Below are positions 1-45,409 of a DNA stretch of 45,409 bases, piece by piece; the first letter of the stretch is position 1; each line of letters begins with the position of its first letter. The position numbers and the translations under genes are program-made. The notes beneath the pieces are model-generated. The model made no database searches. It had not been told where the DNA came from and was given only the letters and a program-made list of their open reading frames with translations. The DNA is from Roseiarcus fermentans (GTDB lineage Bacteria > Pseudomonadota > Alphaproteobacteria > Rhizobiales > Beijerinckiaceae): positions 1 through 45,409 of the forward strand of contig NZ_QNRK01000051.1 of the NCBI RefSeq assembly GCF_003315135.1, given 5' to 3'.

Positions 1-218
1 CGGGCCACAACGCCGACCTGCTGCAGCTGCGCGCCGCCGACTACGCCTATCTCACCCCCGCCATGACGCAGGCCCAGGACGTCGCCGCGGTGCTCGGGCA
101 GTCGGTCGGGACGGCGAATTCGGTTACTGTCTTCGACAGCGTCGGCGACAGCCTTACGCTTCAGGGCGTCACGGCGGCGACGCTGGCCGCGCAGCCCAAC
201 GCCGTCCAGTTCGTGTGA
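1..218 (+). CDS. C-terminal end of a secreted repeat-type protein (partial)
   Basis: An open frame enters from the left edge (first full codon at base 3) and stops at TGA 216-218, giving the last 71 residues of a protein. The tail reads ...VFDSVGDSLTLQGVTAATLA..., ending NAVQFV. The pattern '(D/S)xxGDSLTLxGVT...' close to a C-terminus is one I associate with large alphaproteobacterial calcium-binding-repeat or adhesin-like exoproteins, which often leave the cell by type I secretion. Only the tail is visible, so the substrate and the secretion route are inference. The next gene lies on the opposite strand, and I see no strong terminator in the short gap between them. Confidence 0.55.
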   Translation, partial: GHNADLLQLRAADYAYLTPAMTQAQDVAAVLGQSVGTANSVTVFDSVGDSLTLQGVTAATLAAQPNAVQFV

Positions 219-331
219 CGAAAGGTCGTAGAGCGCGCCGCTGAGACCTGAAACCGGAGGTCTGCTTTCGTCCGCTGGAGCCCGAAACCGGGAGCCGCAC
301 TTCGGCGACGAAAGCCGCTTCCGGTCGTCGG

Positions 332-535
332 TCAGACGTCGTCCGGCGGCTCGCCCCGCTCACGCTCCGATCCGGGTATCACGTAGCCGCCCTTGAGCCA
401 TTTGTACAAATCGACGTCGGCGCATCGCCTGGAGCAGAATGGGTCGTAGCGCTCGCTCCTGGGCTTTCCGCAGATCGGACAGACCGGCGCCTTCGCCGGC
501 GGCGGCTTCGCAGCATCGCTGTCGTTCGCGCTCAT
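332..535 (-). CDS. yacG: DNA gyrase inhibitor / zinc-binding protein YacG
   Basis: A 67-residue protein with the treble-clef zinc site of the YacG family: C-P-I-C near residues 19-22, followed by C-x3-C in [15 protein letters not shown] near residues 34-38. The DLYKWL segment after the last cysteine is characteristic. Family members bind one Zn(II) and inhibit DNA gyrase by contacting the GyrB C-terminal region. Length is normal for the family. The ATG overlaps the maf stop codon in an ATGA arrangement, so translation is probably coupled to maf. The order infA-maf-yacG is common in Rhizobiales. The C-terminus is acidic (EPPDDV), as in many homologues. Confidence 0.93.
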
Positions 536-1167
536 TCGAGAACAGTCCCGCTCCAGAGCCGGTGCGGATGATACCCCTCGCCGTTGAGCAGCGCAGCGGT
601 CTCCGCGAGCGGCAACCCGACGACGTTGGTGTAAGACCCGACGATTCGGATGACAAAGCCGCCGGCGAGGCCCTGGATGGCGTAGCCGCCGGCCTTGCCG
701 CGCCATTCGCCGCTCTGGACATAGGCGTCGATTTCGTCCCGCGACAGGCGCTTGAAGCGCACGCGCGTCTCCACCAGCCTTTTTCGCAGTCTCCCTTCGG
801 TCGCCAGCGCCACGCCGGTGTAGACACGGTGGCCGCGGCCGGAGAGCAGGGCGAGGCAGGCTTCCGCCTGGTCGGCGGTTTCGCACTTGGGCAGAATTCG
901 CCGACCGACCGCGACCACGGTGTCGGCCGCCAGCGCGAGGCAGGCGGCGCGGCCGCCACCTCCGGCGTCGCCTGCAGCGGAGGCCTCGGCCTTTTCCGCC
1001 GCGAGCCGCTCGGCCAGCGCCCTCGGCGCCTCCCCGGGTCGCGGCGTCTCGTCGATCTCCGACGGCGCCACGCAGTCTGGGGCGACGCCGATCTGGGCGA
1101 GCAGGGCGAGGCGGCGGGGCGAGCCCGAGGCGAGCACGAGCCGCGGACGGGCGGGCGCAATCATCAT
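532..1167 (-). CDS. maf: Maf-like nucleoside triphosphate pyrophosphatase
   Basis: A 211-residue Maf/HAM1-fold nucleotide pyrophosphatase that removes non-canonical nucleoside triphosphates. Visible signatures are the N-terminal ASGSPRR phosphate-binding loop (residues 14-20), SEIDE, AADTVV, the region [14 protein letters not shown], and [11 protein letters not shown] near the C-terminus. The [19 protein letters not shown] pattern is that of the YhdE-type (dTTP/UTP) branch rather than the YceF (m7GTP) branch; that assignment rests on motif memory. Two adjacent ATGs (MM) are available and I use the first. It lies 31 bp after infA and overlaps yacG by 4 bp, so the three probably form one transcript. 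Confidence 0.93.
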
Positions 1168-1198
1168 GTCGTCCAGCGCCCGCGCGCGAGCGCCGGCC

Positions 1199-1417
1199 TC
1201 ACTTGAAGCGGTAGGTGATTCGGCCCTTGGTCAGATCGTAGGGCGTCATCTCGACCAGGACCTTGTCGCCGGCGAGCACGCGGATTCGATTCTTGCGCAT
1301 TTTGCCGGCCGTGTGAGCAATAATCTCGTGATCGTTCTCCAGTTTGACCCGGAAGGTCGCATTCGGGAGCAATTCGACCACGAATCCCGGAAACTCGAGC
1401 AGTTCTTCTTTGGACAT
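1199..1417 (-). CDS. infA: translation initiation factor IF-1
   Basis: A 72-residue OB-fold protein starting MSKEELLEF and ending GRITYRFK, with the conserved core [35 protein letters not shown]. It matches bacterial IF-1 over its full length; IF-1 binds the 30S A site and helps IF-2 and IF-3 during initiation. The start is fixed by a strong AAGGAG Shine-Dalgarno four to five bases upstream of the ATG. The frame stays open upstream, but that extension has no IF-1 homology. It is the first gene of the infA-maf-yacG cluster. The gap upstream carries a hairpin that probably ends the pssA transcript. Confidence 0.98.
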
Positions 1418-1751
1418 AGGGCTCCTTCTAGAGTCGGCTCGCAGGCGTTGGCAAGCATGCAGACACCGACGCCGCCCCGAATGTCCGGAGCCGCTCGGCC
1501 AATCGCCGGACGACACGCGTCGCCCGGCCCCTTGTCGCAGGAGCCGGGCGACGCCGGCCTTCTAGCGCATTTCGCCGCGAAAGGGAAAAGTACAAAAGGC
1601 GCCGCCGCGAGCGCGATCCATGAGGCGGCGGGTCGGCGGTACGCCGGTCCCTCGTCTCCGGCGGGAGCGATCGAGGGAATGCTCCCGCTCCGAGGTCTCG
1701 GTGGCGCGCGCGGCTTGCGAAAGGCCCGCGTCCGGTTCGCCGCCGCGCCCG
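1418..1751. other. intergenic region between pssA and infA
   Basis: About 330 bp without a convincing gene. It holds the infA Shine-Dalgarno at its left end and the 12-bp hairpin described separately. No tRNA-like fold or small conserved reading frame was recognised, and no clear -35/-10 pair could be picked for infA. Confidence 0.6.
1517..1554 (-). terminator. 12-bp stem hairpin, probable pssA terminator
   Basis: GCGTCGCCCGGC (1517-1528) pairs perfectly with GCCGGGCGACGC (1543-1554) across a 14-base loop. It lies downstream of pssA and upstream of infA on the minus strand, where a terminator separating the two transcripts is expected. No T-tract follows, so it is an atypical or Rho-assisted terminator candidate. 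Confidence 0.5.
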
Positions 1752-2561
1752 CTAGGTCACGCCGCCGAGGTCGTGCGCGCGGTAGCGCCGAACCGCGAAC
1801 GGAATCGAGGCGAGGTAGGCGAGGGTGACGGCGATCAGGGTTTCCATCGGGAATACGAAGACGAGCAGGAGCATCGCGGCGACGCCGACCAGAAAGACCG
1901 TGAGATACTCCCGCGGCACGCGACCGATCGACTTGCCGGAGAAATGCGGCACCCGACTGGCCATGAGGAACGCGACCGCAACCACGTACACGCTCTCGAT
2001 CAAGGCGACGCGGGGACTGGTCGAGCCGAGGTCGAGCGCGAAGCGGATGTAGATCGGCAGCAGGACGACGATCGCGCCCGCCGGGGCGGGCATGCCGACG
2101 AAGAAGGTCTTTCGCCACGACGGCTGGTCGGGGTCGTCCAGCATGACGTTGAAACGGGCGAGCCTCAGCGCGCAGGCGATGGCGAACAGAAGGGTCACGA
2201 TCCAGCCGAAGCTCTTGGCCGCGTGCAGATCGGCGACGAACAGGACGAGCGCCGGCGCGACCCCGAAATCGACGAAATCGGCGAGCGAATCGAGTTCGGC
2301 CCCAAACCGCGACGTTCCCTTGAGGGCGCGCGCGATCCGGCCGTCCAGCCCGTCGAGCACGGCGGCCCCGACGATCGCGATGACCGCCCACTCGATCAAC
2401 CCGTCCATGGCGAGGCGGATGGCGGTCAGGCCGAGGCAGAGCGCCAGCAGGGTCACGATGTTGGGCAGCAGGAGCCGCAACGGCACCCTGCGAAAACGGC
2501 GCCGCGGCGGCTGGACGGCGGAAGGCGACGGCCCTTCGCTCGGCGAAGTCGACTCGTCCAT
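1752..2561 (-). CDS. pssA: CDP-diacylglycerol--serine O-phosphatidyltransferase
   Basis: A 269-residue integral membrane enzyme that makes phosphatidylserine from CDP-diacylglycerol and serine, the precursor of phosphatidylethanolamine. The CDP-alcohol phosphatidyltransferase signature D-G-x2-D-G-R-x-A-R-x8-G-x3-D-x3-D is intact in DGLDGRIARALKGTSRFGAE followed by LDSLAD (roughly residues 88-113). Several hydrophobic helices follow, and the N-terminus is Ser/Pro-rich and cytosolic-looking. Psd, which decarboxylates its product, is encoded 6 bp upstream, so the two steps of PE synthesis are co-transcribed. This is the membrane type II PssA, the usual partner of short Psd proteins in Rhizobiales. 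Confidence 0.96.
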   Translation of the reverse strand: MDESTSPSEGPSPSAVQPPRRRFRRVPLRLLLPNIVTLLALCLGLTAIRLAMDGLIEWAVIAIVGAAVLDGLDGRIARALKGTSRFGAELDSLADFVDFGVAPALVLFVADLHAAKSFGWIVTLLFAIACALRLARFNVMLDDPDQPSWRKTFFVGMPAPAGAIVVLLPIYIRFALDLGSTSPRVALIESVYVVAVAFLMASRVPHFSGKSIGRVPREYLTVFLVGVAAMLLLVFVFPMETLIAVTLAYLASIPFAVRRYRAHDLGGVT

Positions 2562-2567
2562 GGGCCG

Positions 2568-3266
2568 TCAGCTCCTCTGGAACGGCAGCGGCGCAGTGGC
2601 GGCCGAGAGCCGGGCGATCACCGTCTCCCCCGCAATCGCCCGCGATTCGAGGCCGACGACGATCCGGGCGTCGGCCGGAAGGTAGAGGTCGACCCGCGAG
2701 CCGAAGCGGATCAGACCGATTCGCTCTCCGGCCGCGAGCCCGGCGCCCTCCCGGGTGAAACAGACGATCCGGCGCGCGATCAGGCCGGCGATCTGCACCA
2801 CCCCGTACCGGCCCGAGAGCGCATCGATCACGATGCTGTTGCGCTCGTTGTCCTGGCTCGCCTTGTCGAGGTCGGCGCTGAGGAACAGTCCCGGATGATA
2901 GACGATCCGCTCGACCCGCCCCGCGACGGGGGCGCGGTTCACATGGCAGTCGAACACCGACATGAAGATGGAGACGCGCTGCAGCGGCCCCAGCCCGAGC
3001 CCGAGTTCGGGCGGCGGGGCGGCGAGCCCTGCGAAGCTGACCAGCCCGTCGGCGGGCGCGATCACCAGGTCGGGGCTGACCGGCGTTACGCGCGCGGGAT
3101 CGCGAAAGAAATACCCGCACCAGAGCGTGGCGATGAGCCCGATCCAGCCGAGCGGTCCCCACAACCACCCGAGAACCAGGCTCGCAACCGCGAATCCCGC
3201 CACGAACGGATAGCCCTCGGGATGGATCGGCGCGAGGCTGCGCCGGAGAGAGTTGATGACGCTCAT
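2568..3266 (-). CDS. psd: phosphatidylserine decarboxylase proenzyme (short form)
   Basis: A 232-residue pyruvoyl enzyme converting phosphatidylserine to phosphatidylethanolamine. It has an N-terminal hydrophobic anchor ([18 protein letters not shown]), the core [16 protein letters not shown], and a C-terminal [11 protein letters not shown]. The Gly-Ser there is the expected self-cleavage site that generates the pyruvoyl group on the small alpha chain. The ATG ([11 protein letters not shown]) is used because homology begins there, although the frame is open further upstream. It lies 6 bp before pssA and 56 bp after the ABC exporter gene, all on the minus strand, so the three may share a transcript. 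Confidence 0.95.
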
Positions 3267-3322
3267 GAACGAGAGACCTGGTTGCTGAGGCTGGCGCTTG
3301 ATGGCGCCAACGGCTGCAAAAG

Positions 3323-5242
3323 TCACGGCGCGTCGGGCGAAATGATCGTCTCGGGGAGGGCGAACGCGTCGCGATCGCTGCGCTCGTCGTCGCGATAGCC
3401 CGCGCGCTGCAGCGTCTCCTCCGCCGCGTCCGCCTCGCGCTGCCGGCTCCACAGCGCGGCGTAGACGCCGCCCCGCTCGATCAGCGCGTCGTGGGTTCCG
3501 CGCTCGACGATGACGCCCTTGTCGAGCACCAGGATCTCGTCGGCGTCGACGACCGTCGACAGCCGATGCGCGATCACGATCGTGGTTCGCCCGCGCGAGA
3601 CGCGCTCCAGCGCCGACTGGATTTCGCGCTCGGTGAACGTGTCGAGCGCCGATGTCGCCTCGTCCAGCACCAGGATCGGCGGCGCCTTCAGCATGGTGCG
3701 GGCGATCGCCACCCGCTGTTTCTCGCCTCCCGACAGCTTCAGCCCGCGTTCGCCGACGGCCGCGTCGTAGCCGTGCGGCAGCGACCGGATGAAGGCGTCG
3801 ATCTGGGCGTTCTCGGCCGCCGTGTCGACGTCGGCGTCGCTCGCGCCCTCGCGGCCGTAACGGATGTTGTAGAGAATCGAGTCGTTGAACAGCACCGTAT
3901 CCTGCGGAACCATGCCGATGGCGGCGCGCAGCGAAGTCTGCGTGACCTGCCGGATGTCCTGGCCGTCGATCAGGATGCGGCCGCCGGTCGGCTCGTAGAA
4001 CCGGAACAGGAGCCGCGAGATCGTCGACTTGCCGGCGCCCGAGGGGCCGACGAGCGCAATGGTCTGTCCGGGCCGGGCCTCGAACGAGATTCCGCGCAGG
4101 ATTGGCCGTTCCGAGTCGTAAGCGAACTCGACGTCCTCGAAGCGCACGTCGCCCGCGGTCACGCGCAGCGCCTGCGCGCCGGGCAGGTCGTCGATTTCCG
4201 GATTCTGGCCCAGGATCGCGAACATCGCCTCGATGTCGACGATCGCCTGCTTGATGTCGCGATAGACCATGCCCATGAAATTGAGCGGCTGGTAGAGCTG
4301 AAGCATCATCAGGTTGATGAACACGAAGTCGCCGACCGTCTTGCGCCCCTCCTTGATCTCGGCCACGCACATCATCAGGACGGCGGTCAGCCCGAGCGTG
4401 AAGACGATCGCCTGCCCGGCGTTGAGCACCGCCAGCGACACATAGGTTCTGACGCTCATGCGCTCGTAGCGCGCCATCGCCTTGTCGTAACGGGCGGTCT
4501 CGCGCGCCTCGGCGCCGAAATACTTGACCGTCTCGAAGTTGAGCAGGCTGTCGATCGCCTTGGTGTTGGCGTCGGTGTCGCTCTCGTTCATCGAGCGGCG
4601 GATGCCGATGCGCCAGTTGGTCGCGACCGTCGTGAAGGCCAGATAGGCCGCGACCGTCACGCTGATCGCCACGACATAGCGCCAGTCGAACGAGAACAGC
4701 ATGGCGCCGACGATCAGCGCGAATTCGACGATCGTCGGGACCGCCGTCAGCATCGAGGTGCGAATGATCGTCTCGATCGCGTTTCGGCCGCGCTCCAGCA
4801 CGCGCGTCAGCCCGCCGGTCTTCCGTTCCAGATGAAACCGCAGCGACAGGTGATGCAGGTGCTCGAACACCTCGATCGCGAGTTTGCGTACGGCGTTCAT
4901 CGCGACCGCTGCGAAGAAGGCGTCGCGACCCTGCTGCGTCAGCGCCATCACGATGCGCAGGGCGCCGTACAGCACGGTCAGCGCCCCCGCGCCGACGACG
5001 ACGTGACCGAGCGGAAAAGGCGTCGACGGGAGGTTTCCCGCCAGCGAATCGGTGACCCATTTGAAGGCGTAGGGAATGGCGATCGTGGCCAGCTTGGACA
5101 AGAGCATCATGGCGATCGCGAGCGCCACCCGCACCTTCAGGTCGGTTCGATTCGTGGGCCAGATGTAGGGCCACAGGAGCCTGACGGTGCTCGTCAAGGT
5201 GGCCCGTTCACGCCCCCGCGGAGACTGATTCTTCGAGGTCAT
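3323..5242 (-). CDS. Atm1/HMT1-type ABC exporter, fused TMD-NBD
   Basis: A 639-residue half-transporter with an N-terminal type IV ABC transmembrane domain (about residues 35-330) and a nucleotide-binding domain. The NBD shows Walker [11 protein letters not shown]-loop [10 protein letters not shown], signature LSGGEKQR, Walker [10 protein letters not shown] and the H-loop IAHRLST. The segments [15 protein letters not shown] and [15 protein letters not shown] are typical of the Atm1/HMT1/ABCB7 subfamily, which exports glutathione-linked metal or sulfur compounds; the substrate here is inferred from subfamily only. It acts as a homodimer in the inner membrane. The ATG lies at the head of a minus-strand run with psd and pssA, and whether that is a true operon is unclear. 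Confidence 0.9.
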
Positions 5243-5747
5243 TTGGCCACGCGTCGGTCTCTGCGGAGACGGTTGATGGATGGGATCGCATATAGTCGTT
5301 CAGGCCGGCGCGCGACATCCTCGCCAATCTCTTTTTTGGCTTCGTTCTCCCTTGCGTGAGACGTATTGCCGCAGGATCCCGGCAAATCTCGGCGCGGCGT
5401 TCCGTCTCGCTTTCGCCGCGACGGGCAATCGGCGCGAATCAATTCGCCGGTTATCAGCGGCTAACTGAGCGTTGCGCCGAGTCAAGCGATATCGACTGTG
5501 TCCGCGCCGCGTCCAACATGGGTTCAGGGAGGGGCGCTGAGTATTCAACCGAAGACTCGCGCTCGCGTAGCTAAAAAAAGTCTGAGAACAACTTGTGCCA
5601 TGTCTACGGATGCGCTATACGCGAGCGCGCCCAAGTCGCTGCTTGGCCGTAACAAAAGATCAGCGCCGTCCCGGTCAGGCGGCGACAATGACCTGTGAGT
5701 TGTTCGCCGGTCGCGTTCGTCTCGGGGCATCCGGAGTCATGATAGAA
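5243..5747. other. divergent intergenic region between the ABC exporter and mucR
   Basis: About 500 bp between divergently transcribed genes. The right part is noticeably more AT-rich than its surroundings (for example a GCTAAAAAAAG run near 5570) and contains the mucR promoter given separately. MucR proteins are known to bind AT-rich DNA and to control their own genes, so autoregulation here is plausible but not shown. Short reading frames in the region lack any recognisable similarity. Confidence 0.55.
5593..5621 (+). promoter_or_regulatory. sigma-70-type promoter candidate for mucR
   Basis: TTGTGC (-35) and TATACG (-10) are separated by 17 bp, giving a start of transcription near 5628 and a leader of about 110-120 nt before mucR. 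It sits directly after an AT-rich stretch. This is pattern-based; no experimental support is available. Confidence 0.45.
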
Positions 5748-6155
5748 ATGAGCGAATCCAGCAATCACGTCGAGCTCGCAGCGGAAATCGTTTCGGCTTA
5801 CGTCTCCAACAATTCCGTGCCGGCGAGCGAGCTTCCGACGCTGCTCAACGATGTTCATGCGGCGATCGTCCGAGTGGCCTCGGGCGCGCAGCCGATCGTC
5901 GTCGAGGCGGCGAAGCCGGCCGTCCCGCCGAAGAAGTCGATCACCAACGACTACATCGTCTGTCTCGAGGACGGGCGGAAATTCAAGTCCTTGAAGCGGC
6001 ACCTGCGCACCCAGTACAATCTCTCGCCCGAGGAATACCGGGAGAAGTGGGGTCTCCCCGCCGATTACCCGATGGTCGCTCCGGCTTACGCTAAGGCGCG
6101 CTCGGCGCTCGCCAAGCAGATGGGGCTGGGACAGCAACGCCGTCGCCGCAAGTAA
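5748..6155 (+). CDS. mucR: Ros/MucR family transcriptional regulator
   Basis: A 135-residue protein beginning [19 protein letters not shown] and containing the prokaryotic Cys2His2-type zinc finger: C in [18 protein letters not shown], then H-x-R in [21 protein letters not shown]. This is the hallmark of Ros/MucR, global H-NS-like regulators of exopolysaccharide, motility and cell-cycle genes in alphaproteobacteria. The usual length is 130-150 residues. An ATG nine bases earlier (MIEMSES) is an alternative, but the GGAG before it is only two bases away, whereas spacing to the chosen ATG is about eleven. Convergent upp follows after a strong hairpin. Confidence 0.93.
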
Positions 6156-6276
6156 GGCCCGACTGGCTTTCTGGGGGGTTATGTCGGGGAAGCAGGCCGC
6201 CGCCGTGACCGGCGCGGCGCCTCGGGCGCAGGTCGCGATCGCTGGCCGCGCGCGGTCGGCTGGGGCGAATCCGTCG

Positions 6277-6308
6277 GGCCCCGCGCGGCGACAACGCCGC
6301 GCGGGGCC
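6277..6308. terminator. bidirectional hairpin terminator between mucR and upp
   Basis: A perfect 14-bp GC stem, GGCCCCGCGCGGCG (6277-6290) with CGCCGCGCGGGGCC (6295-6308), closed by an ACAA tetraloop. It lies between the convergent mucR and upp stop codons and is followed on the plus strand by GTTTCT. Position and strength make it a convincing shared terminator. Confidence 0.8.
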
Positions 6309-6319
6309 GTTTCTGGCGG

Positions 6320-6949
6320 CTATTTGGTTCCAAACATCCGATCGCCCGCGTCGCCCAGTCCCGGCACGATATAGCCGTGGTCATTGAGTTTCTCGTCGAT
6401 CGCGGCGGTCCAGATCTCGACGTCCGGATGCGCGTTGGTGAGCCTCTCGACGCCCTCGGGCGCCGCCAGCAGGCACACGAAGCGCATGTCCCTCACGCCG
6501 CGCCGCTTCAGTCGGTCGAGCGCGGCGATCGCCGAATTGCCGGTCGCCAGCATCGGGTCCATCACGATGACCAGCCGCTCGGCGACGTCGGTGGGCGCCT
6601 TGAAGTAGTACTCGACCGCCTCGAGCGTCTGCGGGTCGCGATAGAGCCCGACGTGGGCGACGCGCGCGCTCGGCACCAGATTGAGCATGCCGTCGAGAAA
6701 ACCGGTTCCCGCGCGAAGGATGGGCGCGAAAACGAGCTTCTTGCCGGCGATGGTCGGCTGCATGGTCTTGGCCAGCGGCGTCTCGACTTCGATCAGTTCG
6801 ATCGGCAGGTCGCGGGTGACCTCGTAGGCCAGCAGCATCCCGATTTCGTTGAGGAGCTGGCGGAACCCCTTGGTCGAGACCGTCTTGTCGCGCATCAGCG
6901 TCAGCTTGTGCTGCACGAGGGGGTGGCTGACGACGTGGACGTTCGACAT
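6320..6949 (-). CDS. upp: uracil phosphoribosyltransferase
   Basis: A 209-residue enzyme of pyrimidine salvage (uracil + PRPP to UMP). The PRPP-binding signature [17 protein letters not shown] is present near residue 130. The N-terminal [14 protein letters not shown], the [13 protein letters not shown] segment and the C-terminal [16 protein letters not shown] uracil-binding loop are typical of the family. Consensus has GGS where this protein has GNS in the PRPP loop, a common variant. Length equals the usual 208-210. The start is chosen where homology begins ([10 protein letters not shown]), with an AGGAG about ten bases upstream. It is monocistronic, divergent from pgsA. Confidence 0.97.
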
Positions 6950-7125
6950 GGGCAATGCTCCTGGCCATTCTGGCTCGGGCAATTCTAGACCGAACCGGAC
7001 CGGGTTGCGCCGGGAAAGGCGGCGACGGTCGACCCGTCCCCAGCTTTGAGCCCGGGCGCCGCGCGCTGCGGCCACGTCAACCGGTATTGACGGGGGCCGG
7101 ACGACGATGTCAGGTGCGTCTGCAC

Positions 7126-7719
7126 ATGGCCTCCTCGATGACCCCTCCGATCAGCCGCAACTGGTCCCTGCCCAACGTGTTGACCTACGCCCGGGTCGCC
7201 GCGGTTCCGGTCGTCGCCGGACTGCTGTTCTGGCCGCAGGACGCATGGGCCCGCTGGAGCGCGCTGGCGCTGTTCATCGCCGCCGCGCTCACCGATTTCT
7301 TCGACGGCTATCTCGCGCGGGCGTGGTCGCAGCAGTCCTCGCTCGGGCGGATGCTCGATCCGATCGCCGACAAGCTGCTCGTCTCCGCCGCGATCCTGAT
7401 GCTCGCCGCCGTCCAGACGATCTCAGGGGCCACGCTCTGGGCGGCGATCGTCATTCTGTGCCGGGAAATCCTCGTGTCCGGCCTGCGCGAATATCTGGCC
7501 GAGCTCAGGGTGCCGATGCCGGTGACGGCGGTGGCGAAATGGAAGACCACCGCCCAGCTCGTCGCGCTCGGCTTCCTGATTGCGGGCCCGGCGGGCGAGG
7601 CCGTGCTGCCCGGGTCGGTCACGATCGGCGTCGTCCTGCTGTGGCTCGCCGCGATTTTGACGCTCTACACCGGCTGGGACTACATGAAGGCGAGCCTGGA
7701 CCACGTCGGCGGCGATTGA
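7126..7719 (+). CDS. pgsA: CDP-diacylglycerol--glycerol-3-phosphate 3-phosphatidyltransferase
   Basis: A 197-residue inner-membrane enzyme making phosphatidylglycerophosphate, the first committed step to phosphatidylglycerol and cardiolipin. The CDP-alcohol phosphotransferase motif is complete in [20 protein letters not shown] followed by MLDPIADK (about residues 60-87). It starts with [13 protein letters not shown], the normal opening of PgsA. The ATG at 7126 is used; MTPPIS twelve bases later is possible, and neither has a strong Shine-Dalgarno. moaD begins 5 bp after its stop, so pgsA-moaD-moaE probably form one operon, a gene order seen in many Rhizobiales. Confidence 0.95.
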
Positions 7720-7724
7720 GGCCC

Positions 7725-7976
7725 ATGAAACTGATCTATTTCGCCTGGGTGCGCGAACGGGTGGGTAAGGGCGAGGAGGAGCTCGACCTTCCCCCCGACG
7801 TCGTGACCGTCGGCGACCTGATCGCCTGGCTGGCGAGCCGCGGCGAGGAATACGCCTACGCCTTCGAGAAGCCGATGGCGGTGCGGGCGGCGCTCGACAA
7901 GGTGCACGCCGGCCGCGGGGCGGCGATCGCGGGGGCGAAGGAGGTCGCCTTCTTCCCGCCGATGACGGGAGGCTGA
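7725..7976 (+). CDS. moaD: molybdopterin synthase sulfur-carrier subunit MoaD
   Basis: An 83-residue ubiquitin-like protein ending in the required PPMTGG. Its C-terminal glycine is adenylated and thiocarboxylated, and it delivers sulfur to precursor Z in the MoaD-MoaE heterotetramer to form molybdopterin. The start MKLIYFAWVRERVGKGEEEL is canonical for the alphaproteobacterial family, and the ATG sits 5 bp after the pgsA stop. moaE follows 6 bp downstream, giving both synthase subunits in one transcript. Other cofactor genes are not in this window. Confidence 0.95.
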   Translation: MKLIYFAWVRERVGKGEEELDLPPDVVTVGDLIAWLASRGEEYAYAFEKPMAVRAALDKVHAGRGAAIAGAKEVAFFPPMTGG

Positions 7977-7982
7977 CCCGGC

Positions 7983-8447
7983 ATGGCGACGGTCCGGGTC
8001 CAGCGCGAGGATTTCGACGCCGGCGCCGAGGCGGCCGCGCTCGCCCGGGGGCGCGCCGATGTCGGCGCCGTCGTCAGCTTCGTGGGCTTTTGCCGCGACG
8101 ACGGCGGGAGGCTGGCCGCGCTCGAACTCGAACACTATCCCGGCATGGCGGAAGCGGAGATGGCGCGGGCCGCGGCGGAGGCGGAGGCGCGATGGCCGCT
8201 CCTCGGCGTGACCGCGATCCACCGTTTCGGCCGGATCGCGCCCGGCGAACAGATCGTTCTGGTCGCGGTCGCCTCCGCCCATCGCGGCGAAGCGTTCGCG
8301 GCGGCGGAAATGCTGATGGATTTCCTGAAGACCCGGGCGCCGTTCTGGAAGCGCGCGCTGATGCGCGACGGAACGGTCGGCGGCTGGGTCGAGGCCAGGG
8401 AGGCCGACGACGCGTCGGCAGCGCGCTGGAGCGCCGCCGACCGCTGA
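7983..8447 (+). CDS. moaE: molybdopterin synthase catalytic subunit MoaE
   Basis: A 154-residue catalytic partner of MoaD. Recognisable features are GAVVSFVGFCRDDGG, LELEHYPGMAEAEM, IHRFGRIAPGEQIVLVAVASAHRGEAF, and the C-terminal LKTRAPFWKRALMRDG that carries the conserved lysines of the active site (consensus FWKKE, here FWKRA). The enzyme converts cyclic pyranopterin monophosphate to molybdopterin with two MoaD thiocarboxylates. It is the last gene of the pgsA-moaD-moaE run, facing a convergent small membrane-protein gene only 5 bp away. Confidence 0.94.
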   Translation: MATVRVQREDFDAGAEAAALARGRADVGAVVSFVGFCRDDGGRLAALELEHYPGMAEAEMARAAAEAEARWPLLGVTAIHRFGRIAPGEQIVLVAVASAHRGEAFAAAEMLMDFLKTRAPFWKRALMRDGTVGGWVEAREADDASAARWSAADR

Positions 8448-8452
8448 AGAGG

Positions 8453-8707
8453 TCAGACGCGCCGGCCGGCGAACCGGTCGTAGAGCCAGACGACGACGAT
8501 GGCGCCGATCACGGAGACGATGATGCTCCAGATGTTGATCCCGGTGACGCCGGTCCCGAAGACCGCGCTGGCGAGGAACCCGCCGACGACCGCGCCGATG
8601 ACGCCGAGCGCGAGATTCTGAAATATTCCGGAGGTCGGCTTGTTGACGAACCACCCGGCGAGCCAACCTGCGATCAGCCCGAGAATGATCCAGCTGATGA
8701 CGCCCAT
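8453..8707 (-). CDS. GlsB/YeaQ/YmgE family membrane protein
   Basis: An 84-residue very hydrophobic protein, MGVISWIILGLIAGWLAGWF onwards, with three predicted membrane segments and the glycine-zipper-like pattern LGVIGAVVGGFLASAVFG. This is the 'transglycosylase-associated protein' family, small stress-linked inner-membrane proteins of unproven function. AAGGAG about nine bases before the ATG fixes the start. It is convergent with moaE, which ends 5 bp away, and divergent from the YidB-like gene. It is often single-copy and osmotic or envelope-stress induced in relatives, but nothing here shows its regulation. Confidence 0.88.
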   Translation of the reverse strand: MGVISWIILGLIAGWLAGWFVNKPTSGIFQNLALGVIGAVVGGFLASAVFGTGVTGINIWSIIVSVIGAIVVVWLYDRFAGRRV

Positions 8708-8899
8708 GGCAAACACTCCTTCCGCGGGCCCGGGCAAGGTCCGCAATCCCCGATCGCGGCCCGGGCGCGCGGATTGTTGCGGGATGGACGCGGAAAACGC
8801 AAGCCGGTAGGCTGGCGCGTCTTTACCTGGGCGTACGCGACATCACATGGCGGCGACGGCGCCGCAGCGGGCGCGGCCGGCCTCATTGAGGAGGAAGCG

Positions 8900-9355
8900 A
8901 TGGGAATGTTTGACGATACGGTGAAGAACTCGGTGCCCGGCGGCAGCCTGGCGACGCCGATCGCGGTCGCGGTCGGCGCCCTGATCCTCGGCAAGCTGTT
9001 CGGCGGGAGCTCGTCGCAGGCGTCCGCGCCGCCCCAGCCGATTCCGGCGCAGATCCCGGTCAACCCGCCGACGACCAGCGTGGTCGGCGGCCTCGGCGAT
9101 CTGATCGGCAAGCTGACCAACGGCGGGCTCGGTCAGCAGGTCAATTCCTGGGTCGGCCATGGGCCGAACGAGCCGGTCCAGCCCGGCCAACTCGGCGGCG
9201 CGCTCGGCGGCGGCATTCTCGACCAGCTTTCGAAAAGCACCGGCCTTAGCCAGCAGGAACTCCTGAACCAGCTCGCGCTCGCCCTGCCGGCGGTCATCAA
9301 CGGTCTGACCCCGAAGGGCCGCGTGCCGACCGTCGCCGATCTCGAGCAGAAGTAA
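8900..9355 (+). CDS. YidB-like (DUF937) protein
   Basis: A 151-residue protein starting MGMFDDTVKNSVPGGSLATP, with a short hydrophobic stretch near residues 20-35 (PIAVAVGALILGKLFGG), a Pro/Ser-rich linker, and a C-terminal domain. That domain has LGDLIGKLTNGGLGQQVNSW, GGGILDQLSKSTGLSQQELL and LPAVINGLTPKGRVPT. This matches the YidB/DUF937 family, of unknown function and sometimes secretion- or envelope-associated. The start is set by a GAGGAGG box about seven bases before the ATG. It appears monocistronic; a GC hairpin follows about 40 bp after the stop. Confidence 0.85.
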   Translation: MGMFDDTVKNSVPGGSLATPIAVAVGALILGKLFGGSSSQASAPPQPIPAQIPVNPPTTSVVGGLGDLIGKLTNGGLGQQVNSWVGHGPNEPVQPGQLGGALGGGILDQLSKSTGLSQQELLNQLALALPAVINGLTPKGRVPTVADLEQK

Positions 9356-9772
9356 GCGCCAGGGAGAGGCCCTTCACGCCCGTCCGCGAGCGCGCCGCGT
9401 TTCCCCGCGGCGCTGGGCATTGCGATCGCGCGTGGAAGGGAGGGGCCGCCGTCGACGGCGACGCTCAGCCTTTTCGTGTGCTCCGAACGGCGGCGCGGAC
9501 GCCCGGGGTCGGCGGCGGCTGTGCAAGCAGACACGGCGCCGTCGGGTTCATGATCATCGCGACCGCCGCCCTGCGGCGCGCGGCTCGCGACGCGACGCGC
9601 CGGCGGGGACGAGCGTCGGCCCGTCCAGCCCGCCCGCGCCCCCTCCAAGAAGCCGCGCATTCGCCTCAATTGGGCGCTCAACTCGGCCAACGGGACAGGA
9701 GTGGCAGGAGCGGCGCAAGTCGGCGCCCGCCGGCCGGAACGGAGCCGCGGGGGGCGCAACCCGAGGTGTGAC
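9356..9772. other. intergenic region before the PEP-CTERM gene
   Basis: About 415 bp with no gene I can support. Apart from the hairpin listed separately, I see only Arg-rich reading frames of the kind GC-rich non-coding DNA produces. No recognisable promoter stands out before the PEP-CTERM gene. Confidence 0.5.
9392..9413 (+). terminator. weak hairpin downstream of the YidB-like gene
   Basis: GCGCCGCG (9392-9399) and CGCGGCGC (9406-9413) form an 8-bp perfect stem with a TTTCCC loop, 37 bp after the stop. There is no T-tract, so it is only a possible terminator. Confidence 0.35.
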
Positions 9773-10393
9773 ATGCGCAGTGTCCTTCTGGCGACCGCCG
9801 CCCTGTCGGCCTTCGCGGCGGCGGGCGTCGCCCGCGCCGCCACCATCGATGTGTTCGATTTCACCCAGGTCGGTTGGGCCCTCGCGTCCGTCGACCCCAC
9901 GACCCGCGCAGTGTCGGTCGGCGCAGCCGTGCCCGGCGGCGTTCTGTCCGGTTCGTTCACCGGCGTCGTCGGGGCTCGCGGCCTGATCGACCTCGCCGAC
10001 CTCAGCGCGTTCTCCGCGACCTTCAGCGATACGCGCGGCGACACGATCCGGCAGACCCTGATGTCGACCACCCTGTTCTCCTACGACACGACGGGCGGCG
10101 CGCCGTCCCTCGCCATCGGGGGAATCGGCGGCCGCGAGCAGACCTGCGTCGGCGACGGCGTTGCGCTCGCCGCCGGATGCTCGCAGAATTTCGACATCGT
10201 CTATCCGTCGGGAATCCTCGGCGCGGCGCTTTTCCCGTTGGGGCCGTACGCCGTGACGATGGATCTGCCGACAGTGACGCTGGTGTCCAGCACGCCGGCC
10301 GTCCCCGAGCCGCCCACCGTCGCGCTCGTCCTCTCCGCCCTGGCCGCGGCCCTCGGCTTCGCCCGATGGAGGCGTCCCGCCGCCGCCGTCTAG
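9773..10393 (+). CDS. PEP-CTERM sorting-domain exported protein
   Basis: A 206-residue protein with a clear Sec signal peptide (MRSVLLATAALSAFAAAGVARAA, cleavage after ARA). It also carries a C-terminal sorting tail: VPEPPTVALVLSALAAALGF, a transmembrane stretch, then ARWRR. That VPEP + TM + Arg cluster is the PEP-CTERM signal processed by exosortase, so the mature product should be displayed at or beyond the outer envelope. The middle domain (about residues 24-175) is Gly/Thr/Ser-rich with two cysteines (TCVGDG, GCSQNF) and is not a fold I recognise. No exosortase gene lies in this window. The start is chosen at the signal peptide Met. Confidence 0.82.
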   Translation: MRSVLLATAALSAFAAAGVARAATIDVFDFTQVGWALASVDPTTRAVSVGAAVPGGVLSGSFTGVVGARGLIDLADLSAFSATFSDTRGDTIRQTLMSTTLFSYDTTGGAPSLAIGGIGGREQTCVGDGVALAAGCSQNFDIVYPSGILGAALFPLGPYAVTMDLPTVTLVSSTPAVPEPPTVALVLSALAAALGFARWRRPAAAV

Positions 10394-10479
10394 GCCCGCC
10401 CGGGCCCGGAAACGCGCGGTTGCCGCCGAGGGCGTTCGCTGCGAACATTCGCCCCCGCGCCTATGCGCCGGGGGCCCCC

Positions 10480-11034
10480 ATGAAATACTGGATCGACACC
10501 GAGTTCATCGCCAAACCCTTCACCATCGACCTCGTCAGCGTCGCCGTCGTCGCCGAGGACGGGCGCGAGTTCTACGTGGAAAGCGACCAGGTCGACTGGT
10601 CGAAGGCGAGCCCGTGGACGCTCGAACACGTGCGTCCGCAGCTCGCGGGCGGGGGCATGAGCCTGGAAACCATGAGTTACGCGCTGATGGACTTCACGCA
10701 TGGCGACGAGCATCCCGTGTTCTGGGGCTATTTCCCGGCCTGGGACTGGTTCGCGCTGGTCGGGCTGTTCGGCGGGCTGGAAGAACTGCCGTTCCACTAT
10801 CCGCAGCTCTGCCTCGACATCAAGCAATGGGCGATCGAACTCGGGGACCCGTCGTTGCCGGAGCAGACGAGCCCGCTTCATCACGCGCTGAACGATGCGC
10901 GCTGGACCAGAGACGCGTGGACGTTCCTCGCCACTCTGCATCCGGAAGGCGCCCCGCGCCGCGCCCACGGCCGCAAGCATTTCGGCCCGCTCGCCGCCGC
11001 GCCGAAGGGCGCGCCGCCGGAGGGCGTCCTCTGA
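10480..11034 (+). CDS. RNase AS-like 3'-5' exoribonuclease (DEDD fold)
   Basis: A 184-residue protein that begins MKYWIDTEFIAKPFTIDLVS, where DTEF is the first DEDD exonuclease motif. Later it has WGYFPAWDWFALVGLFGG (second motif region) and HHALNDARWTRDAW, carrying the final His and Asp. This arrangement matches the polyadenylate-specific RNase AS family (mycobacterial Rv2179c type), which trims adenosine-rich 3' ends. Substrate preference in alphaproteobacteria is inferred. The ATG follows a weak, GC-rich upstream region. The last 25 residues are Ala/Pro-rich and probably disordered. Confidence 0.8.
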   Translation: MKYWIDTEFIAKPFTIDLVSVAVVAEDGREFYVESDQVDWSKASPWTLEHVRPQLAGGGMSLETMSYALMDFTHGDEHPVFWGYFPAWDWFALVGLFGGLEELPFHYPQLCLDIKQWAIELGDPSLPEQTSPLHHALNDARWTRDAWTFLATLHPEGAPRRAHGRKHFGPLAAAPKGAPPEGVL

Positions 11035-11401
11035 CGTCGGGGCGGTTTTCGAGGGCGCGGGGGGTGAAAGATTTTGCAACGCGCTCGACGCCGGGGCCGC
11101 TGCCCGGGCGCCGACGCCCCGGCAGCGGCGTTCGCTGAGCGCGGACGACGCCCCGACCGACCGCCTCCACGCCGGCGTCCGCCCGAAAGCCTCTGAAGAA
11201 AGCGACATTCAGACGACGGGATCGAAGCAAGGGCGAAGAGGCCGGGACGCGGCCCCGCCGGGTTCGCGCAGCGGCGGGCCGGCGTGCGACGGCGGAATGC
11301 CCCGGCCCGGCCCACTCGCGCCGCGATCTTCGGCTATCTGTGCTGCGCCGCGCGAGCCCGGCCGGGGTGTCGGTTGGGCGCCAAGCGCGGGGAGGTCGCC
11401 C
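11035..11401. other. intergenic region after the exoribonuclease gene
   Basis: About 370 bp holding the strong hairpin at 11096-11129 and otherwise no supported gene. A promoter for the small downstream gene must lie here, but I could not pick one. Confidence 0.5.
11096..11129 (+). terminator. long GC hairpin after the exoribonuclease gene
   Basis: GCCGCTGCC (11096-11104) pairs with GGCAGCGGC (11121-11129). Inside it GGGCG pairs with CGCCC after a single C-C mismatch, closing on a CCGA loop. The hairpin is stable but lacks a T-tract and lies 60 bp after the stop. Confidence 0.45.
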
Positions 11402-11584
11402 ATGGAAGAGACCGCGATCATCGAATACGCCCGGCAACTCATGGAGGCGCACGGCGAATCCGCGCTCGCCGAGGCGGCGCAGCGCGCCGTGCGATGCGAG
11501 CGCGACAACGACAAGGAAGGCGCCGAGACCTGGCGGAAGGTCGAATCCGCGCTTCAGACCCTGCGCGGGCCGCGGGCGACCTGA
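11402..11584 (+). CDS. small conserved helical protein
   Basis: A 60-residue protein, MEETAIIEYARQLMEAHGES, continuing with ALAEAAQRAVRCERDNDKEGAETWRKVESALQTLRGPRAT. It is almost entirely amphipathic helix. It resembles short uncharacterised alphaproteobacterial proteins starting 'M(E/Q)(E/Q)TAIIEYARQLMEAHG' that I have seen annotated only as hypothetical; the function is unknown. Codon usage is strongly GC3-biased, which supports real coding. It stands 136 bp upstream of the phasin ATG, but no shared operon structure is evident. Confidence 0.65.
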   Translation: MEETAIIEYARQLMEAHGESALAEAAQRAVRCERDNDKEGAETWRKVESALQTLRGPRAT

Positions 11585-11719
11585 ACGGCCGGCGTCTCTC
11601 CGAGCGGGACGAGGGCGCCCGACATCGGCCGCGCGTTCCTCTCCCGACCGCCGGGACCCGCGGACCCCGGGCGGCGCCCTGGCGTTTTGTCCATCACCGG
11701 CGGCGGCAGGAGGTCCATC

Positions 11720-12202
11720 ATGGCGCAAGAAGTCGACAACGCTGCAAACGCGACCGAGCAGGCCGCGAACGTCGTCGCCGAGACGGCGAAGGCGGGCGAG
11801 GCGGCCGGCGAGCGGGCGGCGAAGGCCGGCAAACGCTACGCGGTCGAAACGGCGAAGGCCGGCGGTCAGGCGGGGAGGGTCGGCGAACGATTCGTCGCCG
11901 ACACGGCGGAACGGATCGAGAGCGCCTCGAGGACCTACGGCGGCGCCGTGGAGGCCGTGTTCAAGGCCGTGCAGGACTACAACGCGAAGCTCCTCCAGAT
12001 CTTCCAGAGCAACGCGGAGGCCAATCTGCGCCTCGGGCAGACGCTGATGCAGGCCCGCTCACCCGCGGATTTCGTCGAGACCATGGGCAGGGCCATGCGC
12101 GACGGCGTCGAACTCGTCGCCGGACAGGCGAAAGATCTGGCCGCGATCAGGCGCGATGCGGCGCGCCGGGTGATGGAAGCGATGACGACGTCGGGGCGGT
12201 GA
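11720..12202 (+). CDS. phasin family protein
   Basis: A 160-residue Ala-rich, largely helical protein. The first half is rich in A/K/E repeats (AETAKAGEAAGERAAKAGKR). The second half contains the phasin core: YGGAVEAVFKAVQDYNAKLL, QIFQSNAEANLRLGQTLMQA and SPADFVETMGRAMRDGVEL. Phasins coat polyhydroxyalkanoate granules, so the organism probably stores PHA. AGGAGG six bases before the ATG fixes the start and rules out the longer frame beginning MSITGG. No PHA synthase lies in this window. A strong hairpin follows the stop. Confidence 0.85.
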   Translation: MAQEVDNAANATEQAANVVAETAKAGEAAGERAAKAGKRYAVETAKAGGQAGRVGERFVADTAERIESASRTYGGAVEAVFKAVQDYNAKLLQIFQSNAEANLRLGQTLMQARSPADFVETMGRAMRDGVELVAGQAKDLAAIRRDAARRVMEAMTTSGR

Positions 12203-12242
12203 GGTCGGCGTCCCCCTCCGGCTTGCCGGGGAAGGCGAACCC

Positions 12243-12267
12243 GCGACCCGGAGCGTGTCCGGGTCGC
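12243..12267. terminator. bidirectional hairpin between phasin and the acidic small protein
   Basis: GCGACCCGGA (12243-12252) and TCCGGGTCGC (12258-12267) form a perfect 10-bp stem with a five-base loop, placed between two convergent stop codons. Confidence 0.65.
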
Positions 12268-12278
12268 AGCGCCAGGCG

Positions 12279-12581
12279 CTAGTCGGCTTCGACCGGCACG
12301 CCTTCGCCGTCCTCGACGGTGTCGAGGTCGTCGTCCCTGTCGTCGCCTTCGACATAGGCGACGCGGGTGCGCTCAGCGGCCAGACGTCGCGCGAGATCGG
12401 CCCAGGTTCCCTCGTGGTCGTCGATCACGCCCTGATAGTCCGCGTGCGCCTCCAGCAGGTCGAGCGGCTCGCCGCCGACCAGCGCGAGTTCGGCGTTGAG
12501 CGAGCGGGTGAAGCGTTTCAGGCGCTCCATCCGTTCGTCGGTAAAGCCCTTGATCCTGATCTCGTGTCTGCCGTTGCCCAT
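12279..12581 (-). CDS. uncharacterised small protein with acidic tail
   Basis: A 100-residue protein (MGNGRHEIRIKGFTDERMER...) that I cannot assign. The first 80 residues look like a compact alpha/beta domain: a basic strand-like start, then helices containing LKRFTRSLNAELALVGGEPL. The last 20 residues are strongly acidic (EGDDRDDDLDTVEDGEG). Codon use is like the neighbours, which supports a real gene. ATG 12581 is used; an upstream in-frame start would add MRRP. It converges with the phasin gene and diverges from the first cyclase gene. No function should be inferred. Confidence 0.6.
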   Translation of the reverse strand: MGNGRHEIRIKGFTDERMERLKRFTRSLNAELALVGGEPLDLLEAHADYQGVIDDHEGTWADLARRLAAERTRVAYVEGDDRDDDLDTVEDGEGVPVEAD

Positions 12582-12771
12582 CGGGCGCCTCAAAATTCGA
12601 ACCGTTTTCCTGCTTTCGCCGTGAGGGTGAGAGCCAAGTCTGAACCGCCGCGTTCGTCAATGGCGCGCGGTGTCGCACGGGAATCGGGCGAGGCGCGCCC
12701 GAACGGCTGTCGGGCGGGGAGTCGCCGGTGTTTTTCGGGGATATCGCCCGCCGACCGGCTATGATGCGGCC

Positions 12772-13800
12772 ATGACCCGAGCCTCCGCCGGATACGCCAT
12801 CGTTCGGATCGCCGCCGCGGCCGCCGCGGTCAGCGCGATCTACAGCGAGATCGCCCACGGCGAATTCCTGCCCGGCGCGGTGATCGGCTTCGTCAACGGG
12901 GCGACGATGTCCTGGGTCGAACTGGTCGTGATCCGCGCCTGGGCGGAGCCGGTTCTGCGGCGGCTGCCGTTCCTGGTCACGCTCTGCGCGCGCGCCGCGC
13001 TGCTGTTCGCCGTCGCCCTTCTCGTCAACGCGATCTTCGTGCCGCTGTTCAACGGCTTCTCGCTGGCGCAGGTCGCGGAACTGCGCGACATCGTCTTCGC
13101 GCTGTCGGTCAGCCTCGTCCTGAGCGTCGTCCTCGGCGTCGCCGACCTGCTCGGCCTCGACGTGCTGCTCGGCATCGTCGTCGGCCGCTACCATCGGCCG
13201 CGGCTGGAGGAGCGCGCGCTGCTGTTCATCGACCTGTGCGCCTCGACCGCGACCGCCGAGCGGCTCGGCGGACCCCGGTTCCTCGATTTTCTCAACGCTG
13301 TCTTCGCCGATCTCTCGGGCGCGATCGTCGACAACGGCGGCGAGATCCACAAATACGTCGGCGACGAGATCATCGCCGCCTGGCGCCTCGCCCCCGGCCG
13401 CAACGAGCCGCGCATCCTGCTCGCCTGGGCCGCCGCGCGGGCCCGGCTCGCCGCGGGCGCCGAACGCTACCGCCGCGACTTCGGGCTCGCCCCCGATTTC
13501 CGCGCCGCGCTGCACGCCGGCGAGGTCGTGGTGGGCGAACTCGGCTCGCGCAAGAAGGAGATCGCGCTGATCGGGGACCCGATGAACACCGCCGCCCGCA
13601 TGCTCGACGCCTGCCGCGATCTCGACCGGCCGGCGCTCGCTTCCATCGCGCTGATGGAGCGGCTCGCCGCGCCGCCCGGGGGCTTTCAGACCGAGACGAT
13701 CGCGCCTCTGCCCTTGCGCGGCAAGGCCGTTCCGCTCGCCCTCGTGTCGTTGGCGCTCGAGGGTGCGCCCGCGGCCGTCGTCGCTCCGGTCTGCGCCTGA
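12772..13800 (+). CDS. membrane-bound class III adenylate/guanylate cyclase (first of a tandem pair)
   Basis: A 342-residue protein with an N-terminal membrane region of about four to five helices (residues 5-135) followed by a class III nucleotide cyclase domain (about 140-325). Metal-binding aspartates appear in LLFIDLCAST and KYVGDEII, the substrate lysine in HKYVGDE, and the catalytic Asn/Arg in DPMNTAARML, so the site looks active. It probably makes cAMP, though cGMP cannot be excluded by eye. The helical domain lacks a recognisable CHASE or HAMP module. TGA overlaps the ATG of a paralogue by one base (ATGA-like TGATG), so translation is coupled. Confidence 0.88.
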   Translation: MTRASAGYAIVRIAAAAAAVSAIYSEIAHGEFLPGAVIGFVNGATMSWVELVVIRAWAEPVLRRLPFLVTLCARAALLFAVALLVNAIFVPLFNGFSLAQVAELRDIVFALSVSLVLSVVLGVADLLGLDVLLGIVVGRYHRPRLEERALLFIDLCASTATAERLGGPRFLDFLNAVFADLSGAIVDNGGEIHKYVGDEIIAAWRLAPGRNEPRILLAWAAARARLAAGAERYRRDFGLAPDFRAALHAGEVVVGELGSRKKEIALIGDPMNTAARMLDACRDLDRPALASIALMERLAAPPGGFQTETIAPLPLRGKAVPLALVSLALEGAPAAVVAPVCA

Positions 13801-14882
13801 TGCGAGCCCGCCCTTCCCATATGGGGCCTGCGGTCGGCGAACGCGGCGCTCCGACCTGGCTCACCCCGCGCCTCGTCCGCATCGCGCTCATCAGCGCCGC
13901 TCTCAGCGCCCTCTCCGGCGCGACCTACGGTTATCTGGTGCATGACGCGCTCGCGACCGGCCTCCTGTTCGGCGGCGGGTTGGGCGCGCTTCTGGCTTTG
14001 CTCGAGGGCGGCGTTTTTCACGGCGTCGCCGGCGCGGGGCTGCGCCGCGCGCCATTCGTCGTCTATTTCGGGGTGAGGGCGGGCGCCTATGTGGTCCTCA
14101 TCGTCGCGACGCTCGGGCTGGTGGTGTGGCTCCTCAACGGTCCGGCGGCCCTCCGCGCGATCAGCGCCGTCGACATCCTTTTCACCATGCTCGCTTCCGT
14201 CGTCGCCAACCTCGGGTTCGCGATTTCCGATCTGCTCGGTCCCGGGGTGCTGTTGTCGTTTGCGGCGGGGCGCTACCATCGTCCGCAGCGGGAGGAGCGC
14301 GCGTTTCTGTTTATCGACCTCAAGGGCTCGACCGCCCTGGCCGAGCGTCTTGGCGAAGCGGGTTTCCTGCGCTTTCTCGACGCCTTCATTGTCGACGTGT
14401 CGCGCGAGATCGTCGACCACGGCGGCGAGATCCACAAATATGTCGGCGACGAGATCATCGCGACCTGGCGACTGAAGCCCGGCCGCAACGATGTCGGGAT
14501 CGTGCGCGCCTGGGCCGCCGCCTCCGGGCGGCTCGCGGACCGCCGCGCGGCCTACCAGCGGGAATTCGGCGACGGCGCCGAGTTTCGCGCCGCGCTGCAC
14601 GCGGGCTTCGTCATGGTGGGGGAGATCGGCTCGTTCAAGAAGGAGATCGCCTTGATAGGCGATGCGATGAACACCGCCGCGCGCATGCTCGACGCCTGCC
14701 GGGCGCTCGGCCGCGTCGCGCTCGCTTCGGCGGCGCTGATCGATCGGCTGCCCGCCTTGCCGGACGGCGTCGAGCTCGCGCCCATCGCCTCGCTGCCCCT
14801 GCGCGGCAAGGCCGAGGCGCTCGCGCTCGTTGCGCTGGCGCTCGCCCAGGAAACGCCCCGCCCGCTGGAGGCCGCAATTTAG
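13800..14882 (+). CDS. membrane-bound class III adenylate/guanylate cyclase (second of a tandem pair)
   Basis: A 360-residue paralogue of the preceding gene with the same layout: about five N-terminal hydrophobic helices (residues 22-150) and a cyclase domain (about 160-345). Key residues are intact in FLFIDLKGSTALAERLG, GGEIHKYVGDEIIATWRL and IALIGDAMNTAARMLDACR. Both proteins carry near-identical GRYHRP-x-REER linkers and share EIHKYVGDEI, so they arose by tandem duplication. The start ATG overlaps the previous stop. Class III cyclases work as dimers with composite sites, so heterodimers are possible. MGPAVGER a few codons later is an alternative start. Confidence 0.88.
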   Translation: MRARPSHMGPAVGERGAPTWLTPRLVRIALISAALSALSGATYGYLVHDALATGLLFGGGLGALLALLEGGVFHGVAGAGLRRAPFVVYFGVRAGAYVVLIVATLGLVVWLLNGPAALRAISAVDILFTMLASVVANLGFAISDLLGPGVLLSFAAGRYHRPQREERAFLFIDLKGSTALAERLGEAGFLRFLDAFIVDVSREIVDHGGEIHKYVGDEIIATWRLKPGRNDVGIVRAWAAASGRLADRRAAYQREFGDGAEFRAALHAGFVMVGEIGSFKKEIALIGDAMNTAARMLDACRALGRVALASAALIDRLPALPDGVELAPIASLPLRGKAEALALVALALAQETPRPLEAAI

Positions 14883-15143
14883 GGCGTGGGCGCCTGCGCC
14901 GGGTGCGCGCTCGCCTGCAATTTCGTCAAGGATCGCCATGCGCGCGCCGCGGGTTCCGCTGAGATCGGCAGGATCGCTGGGAAAGGCGCGGGTCGACGCT
15001 TTCCGCCCACTATCGGCACGGATCTTGCGTTGGGCGAGTGGGTCGCGGTCGCTCTGCGGCAGGCGGGTTGGTGACAGCGCGGTTCAAAGGGTTCGGTCTG
15101 GAGAGGAAGGCGACGAGCGGGCGTCCGGTCGAAGGAGGTCCTC

Positions 15144-15524
15144 ATGACGAGCATGCGTGTGCTGGCGATCGCCGCCGCCCTGACGTCCCTGTCGCCGGCG
15201 GCTTACGCGAATGACGCGTCCCGCTGCGTCGACGTCTCCGTGCCCAGGAAGGCCGTCGAGGCCGGCAAGGGCCAGTGGATCGAACTGACCGCGGACCAGT
15301 GGGAGTTTCTTCGCGGGGTGTACGCGATGAATCCGTTGACGCCGCCGGGCCTTCCTTACGGAGACAAGGCGGCGCTGGCGAGGGTCGAGGGGAACGACGG
15401 CGGGCTCGTGTTCTTCCTCGACGGAAATTTGGCCTGCACGCCGATGGCGGCGCCGAAAGCGCTGCTGGCCCTGCTCGACGCGGTGGCGACGGCGACGATC
15501 GCCCATGAGGGCAGCGGGCTGTGA
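15144..15524 (+). CDS. small secreted protein of unknown function
   Basis: A 126-residue protein with a signal peptide (MTSMRVLAIAAALTSLSPAAYA, likely cut before ND). The mature part, DASRCVDVSVPRKAVEAGKG..., contains two cysteines (SRCVDV and LACTPM) that could form one disulfide. Otherwise it has ELTADQWEFLRGVYAMNPLT and LVFFLDGNLACTPMAAPKAL. I do not recognise the family. AAGGAGG five bases before the ATG supports the start over the second Met. It is flanked by about 260 bp of non-coding DNA upstream and the repeat hot spot downstream. Confidence 0.7.
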   Translation: MTSMRVLAIAAALTSLSPAAYANDASRCVDVSVPRKAVEAGKGQWIELTADQWEFLRGVYAMNPLTPPGLPYGDKAALARVEGNDGGLVFFLDGNLACTPMAAPKALLALLDAVATATIAHEGSGL

Positions 15525-15734
15525 CGAGCTCGAGCGCGGCAGGGAGACGTTCGCGAGCGCAAGAGGGGCGTTCGCGAACGAGAACGGCGGTCTCCCGGCC
15601 GCGCTCGACCCAAAGGCCGACGGGTCGCGCATGTCGAGACTTGATTCCACGATTCCCCGGCCCCTTGCTGCATTCGCCCGGCGTGACATTGTAAGGTCGC
15701 AGTCCAGCGCCGAGTCGGCGCGGAGGGGCGGCGC

Positions 15735-15860
15735 ATGCGGTCCGTCGATAATCCGGTCATCACGTCGCCGGTTGATCGCAAGCACGTCGCCGAATGGCGC
15801 AAACTGCCGCCGGGGCAATGGGGTGTCACGCCGGAAACGCAACGCCTCCTCGAGCAATCC
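15735..15860 (+). pseudogene. N-terminal remnant of a type III-like restriction endonuclease subunit
   Basis: Reading from ATG 15735 (GGAGGG about twelve bases upstream) gives MRSVDNPVITSPVDRKHVAE, continuing WRKLPPGQWGVTPETQRLLE. The pieces 'NPVI(N/T)SP' and 'HVxEWRxLPxxQWxVTPETxRLL' recall the start of large DEAD/DEAH type III Res (BPTD_3080-like) proteins, where they are separated by roughly 70-90 residues. Here they are fused and the protein then ends abruptly. I read it as an internally deleted, truncated remnant. The REP-like palindrome at 15883 begins just after homology stops. The identification is from motif memory only. Confidence 0.45.
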
Positions 15861-15882
15861 TCGCCGAATGCGGCCCACGAAT

Positions 15883-15930
15883 CCCTTCTCCCCTTGCGGG
15901 AGAAGGTGGCGCGAAGCGCCGGATGAGGGG
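15883..15930 (+). repeat. REP-like double palindrome, left flank of the DUF559 gene
   Basis: CCTTCTCCC/GGGAGAAGG (loop CTTGC) is followed by GGCGC/GCGCC (loop GAA) and the tail GGATGAGGGG. The mirror-image copy lies at 16306-16359. The ATG inside GGATGAGGGG is the likely start codon of the DUF559 gene. Confidence 0.85.
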
Positions 15931-16519
15931 TTCGCTCGCTCCGTCGCGTTATCCCGTTTCCCCAACCGCCAAGGCGAACGCCCGCGCGATGCGCAAGGCG
16001 CCGACGGAGGCGGAACGGGCGCTTTGGCATATGCTGCGCAGCCGGCGTCTCGCGGCGATGAAATGGCGCCGCCAGGTCCCGCTCGGTCCGTTCATCGTCG
16101 ATTTCGTCTCGTTCGAACACCGGCTGATCGTCGAGTGCGACCGCGCCCAACATGCGGACAATCCGCATGACGCCGCCCGCGACGCGTGGCTGCGCGCGCA
16201 GGGCTTCGCTATCCAGCGTTTCTGGAACCACGAGATTCTCCAGCAGGCCGCGCACGTGGCCGACACGATTCTCGCTCGCTGCGGGTTGCCGTGGTGCGCG
16301 GCCGACCCCTCATCCGTCGTCGCTTCGCGACGCCACCTTCTCCCGCAAGGGGAGAAGGGATGCGCCGCCGAGACGGCGTGGGAGGAGGTCAACTCAACTT
16401 TCTCCGTCCGTTCGCGAGGCCCGACTCCAGCCGGATTTGCATCAAGGTCATCAACCACTTCGGCGACGAGGTGCAGAAGGTTTTTCGGGTGTGAGGGTTC
16501 GCCTCAGGCGGTCCCCTGA
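15923..16519 (+). CDS. DUF559 (Vsr/restriction-nuclease-like) protein
   Basis: A protein of 198 residues from ATG 15923 with a DUF559 domain: LRSRRLAAMKWRRQVPLGPF, IVDFVSFEHRLIVECDRAQH, and DAARDAWLRAQGFAIQRFWN ending HEIL. This is a PD-(D/E)xK-like fold related to Vsr mismatch endonucleases. The candidate catalytic residues D (IVDF), E and D (VECD) and QH are kept. The family function is unproven. The ATG lies inside the left REP-like palindrome, and the frame runs on through the right palindrome (16306-16359), so the last 70 residues are repeat-derived and probably dispensable. A frame upstream to 15794 is open but is not family-like. Confidence 0.75.
   Translation: MRGSLAPSRYPVSPTAKANARAMRKAPTEAERALWHMLRSRRLAAMKWRRQVPLGPFIVDFVSFEHRLIVECDRAQHADNPHDAARDAWLRAQGFAIQRFWNHEILQQAAHVADTILARCGLPWCAADPSSVVASRRHLLPQGEKGCAAETAWEEVNSTFSVRSRGPTPAGFASRSSTTSATRCRRFFGCEGSPQAVP
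16306..16359 (-). repeat. REP-like double palindrome, right flank of the DUF559 gene
   Basis: Inverted copy of the left element: CCCCTCATCC, a GTCGC/GCGAC stem, then CCTTCTCCC/GGGAGAAGG around a GCAAG loop. Together with the left copy it frames the DUF559 domain almost exactly. Confidence 0.85.
16420..16494 (+). pseudogene. 3' remnant of a gene, possibly a DNA methyltransferase C-terminus
   Basis: The plus-strand frame ending at TGA 16492-16494 reads ...DSSRICIKVINHFGDEVQKVFRV. It looks like the end of a real protein and does not continue convincingly upstream, where it meets the right REP element. 'IKVI(N/D)xxGDEVxKV' is an ending I associate with site-specific DNA methyltransferases of type III-like systems. 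With the Res-like fragment at 15735 it suggests a destroyed restriction-modification locus. Confidence is low because it rests on about 22 residues. Confidence 0.3.
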
Positions 16520-16897
16520 CATCTCCAATCGAGGACGAATGAATTCTCTTTATCAGAACATTTCCTTGCCGATATTCTTCAGTTCCCGTATTCTCCCTGT
16601 CTGAACGCCCGACAGGAGAAGCCCCATGCCCGAAATCGCCGACCGCCCGACCGTCCTCCCCGGACCGATCGCATGCGGCGCAGGAACCAGGTCGACCGTG
16701 AGGCGCGGGTGGGCGGCCTGCTCAACCGCGGCAACTGCGTGGCGAAAATCACGGACTGGGAATGCGTGTCGCTGATGCGCATGCGCAACTGCGTCCGGGA
16801 ATTGCTCGAGCGGCGCGCGCGGCAACCCCCCGCCGGGACGCGTCGCGGTATGGTACTATTAGACACTAATGGAATGTCTTAAATGCCGAGCTACGGC

Positions 16898-17030
16898 CTC
16901 CCTCTCCCATATGGGAGAGGGAAAGCCGGGCGAAGCCCGGCAGGGTGAGGGTCCGGAACACCGACGGTCGGCGTGGCGAACCCTCACCCGGCCGCTTCGC
17001 GGCCTGCCTCTCCCCAAGAGGGGAGAGGGG
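16898..17030. repeat. 'empty' inverted pair of REP-like palindromes
   Basis: CCTCTCCCATATGGGAGAGG, then GCCGGGC/GCCCGGC, then GGTGAGGGT. After about 27 bases this is mirrored by ACCCTCACC, CCGC/GCGG and CCTCTCCCC/GGGGAGAGG. The architecture equals that of the DUF559-flanking pair (pyrimidine-rich stem, GC stem with GAA loop, TGAGGG tail), but with no gene between the copies. Confidence 0.85.
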
Positions 17031-17078
17031 AATCAGCGCGGCTGGCGGCTACAAAGTGAAAGCGTGATGTAACTCCCA

Positions 17079-17307
17079 AGCCGGCAGCGAACAGCGCCGT
17101 CATCGCGAGCGAAGCGAAGCGATCCAGGGCCGCTGGGCCGCTGTTGCGCCCTCTGATCGTCCCGCCGCCCTTCGTTGCGAGCAGAAGACGGAGCGATTTT
17201 TTCCGCAGGAGGCAAGCGGCGGCATGGGTTGCTTCGTCGCTTCGCTCCTCGCAATGACGGGGTTGGGAGTAACAACGTGACAGGTTTGGGCGCCCAAGTC
17301 CTTGAAA
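17079..17307 (-). repeat. MITE-like element, copy A
   Basis: About 229 bp matching 28263-28491 in reverse orientation at roughly 95% identity (12 mismatches counted by eye, no gaps). It contains CGTCATCGCGAG and CTCGCAATGACG near opposite ends. TGTAACTCCCAA (17068-17079) and TTGGGAGTAACA (17263-17274) form near-perfect terminal inverted repeats about 207 bp apart. No protein is encoded. Confidence 0.85.
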
Positions 17308-17387
17308 GGATGCGTCGCCTGCCAGACCTGGCAGGCTGGACCCGGAGGGCGCGACCGACAGGCGGGCCCGCGCTCCAGGCGCCGCCC

Positions 17388-19913
17388 TCAGTCCTCTTCG
17401 AGGTCCTCGAACGCGCCGCGGTCGCCCTCGGCGCCGACCAGAATCTCGCGTTTCCCCGAATGGTTGGGGGCGCTGACGACGCCCTCCTTCTCCATCCGCT
17501 CGACCAGCGAGGCCGCCTTGTTGTAGCCGACCGACAGGCGGCGCTGGATGTAGCTGGTGGAGACCTTTCGGTCGCGCAGCACGATGGCGACCGCGCGGTC
17601 GTAATAATCGGCCGATTCGTCGGCGTCCATCGAGCCGGGGGCGGCGGGCGGGCCGTCGTCGCTGTCCTCGGGCTCGTCGTCCTCGGTGATGGCGTGCAGG
17701 TATTCCGGGGCGCCCTGCTTCTTGAGGTGGGCGACCACCTTCTCGACCTCGGGGTCGGACACGAACGGCCCGTGGACGCGGGAGATGCGGCCGCCGCCGG
17801 CCATGTAGAGCATGTCGCCCTGGCCGAGCAGCTGCTCGGCGCCCTGTTCGCCGAGAATGGTGCGGCTGTCGATCTTGCTCGTCACCTGGAACGAGATCCG
17901 GGTCGGAAAGTTGGCCTTGATCGTGCCGGTGACGACGTCGACCGAGGGGCGCTGGGTCGCCATGATCAGGTGGATGCCGGCCGCCCGCGCCATCTGCGCC
18001 AGGCGCTGGATCGCCCCTTCGATGTCCTTGCCGGCGACCATCATCAGGTCCGCCATCTCGTCGACCACCAGCACGATGTAGGGCAGCTCCTCGAGCGCCA
18101 GCTCCTCGCGCTCGTAGACGGCCTCGCCCGTTTCGCGGTCGAAGCCGGTCTGAACGGTGCGCGACAGCATCTCGCCCTTGGCGCGCGCCTCGCTGACCCG
18201 GGCGTTGAAGCCGTCGATGTTGCGAACGGACACCTTCGACATCTTCTTGTAGCGGTCCTCCATCTCACGCACCGCCCATTTGAGCGCGACCACCGCCTTC
18301 TTCGGGTCGGTGACGACCGGCGTCAGAAGGTGCGGAATGCCGTCGTAGGTCGAGAGTTCGAGCATCTTGGGGTCGACCATGATCAGCCGGCACTGCTCGG
18401 GCTTCAGCCGGTAGACGAGCGACAGGATCATGGTGTTGATCGCCACCGACTTGCCCGATCCCGTGGTGCCCGCGACCAGGAGGTGCGGCATGCGGGCGAG
18501 GTCGACAATGACCGGCTCGCCGCCGATGGTCTTGCCGAGCGCGATCGCGAGGCGGTGCTTCGACTTCTCGAAGTCCTCGCTTCCCAAGAGCTCCCGCAGG
18601 TACACCATCTCGCGCCGCTGGTTCGGCAGCTCGATGCCGATCGCGTTGCGCCCCTGCACGACCGCGACGCGGGCCGAGACCGCGGACATCGAGCGCGCGA
18701 TGTCGTCGGCCAGACCGATGACGCGCGAGGACTTCACCCCCGGCGCCGGCTCGAGCTCGTACAGGGTCACGACCGGTCCGGGGCGAATGTTGATGATCTC
18801 GCCCTTGACGCCGAAGTCGTCGAGAACGCCCTCGAGCATGCGGGCGTTCTGCTCGAGCGCGTCGTTGGAGACGCGCCCGACCTGCTTCTTCGGCTCGGCG
18901 AGCACGGCGAGCGGCGGCATGGCGTAGTCGCCGCGCGGCGAGAGGGCGAACTTGAGCTGCGAATCGGCGGCGGCGCGCGGACCGGGTTTCAAAGGCCCTG
19001 CGGGCGCGGCCACGCGCGGCCCGGCGGCGGGCGGCTCGGGCGCGGATTGCGCGGGCGGCGCCGGCGTGGGTCTCGGGCGCGGCGCGTAGGCGGATGGATT
19101 GGTCAGCCCGCCATCGTCGGCCTGGAGCCCGGACCACGCCGGCCGGGGCTCCGCCGGCCGGGCCTTGCCCGCTGGCTTCGCCGGCCGCCGGACGAGGCGC
19201 CGGATGGCGGCCCGCGTGGTCAGCAGCGCGTGGAGGACGGCGCCGATCGACACGATCCCGAGGCCCGGCCGGTCCTCGCCGTCTTCGTCGTCCGCGCGCC
19301 CAGGCGAACGGCCCGCCGGTTTGGGCTTCTCCGGCGCCTCGTCGGCGTTCGGCTGTCCCGCGACGCCGGCGGCCGCCGTCAGCGCGAGAATCGCGACGGC
19401 GGCGAAGGCCGCGGCGGTCGCGGCCATCCCCCAGCCGGCGGTGGCGCCGACCCGTCGCGGCAGGGCGAGCAGCGCGTCGCCGACGACTCCGCCGAGGCCG
19501 GTCGGCAGAGGCCAGCTTCCGGGCGCGGGCAGGAGCGAGGCGAGCGCCGCCGTCGCCGCGACCCCGACGAGATAGTAGGCAGCCTTACGGTGCGCGTTGG
19601 CGAGCCGGCGGTCGGTCAGGAGCCGCCAGCCCCAGAAAGCGGGCGGCAGGAGCGTTGCGACGCAGGCGAGGCCGAGCATCTGCATGACGATGTCGGCGGC
19701 GACCGCGCCAGGTCCGCCGAGGAGATTGTGGACGCGCGCGCTGGTGGCGTGGGTGAGGCTCGGATCCTCGACCGACCAGGTGAGGAGGGCGAGGCCGAGG
19801 CCTCCGACGCCGGCGAGCGCGGCCAGGCCGAGAATCTCGGCCGCCCGGCGTTGCGGAAACTCCCGCAGCGCGCTGGGCAGGTAGTCGAACACCGAGAAGG
19901 TCGTGGTACGCAT
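17388..19913 (-). CDS. ftsK: DNA translocase FtsK
   Basis: An 841-residue division-linked DNA pump that segregates chromosome ends and activates XerCD at dif. The N-terminal part has about four to five membrane helices (residues 25-190), and a Pro/Ala-rich linker runs to about 330. The motor follows: [20 protein letters not shown] (alpha/beta), Walker A GTTGSGKS, Walker [13 protein letters not shown], and [20 protein letters not shown]. The C-terminal winged-helix gamma domain has [31 protein letters not shown], which reads KOPS-type motifs. Length is normal for alphaproteobacteria. The ATG at 19913 is followed by homologous sequence; a CtrA-like box lies about 70 bp upstream. Confidence 0.96.
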
Positions 19914-19980
19914 CGCTCGCTCGCCCGGTCGCGCGGCGAGGTCCGCGCGCCGCTCTGGTGGAGACCCTATGAGGCCCGAG

Positions 19981-19996
19981 TTAATGCGCGCCTAAC
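19981..19996. promoter_or_regulatory. CtrA-box-like sequence upstream of ftsK
   Basis: TTAA-N7-CTAAC lies 68 bp before the ftsK ATG and differs by one base from the alphaproteobacterial CtrA consensus TTAA-N7-TTAAC. It is a plausible cell-cycle control site, but a single short match can arise by chance. Confidence 0.35.
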
Positions 19997-20042
19997 CATA
20001 CCGGCCGGCCTCGGGCGACCGGTCGGCGCGGCTGGCGCCGCG

Positions 20043-20071
20043 CAAAAAAGAGGGCGCCCCGAGAGGCGCCC
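20043..20071 (-). terminator. Rho-independent terminator of glnK-amtB
   Basis: Read on the minus strand: stem GGGCGCC, loop TCTCGG, stem GGCGCCC, followed by TCTTTTTTGCG. A 7-bp GC stem plus a six-T run makes this the clearest intrinsic terminator in the window. It lies 56 bp after the amtB stop. Confidence 0.85.
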
Positions 20072-20126
20072 AGTTTCCACGGGAGGAAGAGGAAACCGGC
20101 GGCGCTTGCGCCGCCAGGAGATCATG

Positions 20127-21623
20127 TCATTGAACGACCTCGCCGTGCAGGGCGTAGTCGAGACCGTCGCGCTCGACATCGTCGCTGACGCGCAGGCCGA
20201 TCGTCGCCTTGATGACGGCGAGGATGATGATGGTGACGATGGCGTCGTAGACGATGACGGTGCCGACGCCGATGCACTGGTTGATGAACTGGCCCGCGTT
20301 GCCCTCGAGCACGCCGGCGGTGCCGCCGTATTGCTGGACGGCGAACACGCCGGTCAGCAGCGCGCCGATGATGCCGCCGACGCCGTGGACGCCGAAGCAG
20401 TCGAGCGCGTCGTCATAGCCGAACGCCTTCTTGAGCGCGGTGGCGCCGAGGTAGCAGCCGACGCCGCAGGCGACGCCGATCACGAACGCGCCGAGCGGAC
20501 CGACGAAGCCCGAGGCCGGGGTGATGGCCACGAGACCGGCGACCGCGCCCGAGCAGATGCCGATGACCGTCGGCTTGCCGTGGTGCGCCCATTCGATGAA
20601 CATCCAGGTCAGGGCAGCGACCGCGGTCGCGATCTGGGTGACGGTCATCGCCATGCCGGCCTGCACGCCCGCGCTGACCGCCGAGCCCGCGTTGAAGCCG
20701 AACCAGCCGACCCACAGCAGGCCAGCGCCGATGAAGGTCAGGACCATGTTGTGTCCCGGGCCGCTGTCGCGCCGCTTGCCGACCATGATCGCCGCGATCA
20801 GCCCCGCGACGCCCGCGTCGATGTGCACGACCGTGCCGCCGGCGAAATCGAGAACCTTGAACCAGGCCGCGTCGTTGGCCGAGTTGAAGATGCCGTCGGG
20901 TCCCCACAGCCAATGCGCGACCGGGGCGTAGACGAGGATCGACCACAGGCCCATGAACCACAGCATGGCAGAGAACTTCATGCGCTCCGCGAACGCGCCG
21001 GCGATGAGCGCGGGCGTGATGATCGCGAAGGTCATCTGGAAGCACATGTAGACGGTCTCGGGGATCGTCGGCGCGAGTGCGTTCGGGTTGCCGATGCCGC
21101 CGTTGTTGACGTCGCTGAGGATGCCCTGCAGGAACGCCCGGCTCAGGCCGCCGATGAAGGGCGTGCCGCCGGTGAACGACAGCGAGTAGGTGACGACCGC
21201 ATAGATGACCGTCACCAGGCAGGTGATGGCGAAGCTGGTCATCACGGTGTCGCCGACGTTCTTCTTGCGCACCATGCCGCCGTAGAAGAGCCCGAGGCCG
21301 GGGATCGTCATCATCAGCACGAGGGCGACCGAGGTCAGCATCCACGCCGTGTCGCCGCCGCTCGGCGTGCAGTTGGTCAGGACGGCGGGAACCGCGGGAA
21401 CGGCCGCGTACTTGTCGGTCTCGGGAACGGCAGCGACTGCGGCCGCGCACGCCGGGGTCGCCGGCGGGGCGGGCTTCGCTGCCGGGGCGGGCGCCGGGGC
21501 TGCGGCCGGGGCTGCGGCTGGCGCGGCGGGCGTGTTTTGCGCGTAAGAGGCTCCGGGCGCGGCGAAGCCGACCAGTGCGGCTATCGCCAACGCCGGAGCG
21601 AGGCGGGAGAAAATACGTATCAT
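20127..21623 (-). CDS. amtB: ammonium transporter AmtB
   Basis: A 498-residue ammonium channel/transporter of the inner membrane. The signal peptide (MIRIFSRLAPALAIAALVGF...SYA) is followed by an unusual Ala/Pro-rich segment of about 35 residues, then eleven membrane helices beginning TAWMLTSVALVLMMTIPGLG. The twin pore histidines are visible in PVAHWLWG and FGVHGVGG, and the Phe-gate region in SAVSAGVQAGMA. The C-terminal GLRVSDDVERDGLDYALHGE is the cytosolic tail that GlnK binds. It sits 37 bp after glnK, and the terminator after it closes the operon. The start is set at the signal peptide rather than at upstream in-frame Mets. Confidence 0.96.
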   Translation of the reverse strand: MIRIFSRLAPALAIAALVGFAAPGASYAQNTPAAPAAAPAAAPAPAPAAKPAPPATPACAAAVAAVPETDKYAAVPAVPAVLTNCTPSGGDTAWMLTSVALVLMMTIPGLGLFYGGMVRKKNVGDTVMTSFAITCLVTVIYAVVTYSLSFTGGTPFIGGLSRAFLQGILSDVNNGGIGNPNALAPTIPETVYMCFQMTFAIITPALIAGAFAERMKFSAMLWFMGLWSILVYAPVAHWLWGPDGIFNSANDAAWFKVLDFAGGTVVHIDAGVAGLIAAIMVGKRRDSGPGHNMVLTFIGAGLLWVGWFGFNAGSAVSAGVQAGMAMTVTQIATAVAALTWMFIEWAHHGKPTVIGICSGAVAGLVAITPASGFVGPLGAFVIGVACGVGCYLGATALKKAFGYDDALDCFGVHGVGGIIGALLTGVFAVQQYGGTAGVLEGNAGQFINQCIGVGTVIVYDAIVTIIILAVIKATIGLRVSDDVERDGLDYALHGEVVQ

Positions 21624-21660
21624 TGGACAGGAACTCCGATTGGAAAGGATAGCGCGCAGG

Positions 21661-22206
<546 letters not shown>

Positions 22207-22298
22207 TCAAAAACAGGGCGCCCAGAAAATGACCGATTCGACTGATTGTGTTGCGGCGCCGCAGAGCAGGCCGACGACGACCGGGTTCGTCCTCGCGG

Positions 22299-23378
22299 CT
22301 ACACCGACTTCCTGGCCACGATCGGACACTCGACCTTGACCTGTCGCGGTCGCAGCGGCGCGCCGCCGGCTGCGTCGATCAGCCATTCCGCGGCGACGGC
22401 GCCCATTTCGAGATGCGGCAGCAGCACGGTCGAGAGCGGCGGGTGCAGGTGCTGGGCGATCTCGCGGTCGTCATAGCCCATCACGGCGACATCGTCCGGG
22501 ATCTCGAGGCCGAGCTCGCGCAAGGCCTCGTAACACCCGACCGCCATCAGGTCGTTGGCGCAGAAGATCGCGGTCGGCGGCGTCGCGAGCGCCATCAGCG
22601 CGCGGGTCGCTTCGTAGCCCGACGACGCCTGCCAGTTGCCCTCGCGCAGGAGTTCTGGATCGAACGGCAGGTCCGCCGTGGCGAGCGCCTGGCGGTAGCC
22701 GCGCAGCCGATGGCGTGCGGCCTCCATGGCCGCTTCGCCGTTGATGTAGCCAATGCGCTTGTGGCCGGCACGGATCAGGACGTCGGCGGCCGCGTGGCCG
22801 CCGGCGACCTCGCCGGGAACGACCGATGCCAGCGTCCCGCCGGGGGCGTGGCAGTTGAGAAGCACGATCGGCGCCGGCGACCGCCAGACGGGCGGTTCGA
22901 TCAGCCGCGTGTTGATCGTCGCATAGACCAGCCCGGCGATCGGCAGCGAGGAAAGCTGAGCGAGCGCCGCGGCCTCCATGTCGGCGTCGCCGCGCGTCGC
23001 CATGACCGTCACCGTCAAGCCGTGCGCCCAGGCCTTCTCCCGCACGCCGTCGAGGGCGATCGCGGTCCAGGGGTCGGTCGAGATCTCGTCGCAAATGAAG
23101 CCGATGGTGGCGGCCGCCGAGACGGCCGCCCCGCCGCCCCGCCGCGCCTGCTGATAGCCGAGCTTGGCGGCCGACTTGATCACGCGCTGGCGGGTCTCGT
23201 GCGACAGGCGCGCGCCGTCGGCGTGGTTGAGCACCAGCGAGACCGTCGTCTGCGACACGCGCGCCTCGTTGGCGACGTCGTTCATGGTCGGGCGCCGCGC
23301 CGGCGCCTTGCGCCGACCCCGCTTTTGCGTCGAGGCGCGGTTTGGCGAGCCTCCGGCGGCGCTGTCTTCGTCCTGCAT
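22299..23378 (-). CDS. LacI-family transcriptional regulator of the adjacent sugar importer
   Basis: A 359-residue regulator. The HTH is TMNDVANEARVSQTTVSLVL with hinge SHETRQRVIKSAAKLGYQQA. It is followed by a periplasmic-binding-like effector domain (AATIGFICDEISTDPWTAIA..., ...AIFCANDLMAVGCYEALREL, VAVMGYDD). It diverges from an ABC importer operon and should repress it until its sugar is bound; the sugar is unknown. The start is uncertain. ATG 23402 would lie at the predicted transcription start, so I use MQDEDS at 23378, although its GGGGAGG is very close to the ATG. The first 35 residues are basic and disordered. Confidence 0.9.
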   Translation of the reverse strand: MQDEDSAAGGSPNRASTQKRGRRKAPARRPTMNDVANEARVSQTTVSLVLNHADGARLSHETRQRVIKSAAKLGYQQARRGGGAAVSAAATIGFICDEISTDPWTAIALDGVREKAWAHGLTVTVMATRGDADMEAAALAQLSSLPIAGLVYATINTRLIEPPVWRSPAPIVLLNCHAPGGTLASVVPGEVAGGHAAADVLIRAGHKRIGYINGEAAMEAARHRLRGYRQALATADLPFDPELLREGNWQASSGYEATRALMALATPPTAIFCANDLMAVGCYEALRELGLEIPDDVAVMGYDDREIAQHLHPPLSTVLLPHLEMGAVAAEWLIDAAGGAPLRPRQVKVECPIVARKSV

Positions 23379-23406
23379 CCCTCCCCTCGAGATGGCGGCC
23401 ATGCAA

Positions 23407-23435
23407 ATATTATTAGCAGGGCAACATCCTGAAAA
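23407..23435 (-). promoter_or_regulatory. promoter candidate for the LacI-family gene
   Basis: On the minus strand a weak TTTTCA (-35) and a good TAATAT (-10) are 17 bp apart, predicting a start near 23400. This favours the shorter translation start. It shares the divergent gap with the importer promoter. Confidence 0.4.
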
Positions 23436-23469
23436 CCATCCAAAAAGTCAATTTGCTTCGGTTTCCCCA

Positions 23470-23497
23470 TTGACAAGCTTTAGCGCCTTATTATCCT
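23470..23497 (+). promoter_or_regulatory. sigma-70 promoter of the sugar ABC operon
   Basis: A perfect TTGACA (23470-23475) and TATCCT (23492-23497) are 16 bp apart in an AT-rich island. The AAGCTT just after the -35 is palindromic but lacks the central CG usual for LacI-family operators, so the operator itself was not located. Confidence 0.6.
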
Positions 23498-23632
23498 CCG
23501 GCGCGCTCGGGTTCAAACGTGAGGAAGGGCGCGGCGTCATCGCCGCGGGGAACCGTCCCGCGCCTGGAAGCCGAACGGCAGCCGCACCGCGACGCGTCTA
23601 CGACGCGCGGTCGCGGGGAGGAGGAAACACAT

Positions 23633-24610
23633 ATGCTCATTACACGCAGACACGTGCTGATCGGGACGGCCGGCGCCGCCGCCTTCGGGATCGTTCCGGC
23701 CTTCGGACAGGTCCCGCCGCTGAAGAAGAAGGACCACTACAAGGTCGGTTTCGCCCAGACGGAAAGCAACAATCCCTGGCGGCTCGCCCAGACCGCGAGC
23801 ATGAAGGACGAGGCCGCCAAGCGCGGGGATCAGCTCGTCTATACCGACGCCGCGGGCTCCGCCGCCAAGCAGGTCGCCGATGTCAACAGCATGATCGCGC
23901 AGGGCGTCGATTTCATTTTCCTCGCGCCACGGGAGGAGAAGCCGCTGGCGACCGCCGTCCTGAACGCCCGGAGGGCCGGCATCCCGGTGCTGGCGATCGA
24001 TCGCGACCTCGATCAGGCGATCGCCAAGAGGGGTCAGGACTACCTCGCGTTCATCGGCTCGAACTTCATTCAGGAGGGCCAACGGGTCGGCGACTGGACG
24101 ATCGCCAAGACCGGCGGCAAAGGCAAGATCATCGAACTCGAAGGCACGATCGGGTCATCGCCGGCCAACGACCGCAAGAAGGGCTTCGACGACACGATCA
24201 AGGCCAAGGCGCCCGACATGGTGATCCTCGCCAGCCAGTCCGGCGACTTCGCCCGCGACAAGGGCCGGCAGGTCGCGGAGACGCTGTTGCAGGCGCATCC
24301 GGACGCGACCATCGTCTATGCTCACAACGACGAGATGGCGCTCGGCGCGATCGCCGCCATCGAGGCGGCCGGCAAGGTCCCCGGCAAGGATATCCTCGTG
24401 GTCTCGATCGACGGGGAAAAGGACGCGCTCCAGGCGATCGTCGACGGAAAGCTCGGCTGCTCCTGCGAGTGCAATCCGCGCTTCGGGCCCGCGGCCTTCG
24501 ACATCCTCTACAAGTACGCCGCCGGCGAGACGATCCCGCCCTCGATCATCAATCCCGACCACTTCTACGACGCCAGCAACGCGGCCGCCGCCCTGCCAAC
24601 CGCCTACTGA
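23633..24610 (+). CDS. sugar ABC transporter substrate-binding protein, YtfQ-like
   Basis: A 325-residue periplasmic binding protein with an N-terminal signal (ITRRHVLIGTAGAAAFGIVP; the arginine pair suggests Tat export, which is not certain). The ribose/galactofuranose-type fold follows: KVGFAQTESNNPWRLAQTAS, DFIFLAPREEKPL, GIPVLAIDRDLD, YAHNDEMALGAIAAIEAAGK and ILVVSIDGEKDALQAIVDGK. GFAQTESNNPWR and CNPRFGP are features of the galactofuranose binder YtfQ. GGGAGGAGG about ten bases before the ATG sets the start. It is the first gene of a four-gene importer; a long hairpin follows the stop. Confidence 0.9.
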   Translation: MLITRRHVLIGTAGAAAFGIVPAFGQVPPLKKKDHYKVGFAQTESNNPWRLAQTASMKDEAAKRGDQLVYTDAAGSAAKQVADVNSMIAQGVDFIFLAPREEKPLATAVLNARRAGIPVLAIDRDLDQAIAKRGQDYLAFIGSNFIQEGQRVGDWTIAKTGGKGKIIELEGTIGSSPANDRKKGFDDTIKAKAPDMVILASQSGDFARDKGRQVAETLLQAHPDATIVYAHNDEMALGAIAAIEAAGKVPGKDILVVSIDGEKDALQAIVDGKLGCSCECNPRFGPAAFDILYKYAAGETIPPSIINPDHFYDASNAAAALPTAY

Positions 24611-24627
24611 ACCGTCGCTTGCCCAGT

Positions 24628-24661
24628 CCCCTCCCGCCTGCTTTGATGTCGGCGGGAGGGG
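24628..24661 (+). other. intercistronic stem-loop after the binding-protein gene
   Basis: CCCCTCCCGCC (24628-24638) pairs perfectly with GGCGGGAGGGG (24651-24661) across a 12-base loop, 17 bases after the stop. There is no T-tract, so it probably acts as an mRNA-stabilising or partial-termination structure between the abundant binding protein and the membrane components. Confidence 0.6.
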
Positions 24662-24705
24662 CGCGGCGCACCGCGCGCGAGCCGAAACCGGAGCCAAAGA
24701 ACGCA

Positions 24706-26247
24706 ATGCCGACGTCGGCGCCGCTCCTCGTCATGCGCGACATCGAGAAGCGCTTCCAGGGCGTGCACGCCCTCGCCAAGGCCTCGCTCGAGGTCCAGCC
24801 CGCCGAGATCATGGCGCTCGTCGGCCAGAACGGGGCCGGCAAGTCGACGCTGATCAAGGTGCTCACCGGCGCCTACGGCCGCGACGCCGGCTCGATCGAC
24901 TTCAGCGGCCGGCCGATCGCCTTCGCTTCGCCCCAGGAGGCGCAGCGGGGCGGCATCAGCACCATCTACCAGGAGATCAATCTCGTCCCGTTCCGCTCGG
25001 TCACGGAGAACATCTTTCTCGGCCGCGAGCGCCGGCGTTTCGGCCTCCTCGACTGGAGCCGGATGAACGCCGAGGCCGCCGATCTGCTGCGGCGATTCGA
25101 CATCGCCATCGACGTTCGCCGGCCATTGATGGATTATTCGACCGCCATCCAGCAGATGGTCGCGATCGCGCGCGCGGTATCGTTCAAGGCGCAACTCGTG
25201 ATCATGGACGAGCCCACCTCTTCGCTCGACGAGCGCGAGGTAGAGGTTCTGTTCGACGTCATGCGGCGTCTGAGAGCCGAAGGCGTCGCAGTCGTTTTCA
25301 TCACCCACCGCCTCGACGAACTCTACCAGGTTTGCGACCGGGTGACCGTGATGCGCGACGGTCGCACGATCGCGACGCGCCCTATGGCCGAGGTCGACAA
25401 GCTGCATCTGATCGCCGCCATGCTCGGGCGCGACGTCGAGGCGGTGCGCGGCCACGCGACCGGCTTCACCGCCGCAGCCGGCCCCGCGGGCGACGAAGTG
25501 CTGTCGGCCGAGGGCCTCAGGATCGGGCGGCGCGTGCGCGACTCGCGCCTCGACGTGCGAGCGGGCCAGATCGTCGGCCTCGCGGGCCTGCTCGGATCAG
25601 GCCGGACCGAGACGGCGCGCGCGATCTTCGGCGCCGATCCGCCCGACGCGGGCTCGATCCGGCTGATGGGCAAGGCGATCACGCCGCGCGAGCCCGCCGA
25701 CGCGATCGCCATGGGCGTCGGCTATTGCAGCGAGGACCGCAAGGCGGACGGCATCGTGCCGGACATGTCGGTGCGCGAGAACCTGACGCTGGCGATCCTG
25801 CCGCGACTCGTCGCTATGGGGGTGGTCGACGAGGGCCGCCAGCGCGCGATCGTGGAAAAATTCATGAAGCGCCTCGCCATCAAGGCGTCGGGCCCCGAGC
25901 AGAAGATCCGTGAGCTCAGCGGCGGCAACCAGCAGAAGGTCTTGCTCGCCCGCTGGTTGTGCGCCGATCCGAAGCTCCTGATCCTCGACGAGCCGACCCG
26001 CGGCATCGACGTCGGCGCCAAGGCCGAGATCCAGTCCCTGATCCGCGAACTCGCCGACCAGGGCCTCGGCGTGCTGATGATCTCGTCGGAGCTCGAGGAG
26101 ATCGTCGAGGGCGCCGACCGGGTGTTCGTGCTGAGCGACGGCCGGACGGTCGCGGACCTGCCGCACGCGCAAGCCTCCGCGCGCGCCATCATGGCGGCGA
26201 TGGCGCACGAGGACGCCGCCGCGACCGGGGAGGTCGCCCGTGGCTGA
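24706..26247 (+). CDS. sugar ABC transporter ATP-binding protein (two NBDs), YtfR-like
   Basis: A 513-residue protein with two fused ABC domains, as in RbsA/MglA/YtfR. NBD1 has Walker A GQNGAGKSTLIKVLTG, LMDYSTAIQQMVAIARAVSF (a degenerate signature) and Walker B LVIMDEPTSSLD. NBD2 has a degenerate Walker A (GLLGSGRTETARAIFG), the signature LSGGNQQKVLLARWL and LILDEPTRGIDVGAK. Such asymmetry is normal for this class. It drives import through the two permeases that follow. The start is ATG 24706 (MPTSAPLLVM); the frame is open far upstream but without homology. The end overlaps the next gene by 8 bp. Confidence 0.93.
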   Translation: MPTSAPLLVMRDIEKRFQGVHALAKASLEVQPAEIMALVGQNGAGKSTLIKVLTGAYGRDAGSIDFSGRPIAFASPQEAQRGGISTIYQEINLVPFRSVTENIFLGRERRRFGLLDWSRMNAEAADLLRRFDIAIDVRRPLMDYSTAIQQMVAIARAVSFKAQLVIMDEPTSSLDEREVEVLFDVMRRLRAEGVAVVFITHRLDELYQVCDRVTVMRDGRTIATRPMAEVDKLHLIAAMLGRDVEAVRGHATGFTAAAGPAGDEVLSAEGLRIGRRVRDSRLDVRAGQIVGLAGLLGSGRTETARAIFGADPPDAGSIRLMGKAITPREPADAIAMGVGYCSEDRKADGIVPDMSVRENLTLAILPRLVAMGVVDEGRQRAIVEKFMKRLAIKASGPEQKIRELSGGNQQKVLLARWLCADPKLLILDEPTRGIDVGAKAEIQSLIRELADQGLGVLMISSELEEIVEGADRVFVLSDGRTVADLPHAQASARAIMAAMAHEDAAATGEVARG

Positions 26248-27232
26248 CGCGCCGAGCCTGACCCGCGGGCGCGCCGGGCCCGACGTCGCCGCTTTTTTCC
26301 GCCGCTACGCCGCGCTGGCCGCGCTGATCGTGCTGCTGGCGTTCAATTTCGCGGTGACGCCGCATTTCGTCAGCCTCCAGACCCTCAACGTCAACCTGAC
26401 CCAGGTGGCGACCATCGTCATCGTCTCGGTCGGCATGACGCTGGTGATCGCGACCGGCGGCATCGACCTGTCGGTCGGGTCGCTGATGGCGATCGCCGGG
26501 GCGCTCGCGCCGCTTATTTTCCTCAGCCCGTTCGGCGTCGCCCATCCCGCGCTCGGCGACCTCCTCGCCTTCGTCCTGCCCGTCGCCGTCGTCGGCCTGC
26601 TCGGGGCGTTCAACGGCTGGTTCATCACCCGCTTCCAGGTCCAGCCGATCGTCGGCACGCTGGTGATGTTCATCGCCGGCCGCGGCATCGGCCAGGTGCT
26701 GACCAACGGCAATTTGCAGGTGTTCCACAACCCGACGTTCCAGTTCATCGGGCTCGGCCGGGTGCTCGGCGTGCCGTTCCAGGTGATCGTCATGCTGGTC
26801 ATCGTCGGGCTCGCCGCCTGGACGGTGCGGCGCACCCTGTTCGGCCGCCACATTCTCGCGGTCGGCGGCAACGAGCGGGCGGCGCGCCTCGCCGGCGTTC
26901 CGGTCGCCCGGGTCAAGCGCTGGGTCTACGCGATCAGCGGCCTGTGCGCCGGACTCGCGGGGCTGGTGGTCGTGTCGATCAATTCGTCGAGCGACGCCAA
27001 TCTGGTCGGTCTCGGCATGGAGCTCGACGCCATCGCCGCGGTCGCGGTCGGCGGCACGCCGTTCACCGGCGGCCAGGCGAGCGTGATCGGAACGCTGATC
27101 GGGGCGCTCCTGATCCAGCTCCTGCGCTACACCCTGCTCGCCAACGGCGTGCCGGACGCAGCCGCGCTGGTCGTCAAGGGCGTGATCATCGCCGGCGCGG
27201 TCTGGTCGCAGCAACGGGGGCGAACGGCATGA
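26240..27232 (+). CDS. sugar ABC transporter permease, YtfT-like
   Basis: A 330-residue inner-membrane permease of the RbsC/AraH (BPD_transp_2) family with eight to ten hydrophobic helices. The family signature ATGGIDLSVGSLMAIAG is near residue 72. Towards the end it has GGNERAARLAGVPVARVKRW and GGTPFTGGQASVIGTLIGAL. Translation starts at GTG overlapping the ATPase stop by 8 bp, so the two are coupled. It pairs with the next permease as a heterodimer, as in the galactofuranose (YtfT-YjfF) systems; RbsC-type importers use one permease as a homodimer. Confidence 0.92.
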   Translation: MADAPSLTRGRAGPDVAAFFRRYAALAALIVLLAFNFAVTPHFVSLQTLNVNLTQVATIVIVSVGMTLVIATGGIDLSVGSLMAIAGALAPLIFLSPFGVAHPALGDLLAFVLPVAVVGLLGAFNGWFITRFQVQPIVGTLVMFIAGRGIGQVLTNGNLQVFHNPTFQFIGLGRVLGVPFQVIVMLVIVGLAAWTVRRTLFGRHILAVGGNERAARLAGVPVARVKRWVYAISGLCAGLAGLVVVSINSSSDANLVGLGMELDAIAAVAVGGTPFTGGQASVIGTLIGALLIQLLRYTLLANGVPDAAALVVKGVIIAGAVWSQQRGRTA

Positions 27233-28227
27233 GCCTCGAGTCCGCAGTCCCCGCCGGACCGGCGCGTCCCGGCGCCATCGCCTGGGCGGCGCAGCAGCGG
27301 GTGCTGATCGCGCTCGCGGCGCTGATCGCCTTCGGCGCGCTGCGCTACGATCACTTCCTCGGCGCCTACAACGTGCTTTCGGTGTTGCGCTACAATTCCA
27401 TGTTCGCGCTGACCAGCCTCGGCATGGCCTTCGTCATCATGACGGCCGGCATCGACCTGTCGGTCGGCACGACGGCCGCCTGCGCGAGCGTGGTGTCGGC
27501 GCTGCTGTCGTCCTACGGCCTGGTTCCGGGGCTCCTCGGCGGCCTCGGAGTCGGCGTTGCGGTCGGCGCGATCAACGGCTTCATGGTGACGCGGATGCGT
27601 ATCCTGCCGTTCATCGCCACGCTCGCCGGCATGCTGATGGCGAGCGGGACGGGCCTTCTGCTGGCGCACAACCAGTCGGTCTCGGTCTCCTACGACACCG
27701 CCTTCATCTGGCTCGGGCAGGGCGACGTTCTGGGCTTTCCCGTCCCGGCCTGGATCGCGCTCGCGGCCTATGTCTACGGCTCGGTCGTGCTCAACTTCAC
27801 CAGTTTCGGCCGCTACGTGCTCGCGGTCGGCGGCGGCGAGGACGCCTCGCGGCTGATGGGCCTCCCGGTCGACCGGGTGGTGTTCTGGACCTATGTCCAG
27901 TCTGGCGTGTTCGCCGGCCTCGCGGGCGTCATCCTGGCCGCGCAGTTCGGCGCCGGCCAGCCGGCGGAGGGCGTCGGCTGGGAATTGTTCTCGATCGCCG
28001 CGGTCGTGGTCGGGGGCACGCTGCTCACCGGCGGCGTCGGCTCGGTCGCCACGACCCTCGCCGGCGTGCTGCTGCTCGGCCTGATCTTCAACGTGCTCAA
28101 TTTCGAGAACGGCCTCGGCTGGATCAGCCTCAGCGCCTACTGGCAGTCGGTGGTGCGCGGCGTGTTTCTGATGGCGGTGGTGATGGCGGGCTCCGGCGCC
28201 GCGCGGCGGGCGCTCCGGACGGCGTGA
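27229..28227 (+). CDS. sugar ABC transporter permease, YjfF-like
   Basis: A 332-residue second permease of the RbsC family, with TAGIDLSVGTTAACASVVSA near residue 77, GGGEDASRLMGLPVDRVVFW and GGTLLTGGVGSVATTLAGVL. Having two non-identical permeases after a YtfQ/YtfR-like pair reproduces the ytfQ-ytfR-ytfT-yjfF order of the galactofuranose importer, so a furanose-type sugar is a reasonable guess. Its ATG overlaps the preceding stop (ATGA). The repeated MITE-like element begins 36 bp after its stop. Confidence 0.92.
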   Translation: MSLESAVPAGPARPGAIAWAAQQRVLIALAALIAFGALRYDHFLGAYNVLSVLRYNSMFALTSLGMAFVIMTAGIDLSVGTTAACASVVSALLSSYGLVPGLLGGLGVGVAVGAINGFMVTRMRILPFIATLAGMLMASGTGLLLAHNQSVSVSYDTAFIWLGQGDVLGFPVPAWIALAAYVYGSVVLNFTSFGRYVLAVGGGEDASRLMGLPVDRVVFWTYVQSGVFAGLAGVILAAQFGAGQPAEGVGWELFSIAAVVVGGTLLTGGVGSVATTLAGVLLLGLIFNVLNFENGLGWISLSAYWQSVVRGVFLMAVVMAGSGAARRALRTA

Positions 28228-28262
28228 GGCGAGACCGCGCGAGCCTGGCGCCGCAGGAGGCG

Positions 28263-28491
28263 TTTCAAGGGCTTGGGCGCCCAAACCTGTCACTTTGTAA
28301 CTCCCAACCTCGTCATTGCGAGGAGCAAAGCGACGAAGCAATCCCTGCCGCCGCTTGCTTCCTGCGGAAAAAATCGCTCCGTCTTCCGCTCGCAACGAAG
28401 GGCGGCGCGACGACCAGAGGGCGCGACAGCGGCCCAGCGGCCCTGGATCGCTTCGCTTCGCTCGCGATGACGGCGCTGTTCGCTGCCGGCT
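28263..28491 (+). repeat. MITE-like element, copy B
   Basis: This is the inverse of copy A at 17079-17307, including the shared outer flank TTGGGCGCCCAAACCTGTCA. Internal CGTCATTGCGAG and CTCGCGATGACG face each other. The right-hand terminal repeat present in copy A is lost here (TAGGGAGGG instead of TTGGGAGTT). Confidence 0.85.
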
Positions 28492-29383
28492 AGGGAGGGA
28501 GTCGCACTCCCTCTCCTCTTCGGCGCAGGCTGAGCGGGCGCCGAACCAAGGCGGCGCCAAATCAGGACAAGCGCCGGCGGCTCCCGTTTTGTGGTTTTTC
28601 AAGAGGTTGCGCGCGAATTGAGTTCCGGTCGCGTCTCCCGAGGCGGTTGCGCGCGCGGAACCGGCGGGCGCGCCCCCGGAGGGGCGGCGTCCCGCCGCCC
28701 GGGCGCCCGCCCGTTGCGCCTCGCGGCGATTCGCGCCTGGCGGAGCCGCCGCCCGGCAAGCCGCTTCCAACGCCGTTCCGCCGTCTTCCGAGCGACGAGA
28801 CGCAACCGGGGCGGATTTCCGGGCAACAGGACAATCCGTCATGGCCTGGCTTGTCCGGTCCAGCCCGGCCATGACGCCCGAGCGCGGCCGCCCGGCAACG
28901 TGCCCCTGGTACGGCGAGACGAGGATGGCGGCGAAGGGCATGCGGGCGCGGTCTCGGGTCGAATGGAAACATCGTAGCCGTGATTCTGATTTTTGCAACA
29001 CAATGTAGATATATTTCACCCAGAGTGAAATCCTGGCGCGGTGGCGAGCTTGCGGACGCCGCCGCGAACGGCGCACGTGCATCGGTAAGCAGCCATTGCC
29101 GATACCTGTGGCATCCGCCAGAAGCGCGCGTCCATCGACGCTCAAATTTGTGGGTGGCGGCTTGCCTTGTCTGGAATGGGCGCTGCCGTCCGGGCATGGG
29201 CGGCGGTTGGTGTCCATCATGACGAACCGTCGGAACACGTCCCTCGACCTCCCGAGCCTGAGCGAGCGGGCGCGTCCGATGGGGATCGAGGCTTCCACAC
29301 CAGGCGAGTCGTTTTTCGGCGGGCAGCCAACTCAGGGTTTTTCGCCGCAATCCGCCTGGAGCGGGCGTTCCCGGTCAGACCGC
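28492..29383. other. long non-coding stretch between the sugar operon and tetR
   Basis: About 890 bp with no gene I can support. It contains an inverted repeat GTCATGGCC...GGCCATGAC near 28838-28875. There is also an AT-rich island at 28980-29035 with the palindrome TTTCAC-N5-GTGAAA (29014-29030) that looks like a protein-binding site or an orphaned promoter. The reading frames are Arg/Pro-rich and uninformative. It may be a degraded region. Confidence 0.5.
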
Positions 29384-30040
29384 TCAGGCGTAAGGCGTAC
29401 CCGCCATTGCGGCCTTCAGACCGACGGAACCCTTATCGACAATGGCGAGCAAGACGGCTTTCGCCTCCTCTGCATCTCGCCTCAGTCGAAAGGTCTGGTG
29501 AGCCAGGATGAAGGCCGAGGTCCACGTCGCCAGGAGGAGACCGGCCGCCAGACGGGCGTCAGGATCGCCGGGATCACGCCCAACGCTTTCGGAAAGCGCC
29601 GCCGTCACGACTTGCGCGATCTCGTCCCGTATCGCCCGGGCGCGAGCCTTGAGGGTTTCGCTGCCTTCGACCGTCCGCACGAAGTCCAGGCTGCCATCGG
29701 AGAATTGAACGAAAGGCGCCTGCTCCGCGACGAGACGGTGGCCGAGTCGGCGCAGGGTCTCGATCGGCGAGACGCCGGGATCACGCCGTCGCAAGGTTTC
29801 TTGCAGGATTTCGCGACCCTCCTCATCGCGATCGAAGAACATGTCCTCCTTGCGGGCGAAATGATTGAACACCGTCATCCGTCCGACGTCGGCGGCCTCC
29901 GCGATCTCATCCACCGTTACGTGGTCGAAGCCTCGCTCCCGGAAAAGGCGGTCGGCGGCCAGCGAGATCGCGCGCCGCGTCGCGAGGCGCTTCCGGGATC
30001 GGCGGTCGGATGGCTCTGGCATGGCGCCATCCATTAGCAT
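29384..30040 (-). CDS. TetR-family transcriptional repressor
   Basis: A 218-residue regulator with the TetR HTH: KRLATRRAISLAADRLFRER, then GFDHVTVDEIAEAADVGRMT and VFNHFARKEDMF. The C-terminal ligand domain is mainly helical with no obvious metal or catechol motif. It diverges from an oxidoreductase-SDR-MFS operon, and two related palindromes lie between them, so it most likely represses that operon and itself. The start is uncertain among M at 30040, 30034 and 30022. I use 30040 (MLMDGAMPEPSDRRS) because a longer frame would run into the operator at 30047-30057. Confidence 0.88.
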   Translation of the reverse strand: MLMDGAMPEPSDRRSRKRLATRRAISLAADRLFRERGFDHVTVDEIAEAADVGRMTVFNHFARKEDMFFDRDEEGREILQETLRRRDPGVSPIETLRRLGHRLVAEQAPFVQFSDGSLDFVRTVEGSETLKARARAIRDEIAQVVTAALSESVGRDPGDPDARLAAGLLLATWTSAFILAHQTFRLRRDAEEAKAVLLAIVDKGSVGLKAAMAGTPYA

Positions 30041-30046
30041 TTCTTC

Positions 30047-30057
30047 GTACTCAGTAC
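30047..30057. promoter_or_regulatory. palindromic operator candidate next to tetR
   Basis: GTACTCAGTAC is a perfect 5-bp inverted repeat around one base. It shares the GTAC ends with the longer palindrome at 30104-30124, suggesting one regulator binds both. Confidence 0.45.
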
Positions 30058-30103
30058 AGTTTTTCGTTGACGGAGCCCCTCCGGGCGCATAGTTGTGTAT
30101 CCA

Positions 30104-30124
30104 GTACATGATAGTATCAGGTAC
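30104..30124. promoter_or_regulatory. TetR operator candidate
   Basis: GTACATGATA-G-TATCAGGTAC is a 21-bp palindrome (9 of 10 positions match), flanked by ATCC and GGAT that extend the symmetry. TTGTGT and TATCAG, 16 bp apart, could form the downstream promoter. The operator would overlap its spacer and -10. Confidence 0.65.
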
Positions 30125-30165
30125 GGATTTGAATTTTCCTCCAGAGAGGGACCTGACGAGAGGCC

Positions 30166-31092
30166 ATGAAAGCGGTTCAGTTCAGCGAATATGGAGGCCC
30201 GGAAGTCCTGCGCGTCGTCGAGGTCGATGCGCCGCATGCCGGCCCCGGCCAGGTGCGGATCGCGGTGCGGGCCGCCGGGGTCAACCCCTCGGACTGGAAA
30301 CGTCGGGCCGGACTCTACCGCGATTTCGAGGCGGTGACCTTTCCCTCCGGCATCGGCGTTGAAGCATCGGGCGTCGTGGACGAGGTCGGCCCGGGCGTTT
30401 CCGACGTCTCGATCGGCGCGGCCGTCTTCGGCTTCGGCGAAGATACGATGGCCAAATATGCGGTTCTTACGCACTGGGCTGTGAAGCCGGACGAGCTGTC
30501 GTTCGAGGTCGCCGCCGGGCTTCCGGTCATCGTCGACACAGCGACGCGCGCCCTTGACGAAGTGGGGGTGAAACCCGGTCAGACGCTTCTCGTCAGCGGC
30601 GCCGCAGGCGGAATCGGGTCGGCCGTTCTCCAGTTCGCTCGCCTGCGTGGAATACCCGTCATCGGCACGGCGAGCGTGGCGAAGCATGATTATCTGCGCG
30701 GGCTCGGCGCCATCCCGACGATCTACGGACCTGGACTGGCGGAGCGCGTGCGAGCGCTCGCGCCGGGGGGCGTGGACGCCGCCCTCGACCTCGCCGGTTC
30801 GGGGATCATCCCGGAATTGATCGAGATCGTCGGCGATCCCGCGCGCGTTCTCTCCGTCGCTGATTTCGCCGCCGAGCAATACGGCGCGAAGTTCTCCCGT
30901 GGGCCCCCAAACAATCCGGAGCGACTCTTGGACGATGTGGCTCGGCTTTGTTGCGAGGGCCTTTTCCGTTTGCGCGTCGACGAGACGTTTCCGCTCGAGC
31001 AAGTGGCGGCGGCGCAGGAACTGAGCGCCGCGGGCCACGTGACCGGCAAGCTCGTCATTTCCATCGCTCGGGGGACAAAGGCTCGAAAATGA
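30166..31092 (+). CDS. NADP-dependent quinone-type oxidoreductase (MDR superfamily)
   Basis: A 308-residue zinc-free medium-chain reductase. The catalytic domain is MKAVQFSEYGGPEVLRVVEV ...GVNPSDWKRRAGLY. The cofactor domain has LLVSGAAGGIGSAVLQFARL (a variant of the AxxGGxG Rossmann motif). No zinc-ligand cysteine/histidine set is present, as in quinone reductase/zeta-crystallin types. It is the first gene of a TetR-controlled operon with a short-chain dehydrogenase and an efflux pump, so it may detoxify a reactive quinone or enone. AGAGAGG about ten bases before the ATG supports the start. The stop overlaps the SDR start (ATGA). Confidence 0.88.
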   Translation: MKAVQFSEYGGPEVLRVVEVDAPHAGPGQVRIAVRAAGVNPSDWKRRAGLYRDFEAVTFPSGIGVEASGVVDEVGPGVSDVSIGAAVFGFGEDTMAKYAVLTHWAVKPDELSFEVAAGLPVIVDTATRALDEVGVKPGQTLLVSGAAGGIGSAVLQFARLRGIPVIGTASVAKHDYLRGLGAIPTIYGPGLAERVRALAPGGVDAALDLAGSGIIPELIEIVGDPARVLSVADFAAEQYGAKFSRGPPNNPERLLDDVARLCCEGLFRLRVDETFPLEQVAAAQELSAAGHVTGKLVISIARGTKARK

Positions 31093-31826
31093 CAGTCAAT
31101 ATCGCGCTGATCACCGGCGCGAGCCGCCCGCTCGGCCTCGGATTCGCGGTCGCCCGCCAACTCGCCCAACAGGACTACCACGTCATCCTGACCGCGCGGG
31201 ACCTCCACCGGGCGGAAGAACGGGTCTTGGAACTTCGCCGCGCCGGCCTCACCGCCACCGCTCTGCGCCTCGATCTCGCTGATCGGACCAGTATCCGCGA
31301 AATTGCCGATCACCTCACCAGGACTGTCGACCACCTCGATGTGCTGGTGAACAACGCGAGTTCTATGCCCGACTTCCACGCCCGGTCGGCCCTCGACGTT
31401 GATTGCGATGCGCTCCACGCGGCCTTTGCGGTCAACGTGTTCGGATGCTGGGGACTCATCCAGGCTCTGCTGCCGCTGCTTCGGCGGGCTCCGGCAGCCC
31501 GTATCGTCAACGTCTCGAGCGCCGCGGCGCAGCAGATCGGAAAGCGCGGCGACGGCCTTCTGTTCTCGCCAGCCTACTCGCTCGCCAAGCACACCCTCAA
31601 CGCCCTGACCGCCACCCTCGCCGTCGCGCTGGCCGACACGCCGATCCTGATCAACGCCGTCGACCCAGGACGAGTCGCCAGCCATCCCGAACGGGGTGAC
31701 GACGCCGCCGATCGTTCCCCCGCCGAAGCCGCTGAGGGCGTCGTCTGGGCTGCAACCCTAGAATCCGGCGGCCCCTCCGGCGGCCTCTTTTTTGACAGGG
31801 AGCGCGTGAGTGCAGCCGAACCATGA
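31089..31826 (+). CDS. short-chain dehydrogenase/reductase
   Basis: A 245-residue SDR. The cofactor motif is TGASRPLGLGFAVARQLAQQ (TGxxxGxG form), followed by DLAD, LDVLVNNAS, and the active-site serines in IVNVSSAAA. The catalytic pair is Y-S-L-A-K in SPAYSLAKHTLNALTATLAV. Length is normal for classical SDRs. Both ends overlap neighbours by four bases, so the three operon genes are translationally coupled. The substrate is unknown; carbonyl reduction alongside the preceding reductase is inference. Confidence 0.9.
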   Translation: MTVNIALITGASRPLGLGFAVARQLAQQDYHVILTARDLHRAEERVLELRRAGLTATALRLDLADRTSIREIADHLTRTVDHLDVLVNNASSMPDFHARSALDVDCDALHAAFAVNVFGCWGLIQALLPLLRRAPAARIVNVSSAAAQQIGKRGDGLLFSPAYSLAKHTLNALTATLAVALADTPILINAVDPGRVASHPERGDDAADRSPAEAAEGVVWAATLESGGPSGGLFFDRERVSAAEP

Positions 31827-33019
31827 ACAGACCGCTTGTCCTTATCTACGCAACGATTTGCCTCGACGCCGTAGGGCTGGGCGTCATCTTCCCTATTCTT
31901 CCGCGGCTGCTCGAGGAGGTGACGCACGCCCGGAATATCGCGCCTGCGATCGGGATCATGACCGCGCTCTATGCGGTCATGCAGTTCATATTCGCGCCCG
32001 TGCTCGGCTCGTTGAGCGACTCCCTCGGCCGGCGTCCCGTTTTGCTCATTTCGCTCGCGGGCGCGGCGGTCAATTATGTCGTCATGGCGTTCGCGCCGCA
32101 GCTTTGGATGCTGCTCCTCGGACGCGCCGTCGCCGGCCTCACCAGCGCCAACGTCTCTGTGGCGACTGCCTACATCACCGATATTTCGCAGGAGGACCAG
32201 CGCGCCGGGCGCTTCGGCCTGTCCAACGCCATGTTCGGAATCGGCTTCGTCATCGGGCCGGTACTCGGCGGAATCCTCGGCGACGCCTGGCTGCGACTCC
32301 CTTTCATCGCCGCCGCCGGGCTGAACGCAGCCAACCTCTTGTTGGCCTTTTTCATCCTGCCGGAGTCTCGCGTTCCGGCCCGCCAGATGATCGATCTGGC
32401 GGGGCTCAACCCGCTTCGGCCGCTGCTTTGGGCTGTCTCGATGAAGAATATATTACCGATCGTATGCATGTTTTTTATCTTGAGCGGCGCCGGCGAGGCC
32501 TATGCGGTCTGCTGGGCGCTGTGGGGTTCCGACGCCTTCCAGTGGAATGGCCTCTGGATCGGCCTCTCGCTCGGCGCGTTCGGGGTCTGCCAAACGCTCG
32601 TGCAAGCGTTCCTGCCCGGCCCGGCGACCAAACTGTTTGGCGACCGTGGGGCGGTTCTCGTCGGGATCGTCTGCTCCTGCATCGCTCTTGTCGTCATGGC
32701 TTTCGCCAACCAGGGCTGGATCGTCTTCGCCATCATGCCGATCTTCGCGCTCGCGGGCATTGGCGCGCCGGCGCTTCAGGCCCTGGCCACCCGGCAGGTC
32801 GACGCCACCCGCCAGGGTCAGTTCCAAGGCGTGCTGGCGTCGGCGGTAAGCCTGGCGTCCATTGTGGCGCCGCTCGCTTTCTCGACGTTCTATGGTGTCG
32901 TCCAGAAGGCGTGGCCCGGAGCCATCTGGCTCTCGGTGGTCGCCATCTATGCCGTTGCGGTCCCGCTGATCTTCGTCGGCGACCATTCCGCGCCTGGCAC
33001 ACGGCCCGGGAGCGTGTAA
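31823..33019 (+). CDS. MFS efflux transporter, TetA/Bcr-like
   Basis: A 398-residue inner-membrane pump with about twelve helices. The N-terminal half shows PILPRLLEEV and motif A between helices 2 and 3 as GSLSDSLGRRPVLLISLAGA, and GRAVAGLTSANVSVATAYIT. The second half has GDRGAVLVGIVCSCIALVVM. This is the DHA1/TetA-type drug:H+ antiporter pattern; MFS proteins divergent from TetR are usually drug or metabolite exporters. The ATG overlaps the SDR stop. It may export the compound that relieves TetR or a product of the two reductases. Calling it tetracycline resistance would go beyond the evidence. Confidence 0.88.
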   Translation: MNRPLVLIYATICLDAVGLGVIFPILPRLLEEVTHARNIAPAIGIMTALYAVMQFIFAPVLGSLSDSLGRRPVLLISLAGAAVNYVVMAFAPQLWMLLLGRAVAGLTSANVSVATAYITDISQEDQRAGRFGLSNAMFGIGFVIGPVLGGILGDAWLRLPFIAAAGLNAANLLLAFFILPESRVPARQMIDLAGLNPLRPLLWAVSMKNILPIVCMFFILSGAGEAYAVCWALWGSDAFQWNGLWIGLSLGAFGVCQTLVQAFLPGPATKLFGDRGAVLVGIVCSCIALVVMAFANQGWIVFAIMPIFALAGIGAPALQALATRQVDATRQGQFQGVLASAVSLASIVAPLAFSTFYGVVQKAWPGAIWLSVVAIYAVAVPLIFVGDHSAPGTRPGSV

Positions 33020-33218
33020 CGTGCGATCCCCAAACCTTTACGGGCCGGCGCAAGGGTTCTGGTTGAAACCGTCGAGAAGAAATCTCCGTAGCGGGACCGA
33101 CCGGCAACGGCGGCAAAGAGGCGCCTCTCTCGCGATCCTCGGACTGTCCGTCAAGTGGCGCTCCTCGCGCAGTCCGGCCATTCCAGCCGGTCGCCAGCTG
33201 ATTTCCGAACGACGAAAC

Positions 33219-34151
33219 TCAGTCCCTCCGCACCAGCCGCTCGAACTCCGCTTCGGTCGCGTATGACTTCTGCGCCCCGCGCTTCGTCACCGAGTCGGCG
33301 GCGTAGCGGGTCGCCTTCTCGAGCGCCGCGTCGAGGCCGACGCGGCCTGCGTAATAGCGGGCGAAGGCGCCGAGGAAGGCGTCGCCGGCGCCGGTGGTGT
33401 CGACCGCCTCGACCTTTGCCGGCGGGACGCGCCTCAGCCCCGCGGGCGAGGCGACCAGCGCGCCGCGCGCGCCGAGCGTCACGATCACCGTCTCGACGCC
33501 GTCCGCCAGCAGGCGCTGCGCCGCGCGCGCGACCTCGTCCTCGCTTCCGACGGGCAGGCCAGTCAGAATCGCGAGCTCGGTCTCGTTCGGCGCGACGAAG
33601 CTCGCGAGCCTGACCATCGCCCGGTCGAGCGTCGTGACCGCCGGAGCCGGGTTCAGCACGGTCTTGACGCCCCGGCGCCGGCCGAATTCGAGCGCCGCGG
33701 TGACGGTCTCGAGCGGCACCTCGAGCTGCAGCAGGATGAGGTCGCAGGTTGCGAGATCCGCCGCCGCCGCCTCGACGTCGGCGGGCGTCAAGTCGCCGTT
33801 GGCGCCCTTGACGATCAGAATGAAATTCTCGCCGGCGGGGTTGACCAGAATGGTCGCGGTTCCGGTCGATTGGTCCGCCACCCGGCCGACATGCCGCGCA
33901 TCCACGCCGAGCGCGGCGAAATTGGCGAGCACGTTGGCGCCGAGCGCGTCGTCGCCGACCTTCGACACCATCACGACGTCGGCGCCGAGCTTCGCCGCCG
34001 CGACCGCCTGGTTCGCGCCCTTGCCGCCGAAATTCATCTCGAACCGCGGCGCGGCGATCGTCTCGCCCCAGGCCGGCATGCGCTCGACATAGGTGACGAC
34101 GTCGACGTTGCTCGAGCCGACGACGCCGATGCGCGGACGCTGTTGCGACAT
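33219..34151 (-). CDS. rbsK: ribokinase
   Basis: A 310-residue PfkB-family sugar kinase that phosphorylates ribose to ribose 5-phosphate. Signature 1 is NFGGKGANQAVAAAKLGADV (residues ~38-57). Signature 2 is DTTGAGDAFLGAFARYYAG with the catalytic Asp in GAGDAF. NPAPA, NETELAILTG and VTLGARGAL are also typical of RbsK. It is a separate minus-strand gene 5 kb from the sugar importer. It could act on sugar imported there, but no direct link is seen. A 34-bp motif shared with another gene lies about 65-95 bp upstream. Confidence 0.9.
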   Translation of the reverse strand: MSQQRPRIGVVGSSNVDVVTYVERMPAWGETIAAPRFEMNFGGKGANQAVAAAKLGADVVMVSKVGDDALGANVLANFAALGVDARHVGRVADQSTGTATILVNPAGENFILIVKGANGDLTPADVEAAAADLATCDLILLQLEVPLETVTAALEFGRRRGVKTVLNPAPAVTTLDRAMVRLASFVAPNETELAILTGLPVGSEDEVARAAQRLLADGVETVIVTLGARGALVASPAGLRRVPPAKVEAVDTTGAGDAFLGAFARYYAGRVGLDAALEKATRYAADSVTKRGAQKSYATEAEFERLVRRD

Positions 34152-34484
34152 GACGATTGTTCCCCCCGCGCGCGACGCTTGCGGAGCCTTGGGTTCGCGC
34201 TGACCCCATGCTCCCGACGAGCAGGGCAGCATACACGATCGCCGGGAAACTGGAGGGGCTGCCGCGGACGGAGGGTTTGGCGGCGGCGCGCGCCTTGCGC
34301 CGCAATCCATTTGACCGAGAGGGTTCCGATCGGCCTCGGGGTGGGCGCCCGAGCCTGCGCCACCGCGCGCGAGCGGCAGGCGGGCCTTGACGTTTCGGCC
34401 GGGCCCCGGTGGATACCGGTTGAGCGGGAGGCTATCCGGCATGGGGCCGGAATCGCCGGCGTTGCCTTTGTCTCGGAGCGGGAT
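34152..34484. other. divergent intergenic region between rbsK and a one-TM protein
   Basis: About 330 bp containing the first copy of the 34-bp shared motif (34213-34246) and no gene that I can support. Confidence 0.5.
34213..34246 (-). repeat. 34-bp motif upstream of rbsK (copy 1)
   Basis: On the minus strand it reads CCCGGCGATCGTGTATGCTG then CCCTGCTCGTCGGG; the copy at 35730-35763 differs at two positions. TGTATGCT resembles an extended -10 element. Both copies precede minus-strand genes in the same orientation. Confidence 0.7.
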
Positions 34485-34940
34485 GTGAATCCAGCTTATG
34501 TCTCCGCGTTCGCGGCTCTCGCGGGCGCAATCATCGGCGGCCTGACCTCGTTCGCGACGTCGTGGTTCACGCAGAAGGAGCAGCTTCGGCATGCGAGCCG
34601 CGAGGCGCGGACGGCCAAGCTGGAGGCGCTCTACAACGAGTACATCACCCTGGCGGCAGGCCTCTATGCCGACGCGCTTTCGCACCAGACCGAGGAACTG
34701 TCGAAGATGGTGCCGCTCTACGCGCTGGGAAGCCGGATGCGGCTGGTGTCGTCCCGAGCGGTGACCGATGCGGCCCTGCGTATCGACGACACCATCCTCG
34801 ACACCTACCTGGCGCCGAACCGCAGCCTTCAGGAGGCGCGGTCGCTGGTCCGCGAGGGCGAGATCAAGACTTTGCTGATCGCGTTCAGCGAGGCTTGCAG
34901 AGAGGACCTCGCCGCCCGCGCCGTGACAAGGCGGCGATAA
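34485..34940 (+). CDS. uncharacterised single-pass membrane protein
   Basis: A 151-residue protein with one N-terminal membrane helix (AYVSAFAALAGAIIGGLTSF), followed by a basic/helical cytosolic part (QLRHASREARTAKLEALYNE) with no recognisable domain. Translation starts at GTG 34485, supported by GGAG seven bases upstream; the ATG at 34483 is out of frame. Similar one-TM hypothetical proteins are widespread in proteobacteria, and nothing in the neighbours suggests a function. It converges with the 2H phosphoesterase gene. Confidence 0.65.
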   Translation: MNPAYVSAFAALAGAIIGGLTSFATSWFTQKEQLRHASREARTAKLEALYNEYITLAAGLYADALSHQTEELSKMVPLYALGSRMRLVSSRAVTDAALRIDDTILDTYLAPNRSLQEARSLVREGEIKTLLIAFSEACREDLAARAVTRRR

Positions 34941-34968
34941 GCCCGGGGCGACCACGCTCCCGCCGGCG

Positions 34969-35619
34969 TTACGGCTTCGCGTCGAGTTGCGCGAGCTTCT
35001 TCGCCGCCGTGCCGAACGGGCCGAGTTGATAGACGGCGGCCCCGGCGGGCGAGAAGGTGAACGATTCGAACGGTTCGGCCAGCATCCGGTCGAGGTCGCC
35101 GGTGGGCGCGACGCCGATCGTGACGTGCGGGTTGTAAAGCGCGCCCGACCGCTTCGGAACGAAGGTCGCCACGTAGTCGATCAGGCCCGGGTCGATGACG
35201 GGATCGTCGGGCGTGGTCACGAACGCCGCCGACTCCCCGGTCGCGACCGTGAACGGGGCCACCGCTGCGACCACCTCCGCTTGCAGTTCGACGAGTTCCG
35301 GGGTCGGCCTCGCCACGATGCCGGCGACGCCGACGCCGGCCATCGGGAGGTAGTAATACTGGAAGGCTTGCAGTTTCATGGCGGTGACGTCGGCGCGGGC
35401 GAGCACCCGATCGAGCGCGGCGGTGATCGTGTCGAGATCGTCGGTGCGGACGAAGCGCTGGACGAGCGTGATATGCGGTCTGTGCGTCGCGTCGAGGGCG
35501 AAGCCCGCGGGGTAGAGCTTCAGCAGGCGGGCGTTATTGGCCGCCGCGCGCTGGAGCATGGTCGCGTCCGGCTCGAGCAGAACGTCGATCGCGGTCACGT
35601 CGCTCGCCTGGTGTCCCAT
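34969..35619 (-). CDS. 2'-5' RNA ligase / 2H phosphoesterase family protein
   Basis: A 216-residue protein with two H-x-T-like motifs, HITLVQ near residue 48 and HVTIGV near 185, that define the 2H phosphoesterase superfamily (LigT, cyclic phosphodiesterase). Such enzymes cleave or join 2'-phosphate or cyclic phosphodiester bonds; the exact substrate is unknown. The start MGHQASDV is preceded by GGAGG about eleven bases upstream. A longer frame (MADAPPGG) exists but is less family-like. It appears to be a single-gene unit with its own upstream copy of the 34-bp motif. Confidence 0.75.
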   Translation of the reverse strand: MGHQASDVTAIDVLLEPDATMLQRAAANNARLLKLYPAGFALDATHRPHITLVQRFVRTDDLDTITAALDRVLARADVTAMKLQAFQYYYLPMAGVGVAGIVARPTPELVELQAEVVAAVAPFTVATGESAAFVTTPDDPVIDPGLIDYVATFVPKRSGALYNPHVTIGVAPTGDLDRMLAEPFESFTFSPAGAAVYQLGPFGTAAKKLAQLDAKP

Positions 35620-35729
35620 GGCTTTGGCTTCCTCCCTGCATTCGCCGCCCGGCGGGGCGTCCGCCAACCGCGGCGCGGTTCGTCCCGCGCCGCGTCGACA
35701 CGGAGCCTCGGGGTTCGGCGCGCCCGGCG

Positions 35730-35763
35730 CCCGACGATCGGGGCAGCATACACGATCGCCGGG
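35730..35763 (-). repeat. 34-bp motif upstream of the 2H phosphoesterase gene (copy 2)
   Basis: Matches the motif before rbsK at 32 of 34 positions in the same orientation. It lies about 110-145 bp before the start codon of the 2H phosphoesterase gene. Confidence 0.7.
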
Positions 35764-35870
35764 CCGCGGAGTCGCGCGCGGCGCCGGGCCGGCGGGTCTC
35801 GATCCGAGCGAAGGGTCAGGGGACGACCTTCAGCGGCCAGGCGCCGCTCGCGACCCTCGCGTACGCGCGC

Positions 35871-36953
35871 TCACGGCTGCACCACGGTCAGGGAAAACGG
35901 GCCCGCGTTGGCGGCGGCGTGGTCGATCGCGGCGTTGATCTCGGCGAGGGGAAAGGTCGTCACTTCGCGGCGGCCGAGGTCGATCAGGCCGGCGTTGACG
36001 ATGCCGATCATCCGCGCAACCGCCTCGCGCGGGCACATCCACTGCCCCTGGATCCTGATGTTGTTGCGCATGATCCATCGATAGGGCAGTCCCAGATCCT
36101 CTCCGCCCTGCATGCCGACGCCGCCCATCAGGGAGACACGGCCATTCGGCCGCACCGTGAGGAGTGCGGCGCGCACCTGGGCAGGCGTCGCCCGAGGCGG
36201 GAGGATGTCGAACACGCAGTCGATCGGCCCCGAAGCGGTCTTGAGGATGGCGGCGCGGTCGGCCTCCTCGTCGCCCGCCATGACGACGGGGCGCACCCTC
36301 GGCCCGAACCGGCGGCCGAGTTCCTCCAGCACGGCCGGGTTGCGGCCGGTGGCGACGACTCGGCCGGCGCCCATGGCCAAGGCGACCTCCACCGCGGCGC
36401 TGCCGAATTTTCCGGTTGCGCCATTGACGACGAGGGTCTCCCCGGCCCTCAACGCGATCGACGACAGACCGCCGTAAGGCACGAGCAGGCTCGCCAGTCC
36501 GCACCATTGCGCCGCCTGGGCGCCGTCGAAGTCGGGGATGCGCGCCACGTTCTCCGTCGGAGCGAGCATCTGCTCGGCGTAAGACCCGTCATGATAGTAA
36601 CGTTGCAGGCGCAGGCCGCCTTCGGCGTTGCCGGCGGAAAGGCCCTGCAGGGTGATGTCCGGCGCAATCGCGTCGTCGCGAGAGCGGACGATCGGATCGC
36701 AAAAGACCCAGTCGCCCACGGACAAGCGGGTCGCGTCGGGCCCGAACGCGCGCACCCTGCCAATGCCGCCTGCCCCCGGTACGACAGGCGTCTCCAGAAG
36801 GTACGGCCTCTGGCCGCTGAAGACCTCCTTGGCGTAGCTCAGAACGCCGGCGGCGACCACGTCGACGATCACCTCGCCCGTCCCGAGGACCGGCGCCGGC
36901 ACGTCCTCGATGACCAAAGGCGATCCGAAGGCTTTGAGAATGGCGGCTTTCAT
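35871..36953 (-). CDS. medium-chain alcohol dehydrogenase-like oxidoreductase
   Basis: A 360-residue MDR protein. It has an N-terminal GroES-like domain (MKAAILKAFGSPLVIEDVPA, VPGAGGIGRVRAFGP) and a Rossmann domain with LVVNGATGKFGSAAVEVALA near residue 185. Zinc ligands are not arranged as in classical ADH: the usual C-x2-C...structural set is missing, so it belongs with the zinc-independent quinone-reductase/enoyl-reductase branch. It diverges from an XRE/MmyB-type regulator 100 bp away and is probably controlled by it. The ATG is preceded by a modest ribosome site. Confidence 0.85.
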   Translation of the reverse strand: MKAAILKAFGSPLVIEDVPAPVLGTGEVIVDVVAAGVLSYAKEVFSGQRPYLLETPVVPGAGGIGRVRAFGPDATRLSVGDWVFCDPIVRSRDDAIAPDITLQGLSAGNAEGGLRLQRYYHDGSYAEQMLAPTENVARIPDFDGAQAAQWCGLASLLVPYGGLSSIALRAGETLVVNGATGKFGSAAVEVALAMGAGRVVATGRNPAVLEELGRRFGPRVRPVVMAGDEEADRAAILKTASGPIDCVFDILPPRATPAQVRAALLTVRPNGRVSLMGGVGMQGGEDLGLPYRWIMRNNIRIQGQWMCPREAVARMIGIVNAGLIDLGRREVTTFPLAEINAAIDHAAANAGPFSLTVVQP

Positions 36954-37052
36954 GGAGGACCTCCCGAGCTGGGCAACCATCATGCCGCGCTTGCCGCGCC
37001 TCCGGAAGGACTGGTACTGTCCTGGGTCTGAGAAGCCCGGGACCGAGAAGGC

Positions 37053-37874
37053 ATGTCGCAGCCGAGACGCAAGGAACTGGGCGACTTCCTGAGATCGCGT
37101 CGCTGCCGCATCACGCCCAAGTCTGTCGGACTTCCCGCGACCGGTCGCCGCCGCGCGCCCGGACTGCGCCGGGAGGAGGTGGCCCAGCTCGCCGGCATCG
37201 GCGTCGACTGGTACGTGCGGCTGGAGCAGGGGCGCGCGGTCAACCCCTCGATCGCCACCATCGACGCGCTCGCCAGGGCGCTCCGTCTCGGCAAGGTGGA
37301 ACACGCCCATTTGCGGGCGTTGGCCTCGTCGCCGGATCGCCGGCTGTTCGTCGCCGAGGTTGTGCCGCCGACGCTTCGCCGGGTGGTGGAAAGCCTCGAC
37401 CAGCCCGCTTACGTCACCGGGCGGCGGTGGGACGTGTTGGCCTGGAACGACGCGGCCGACGAGATTTTCGAGTTTGGCCGGCTCGCCGACGGCGATCGCA
37501 ACACCCTGGTCATGGTTCTGACCGACGCCCACGCGCGGCGTTTGTTCGGCGAGCGCTGGGGCGAGGAAGCCCGGCGCATGGTCGCCCAGTTCCGGGCCAG
37601 CCACGATCTATGGGCCGGCGACCCCGCCTTTCTCGATCTGCTGGAACGGCTGCGCGCCGGTTGCCCCGAGTTCGAGCGTTGGTGGGAGGCGCACGACATC
37701 GGCCAGGCCCGATCCGGGCGCAAGCACATCATTCACCCACGAAAGGGCGCACTCGAGTTCGTATACGCCACGTTCCAGTCCAATGACGACGTTGGCCTCA
37801 AGCTCGCCATCTACACGCCTGCCGCTCGAGGAGCGGACCCTGGGGAAGAACGGAGACCTCTTGCAGGGGCGTAG
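37053..37874 (+). CDS. XRE/MmyB-family transcriptional regulator
   Basis: A 273-residue regulator with an N-terminal XRE-type HTH (RREEVAQLAGIGVDWYVRLE, then QGRAVNPSIATIDALARALR) and a C-terminal MmyB-like domain (LDQPAYVTGRRWDVLAWNDA, RRMVAQFRASHDLWAGDPAF, HPRKGALEFVYATFQSNDD). MmyB domains are PAS-like and are thought to bind fatty acids or other hydrophobic ligands. Such regulators often sit divergent from one short-chain or medium-chain dehydrogenase, exactly as here, and repress it. GTCCTGGG...CCCGGGAC (37018-37042) between them is an imperfect palindrome and a possible operator. Confidence 0.88.
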   Translation: MSQPRRKELGDFLRSRRCRITPKSVGLPATGRRRAPGLRREEVAQLAGIGVDWYVRLEQGRAVNPSIATIDALARALRLGKVEHAHLRALASSPDRRLFVAEVVPPTLRRVVESLDQPAYVTGRRWDVLAWNDAADEIFEFGRLADGDRNTLVMVLTDAHARRLFGERWGEEARRMVAQFRASHDLWAGDPAFLDLLERLRAGCPEFERWWEAHDIGQARSGRKHIIHPRKGALEFVYATFQSNDDVGLKLAIYTPAARGADPGEERRPLAGA

Positions 37875-38029
37875 CGGCGAACAGGGGGTGACCGCGCCGG
37901 CGTGAACTGCAGACGTTCCGGCAGATCGGCGTTCGCAGGACGGACGGATCGCGTTCGGCCGTGGCGAGCGCGCGGCTCCCAGAAAAACGGGATGGGGCGA
38001 CGCGCCGGCGCGAAGATCGGTTCTCCGCT

Positions 38030-38058
38030 TTGCAGCGGGACGGCCGTGGCCCTATATC
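38030..38058 (+). promoter_or_regulatory. sigma-70 promoter candidate for the HtrA protease gene
   Basis: TTGCAG and TATATC are 17 bp apart, predicting a start near 38065 and a leader of about 28 nt that includes GGAG before the TTG start codon. It supports initiation at TTG 38093 rather than at the upstream ATG 37961. Confidence 0.6.
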
Positions 38059-38092
38059 CCGCTCCGCCCGTCCATCGCCCGGAGTTCCCGAT

Positions 38093-39484
38093 TTGATCCG
38101 CCTCGTCTTGGTTTTTCTGCTCGCGCTCGGCGGCGCCGCCCTCGCCGACACGGCCAGGGTCGCGCCGCAGACTCCCGCGCAGGTCCGCCTGTCCTTCGCG
38201 CCGGTGGTCAAGAAGGCCGCGCCGGCCGTGGTCAACGTCTACGTTTCGCACGTCGAGCGCATGCCGCGGAACCCGCTGTTCGACGATCCGATCTTTCAGC
38301 GCTTCTTCGGCGGCGGCGGCGGGGAGGGCGAGCGGGTGCAGAAGGCGCTCGGGTCCGGCGTGCTGGTCGATCCCTCGGGCCTCGTCGTCACCAACTATCA
38401 CGTCGTCGAGAACGCGACCGAGGTGCGGGTGGCGCTCGCCGACCGGCGCGAATTCGAGGCCGAGATCGCGCTGCGCGACCCGCGCACCGACCTCGCGGTC
38501 CTGCGCCTCAAGAGCGAGGGCGAGACCTTCCCGACCCTCGAGATGGGCGATTCGGACGCGCTCGAAGTCGGCGACTTCGTCATCGCCATCGGCGATCCGT
38601 TCGGCGTCGGCCAGACCGTGACGCAGGGCATCGTGTCGGCGCTCGCGCGCACCCAGATCGGCGCGAGCGACTACGGCTTCTTCATCCAGACCGACGCCGC
38701 CATCAATCCCGGCAATTCCGGCGGCGCGCTGGTCGACCTCGACGGCCGCCTGGTCGGCATCAACTCGATGATCTATTCGCGCTCCGGCGGCAGCATGGGA
38801 CTCGGCTTCGCCATTCCCGTCAGCATGGTCAAGGGCGTGGTCGCGGCGGCGCTGCACGGCGGCAAGTCGGTGAAGCGGGCCTGGCTCGGGGCGACGCTTC
38901 AGAACGTGTCCAAGGACATCGCCGACAATCTCGGCCTCGACCGGCCGACCGGCGCGCTCGTGGTCGAGGTCGACAGCGCCGGACCGGCCGCCGCGGCGGG
39001 GCTCAAGCGCGGCGACGTGATCGCGGCGATCGACGGCCAGCCGGTGGACGACGCCCAGAGCGTCGGCTTCCGCCTCGGCGTCAAGCCGCTCGGCGGGACA
39101 GCGCGGCTCGCGACCCTGCGCGACGGCAAGACGCTCGACCTGCCGCTGAAACTCGCTTCCGCGCCCGAAACGCCGCCGCGGGACGCGCTGACCATCCACG
39201 GCCGTTCGCCGTTCGACGGCGCCCTGGTGATGAACCTGTCGCCCGCGGTGGCGGAGGAGCTTTCGCTCGACGGCGCGCATCAGGGGGTGGTGGTCGCCGC
39301 GGTCGGCGAGAATTCGACCGCGGCGCAGGTCGGGGTGCAGAAGGGCGATATCGTGCTGGCGGTCAACGGCGCCGCCATCGCGTCGACCCGCGACCTCGAG
39401 CGCGCCTGTGCGGAACGCAGCCGGTGGTGGGACCTGACCATTTTGCGCGGCGGCGAGACGATCCGCACCCGGCTCGGGGGCTGA
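38093..39484 (+). CDS. degQ: periplasmic serine protease DegQ/HtrA family
   Basis: A 463-residue protease/chaperone with a signal peptide (MIRLVLVFLLALGGAALADT). The trypsin-like domain carries the catalytic triad: H103 in TNYHVVENA, D133 in RTDLAVLRL, and S209 in NPGNSGGAL. Two PDZ domains follow (about residues 265-355 and 375-455) with GAGLKRGDVI-like carboxylate-binding loops; these sense misfolded envelope proteins. The start is TTG with GGAG eight bases upstream. The in-frame ATG 37961 would put 44 unrelated residues before the signal peptide. Family members act as oligomeric periplasmic quality-control proteases. Confidence 0.92.
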   Translation: MIRLVLVFLLALGGAALADTARVAPQTPAQVRLSFAPVVKKAAPAVVNVYVSHVERMPRNPLFDDPIFQRFFGGGGGEGERVQKALGSGVLVDPSGLVVTNYHVVENATEVRVALADRREFEAEIALRDPRTDLAVLRLKSEGETFPTLEMGDSDALEVGDFVIAIGDPFGVGQTVTQGIVSALARTQIGASDYGFFIQTDAAINPGNSGGALVDLDGRLVGINSMIYSRSGGSMGLGFAIPVSMVKGVVAAALHGGKSVKRAWLGATLQNVSKDIADNLGLDRPTGALVVEVDSAGPAAAAGLKRGDVIAAIDGQPVDDAQSVGFRLGVKPLGGTARLATLRDGKTLDLPLKLASAPETPPRDALTIHGRSPFDGALVMNLSPAVAEELSLDGAHQGVVVAAVGENSTAAQVGVQKGDIVLAVNGAAIASTRDLERACAERSRWWDLTILRGGETIRTRLGG

Positions 39485-39519
39485 AAAAAGAGGCAGGGCG
39501 CCTCGGAGGGCGTCCTGCC
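39484..39519 (-). terminator. terminator after xseB
   Basis: Read on the minus strand, GGCAGGACGCCC and GGCGCCCTGCC form a stem of about ten pairs followed by TCTTTTTTCAG. The T-run fits transcripts coming from xseB, although the hairpin lies about 200 bp beyond its stop. It may also stop degQ from the other side. Confidence 0.75.
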
Positions 39520-39722
39520 AGGAGGCCGCGCGAGTGGGAGGAGCCTCGGGCGGATGTCGGGTTGTACGGAGCGCGGCGTCCGGCGGATCTCTTTCGGGCC
39601 CCGTCGCGGCCCGGGCGAAAGGGCCGGGCGGGCCGCGAGGGACTGTTCACGAGGGTCGATTCGACGCTGGTTTCGTTAACGAACCGTTATCGCGTCGCCT
39701 CGCGGGCCGGAGCCGCGCGCAA

Positions 39723-39986
39723 TTATTTCAGGTCGCCGTCGAGCGGCGCGACGCCCTTGGCCGCGCCGTCGGCCGAGAGCGTGATCTTTTCGATCCGCAT
39801 CTCGGCGTTGCGCAGAAGGTCGTCGCAACGCTTCTTCAGGGCTTCGCCGCGCTCGTACAGCCGGATCGAATCGTCGAGCGACACGGCGCCCTTCTCGAGC
39901 TGGTCGACGATCCGCTCGAGCTCGTGCAGCGCCGCCTCGAACGGCATCGCTGCGACGTCCGGCGCGCCCGGGTCGGCTTCGGTCAC
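39723..39986 (-). CDS. xseB: exodeoxyribonuclease VII small subunit
   Basis: An 87-residue protein with the XseB core FEAALHELERIVDQLEKGAV, SLDDSIRLYERGEALKKRCD. It combines with XseA to degrade single-stranded DNA from both ends. The length is normal for the family, and the C-terminus (EKITLSADGAAKGVAPLDGD) is typical. It lies 30 bp after the amino-acid binding-protein gene on the same strand, an unusual partner, so co-transcription is possible but not functional. xseA is not in this window. The ~200 bp after it have no gene, only the terminator and the palindrome TTCGTTAACGAA. Confidence 0.92.
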   Translation of the reverse strand: MTEADPGAPDVAAMPFEAALHELERIVDQLEKGAVSLDDSIRLYERGEALKKRCDDLLRNAEMRIEKITLSADGAAKGVAPLDGDLK

Positions 39987-40016
39987 GGCGTTCTCCAGGG
40001 TTCGTCGGCCGCCCGC

Positions 40017-40880
40017 TCAGTCGGGCAGGGCGGAGACGAGGTACAGCGTCTTGATGGTCTCGCTCGGCTGCATCTGCGGGCCGAAGGTCTTGGCGAACAC
40101 CAATGCGATCCCGCCGCCGTTGTAGATGTGGCTGAGCGCCCGGTCCACCGCGAGACGGAAGTCGCTGTCGCCGCGCGGCAGCGCCAGCGCATAGGGCTCG
40201 ATCGACAGATAGTCGTTGGCGAGGCGGAGTTTCGAAGGGTCGGACGCCTTCGACGCGAGCCAGGCGAGAATCGCCCGGTCGGCGAAATAGGCGGCGACGG
40301 CGCCGTCCTCGAGCTGCTTGATCCCGTCTTCGTGCGTGGCCGCCGGCACGACCTCGGCGTTGATCTTGAGGGTGGCCAGCGTGTCGCGCAGGCCCTTCTC
40401 GGTGGTGGTGCCGCCGAGCACGCCGACCTTCTTGCCGGCGAGCGCGGCGAGGTCGCTCGGGCCCTCGCCCTTGACCAGCAGGCTCGCCCCGTCGACGAAG
40501 GTCGGGATCGAGAAGTCGACCTTCTCGCGCCGCGACAGGGTCGCGCTGGTCGGTTCGCACAAGAGGTCGGCCTTGCCGGTCTCGATCGCGTCGAAACGGT
40601 CCTCCGCCGTGACCGGCACGAAAACGACCTTCAACTGGTCGAGGTTGAGCTGGGCGGCGAGGCCGGTCGCCACCGCGCGGCAGAGATCGACCATGAAGCC
40701 GGCGGGTTCTCCGCCGACGTCGCGGTAGGAGAACGGCGGCGCGTCGGCGCGCACCGCGAGCCGGATCGTCTTGTCCTGACGCACCGTGTCGAGCGTTCCC
40801 GCCGCGGCCGCGCCAGCGCCCGTCGCGGCGAGCGCGGCGGACAGCGCCAGGATTTTCGCGAAATGTCCAATCGAAGCCAT
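40017..40880 (-). CDS. amino-acid-type ABC transporter substrate-binding protein
   Basis: A 287-residue periplasmic binding protein (SBP_bac_3 class). It has a signal peptide (FAKILALSAALAATGAGAAA), then TIRLAVRADAPPFSYRDVGG, EPAGFMVDLCRAVATGLAAQ and DRFDAIETGKADLLCEPTSA. The VDFSIPTFVDG hinge region and CEPTS are typical of polar amino-acid or related binders. No permease or ATPase genes adjoin it, so it is an orphan component whose ligand is unknown; a truncated operon or a signalling role is possible. The ATG is upstream of xseB on the same strand. It may be controlled by the neighbouring Lrp. Confidence 0.85.
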   Translation of the reverse strand: MASIGHFAKILALSAALAATGAGAAAAGTLDTVRQDKTIRLAVRADAPPFSYRDVGGEPAGFMVDLCRAVATGLAAQLNLDQLKVVFVPVTAEDRFDAIETGKADLLCEPTSATLSRREKVDFSIPTFVDGASLLVKGEGPSDLAALAGKKVGVLGGTTTEKGLRDTLATLKINAEVVPAATHEDGIKQLEDGAVAAYFADRAILAWLASKASDPSKLRLANDYLSIEPYALALPRGDSDFRLAVDRALSHIYNGGGIALVFAKTFGPQMQPSETIKTLYLVSALPD

Positions 40881-40966
40881 GTCGACCCCCCGTTTCCAAC
40901 TGTCTTCGCCATAGCGGGCGTTCGCCGCAGTCCTAACAGACCCGTCCGCCCGGGCAAGGGGCGGCG

Positions 40967-41428
40967 TCAGATCGGCAGCGCGGTCGTCTGCTTGACGGTG
41001 CGCAGCGGCAGGGTCGACTGCACCCGCGAGACGCCCGGCAGCTGCGTCAGAATCTCGGTGTGGATCCGCTCGAAGTCGCGCGAGTCGCGGAACACCACCC
41101 GGAGCAGGTAGTCGGCCACCCCGGCCAGCAGATGGCATTCGGTGATCTCGGGGTGGCGGCCGACGTCGCGCTCGAAGGCGTCCAGCATCGCCCGGCCCTG
41201 CTGCTCGAGGGTGACGAACACGAAGGCGGCGCCGGCGAGACCGGCCTTGTCCGCGTCGATGAGCATGACGTAGCCGGCGATCACGCCCATTTCCTCGAGC
41301 GCGCGCACCCTTCTCAGACAGGCGGACGGCGACAGGTGGATGCGCTCGGCGAGATCGGCGTTGGACATCCGGCCGTCGCGCATCAGTTCGCGAAGAATCG
41401 CCCGGTCGAAATCGTCGAGATCGTCCAT
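40967..41428 (-). CDS. Lrp/AsnC-family regulator, probable regulator of ald
   Basis: A 153-residue regulator with an N-terminal winged HTH (DFDRAILRELMRDGRMSNAD, LAERIHLSPSACLRRVRALE) and a C-terminal RAM domain (AAFVFVTLEQQGRAMLDAFE, ITECHLLAGVADYLLRVVFR) for amino-acid sensing. It diverges from alanine dehydrogenase with 136 bp between. In many proteobacteria and in mycobacteria (AldR) this arrangement lets the Lrp protein control ald in response to alanine. The ATG (MDDLDDFD) is used; a GTG two codons earlier is also possible. Confidence 0.92.
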   Translation of the reverse strand: MDDLDDFDRAILRELMRDGRMSNADLAERIHLSPSACLRRVRALEEMGVIAGYVMLIDADKAGLAGAAFVFVTLEQQGRAMLDAFERDVGRHPEITECHLLAGVADYLLRVVFRDSRDFERIHTEILTQLPGVSRVQSTLPLRTVKQTTALPI

Positions 41429-41564
41429 GCGCACGAAGACACTGCCCGCCTGCGGTTTCGGCGCAATCTTATGCGAACACGCGCCGGGGTGAAGCCGAAA
41501 ATCGGCGAAAACGTGCGCAGCGAAGGCGCCATAGTGTCGGACGATGGTCAAGGAGGCGTGAGCG

Positions 41565-42680
41565 ATGCTGGTCGGAGTTCCCAAGGAAATCAAGGACAAT
41601 GAGTTTCGCGTCGGCTTGACGCCGGCGGCGGTCGCGGAACTCGTCCATCACGGCCACCAGGCGATCGTGGAGACGGGCGCCGGCGTCGGGTCCGGCTCTC
41701 CGGACGAGCTTTACGCCCGCGCCGGAGCGACACTGGTCGATTCGCCGGCCGAGATCTTCGCCCGCGCCGACATGATCGTGAAGGTCAAGGAGCCGCTCGC
41801 GGACGAGCGGAAGCGGCTGCGTCCCGGCCAGATTTTGTTCACCTACCTGCATCTGGCCCCCGATCTGGCGCAGACCCGGGACCTGATCGCCTCGGGCGCC
41901 GTCTGCATCGCCTACGAGACGGTGACCGACCGGCACGGCCAGTTGCCGTTGCTCACCCCGATGTCGGAGGTCGCCGGCCGTCTCGCCCCGCAGGTCGGGG
42001 CGCATGCGCTGGAGAAGGCGCAGGGCGGGCGCGGCGTTCTGCTCGGCGGCGTGCCGGGCGTCGCCGCCGCCAGCGTGGTCGTTCTCGGCGGCGGGGTTTC
42101 CGGCACCCACGCCGCGACCATCGCCGTCGGCATGGGCGCGACCGTCACGGTGGTCGACCGTTCGCACGAGGCGCTGCGGCGCCTCTCGGCCCAGTTCGGA
42201 TCGGCGCTGAAAACCGTCTATTCGACCCGCGCCGCCATCGCCGATCTCGTCAGCGAGGCCGATCTGGTGATCGGGGCGGTGCTGCTGCCCGGGGCGGCCG
42301 CGCCCAAGCTGATCACCCGGCCGATGCTGAAGACCATGCGGCCGGGCGCGGTGATCGTCGACATCGCCATCGATCAGGGCGGTTGCTGCGAGACGTCGAA
42401 GCCGACCACCCATTCCAACCCGACCTATGTGGTGGACGGCGTCGTCCACTATTGCGTCGCCAACATGCCCGGCGCGGTCGCGCGCACCTCGACCTTCGCG
42501 CTCAATCACGCGACGCTGCCCTTCACCCTGGCGCTCGCCGACAAGGGCTGGCGGGAGGCGCTGAAGGAGGACCGGCATCTGCTCGCCGGCCTCAACGTGT
42601 GCGAGGGCAAGCTGACCTGCGCGCCGGTCGCCGAGGCGCATGGCCTCGAATCGGTCAGCGCGGAGTCGGCGCTCGGTTAG
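41565..42680 (+). CDS. ald: alanine dehydrogenase
   Basis: A 371-residue NAD-dependent enzyme interconverting L-alanine and pyruvate plus ammonia. It begins [20 protein letters not shown], which contains the pyruvate-binding Arg, and includes KVKEPLADE, the Rossmann motif [20 protein letters not shown], and [20 protein letters not shown] with the catalytic His/Asp region. Length is the norm (370-375). Likely used to degrade alanine or assimilate ammonium, under control of the divergent Lrp gene. Terminator-like hairpin GGGCGGCG/CGCCGCCC follows the stop. Confidence 0.96.
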
Positions 42681-42724
42681 GAGAGCTCCCTGGCCAGCCC
42701 AACGGGCTTCGCGGAAAATGGCGG

Positions 42725-42743
42725 GGGCGGCGTCTCGCCGCCC
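42725..42743 (+). terminator. hairpin after ald
   Basis: GGGCGGCG (42725-42732) and CGCCGCCC (42736-42743) form a perfect 8-bp stem with a TCT loop, 45 bp after the ald stop. There is no T-tract. Confidence 0.5.
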
Positions 42744-42785
42744 TGGGCGCCCGAGACGGGCCCCCTCCCGCCCAAGCCTGCTCAG

Positions 42786-42823
42786 GCGAAACGGCGACTC
42801 ACTGGGTCGAGCCGCCCTCCGGG
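42786..42823 (+). repeat. direct repeat left of the parD-parE module
   Basis: The sequence CTCACTGGGTCGAGCCGCCC and its flanks match 43537-43574, which covers the 3' end of the gamma-glutamylcyclotransferase gene; about 31 of 35 aligned bases are the same. On the minus strand both encode PEGGSTQ and a stop. Confidence 0.75.
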
Positions 42824-42936
42824 TTGCTCGCGATGCAGCGTGAGGGGCGGCCTCGAACCCCGTTCGCATTTGTCCAGTAGGATTCCATCCCATCCCATCC
42901 TGTGTCACGATGCGCACAGCGAGAATGGATTCCCGT

Positions 42937-43212
42937 ATGCGGACGACGCAACAATTCAGCATCACGCTGCCGCACGATATGGCTGCAGTCGTTGAAGCAA
43001 AGGTCAAGTCCGGGGCGTATGCGTCGGTCAGCGAGGTCATGCGCGACGGCGTGTGCGCGCTGATGGAGCGCGAGGCGGCGGTCGAGCGCTGGCTGCGCGA
43101 GGAAGTCGTCGCCGGTCACAACGAATATCTCGCCGATCCGAGCAAGGGAGTCCCCGGCGACGCCATCCTGGATCGGATCAAGGCCCGTCGCCGCGCCGAG
43201 CGCGGCGCGTAG
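42937..43212 (+). CDS. parD: ParD-family antitoxin
   Basis: A 91-residue ribbon-helix-helix protein. MRTTQQFSITLPHDMAAVVE is the DNA-binding strand-helix, SGAYASVSEVMRDGVCALME the second helix, and the C-terminal helix (RWLREEVVAGHNEYLADPSK) would hold the ParE toxin. It matches the CopG/Arc/MetJ-type ParD antitoxins. ATGs at 42937 and 42925 (MDSRMRTT) are both possible; I use the former, where homology starts. Its toxin partner, 9 bp downstream, is frameshifted, so the antitoxin may now be orphaned. It normally represses its own promoter together with ParE. Confidence 0.85.
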   Translation: MRTTQQFSITLPHDMAAVVEAKVKSGAYASVSEVMRDGVCALMEREAAVERWLREEVVAGHNEYLADPSKGVPGDAILDRIKARRRAERGA

Positions 43213-43221
43213 CGCGACGCC

Positions 43222-43514
43222 GTGCAAGTCACGCCCCGCGCGGAACGCCAACTCGATGCGCTGCACCGGTACATCGCGGACCATGGCGGTGAACGACGCG
43301 CGGATGGATACATTGCGCGCATCGTCGATTTCTGCATAGGGTTGACGACGTTCCCACTGCGGGGGCAGGCGACGATCTGCTCGAGGGGCTGCGCACGACC
43401 GGTTTCGAGCGTCGCCTCACGGTCGCATTCGTTGTCGCCGAGGACACGGTTGTGATCGAAGGTGTCCTTTACGGCGGGCAAGACTTCGAGGCGGCGTTCG
43501 CGGACGACGCGTGA
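43222..43514 (+). pseudogene. parE: ParE-family toxin, frameshifted
   Basis: Starting at GTG 43222 the frame reads VQVTPRAERQLDALHRYIAD, then HGGERRADGYIARIVDFCIG and FPLRGQA. At about 43370 homology moves to another frame: DDLLEGLRTTGFERRLTVAF, VVAEDTVVIEGVLYGGQDFE ending ADDA and stop 43512-43514. Joined by one inserted base, the whole is a normal ParE toxin of about 97 residues (gyrase poison, RelE/ParE fold). As it stands it is a truncated 77-residue product. It is a one-base deletion unless the sequence has an error. The GTG start directly after parD (9 bp) is typical. Confidence 0.8.
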
Positions 43515-43536
43515 CTCGAGCGCCGCGCCCTCCGGG

Positions 43537-43574
43537 TGAAACCGCGGCTCACTGCGTCGAGCCGCCCTCCGGCG
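43537..43574 (+). repeat. direct repeat right of the parD-parE module
   Basis: This copy overlaps the last codons of the gamma-glutamylcyclotransferase gene, so it is the likely original, and the left copy looks derived from it. The two copies bracket about 750 bp containing only parD and parE. Confidence 0.75.
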
Positions 43575-43914
43575 GGCCGCGCAGGGCGTCGACGTAGACC
43601 CAGGCTCTCAGCCCCGAGGCGAGCGGCGCCAGCACTCGCCGGTAGGCGTCGACCTCGTAGGCGTCGGCGCGCTCGAGGTCCTCGTCGTCGATCTCGAACA
43701 CCGTGCCCTTGACGCGGTCTTCCTGCCAGCCGGTGTGGACGACGATCGGGTGATGCGACCGCCCGCTCTTGGCGGTGACGGTCGGGTCTTCGATCTTGAT
43801 TAGCTCCTGGGCATAGCCGACGAGTTCGTCGGGTTTTCCGGTGAGCAGCCTGCCGAAGGTGGCGCGTTGCACGCCGTCCTGTTGCAGCGTGCCATACGAG
43901 AAGAGAAGCGGCAT
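43549..43914 (-). CDS. gamma-glutamylcyclotransferase (AIG2-like) family protein
   Basis: A 121-residue protein beginning MPLLFSYGTLQQDGVQRATF, the GGCT/AIG2 substrate-binding YGTLxxxxxxR signature. Further conserved positions are VHTGWQEDRVKGTVFEIDDE, with the likely catalytic Glu in the segment DLERADAYEVDAYRRVLAPL. It may cleave gamma-glutamyl peptides or be a related cyclotransferase; substrate unproven. The 3' end carries the repeat described (GGSTQ stop). It is downstream of the SleB-like gene on the same strand with 62 bp between, so possibly co-transcribed. Confidence 0.82.
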   Translation of the reverse strand: MPLLFSYGTLQQDGVQRATFGRLLTGKPDELVGYAQELIKIEDPTVTAKSGRSHHPIVVHTGWQEDRVKGTVFEIDDEDLERADAYEVDAYRRVLAPLASGLRAWVYVDALRGPPEGGSTQ

Positions 43915-43976
43915 CGAAGAGGGTCCCCGGTCGAAGCCGCGAGTGTAGCCGGGCGGCCGGCGCGGCCGCAATCGGT

Positions 43977-45149
43977 TTACGGGCGGTCGCCGTGGCCGTT
44001 GAGCGCCCCCGGCGCCCAGACCACGCCGTCGCGCATGGCGTAGAAGATGTGCAGGCCGATGCGGTCGACGCGCTTGAGGTAGCCGACCCAGAACGGCGCG
44101 ACGTAGGCGGCGTGGTAGTTGACCGCCTCGGCGACGTCCGCGTTGTAGTTGCGGCCGCTGACCACCTCGTCGGCGATGCGCGTCGCCGTCGCCCACGGCC
44201 CCGGCTCCTCGATCCGCAGCGACTTGCCCTCGCAGGCGAAGGAGAACTGGCAGGCGAACGGGCGGTTGCGGTCCTGGTACACCACGCTGCACACCGTCGT
44301 CGGGTAGATGCCGCTGCGGACCCGGTTGAGCACCACTTGCGCGACCGCGGCCTGTCCGGCTTCCGGCTCCGAGCGCGATTCGAAGTAGATCGCCTCGGCG
44401 AGGCAGCGCATCTGGCGGGCGCTGTCCTTGGGGTCGATCAGCGCGGCATAGTCGGGCTTTGCGCCGCCGAGCGGGGACTGGGCGGCGATCGTTGTCTGGG
44501 CGGGGACCGAATCGCCCTGGATCTCGACCACCACGCCGTCGGTCGGGGTTGGCGATTCGGCGTTGAGGGCGAATTCCAGCGGGACGGCCGGCGTCGCGCC
44601 GTCGCTGACCGATGCGGTCGCGCCGGGGGGTTGCGCGGGCGTGTCCGATCCGGGAGGGCTCATGGTGTGATCGGGGTCGAATTCGGCCGCGCGCGGGCTG
44701 CGCCCGGATGCGTCGCCGCGCGCGAACGAGTCGAAAGCGATCGGTCCGCTGCGCCTGCGGGCGTCGAAGCCCGGCCTCGGACCGATGAACGGATTGCCCT
44801 TGACGCGGCGGTCGACGTCGGGGAGAGCGCCCGAACCGTCCTTCAGGGCGCGGTTCGGCTCGATTTCGTCCGGGTCGCCATCGTCGTCCGGGTCGCCGAT
44901 CACCAGGCGGCTCTCGATCAGCGGCGACGGCGTCCCGTCGACCCCGACCGCCTGATAGCGGCTCGCGGCCTCGATCGCCCGGCGCAGGGGGGAGTCCGCC
45001 GCCGGCGAGCCGGCGCGGCCGTAGGCGCTGGCGTAGGGGGCGCGCTCCTGCTCCGCTTCCGCCGTGATCGACAGCAGCACGCCGATCGCGAGGCACCACG
45101 GGGCGACCGTCGATGCGGCCCAAGTTAAAGGCGAGCGACCCATACGCAT
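43977..45149 (-). CDS. SleB-like cell wall hydrolase
   Basis: A 390-residue exported protein with an N-terminal hydrophobic signal/anchor (WAASTVAPWCLAIGVLLSIT), a long low-complexity Asp/Pro/Arg-rich region (residues 35-240), and a C-terminal Hydrolase_2/SleB domain: RCLAEAIYFESRSEPEAGQA, AVAQVVLNRVRSGIYPTTVC, SVVYQD, ACQFSFACEGKSL. The catalytic Glu is in the AEAIYFESR segment. Such proteins cut peptidoglycan (lytic transglycosylase-type), and alphaproteobacterial forms act in growth or division rather than spore germination. The ATG at 45149 or 45143 (MGRSPL) is possible. Confidence 0.88.
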   Translation of the reverse strand: MRMGRSPLTWAASTVAPWCLAIGVLLSITAEAEQERAPYASAYGRAGSPAADSPLRRAIEAASRYQAVGVDGTPSPLIESRLVIGDPDDDGDPDEIEPNRALKDGSGALPDVDRRVKGNPFIGPRPGFDARRRSGPIAFDSFARGDASGRSPRAAEFDPDHTMSPPGSDTPAQPPGATASVSDGATPAVPLEFALNAESPTPTDGVVVEIQGDSVPAQTTIAAQSPLGGAKPDYAALIDPKDSARQMRCLAEAIYFESRSEPEAGQAAVAQVVLNRVRSGIYPTTVCSVVYQDRNRPFACQFSFACEGKSLRIEEPGPWATATRIADEVVSGRNYNADVAEAVNYHAAYVAPFWVGYLKRVDRIGLHIFYAMRDGVVWAPGALNGHGDRP

Positions 45150-45307
45150 TCCACGCGCTTCACCCTGTCGCCGTCAGCGCGAGTCCCGGGCAAGCCGGCG
45201 CGCGCAATATGAACGGTTTGGTTATCGCCGCTTAAGGTTGCGCGCGGGTTACCGGAGGGAAGGGCGGGACGTCCCGGTTTGGGACGGGGGCGCGGCCCGC
45301 AGGGCCG

Positions 45308-45409
45308 CGGCAGTCGGCAGTCGGCAGTCGGCAGTCGGCAGTCGGCAGTCGGCAGTCGGCAGTCGGCAGTCGGCAGTCGGCAGTCGGCAGTCGGCAGTCG
45401 GCAGTCGGC
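45308..45409. repeat. 7-bp tandem repeat at the window edge
   Basis: The unit GGCAGTC is repeated without a single change for about 14.5 copies to the last base of the window. It may continue beyond, and a repeat at the very edge is a typical place for an assembly to break. It lies in the region upstream of the SleB-like gene. Confidence 0.95.

What the first reader, a model, noticed from the sequence alone, without database searches (positions are those of the whole stretch)
15883..16359. DUF559 nuclease-like gene bracketed by inverted REP-like palindromes that supply its start codon
The DUF559 domain (PD-(D/E)xK/Vsr-like, with D, E-x-D and QH residues kept) lies between two mirror-image copies of a double palindrome: CCTTCTCCC/GGGAGAAGG, a short GC stem, then a TGAGGG tail. 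The ATG within GGATGAGGGG of the left copy is the likely start, and the reading frame runs through the right copy. RAYT transposases mobilise REP sequences, and this arrangement looks like an analogous unit in which a nuclease of unknown role travels with palindromes that act as its ends. I cannot say it is undescribed without a literature search.
Basis: partly seen in the sequence, partly recalled or inferred. Interest (0 to 1): 0.72.

Follow-up and report, generated by a model that had tools for sequence, protein, structure and literature searches.

The report
Nuclease gene moving with palindrome ends
A small DNA-cutting enzyme gene of unknown role sits between two mirror-image DNA hairpins, and in several groups of bacteria the gene and its hairpins appear and disappear together, which suggests an unrecognised kind of mobile element.

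Summary
The window's DUF559 gene lies between two inverted copies (34-nt arms, 97% complementary) of a double palindrome. DUF559 genes are often flanked this way: 35 of 39 in a class-wide sample (6 of 477 control windows) and 57 of 79 nearer relatives (5 of 341 control genes). Elsewhere it is patchier: 5 of 12 non-alphaproteobacterial plasmid-collection loci, 3 of 3 in Deinococcus. Gene and palindromes come and go together. Between sphingomonad pdhC and lpd, 10 of 10 intact copies are flanked on both sides; 4 of 59 gaps without the gene show any such arm. In one Mesorhizobium island the same gap is empty, holds palindrome-gene-palindrome, or holds an inverted palindrome pair without the gene. 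Such pairs are dispersed in the genomes, and 7 of 9 tested keep unit-end sequence beyond the palindrome. RAYT transposases went undetected in 8 of 12 genomes. The protein is a Vsr/I-Bth0305I-like nuclease under purifying selection (dN/dS 0.07). I read this as a REPIN/RAYT-like mobile unit whose enzyme is a PD-(D/E)xK nuclease. Cleavage and transposition are inferred, no target duplication was found, and palindrome-supplied starts are rare (4 of 57).

The parts
15878..15931 (+). left double palindrome: hairpin 15884-15906 (CCTTCTCCCCTTGCGGGAGAAGG), GC stem 15908-15920, tail GGATGAGGGG 15921-15930 pointing at the gene
15923..16519 (+). DUF559 reading frame from the ATG in the palindrome tail, 198 codons plus stop; confidently folded part is residues 14-119
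15968..16282 (+). DUF559 (PF04480) Vsr-like PD-(D/E)xK nuclease domain
16305..16364 (-). right double palindrome, inverted copy of the left one: tail 16306-16315, GC stem, hairpin 16336-16358
16900..17030 (.). separate inverted pair of a related palindrome (CCCTCTCCC..GGGTGAGGG / CCCTCACCC..GGGGAGAGGG) with no gene inside, a gene-less doublet
   Evidence: position from arm and tail matches in L002; right edge approximate

Best explanation
The unit palindrome-DUF559-palindrome is a small mobile element. DUF559 encodes a Vsr/I-Bth0305I-like PD-(D/E)xK nuclease, and the inverted double palindromes are its cognate ends. The nuclease most likely nicks or cuts the ends when they extrude as hairpins, probably in single-stranded DNA at replication forks. 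The unit, and gene-less inverted pairs of the same palindromes (REPIN-like, served in trans), are thereby copied or moved into intergenic sites, often just behind a stop codon. Shown here: tight linkage of gene and palindromes, joint presence and absence at homologous sites, gene-less pairs at one of the same sites, shared subterminal sequence, purifying selection on the gene, and no detected RAYT in most of the genomes checked. Inferred: that the nuclease acts on the palindromes, the single-strand step, and the route of insertion.
For: Enrichment: 57 of 79 against 5 of 341 control genes; class-wide sample 35 of 39 against 6 of 477 windows. Own genome: 5 of 6 full-length DUF559 genes score 39.5-96, with visibly different palindromes. 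Sphingomonad pdhC-lpd gap: 10 of 10 intact copies flanked on both sides, one DUF559 fragment with arms on one side, 4 of 59 gaps without the gene with any arm. Mesorhizobium: 13 of 39 parsed B-C gaps are short with neither gene nor arms, filled gaps are about 670-700 nt, and 3 A-B gaps hold gene-less pairs. Deinococcus: filled and empty hpaB and paaD-paaZ sites. Gene-less pairs carry unit subterminal sequence (7 of 9 with inward tails; 5 of 8 in G047, where the evidence is weaker). Hairpin counts of 12-125 in six genomes, 0 for the reversed pattern; 40 of 50 listed G047 hairpins lie in inverted pairs about 94 nt apart. PF01797 not found in 8 of 12 genomes. Median dN/dS 0.069 over 214 pairs. 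Fold matches 3hrl and 3r3p.
Against: No movement or cleavage was observed. By eye no consistent target-site duplication is visible. No clean empty site was found for the window's own copy: relatives of its left neighbour in four same-genus genomes (5 of 8 such loci read) have no DUF559 within about 1.5 kb, but little further synteny is kept. Of 16 plasmid-collection loci only 7 score 15 or more, 5 of 12 of them outside Alphaproteobacteria. E. coli ycjD sits at one fixed place in most strains, with palindromes of this type only downstream. Of 14 Mesorhizobium B-C gaps with DUF559, 2 have one hairpin and 2 none of the searched type. Covariation of palindrome and protein is weak (within-genome rho 0.55, 86 of 2000 permutations as high; all pairs rho 0.156, not above every one of 500 shuffles). 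Hairpins persist in some genomes without a DUF559 match (up to 34 copies), and four genomes with DUF559 have no such hairpin.
Confidence: 0.66

Rival explanations
1. Homing reading: the palindrome pairs are older elements spread by something else; DUF559 is a homing-type nuclease that entered such pairs, cuts gene-less pairs, and spreads by recombination through the shared palindromes.
For: Nearest characterised fold is the homing endonuclease I-Bth0305I. At one Mesorhizobium gap gene-less pairs and gene-bearing units alternate. Hairpins outnumber the genes. The flank of the G047 gene in L094 looks like a broken pair.
Against: Empty sites read at pdhC-lpd, hpaB and paaD-paaZ lack any pair, so the unit seems to arrive with its palindromes. 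Gene-less pairs keep unit-interior sequence, as deletion derivatives would.
Confidence: 0.2
2. The palindromes are regulatory: paired terminators or RNA structures that insulate a potentially toxic nuclease gene, kept by selection on its expression.
For: Stable hairpins flank the gene. A DUF559 protein, VsrA, is needed for the DNA-damage response of Caulobacter cells that lost a cytosine methyltransferase (PMC12907096, summary and passages read).
Against: The same palindromes occur in tens of copies, many in gene-less inverted pairs. 34 of 161 DUF559 proteins, clustered on the tree, do without them at the score used.
Confidence: 0.08
3. The palindromes are ordinary REPs mobilised by a RAYT elsewhere in the genome, and DUF559 is a passenger.
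For: REP doublets of this layout are the proposed substrate of RAYTs (PMC3116915, passages). Four of 12 genomes have a Y1_Tnp match, one of them 11.
Against: No Y1_Tnp match in 8 of 12 genomes, and only weak, partial or stop-broken ones in three of the other four. The association is with DUF559 over a class-wide sample.
Confidence: 0.04
4. Chance: palindromes common in the genomes happen to lie near small genes.
For: The palindromes are repeated in these genomes, and in seven of the 79 loci some control window scores above 35 because further pairs lie nearby.
Against: Controls in the same loci: 5 of 341 genes and 6 of 477 windows reach the level that 57 of 79 and 35 of 39 DUF559 genes reach.
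Confidence: 0.02

Closest known systems
REP/REPIN sequences with RAYT (TnpA-REP) Y1 transposases
   Same: nuclease gene near inverted palindromes; gene-less inverted palindrome doublets dispersed in the genome; single-palindrome remnants (REPIN paper PMC3116915, passages read)
   Different: enzyme is PD-(D/E)xK (Vsr-like), not a HUH Y1 transposase; palindromes of C-rich/G-rich type with a GGRTGAGGGG-like tail and no GTAG in the window copies
Vsr-like homing endonuclease I-Bth0305I (PDB 3r3p)
   Same: nearest fold and sequence relative with a characterised name after 3hrl
   Different: here the genes read stand between genes with their own inverted ends, not in an intron
Insertion sequences with MITE derivatives
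   Same: terminal inverted repeats, probable internal-deletion derivatives, filled and empty sites
   Different: no DDE or HUH transposase in the unit, no target-site duplication found, very short unit (about 0.5-0.7 kb)
Vsr mismatch endonuclease and Caulobacter VsrA (a DUF559 protein)
   Same: fold (1cw0 and 1vsr among Foldseek hits at E 0.03-0.05); VsrA is a DUF559 protein with an in vivo DNA-damage effect (PMC12907096, passages)
   Different: repair of T:G mismatches does not explain paired palindromes or gene-less doublets
E. coli YcjD (DUF559) and PDB 3hrl
   Same: YcjD is annotated DUF559; 3hrl matches the family profile at E 1.1e-37
   Different: ycjD lies between sapF and fabI in the strains read and matches in 3365 of 5426 genomes, with palindromes of this type only downstream

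Membership tests
RAYT/REP system | Y1 HUH (IS200/IS605-like) transposase encoded in the unit | tested here: not met
   Pfam finds DUF559 and weak MTES_1575 only; PF01797 not found in 8 of 12 DUF559-palindrome genomes
RAYT/REP system | GTAG tetranucleotide at the palindrome foot | tested here: not met
   by eye on 15878-15931 and 16305-16364 only: no GTAG; not surveyed over other loci; the tag is as named in the title of PMC3733652
REPIN (layout only) | palindromes in inverted doublets, dispersed in the genome | tested here: met
   40 of 50 listed G047 hairpins in inverted pairs; 14 doublets were read as sequence; extragenic position was not tested systematically
Homing endonuclease element | nuclease fold of a known homing family | tested here: met
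   3r3p E 2.8e-4, TM by target 0.71-0.75
Homing endonuclease element | insertion inside a conserved recognition site in a gene, intron or intein | tested here: not met
   the units read there lie between genes, often just after a stop codon; other loci were not checked one by one
Classical insertion sequence | target-site duplication | tested here: inconclusive
   none consistent by eye, but flanks of filled and empty sites have diverged
Classical insertion sequence / MITE | terminal inverted repeats and non-autonomous derivatives | tested here: met
DUF559 (PF04480) | profile match above the curated cut-off, catalytic D, ExD, QH | tested here: met
   that these residues are catalytic is recalled, not tested
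Vsr patch-repair enzyme | T:G mismatch nicking linked to a cytosine methyltransferase | not testable with these tools
   needs enzymology; methyltransferase linkage was not examined

The most novel reading that the evidence does not exclude
DUF559 nucleases are the unrecognised mobilising enzymes of a class of palindromic elements, seen so far in Pseudomonadota, Deinococcota, two cyanobacteria and one Chloroflexota MAG: a second, non-homologous invention of the REPIN/RAYT life style, based on a Vsr-type nuclease, which would explain palindrome families in genomes that have no RAYT.
Probability: 0.55. Interest if true: 0.93.

Novelty: categorically new. Interest (0 to 1): 0.85.

Why it matters
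DUF559 is a widespread Pfam family still called a protein of unknown function, and many palindromic repeat families have no known mobiliser. If the reading holds, both questions get one testable answer. It would also show that REPIN-like parasites arose at least twice with unrelated enzymes, and it would give a compact nuclease with predictable hairpin substrates to study.

Tried and rejected
Rejected: chance background (controls). Rejected: palindrome supplies the start codon as a rule (4 of 57). Not supported: E. coli as the place for clean empty sites; the three ycjD-lacking strains read (L230, L232, L233) have efflux genes behind sapF, and PMC12817139 (passages read) reports eefRABCD there. 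Weak: cognate covariation of palindrome and protein. Led nowhere: phages (8 records, none covering 80% of the query), Rfam (0 matches in six sources), PADLOC (weak matches only), a clean empty site at the window's own place. Chains of cholera and heat-labile enterotoxin B subunits are chance matches at E 0.3-0.8 and were ignored; mitoribosome chains rank between 3r3p and Vsr and were not followed. Rows dropped before counts: L079 (flank too short), L349, 11 of 50 Mesorhizobium loci that the parser could not place, 4 of the 10 own-genome matches that are partial, split or a helicase fusion, 17 of 231 gene pairs outside the dS limits. In five of the 59 pdhC gaps without DUF559 no lpd motif was found and the next 900 nt or fewer were scanned instead.

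Literature: searched open PMC only. One search (DUF559 with repetitive extragenic palindromic) gave 0 papers; (DUF559 with palindrom-) gave 2, seen as a listing, with titles on Aliivibrio quorum sensing and on NAD metabolism. The library lists 14 papers with the word DUF559; I read passages of one of them (PMC12907096) and saw only the listing of the others. I also read passages of PMC3733652, PMC1189080, PMC2680597, PMC12817139 and PMC3116915. No preprints or subscription journals were searched, so a prior report elsewhere is possible.

Full report
What is in the window. Two inverted copies of a double palindrome, 34-nt arms 97% complementary, bracket a DUF559 gene (domain 15968-16282). Each copy is a 9-bp hairpin CCTTCTCCC/GGGAGAAGG, a short GC stem, and a tail GGATGAGGGG pointing at the gene. 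The hairpin core is rare in the 6.79-Mb genome: 8 places, none for the reversed pattern, three of the 8 beside DUF559 genes. A second, gene-less inverted pair of a related palindrome lies about 0.5 kb downstream at 16900-17030.

The rest of the same genome. Ten matches to PF04480. Reading their flanks showed inverted double palindromes around most, and the palindromes differ visibly from gene to gene. The scores of the six full-length copies are 96, 39.5, 40, 13.5, 43.5 and 45, so five of six pass 15; control windows in other loci average about 10. The other four matches are one truncated gene, two halves of one interrupted gene, and a helicase fusion; they were not scored.

Enrichment. I scored the best inverted repeat between 350-nt flanks. 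In seven of these loci some sliding control window scores above 35, because further palindrome pairs lie nearby. Of 341 other small genes in the same loci, 5 reach 15 and 2 reach 20, and DUF559 beats every control gene of its locus in 58 of 76 loci (DUF559 flanks were measured from the domain edges, control flanks from reading-frame ends). Because that set was drawn with the window's relatives as query, I took a second sample: the class search found DUF559 in 43 of 115 genomes. I fetched the 40 best-ranked full-length matches outside the own genome, passing over two at contig edges and two with a stop inside; 12 lower-ranked full-length ones were left. Of these, 35 of 39 scoreable reach 15 and 26 reach 20, against 6 and 0 of 477 sliding windows. 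From the plasmid collection I picked 16 loci: 7 reach 15, namely Deinococcus 3 of 3, Pseudanabaena, Picosynechococcus, Azospirillum lipoferum and Sphingomonas parapaucimobilis; 9 do not (E. coli two, Lelliottia, Pseudomonas aeruginosa, Azospirillum brasilense, Sinorhizobium, Synechocystis, Thermoactinomyces, Photobacterium). Outside Alphaproteobacteria that is 5 of 12. In the 80-set, single loci from a Chloroflexota MAG, Methylobacter and a Geobacteraceae MAG score 27-39, while Cupriavidus, a Bacteroidetes MAG and a record titled Bacillus stay below 15.

Grammar. Across 140 palindrome-flanked loci (overlapping sets, so not independent) 117 have a hairpin of at least 7 bp inside the repeat, and in 111 of these the arm read first is C-rich; a tail was recognised between hairpin and gene in 82 of 140, outside in 17, and not in 41. 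Typical forms are CCCTCTCCC-loop-GGGAGAGGG, a spacer or second stem, then GGGTGAGGGG.

Palindromes and gene come and go together. From 145 sphingomonad genomes with a pdhC match (of 149 searched) I read the pdhC-lpd gap in 70 (30 returned, 40 fetched). Eleven hold a DUF559 match: ten full domains with arms on both sides, and one fragment with arms on one side. Of 59 gaps without it, 4 show any arm of the patterns searched (Fisher 6e-10). Six gaps measure only 8-12 nt to the lpd motif. In Mesorhizobium, an island of three genes A-B-C was read in 50 of 97 genomes that have gene B, and 39 could be parsed. The B-C gap holds DUF559 in 14: ten with both hairpins, two with one, two with none of the searched type. 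In 13 of 39 it is 102-165 nt with neither gene nor arms. The A-B gap holds DUF559 in 9, all with arms on both sides, and in 3 it holds an inverted palindrome pair without the gene. Two loci carry single-hairpin scars in the B-C gap, read by eye. Other palindrome-pair families occupy the same gaps in further strains, so the spot looks like a hot spot. In Deinococcus, hpaB and paaD-paaZ neighbourhoods exist filled, empty (D. radiodurans and D. deserti; strain QL22), and in D. wulumuqiensis with a truncated DUF559.

Gene-less pairs look like derivatives. In six Mesorhizobium genomes the hairpin occurs 12-125 times, the reversed pattern never. Of the 50 G047 hairpins listed, 40 form inverted pairs about 94 nt apart. 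I read 14 such pairs. In the family with inward tails, 7 of 9 interiors match unit subterminal sequence better than each of 100 shuffles on at least one side (L306 and L307 do not). In the G047 family 5 of 8 match the left flank of a G047 DUF559 gene, L094; that flank itself looks like a broken pair, so this is weaker evidence. Over 146 genomes of the genus, hairpin number and DUF559 number correlate weakly (rho 0.24). The 7 genomes without a DUF559 match have a median of 9 hairpins against 29, but one has 34, and four genomes with DUF559 have none (not corrected for kinship).

The enzyme. PF04480 at E 7e-35. The domain is predicted with confidence and matches 3hrl, the homing endonuclease I-Bth0305I (3r3p) and, more weakly, Vsr (E 0.03-0.05). 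Twelve columns including D, E-x-D and QH are invariant in 34 sequences. Twenty-two Mesorhizobium copies give a median dN/dS of 0.069 over 214 pairs. In Caulobacter a DUF559 protein, VsrA, is required for the DNA-damage response seen when a methyltransferase is removed (PMC12907096, passages), which suggests that the family can damage DNA in vivo. Palindrome-negative members cluster on the tree (34 of 161 rows; 18 changes against 31.1 shuffled, 0 of 500 as low; few columns, so many forks are unresolved), as expected if some lineages were stabilised, such as a seven-row Mesorhizobium clade.

No RAYT in most. Y1_Tnp was not found in 8 of 12 palindrome-DUF559 genomes; three of the other four have only weak, partial or stop-broken matches, and one has 11.

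Weak points. No transposition was seen, no target duplication was found, the window's own copy has no clean empty site, and covariation between protein and palindrome is modest. Two orientations of the palindromes exist (tails towards the gene or away), which I cannot explain. The open PMC library gave no paper on DUF559 with REP sequences (two papers holding DUF559 and palindrom- are on other subjects by title), but that library is partial.

Judgement. The unit is not a RAYT system, since the defining enzyme was tested and is not in it; nor a classical homing element, since the site and the ends are wrong. It works like REPIN/RAYT. I rate the mobile-unit reading at 0.66 and the broad claim, that DUF559 is the mobiliser of a trans-phylum class of palindromic elements, at 0.55. 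I call it categorically new because no known family passed its membership test, while its way of working resembles a known one.

Noticed in passing
17069-17273: A second repeat, 205 nt at 91% identity, also interrupts a DUF559 gene on contig C31 of the same genome (L008/L009); an insertion that broke a DUF559 copy.
   Followed up: partly
L236-L285, gaps A-B and B-C: The same intergenic spots in Mesorhizobium are occupied in different strains by other palindrome-pair families (ATCTCCCCCC..GGGGGAGAT type and TCGCCCCCGCC.. type); a hot spot for palindromic elements.
   Followed up: partly
L053, L067, L081, L082, L113, L117: DUF559 genes next to a cysS-like gene, in L082 and L113 also before a cimA-like gene (both names from my reading of protein ends, not from a call); five of the six score below 15 for flanking palindromes.
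   Followed up: partly
L126/L136 and L139/L145: Two DUF559 units about 1.08 kb apart on either side of one small gene in two Mesorhizobium genomes.
   Followed up: yes
L362, L363: Pseudanabaena and Picosynechococcus DUF559 genes are surrounded by palindromes of the form CCCCCAATTCTGGGGG plus a G-run tail; their wider spread was not tested.
   Followed up: no
L003, L094 and G047 pairs: Palindromes with tails pointing away from the gene or interior, the opposite of the window copy; both orientations form units or pairs.
   Followed up: partly
L224, L225, L231 (E. coli ycjD): E. coli ycjD starts inside a palindrome of another kind (TCACCTCATTCTGACA.. type) and has C-rich/G-rich palindromes downstream; one strain (L235) has an IS1 in the gene.
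   Followed up: partly
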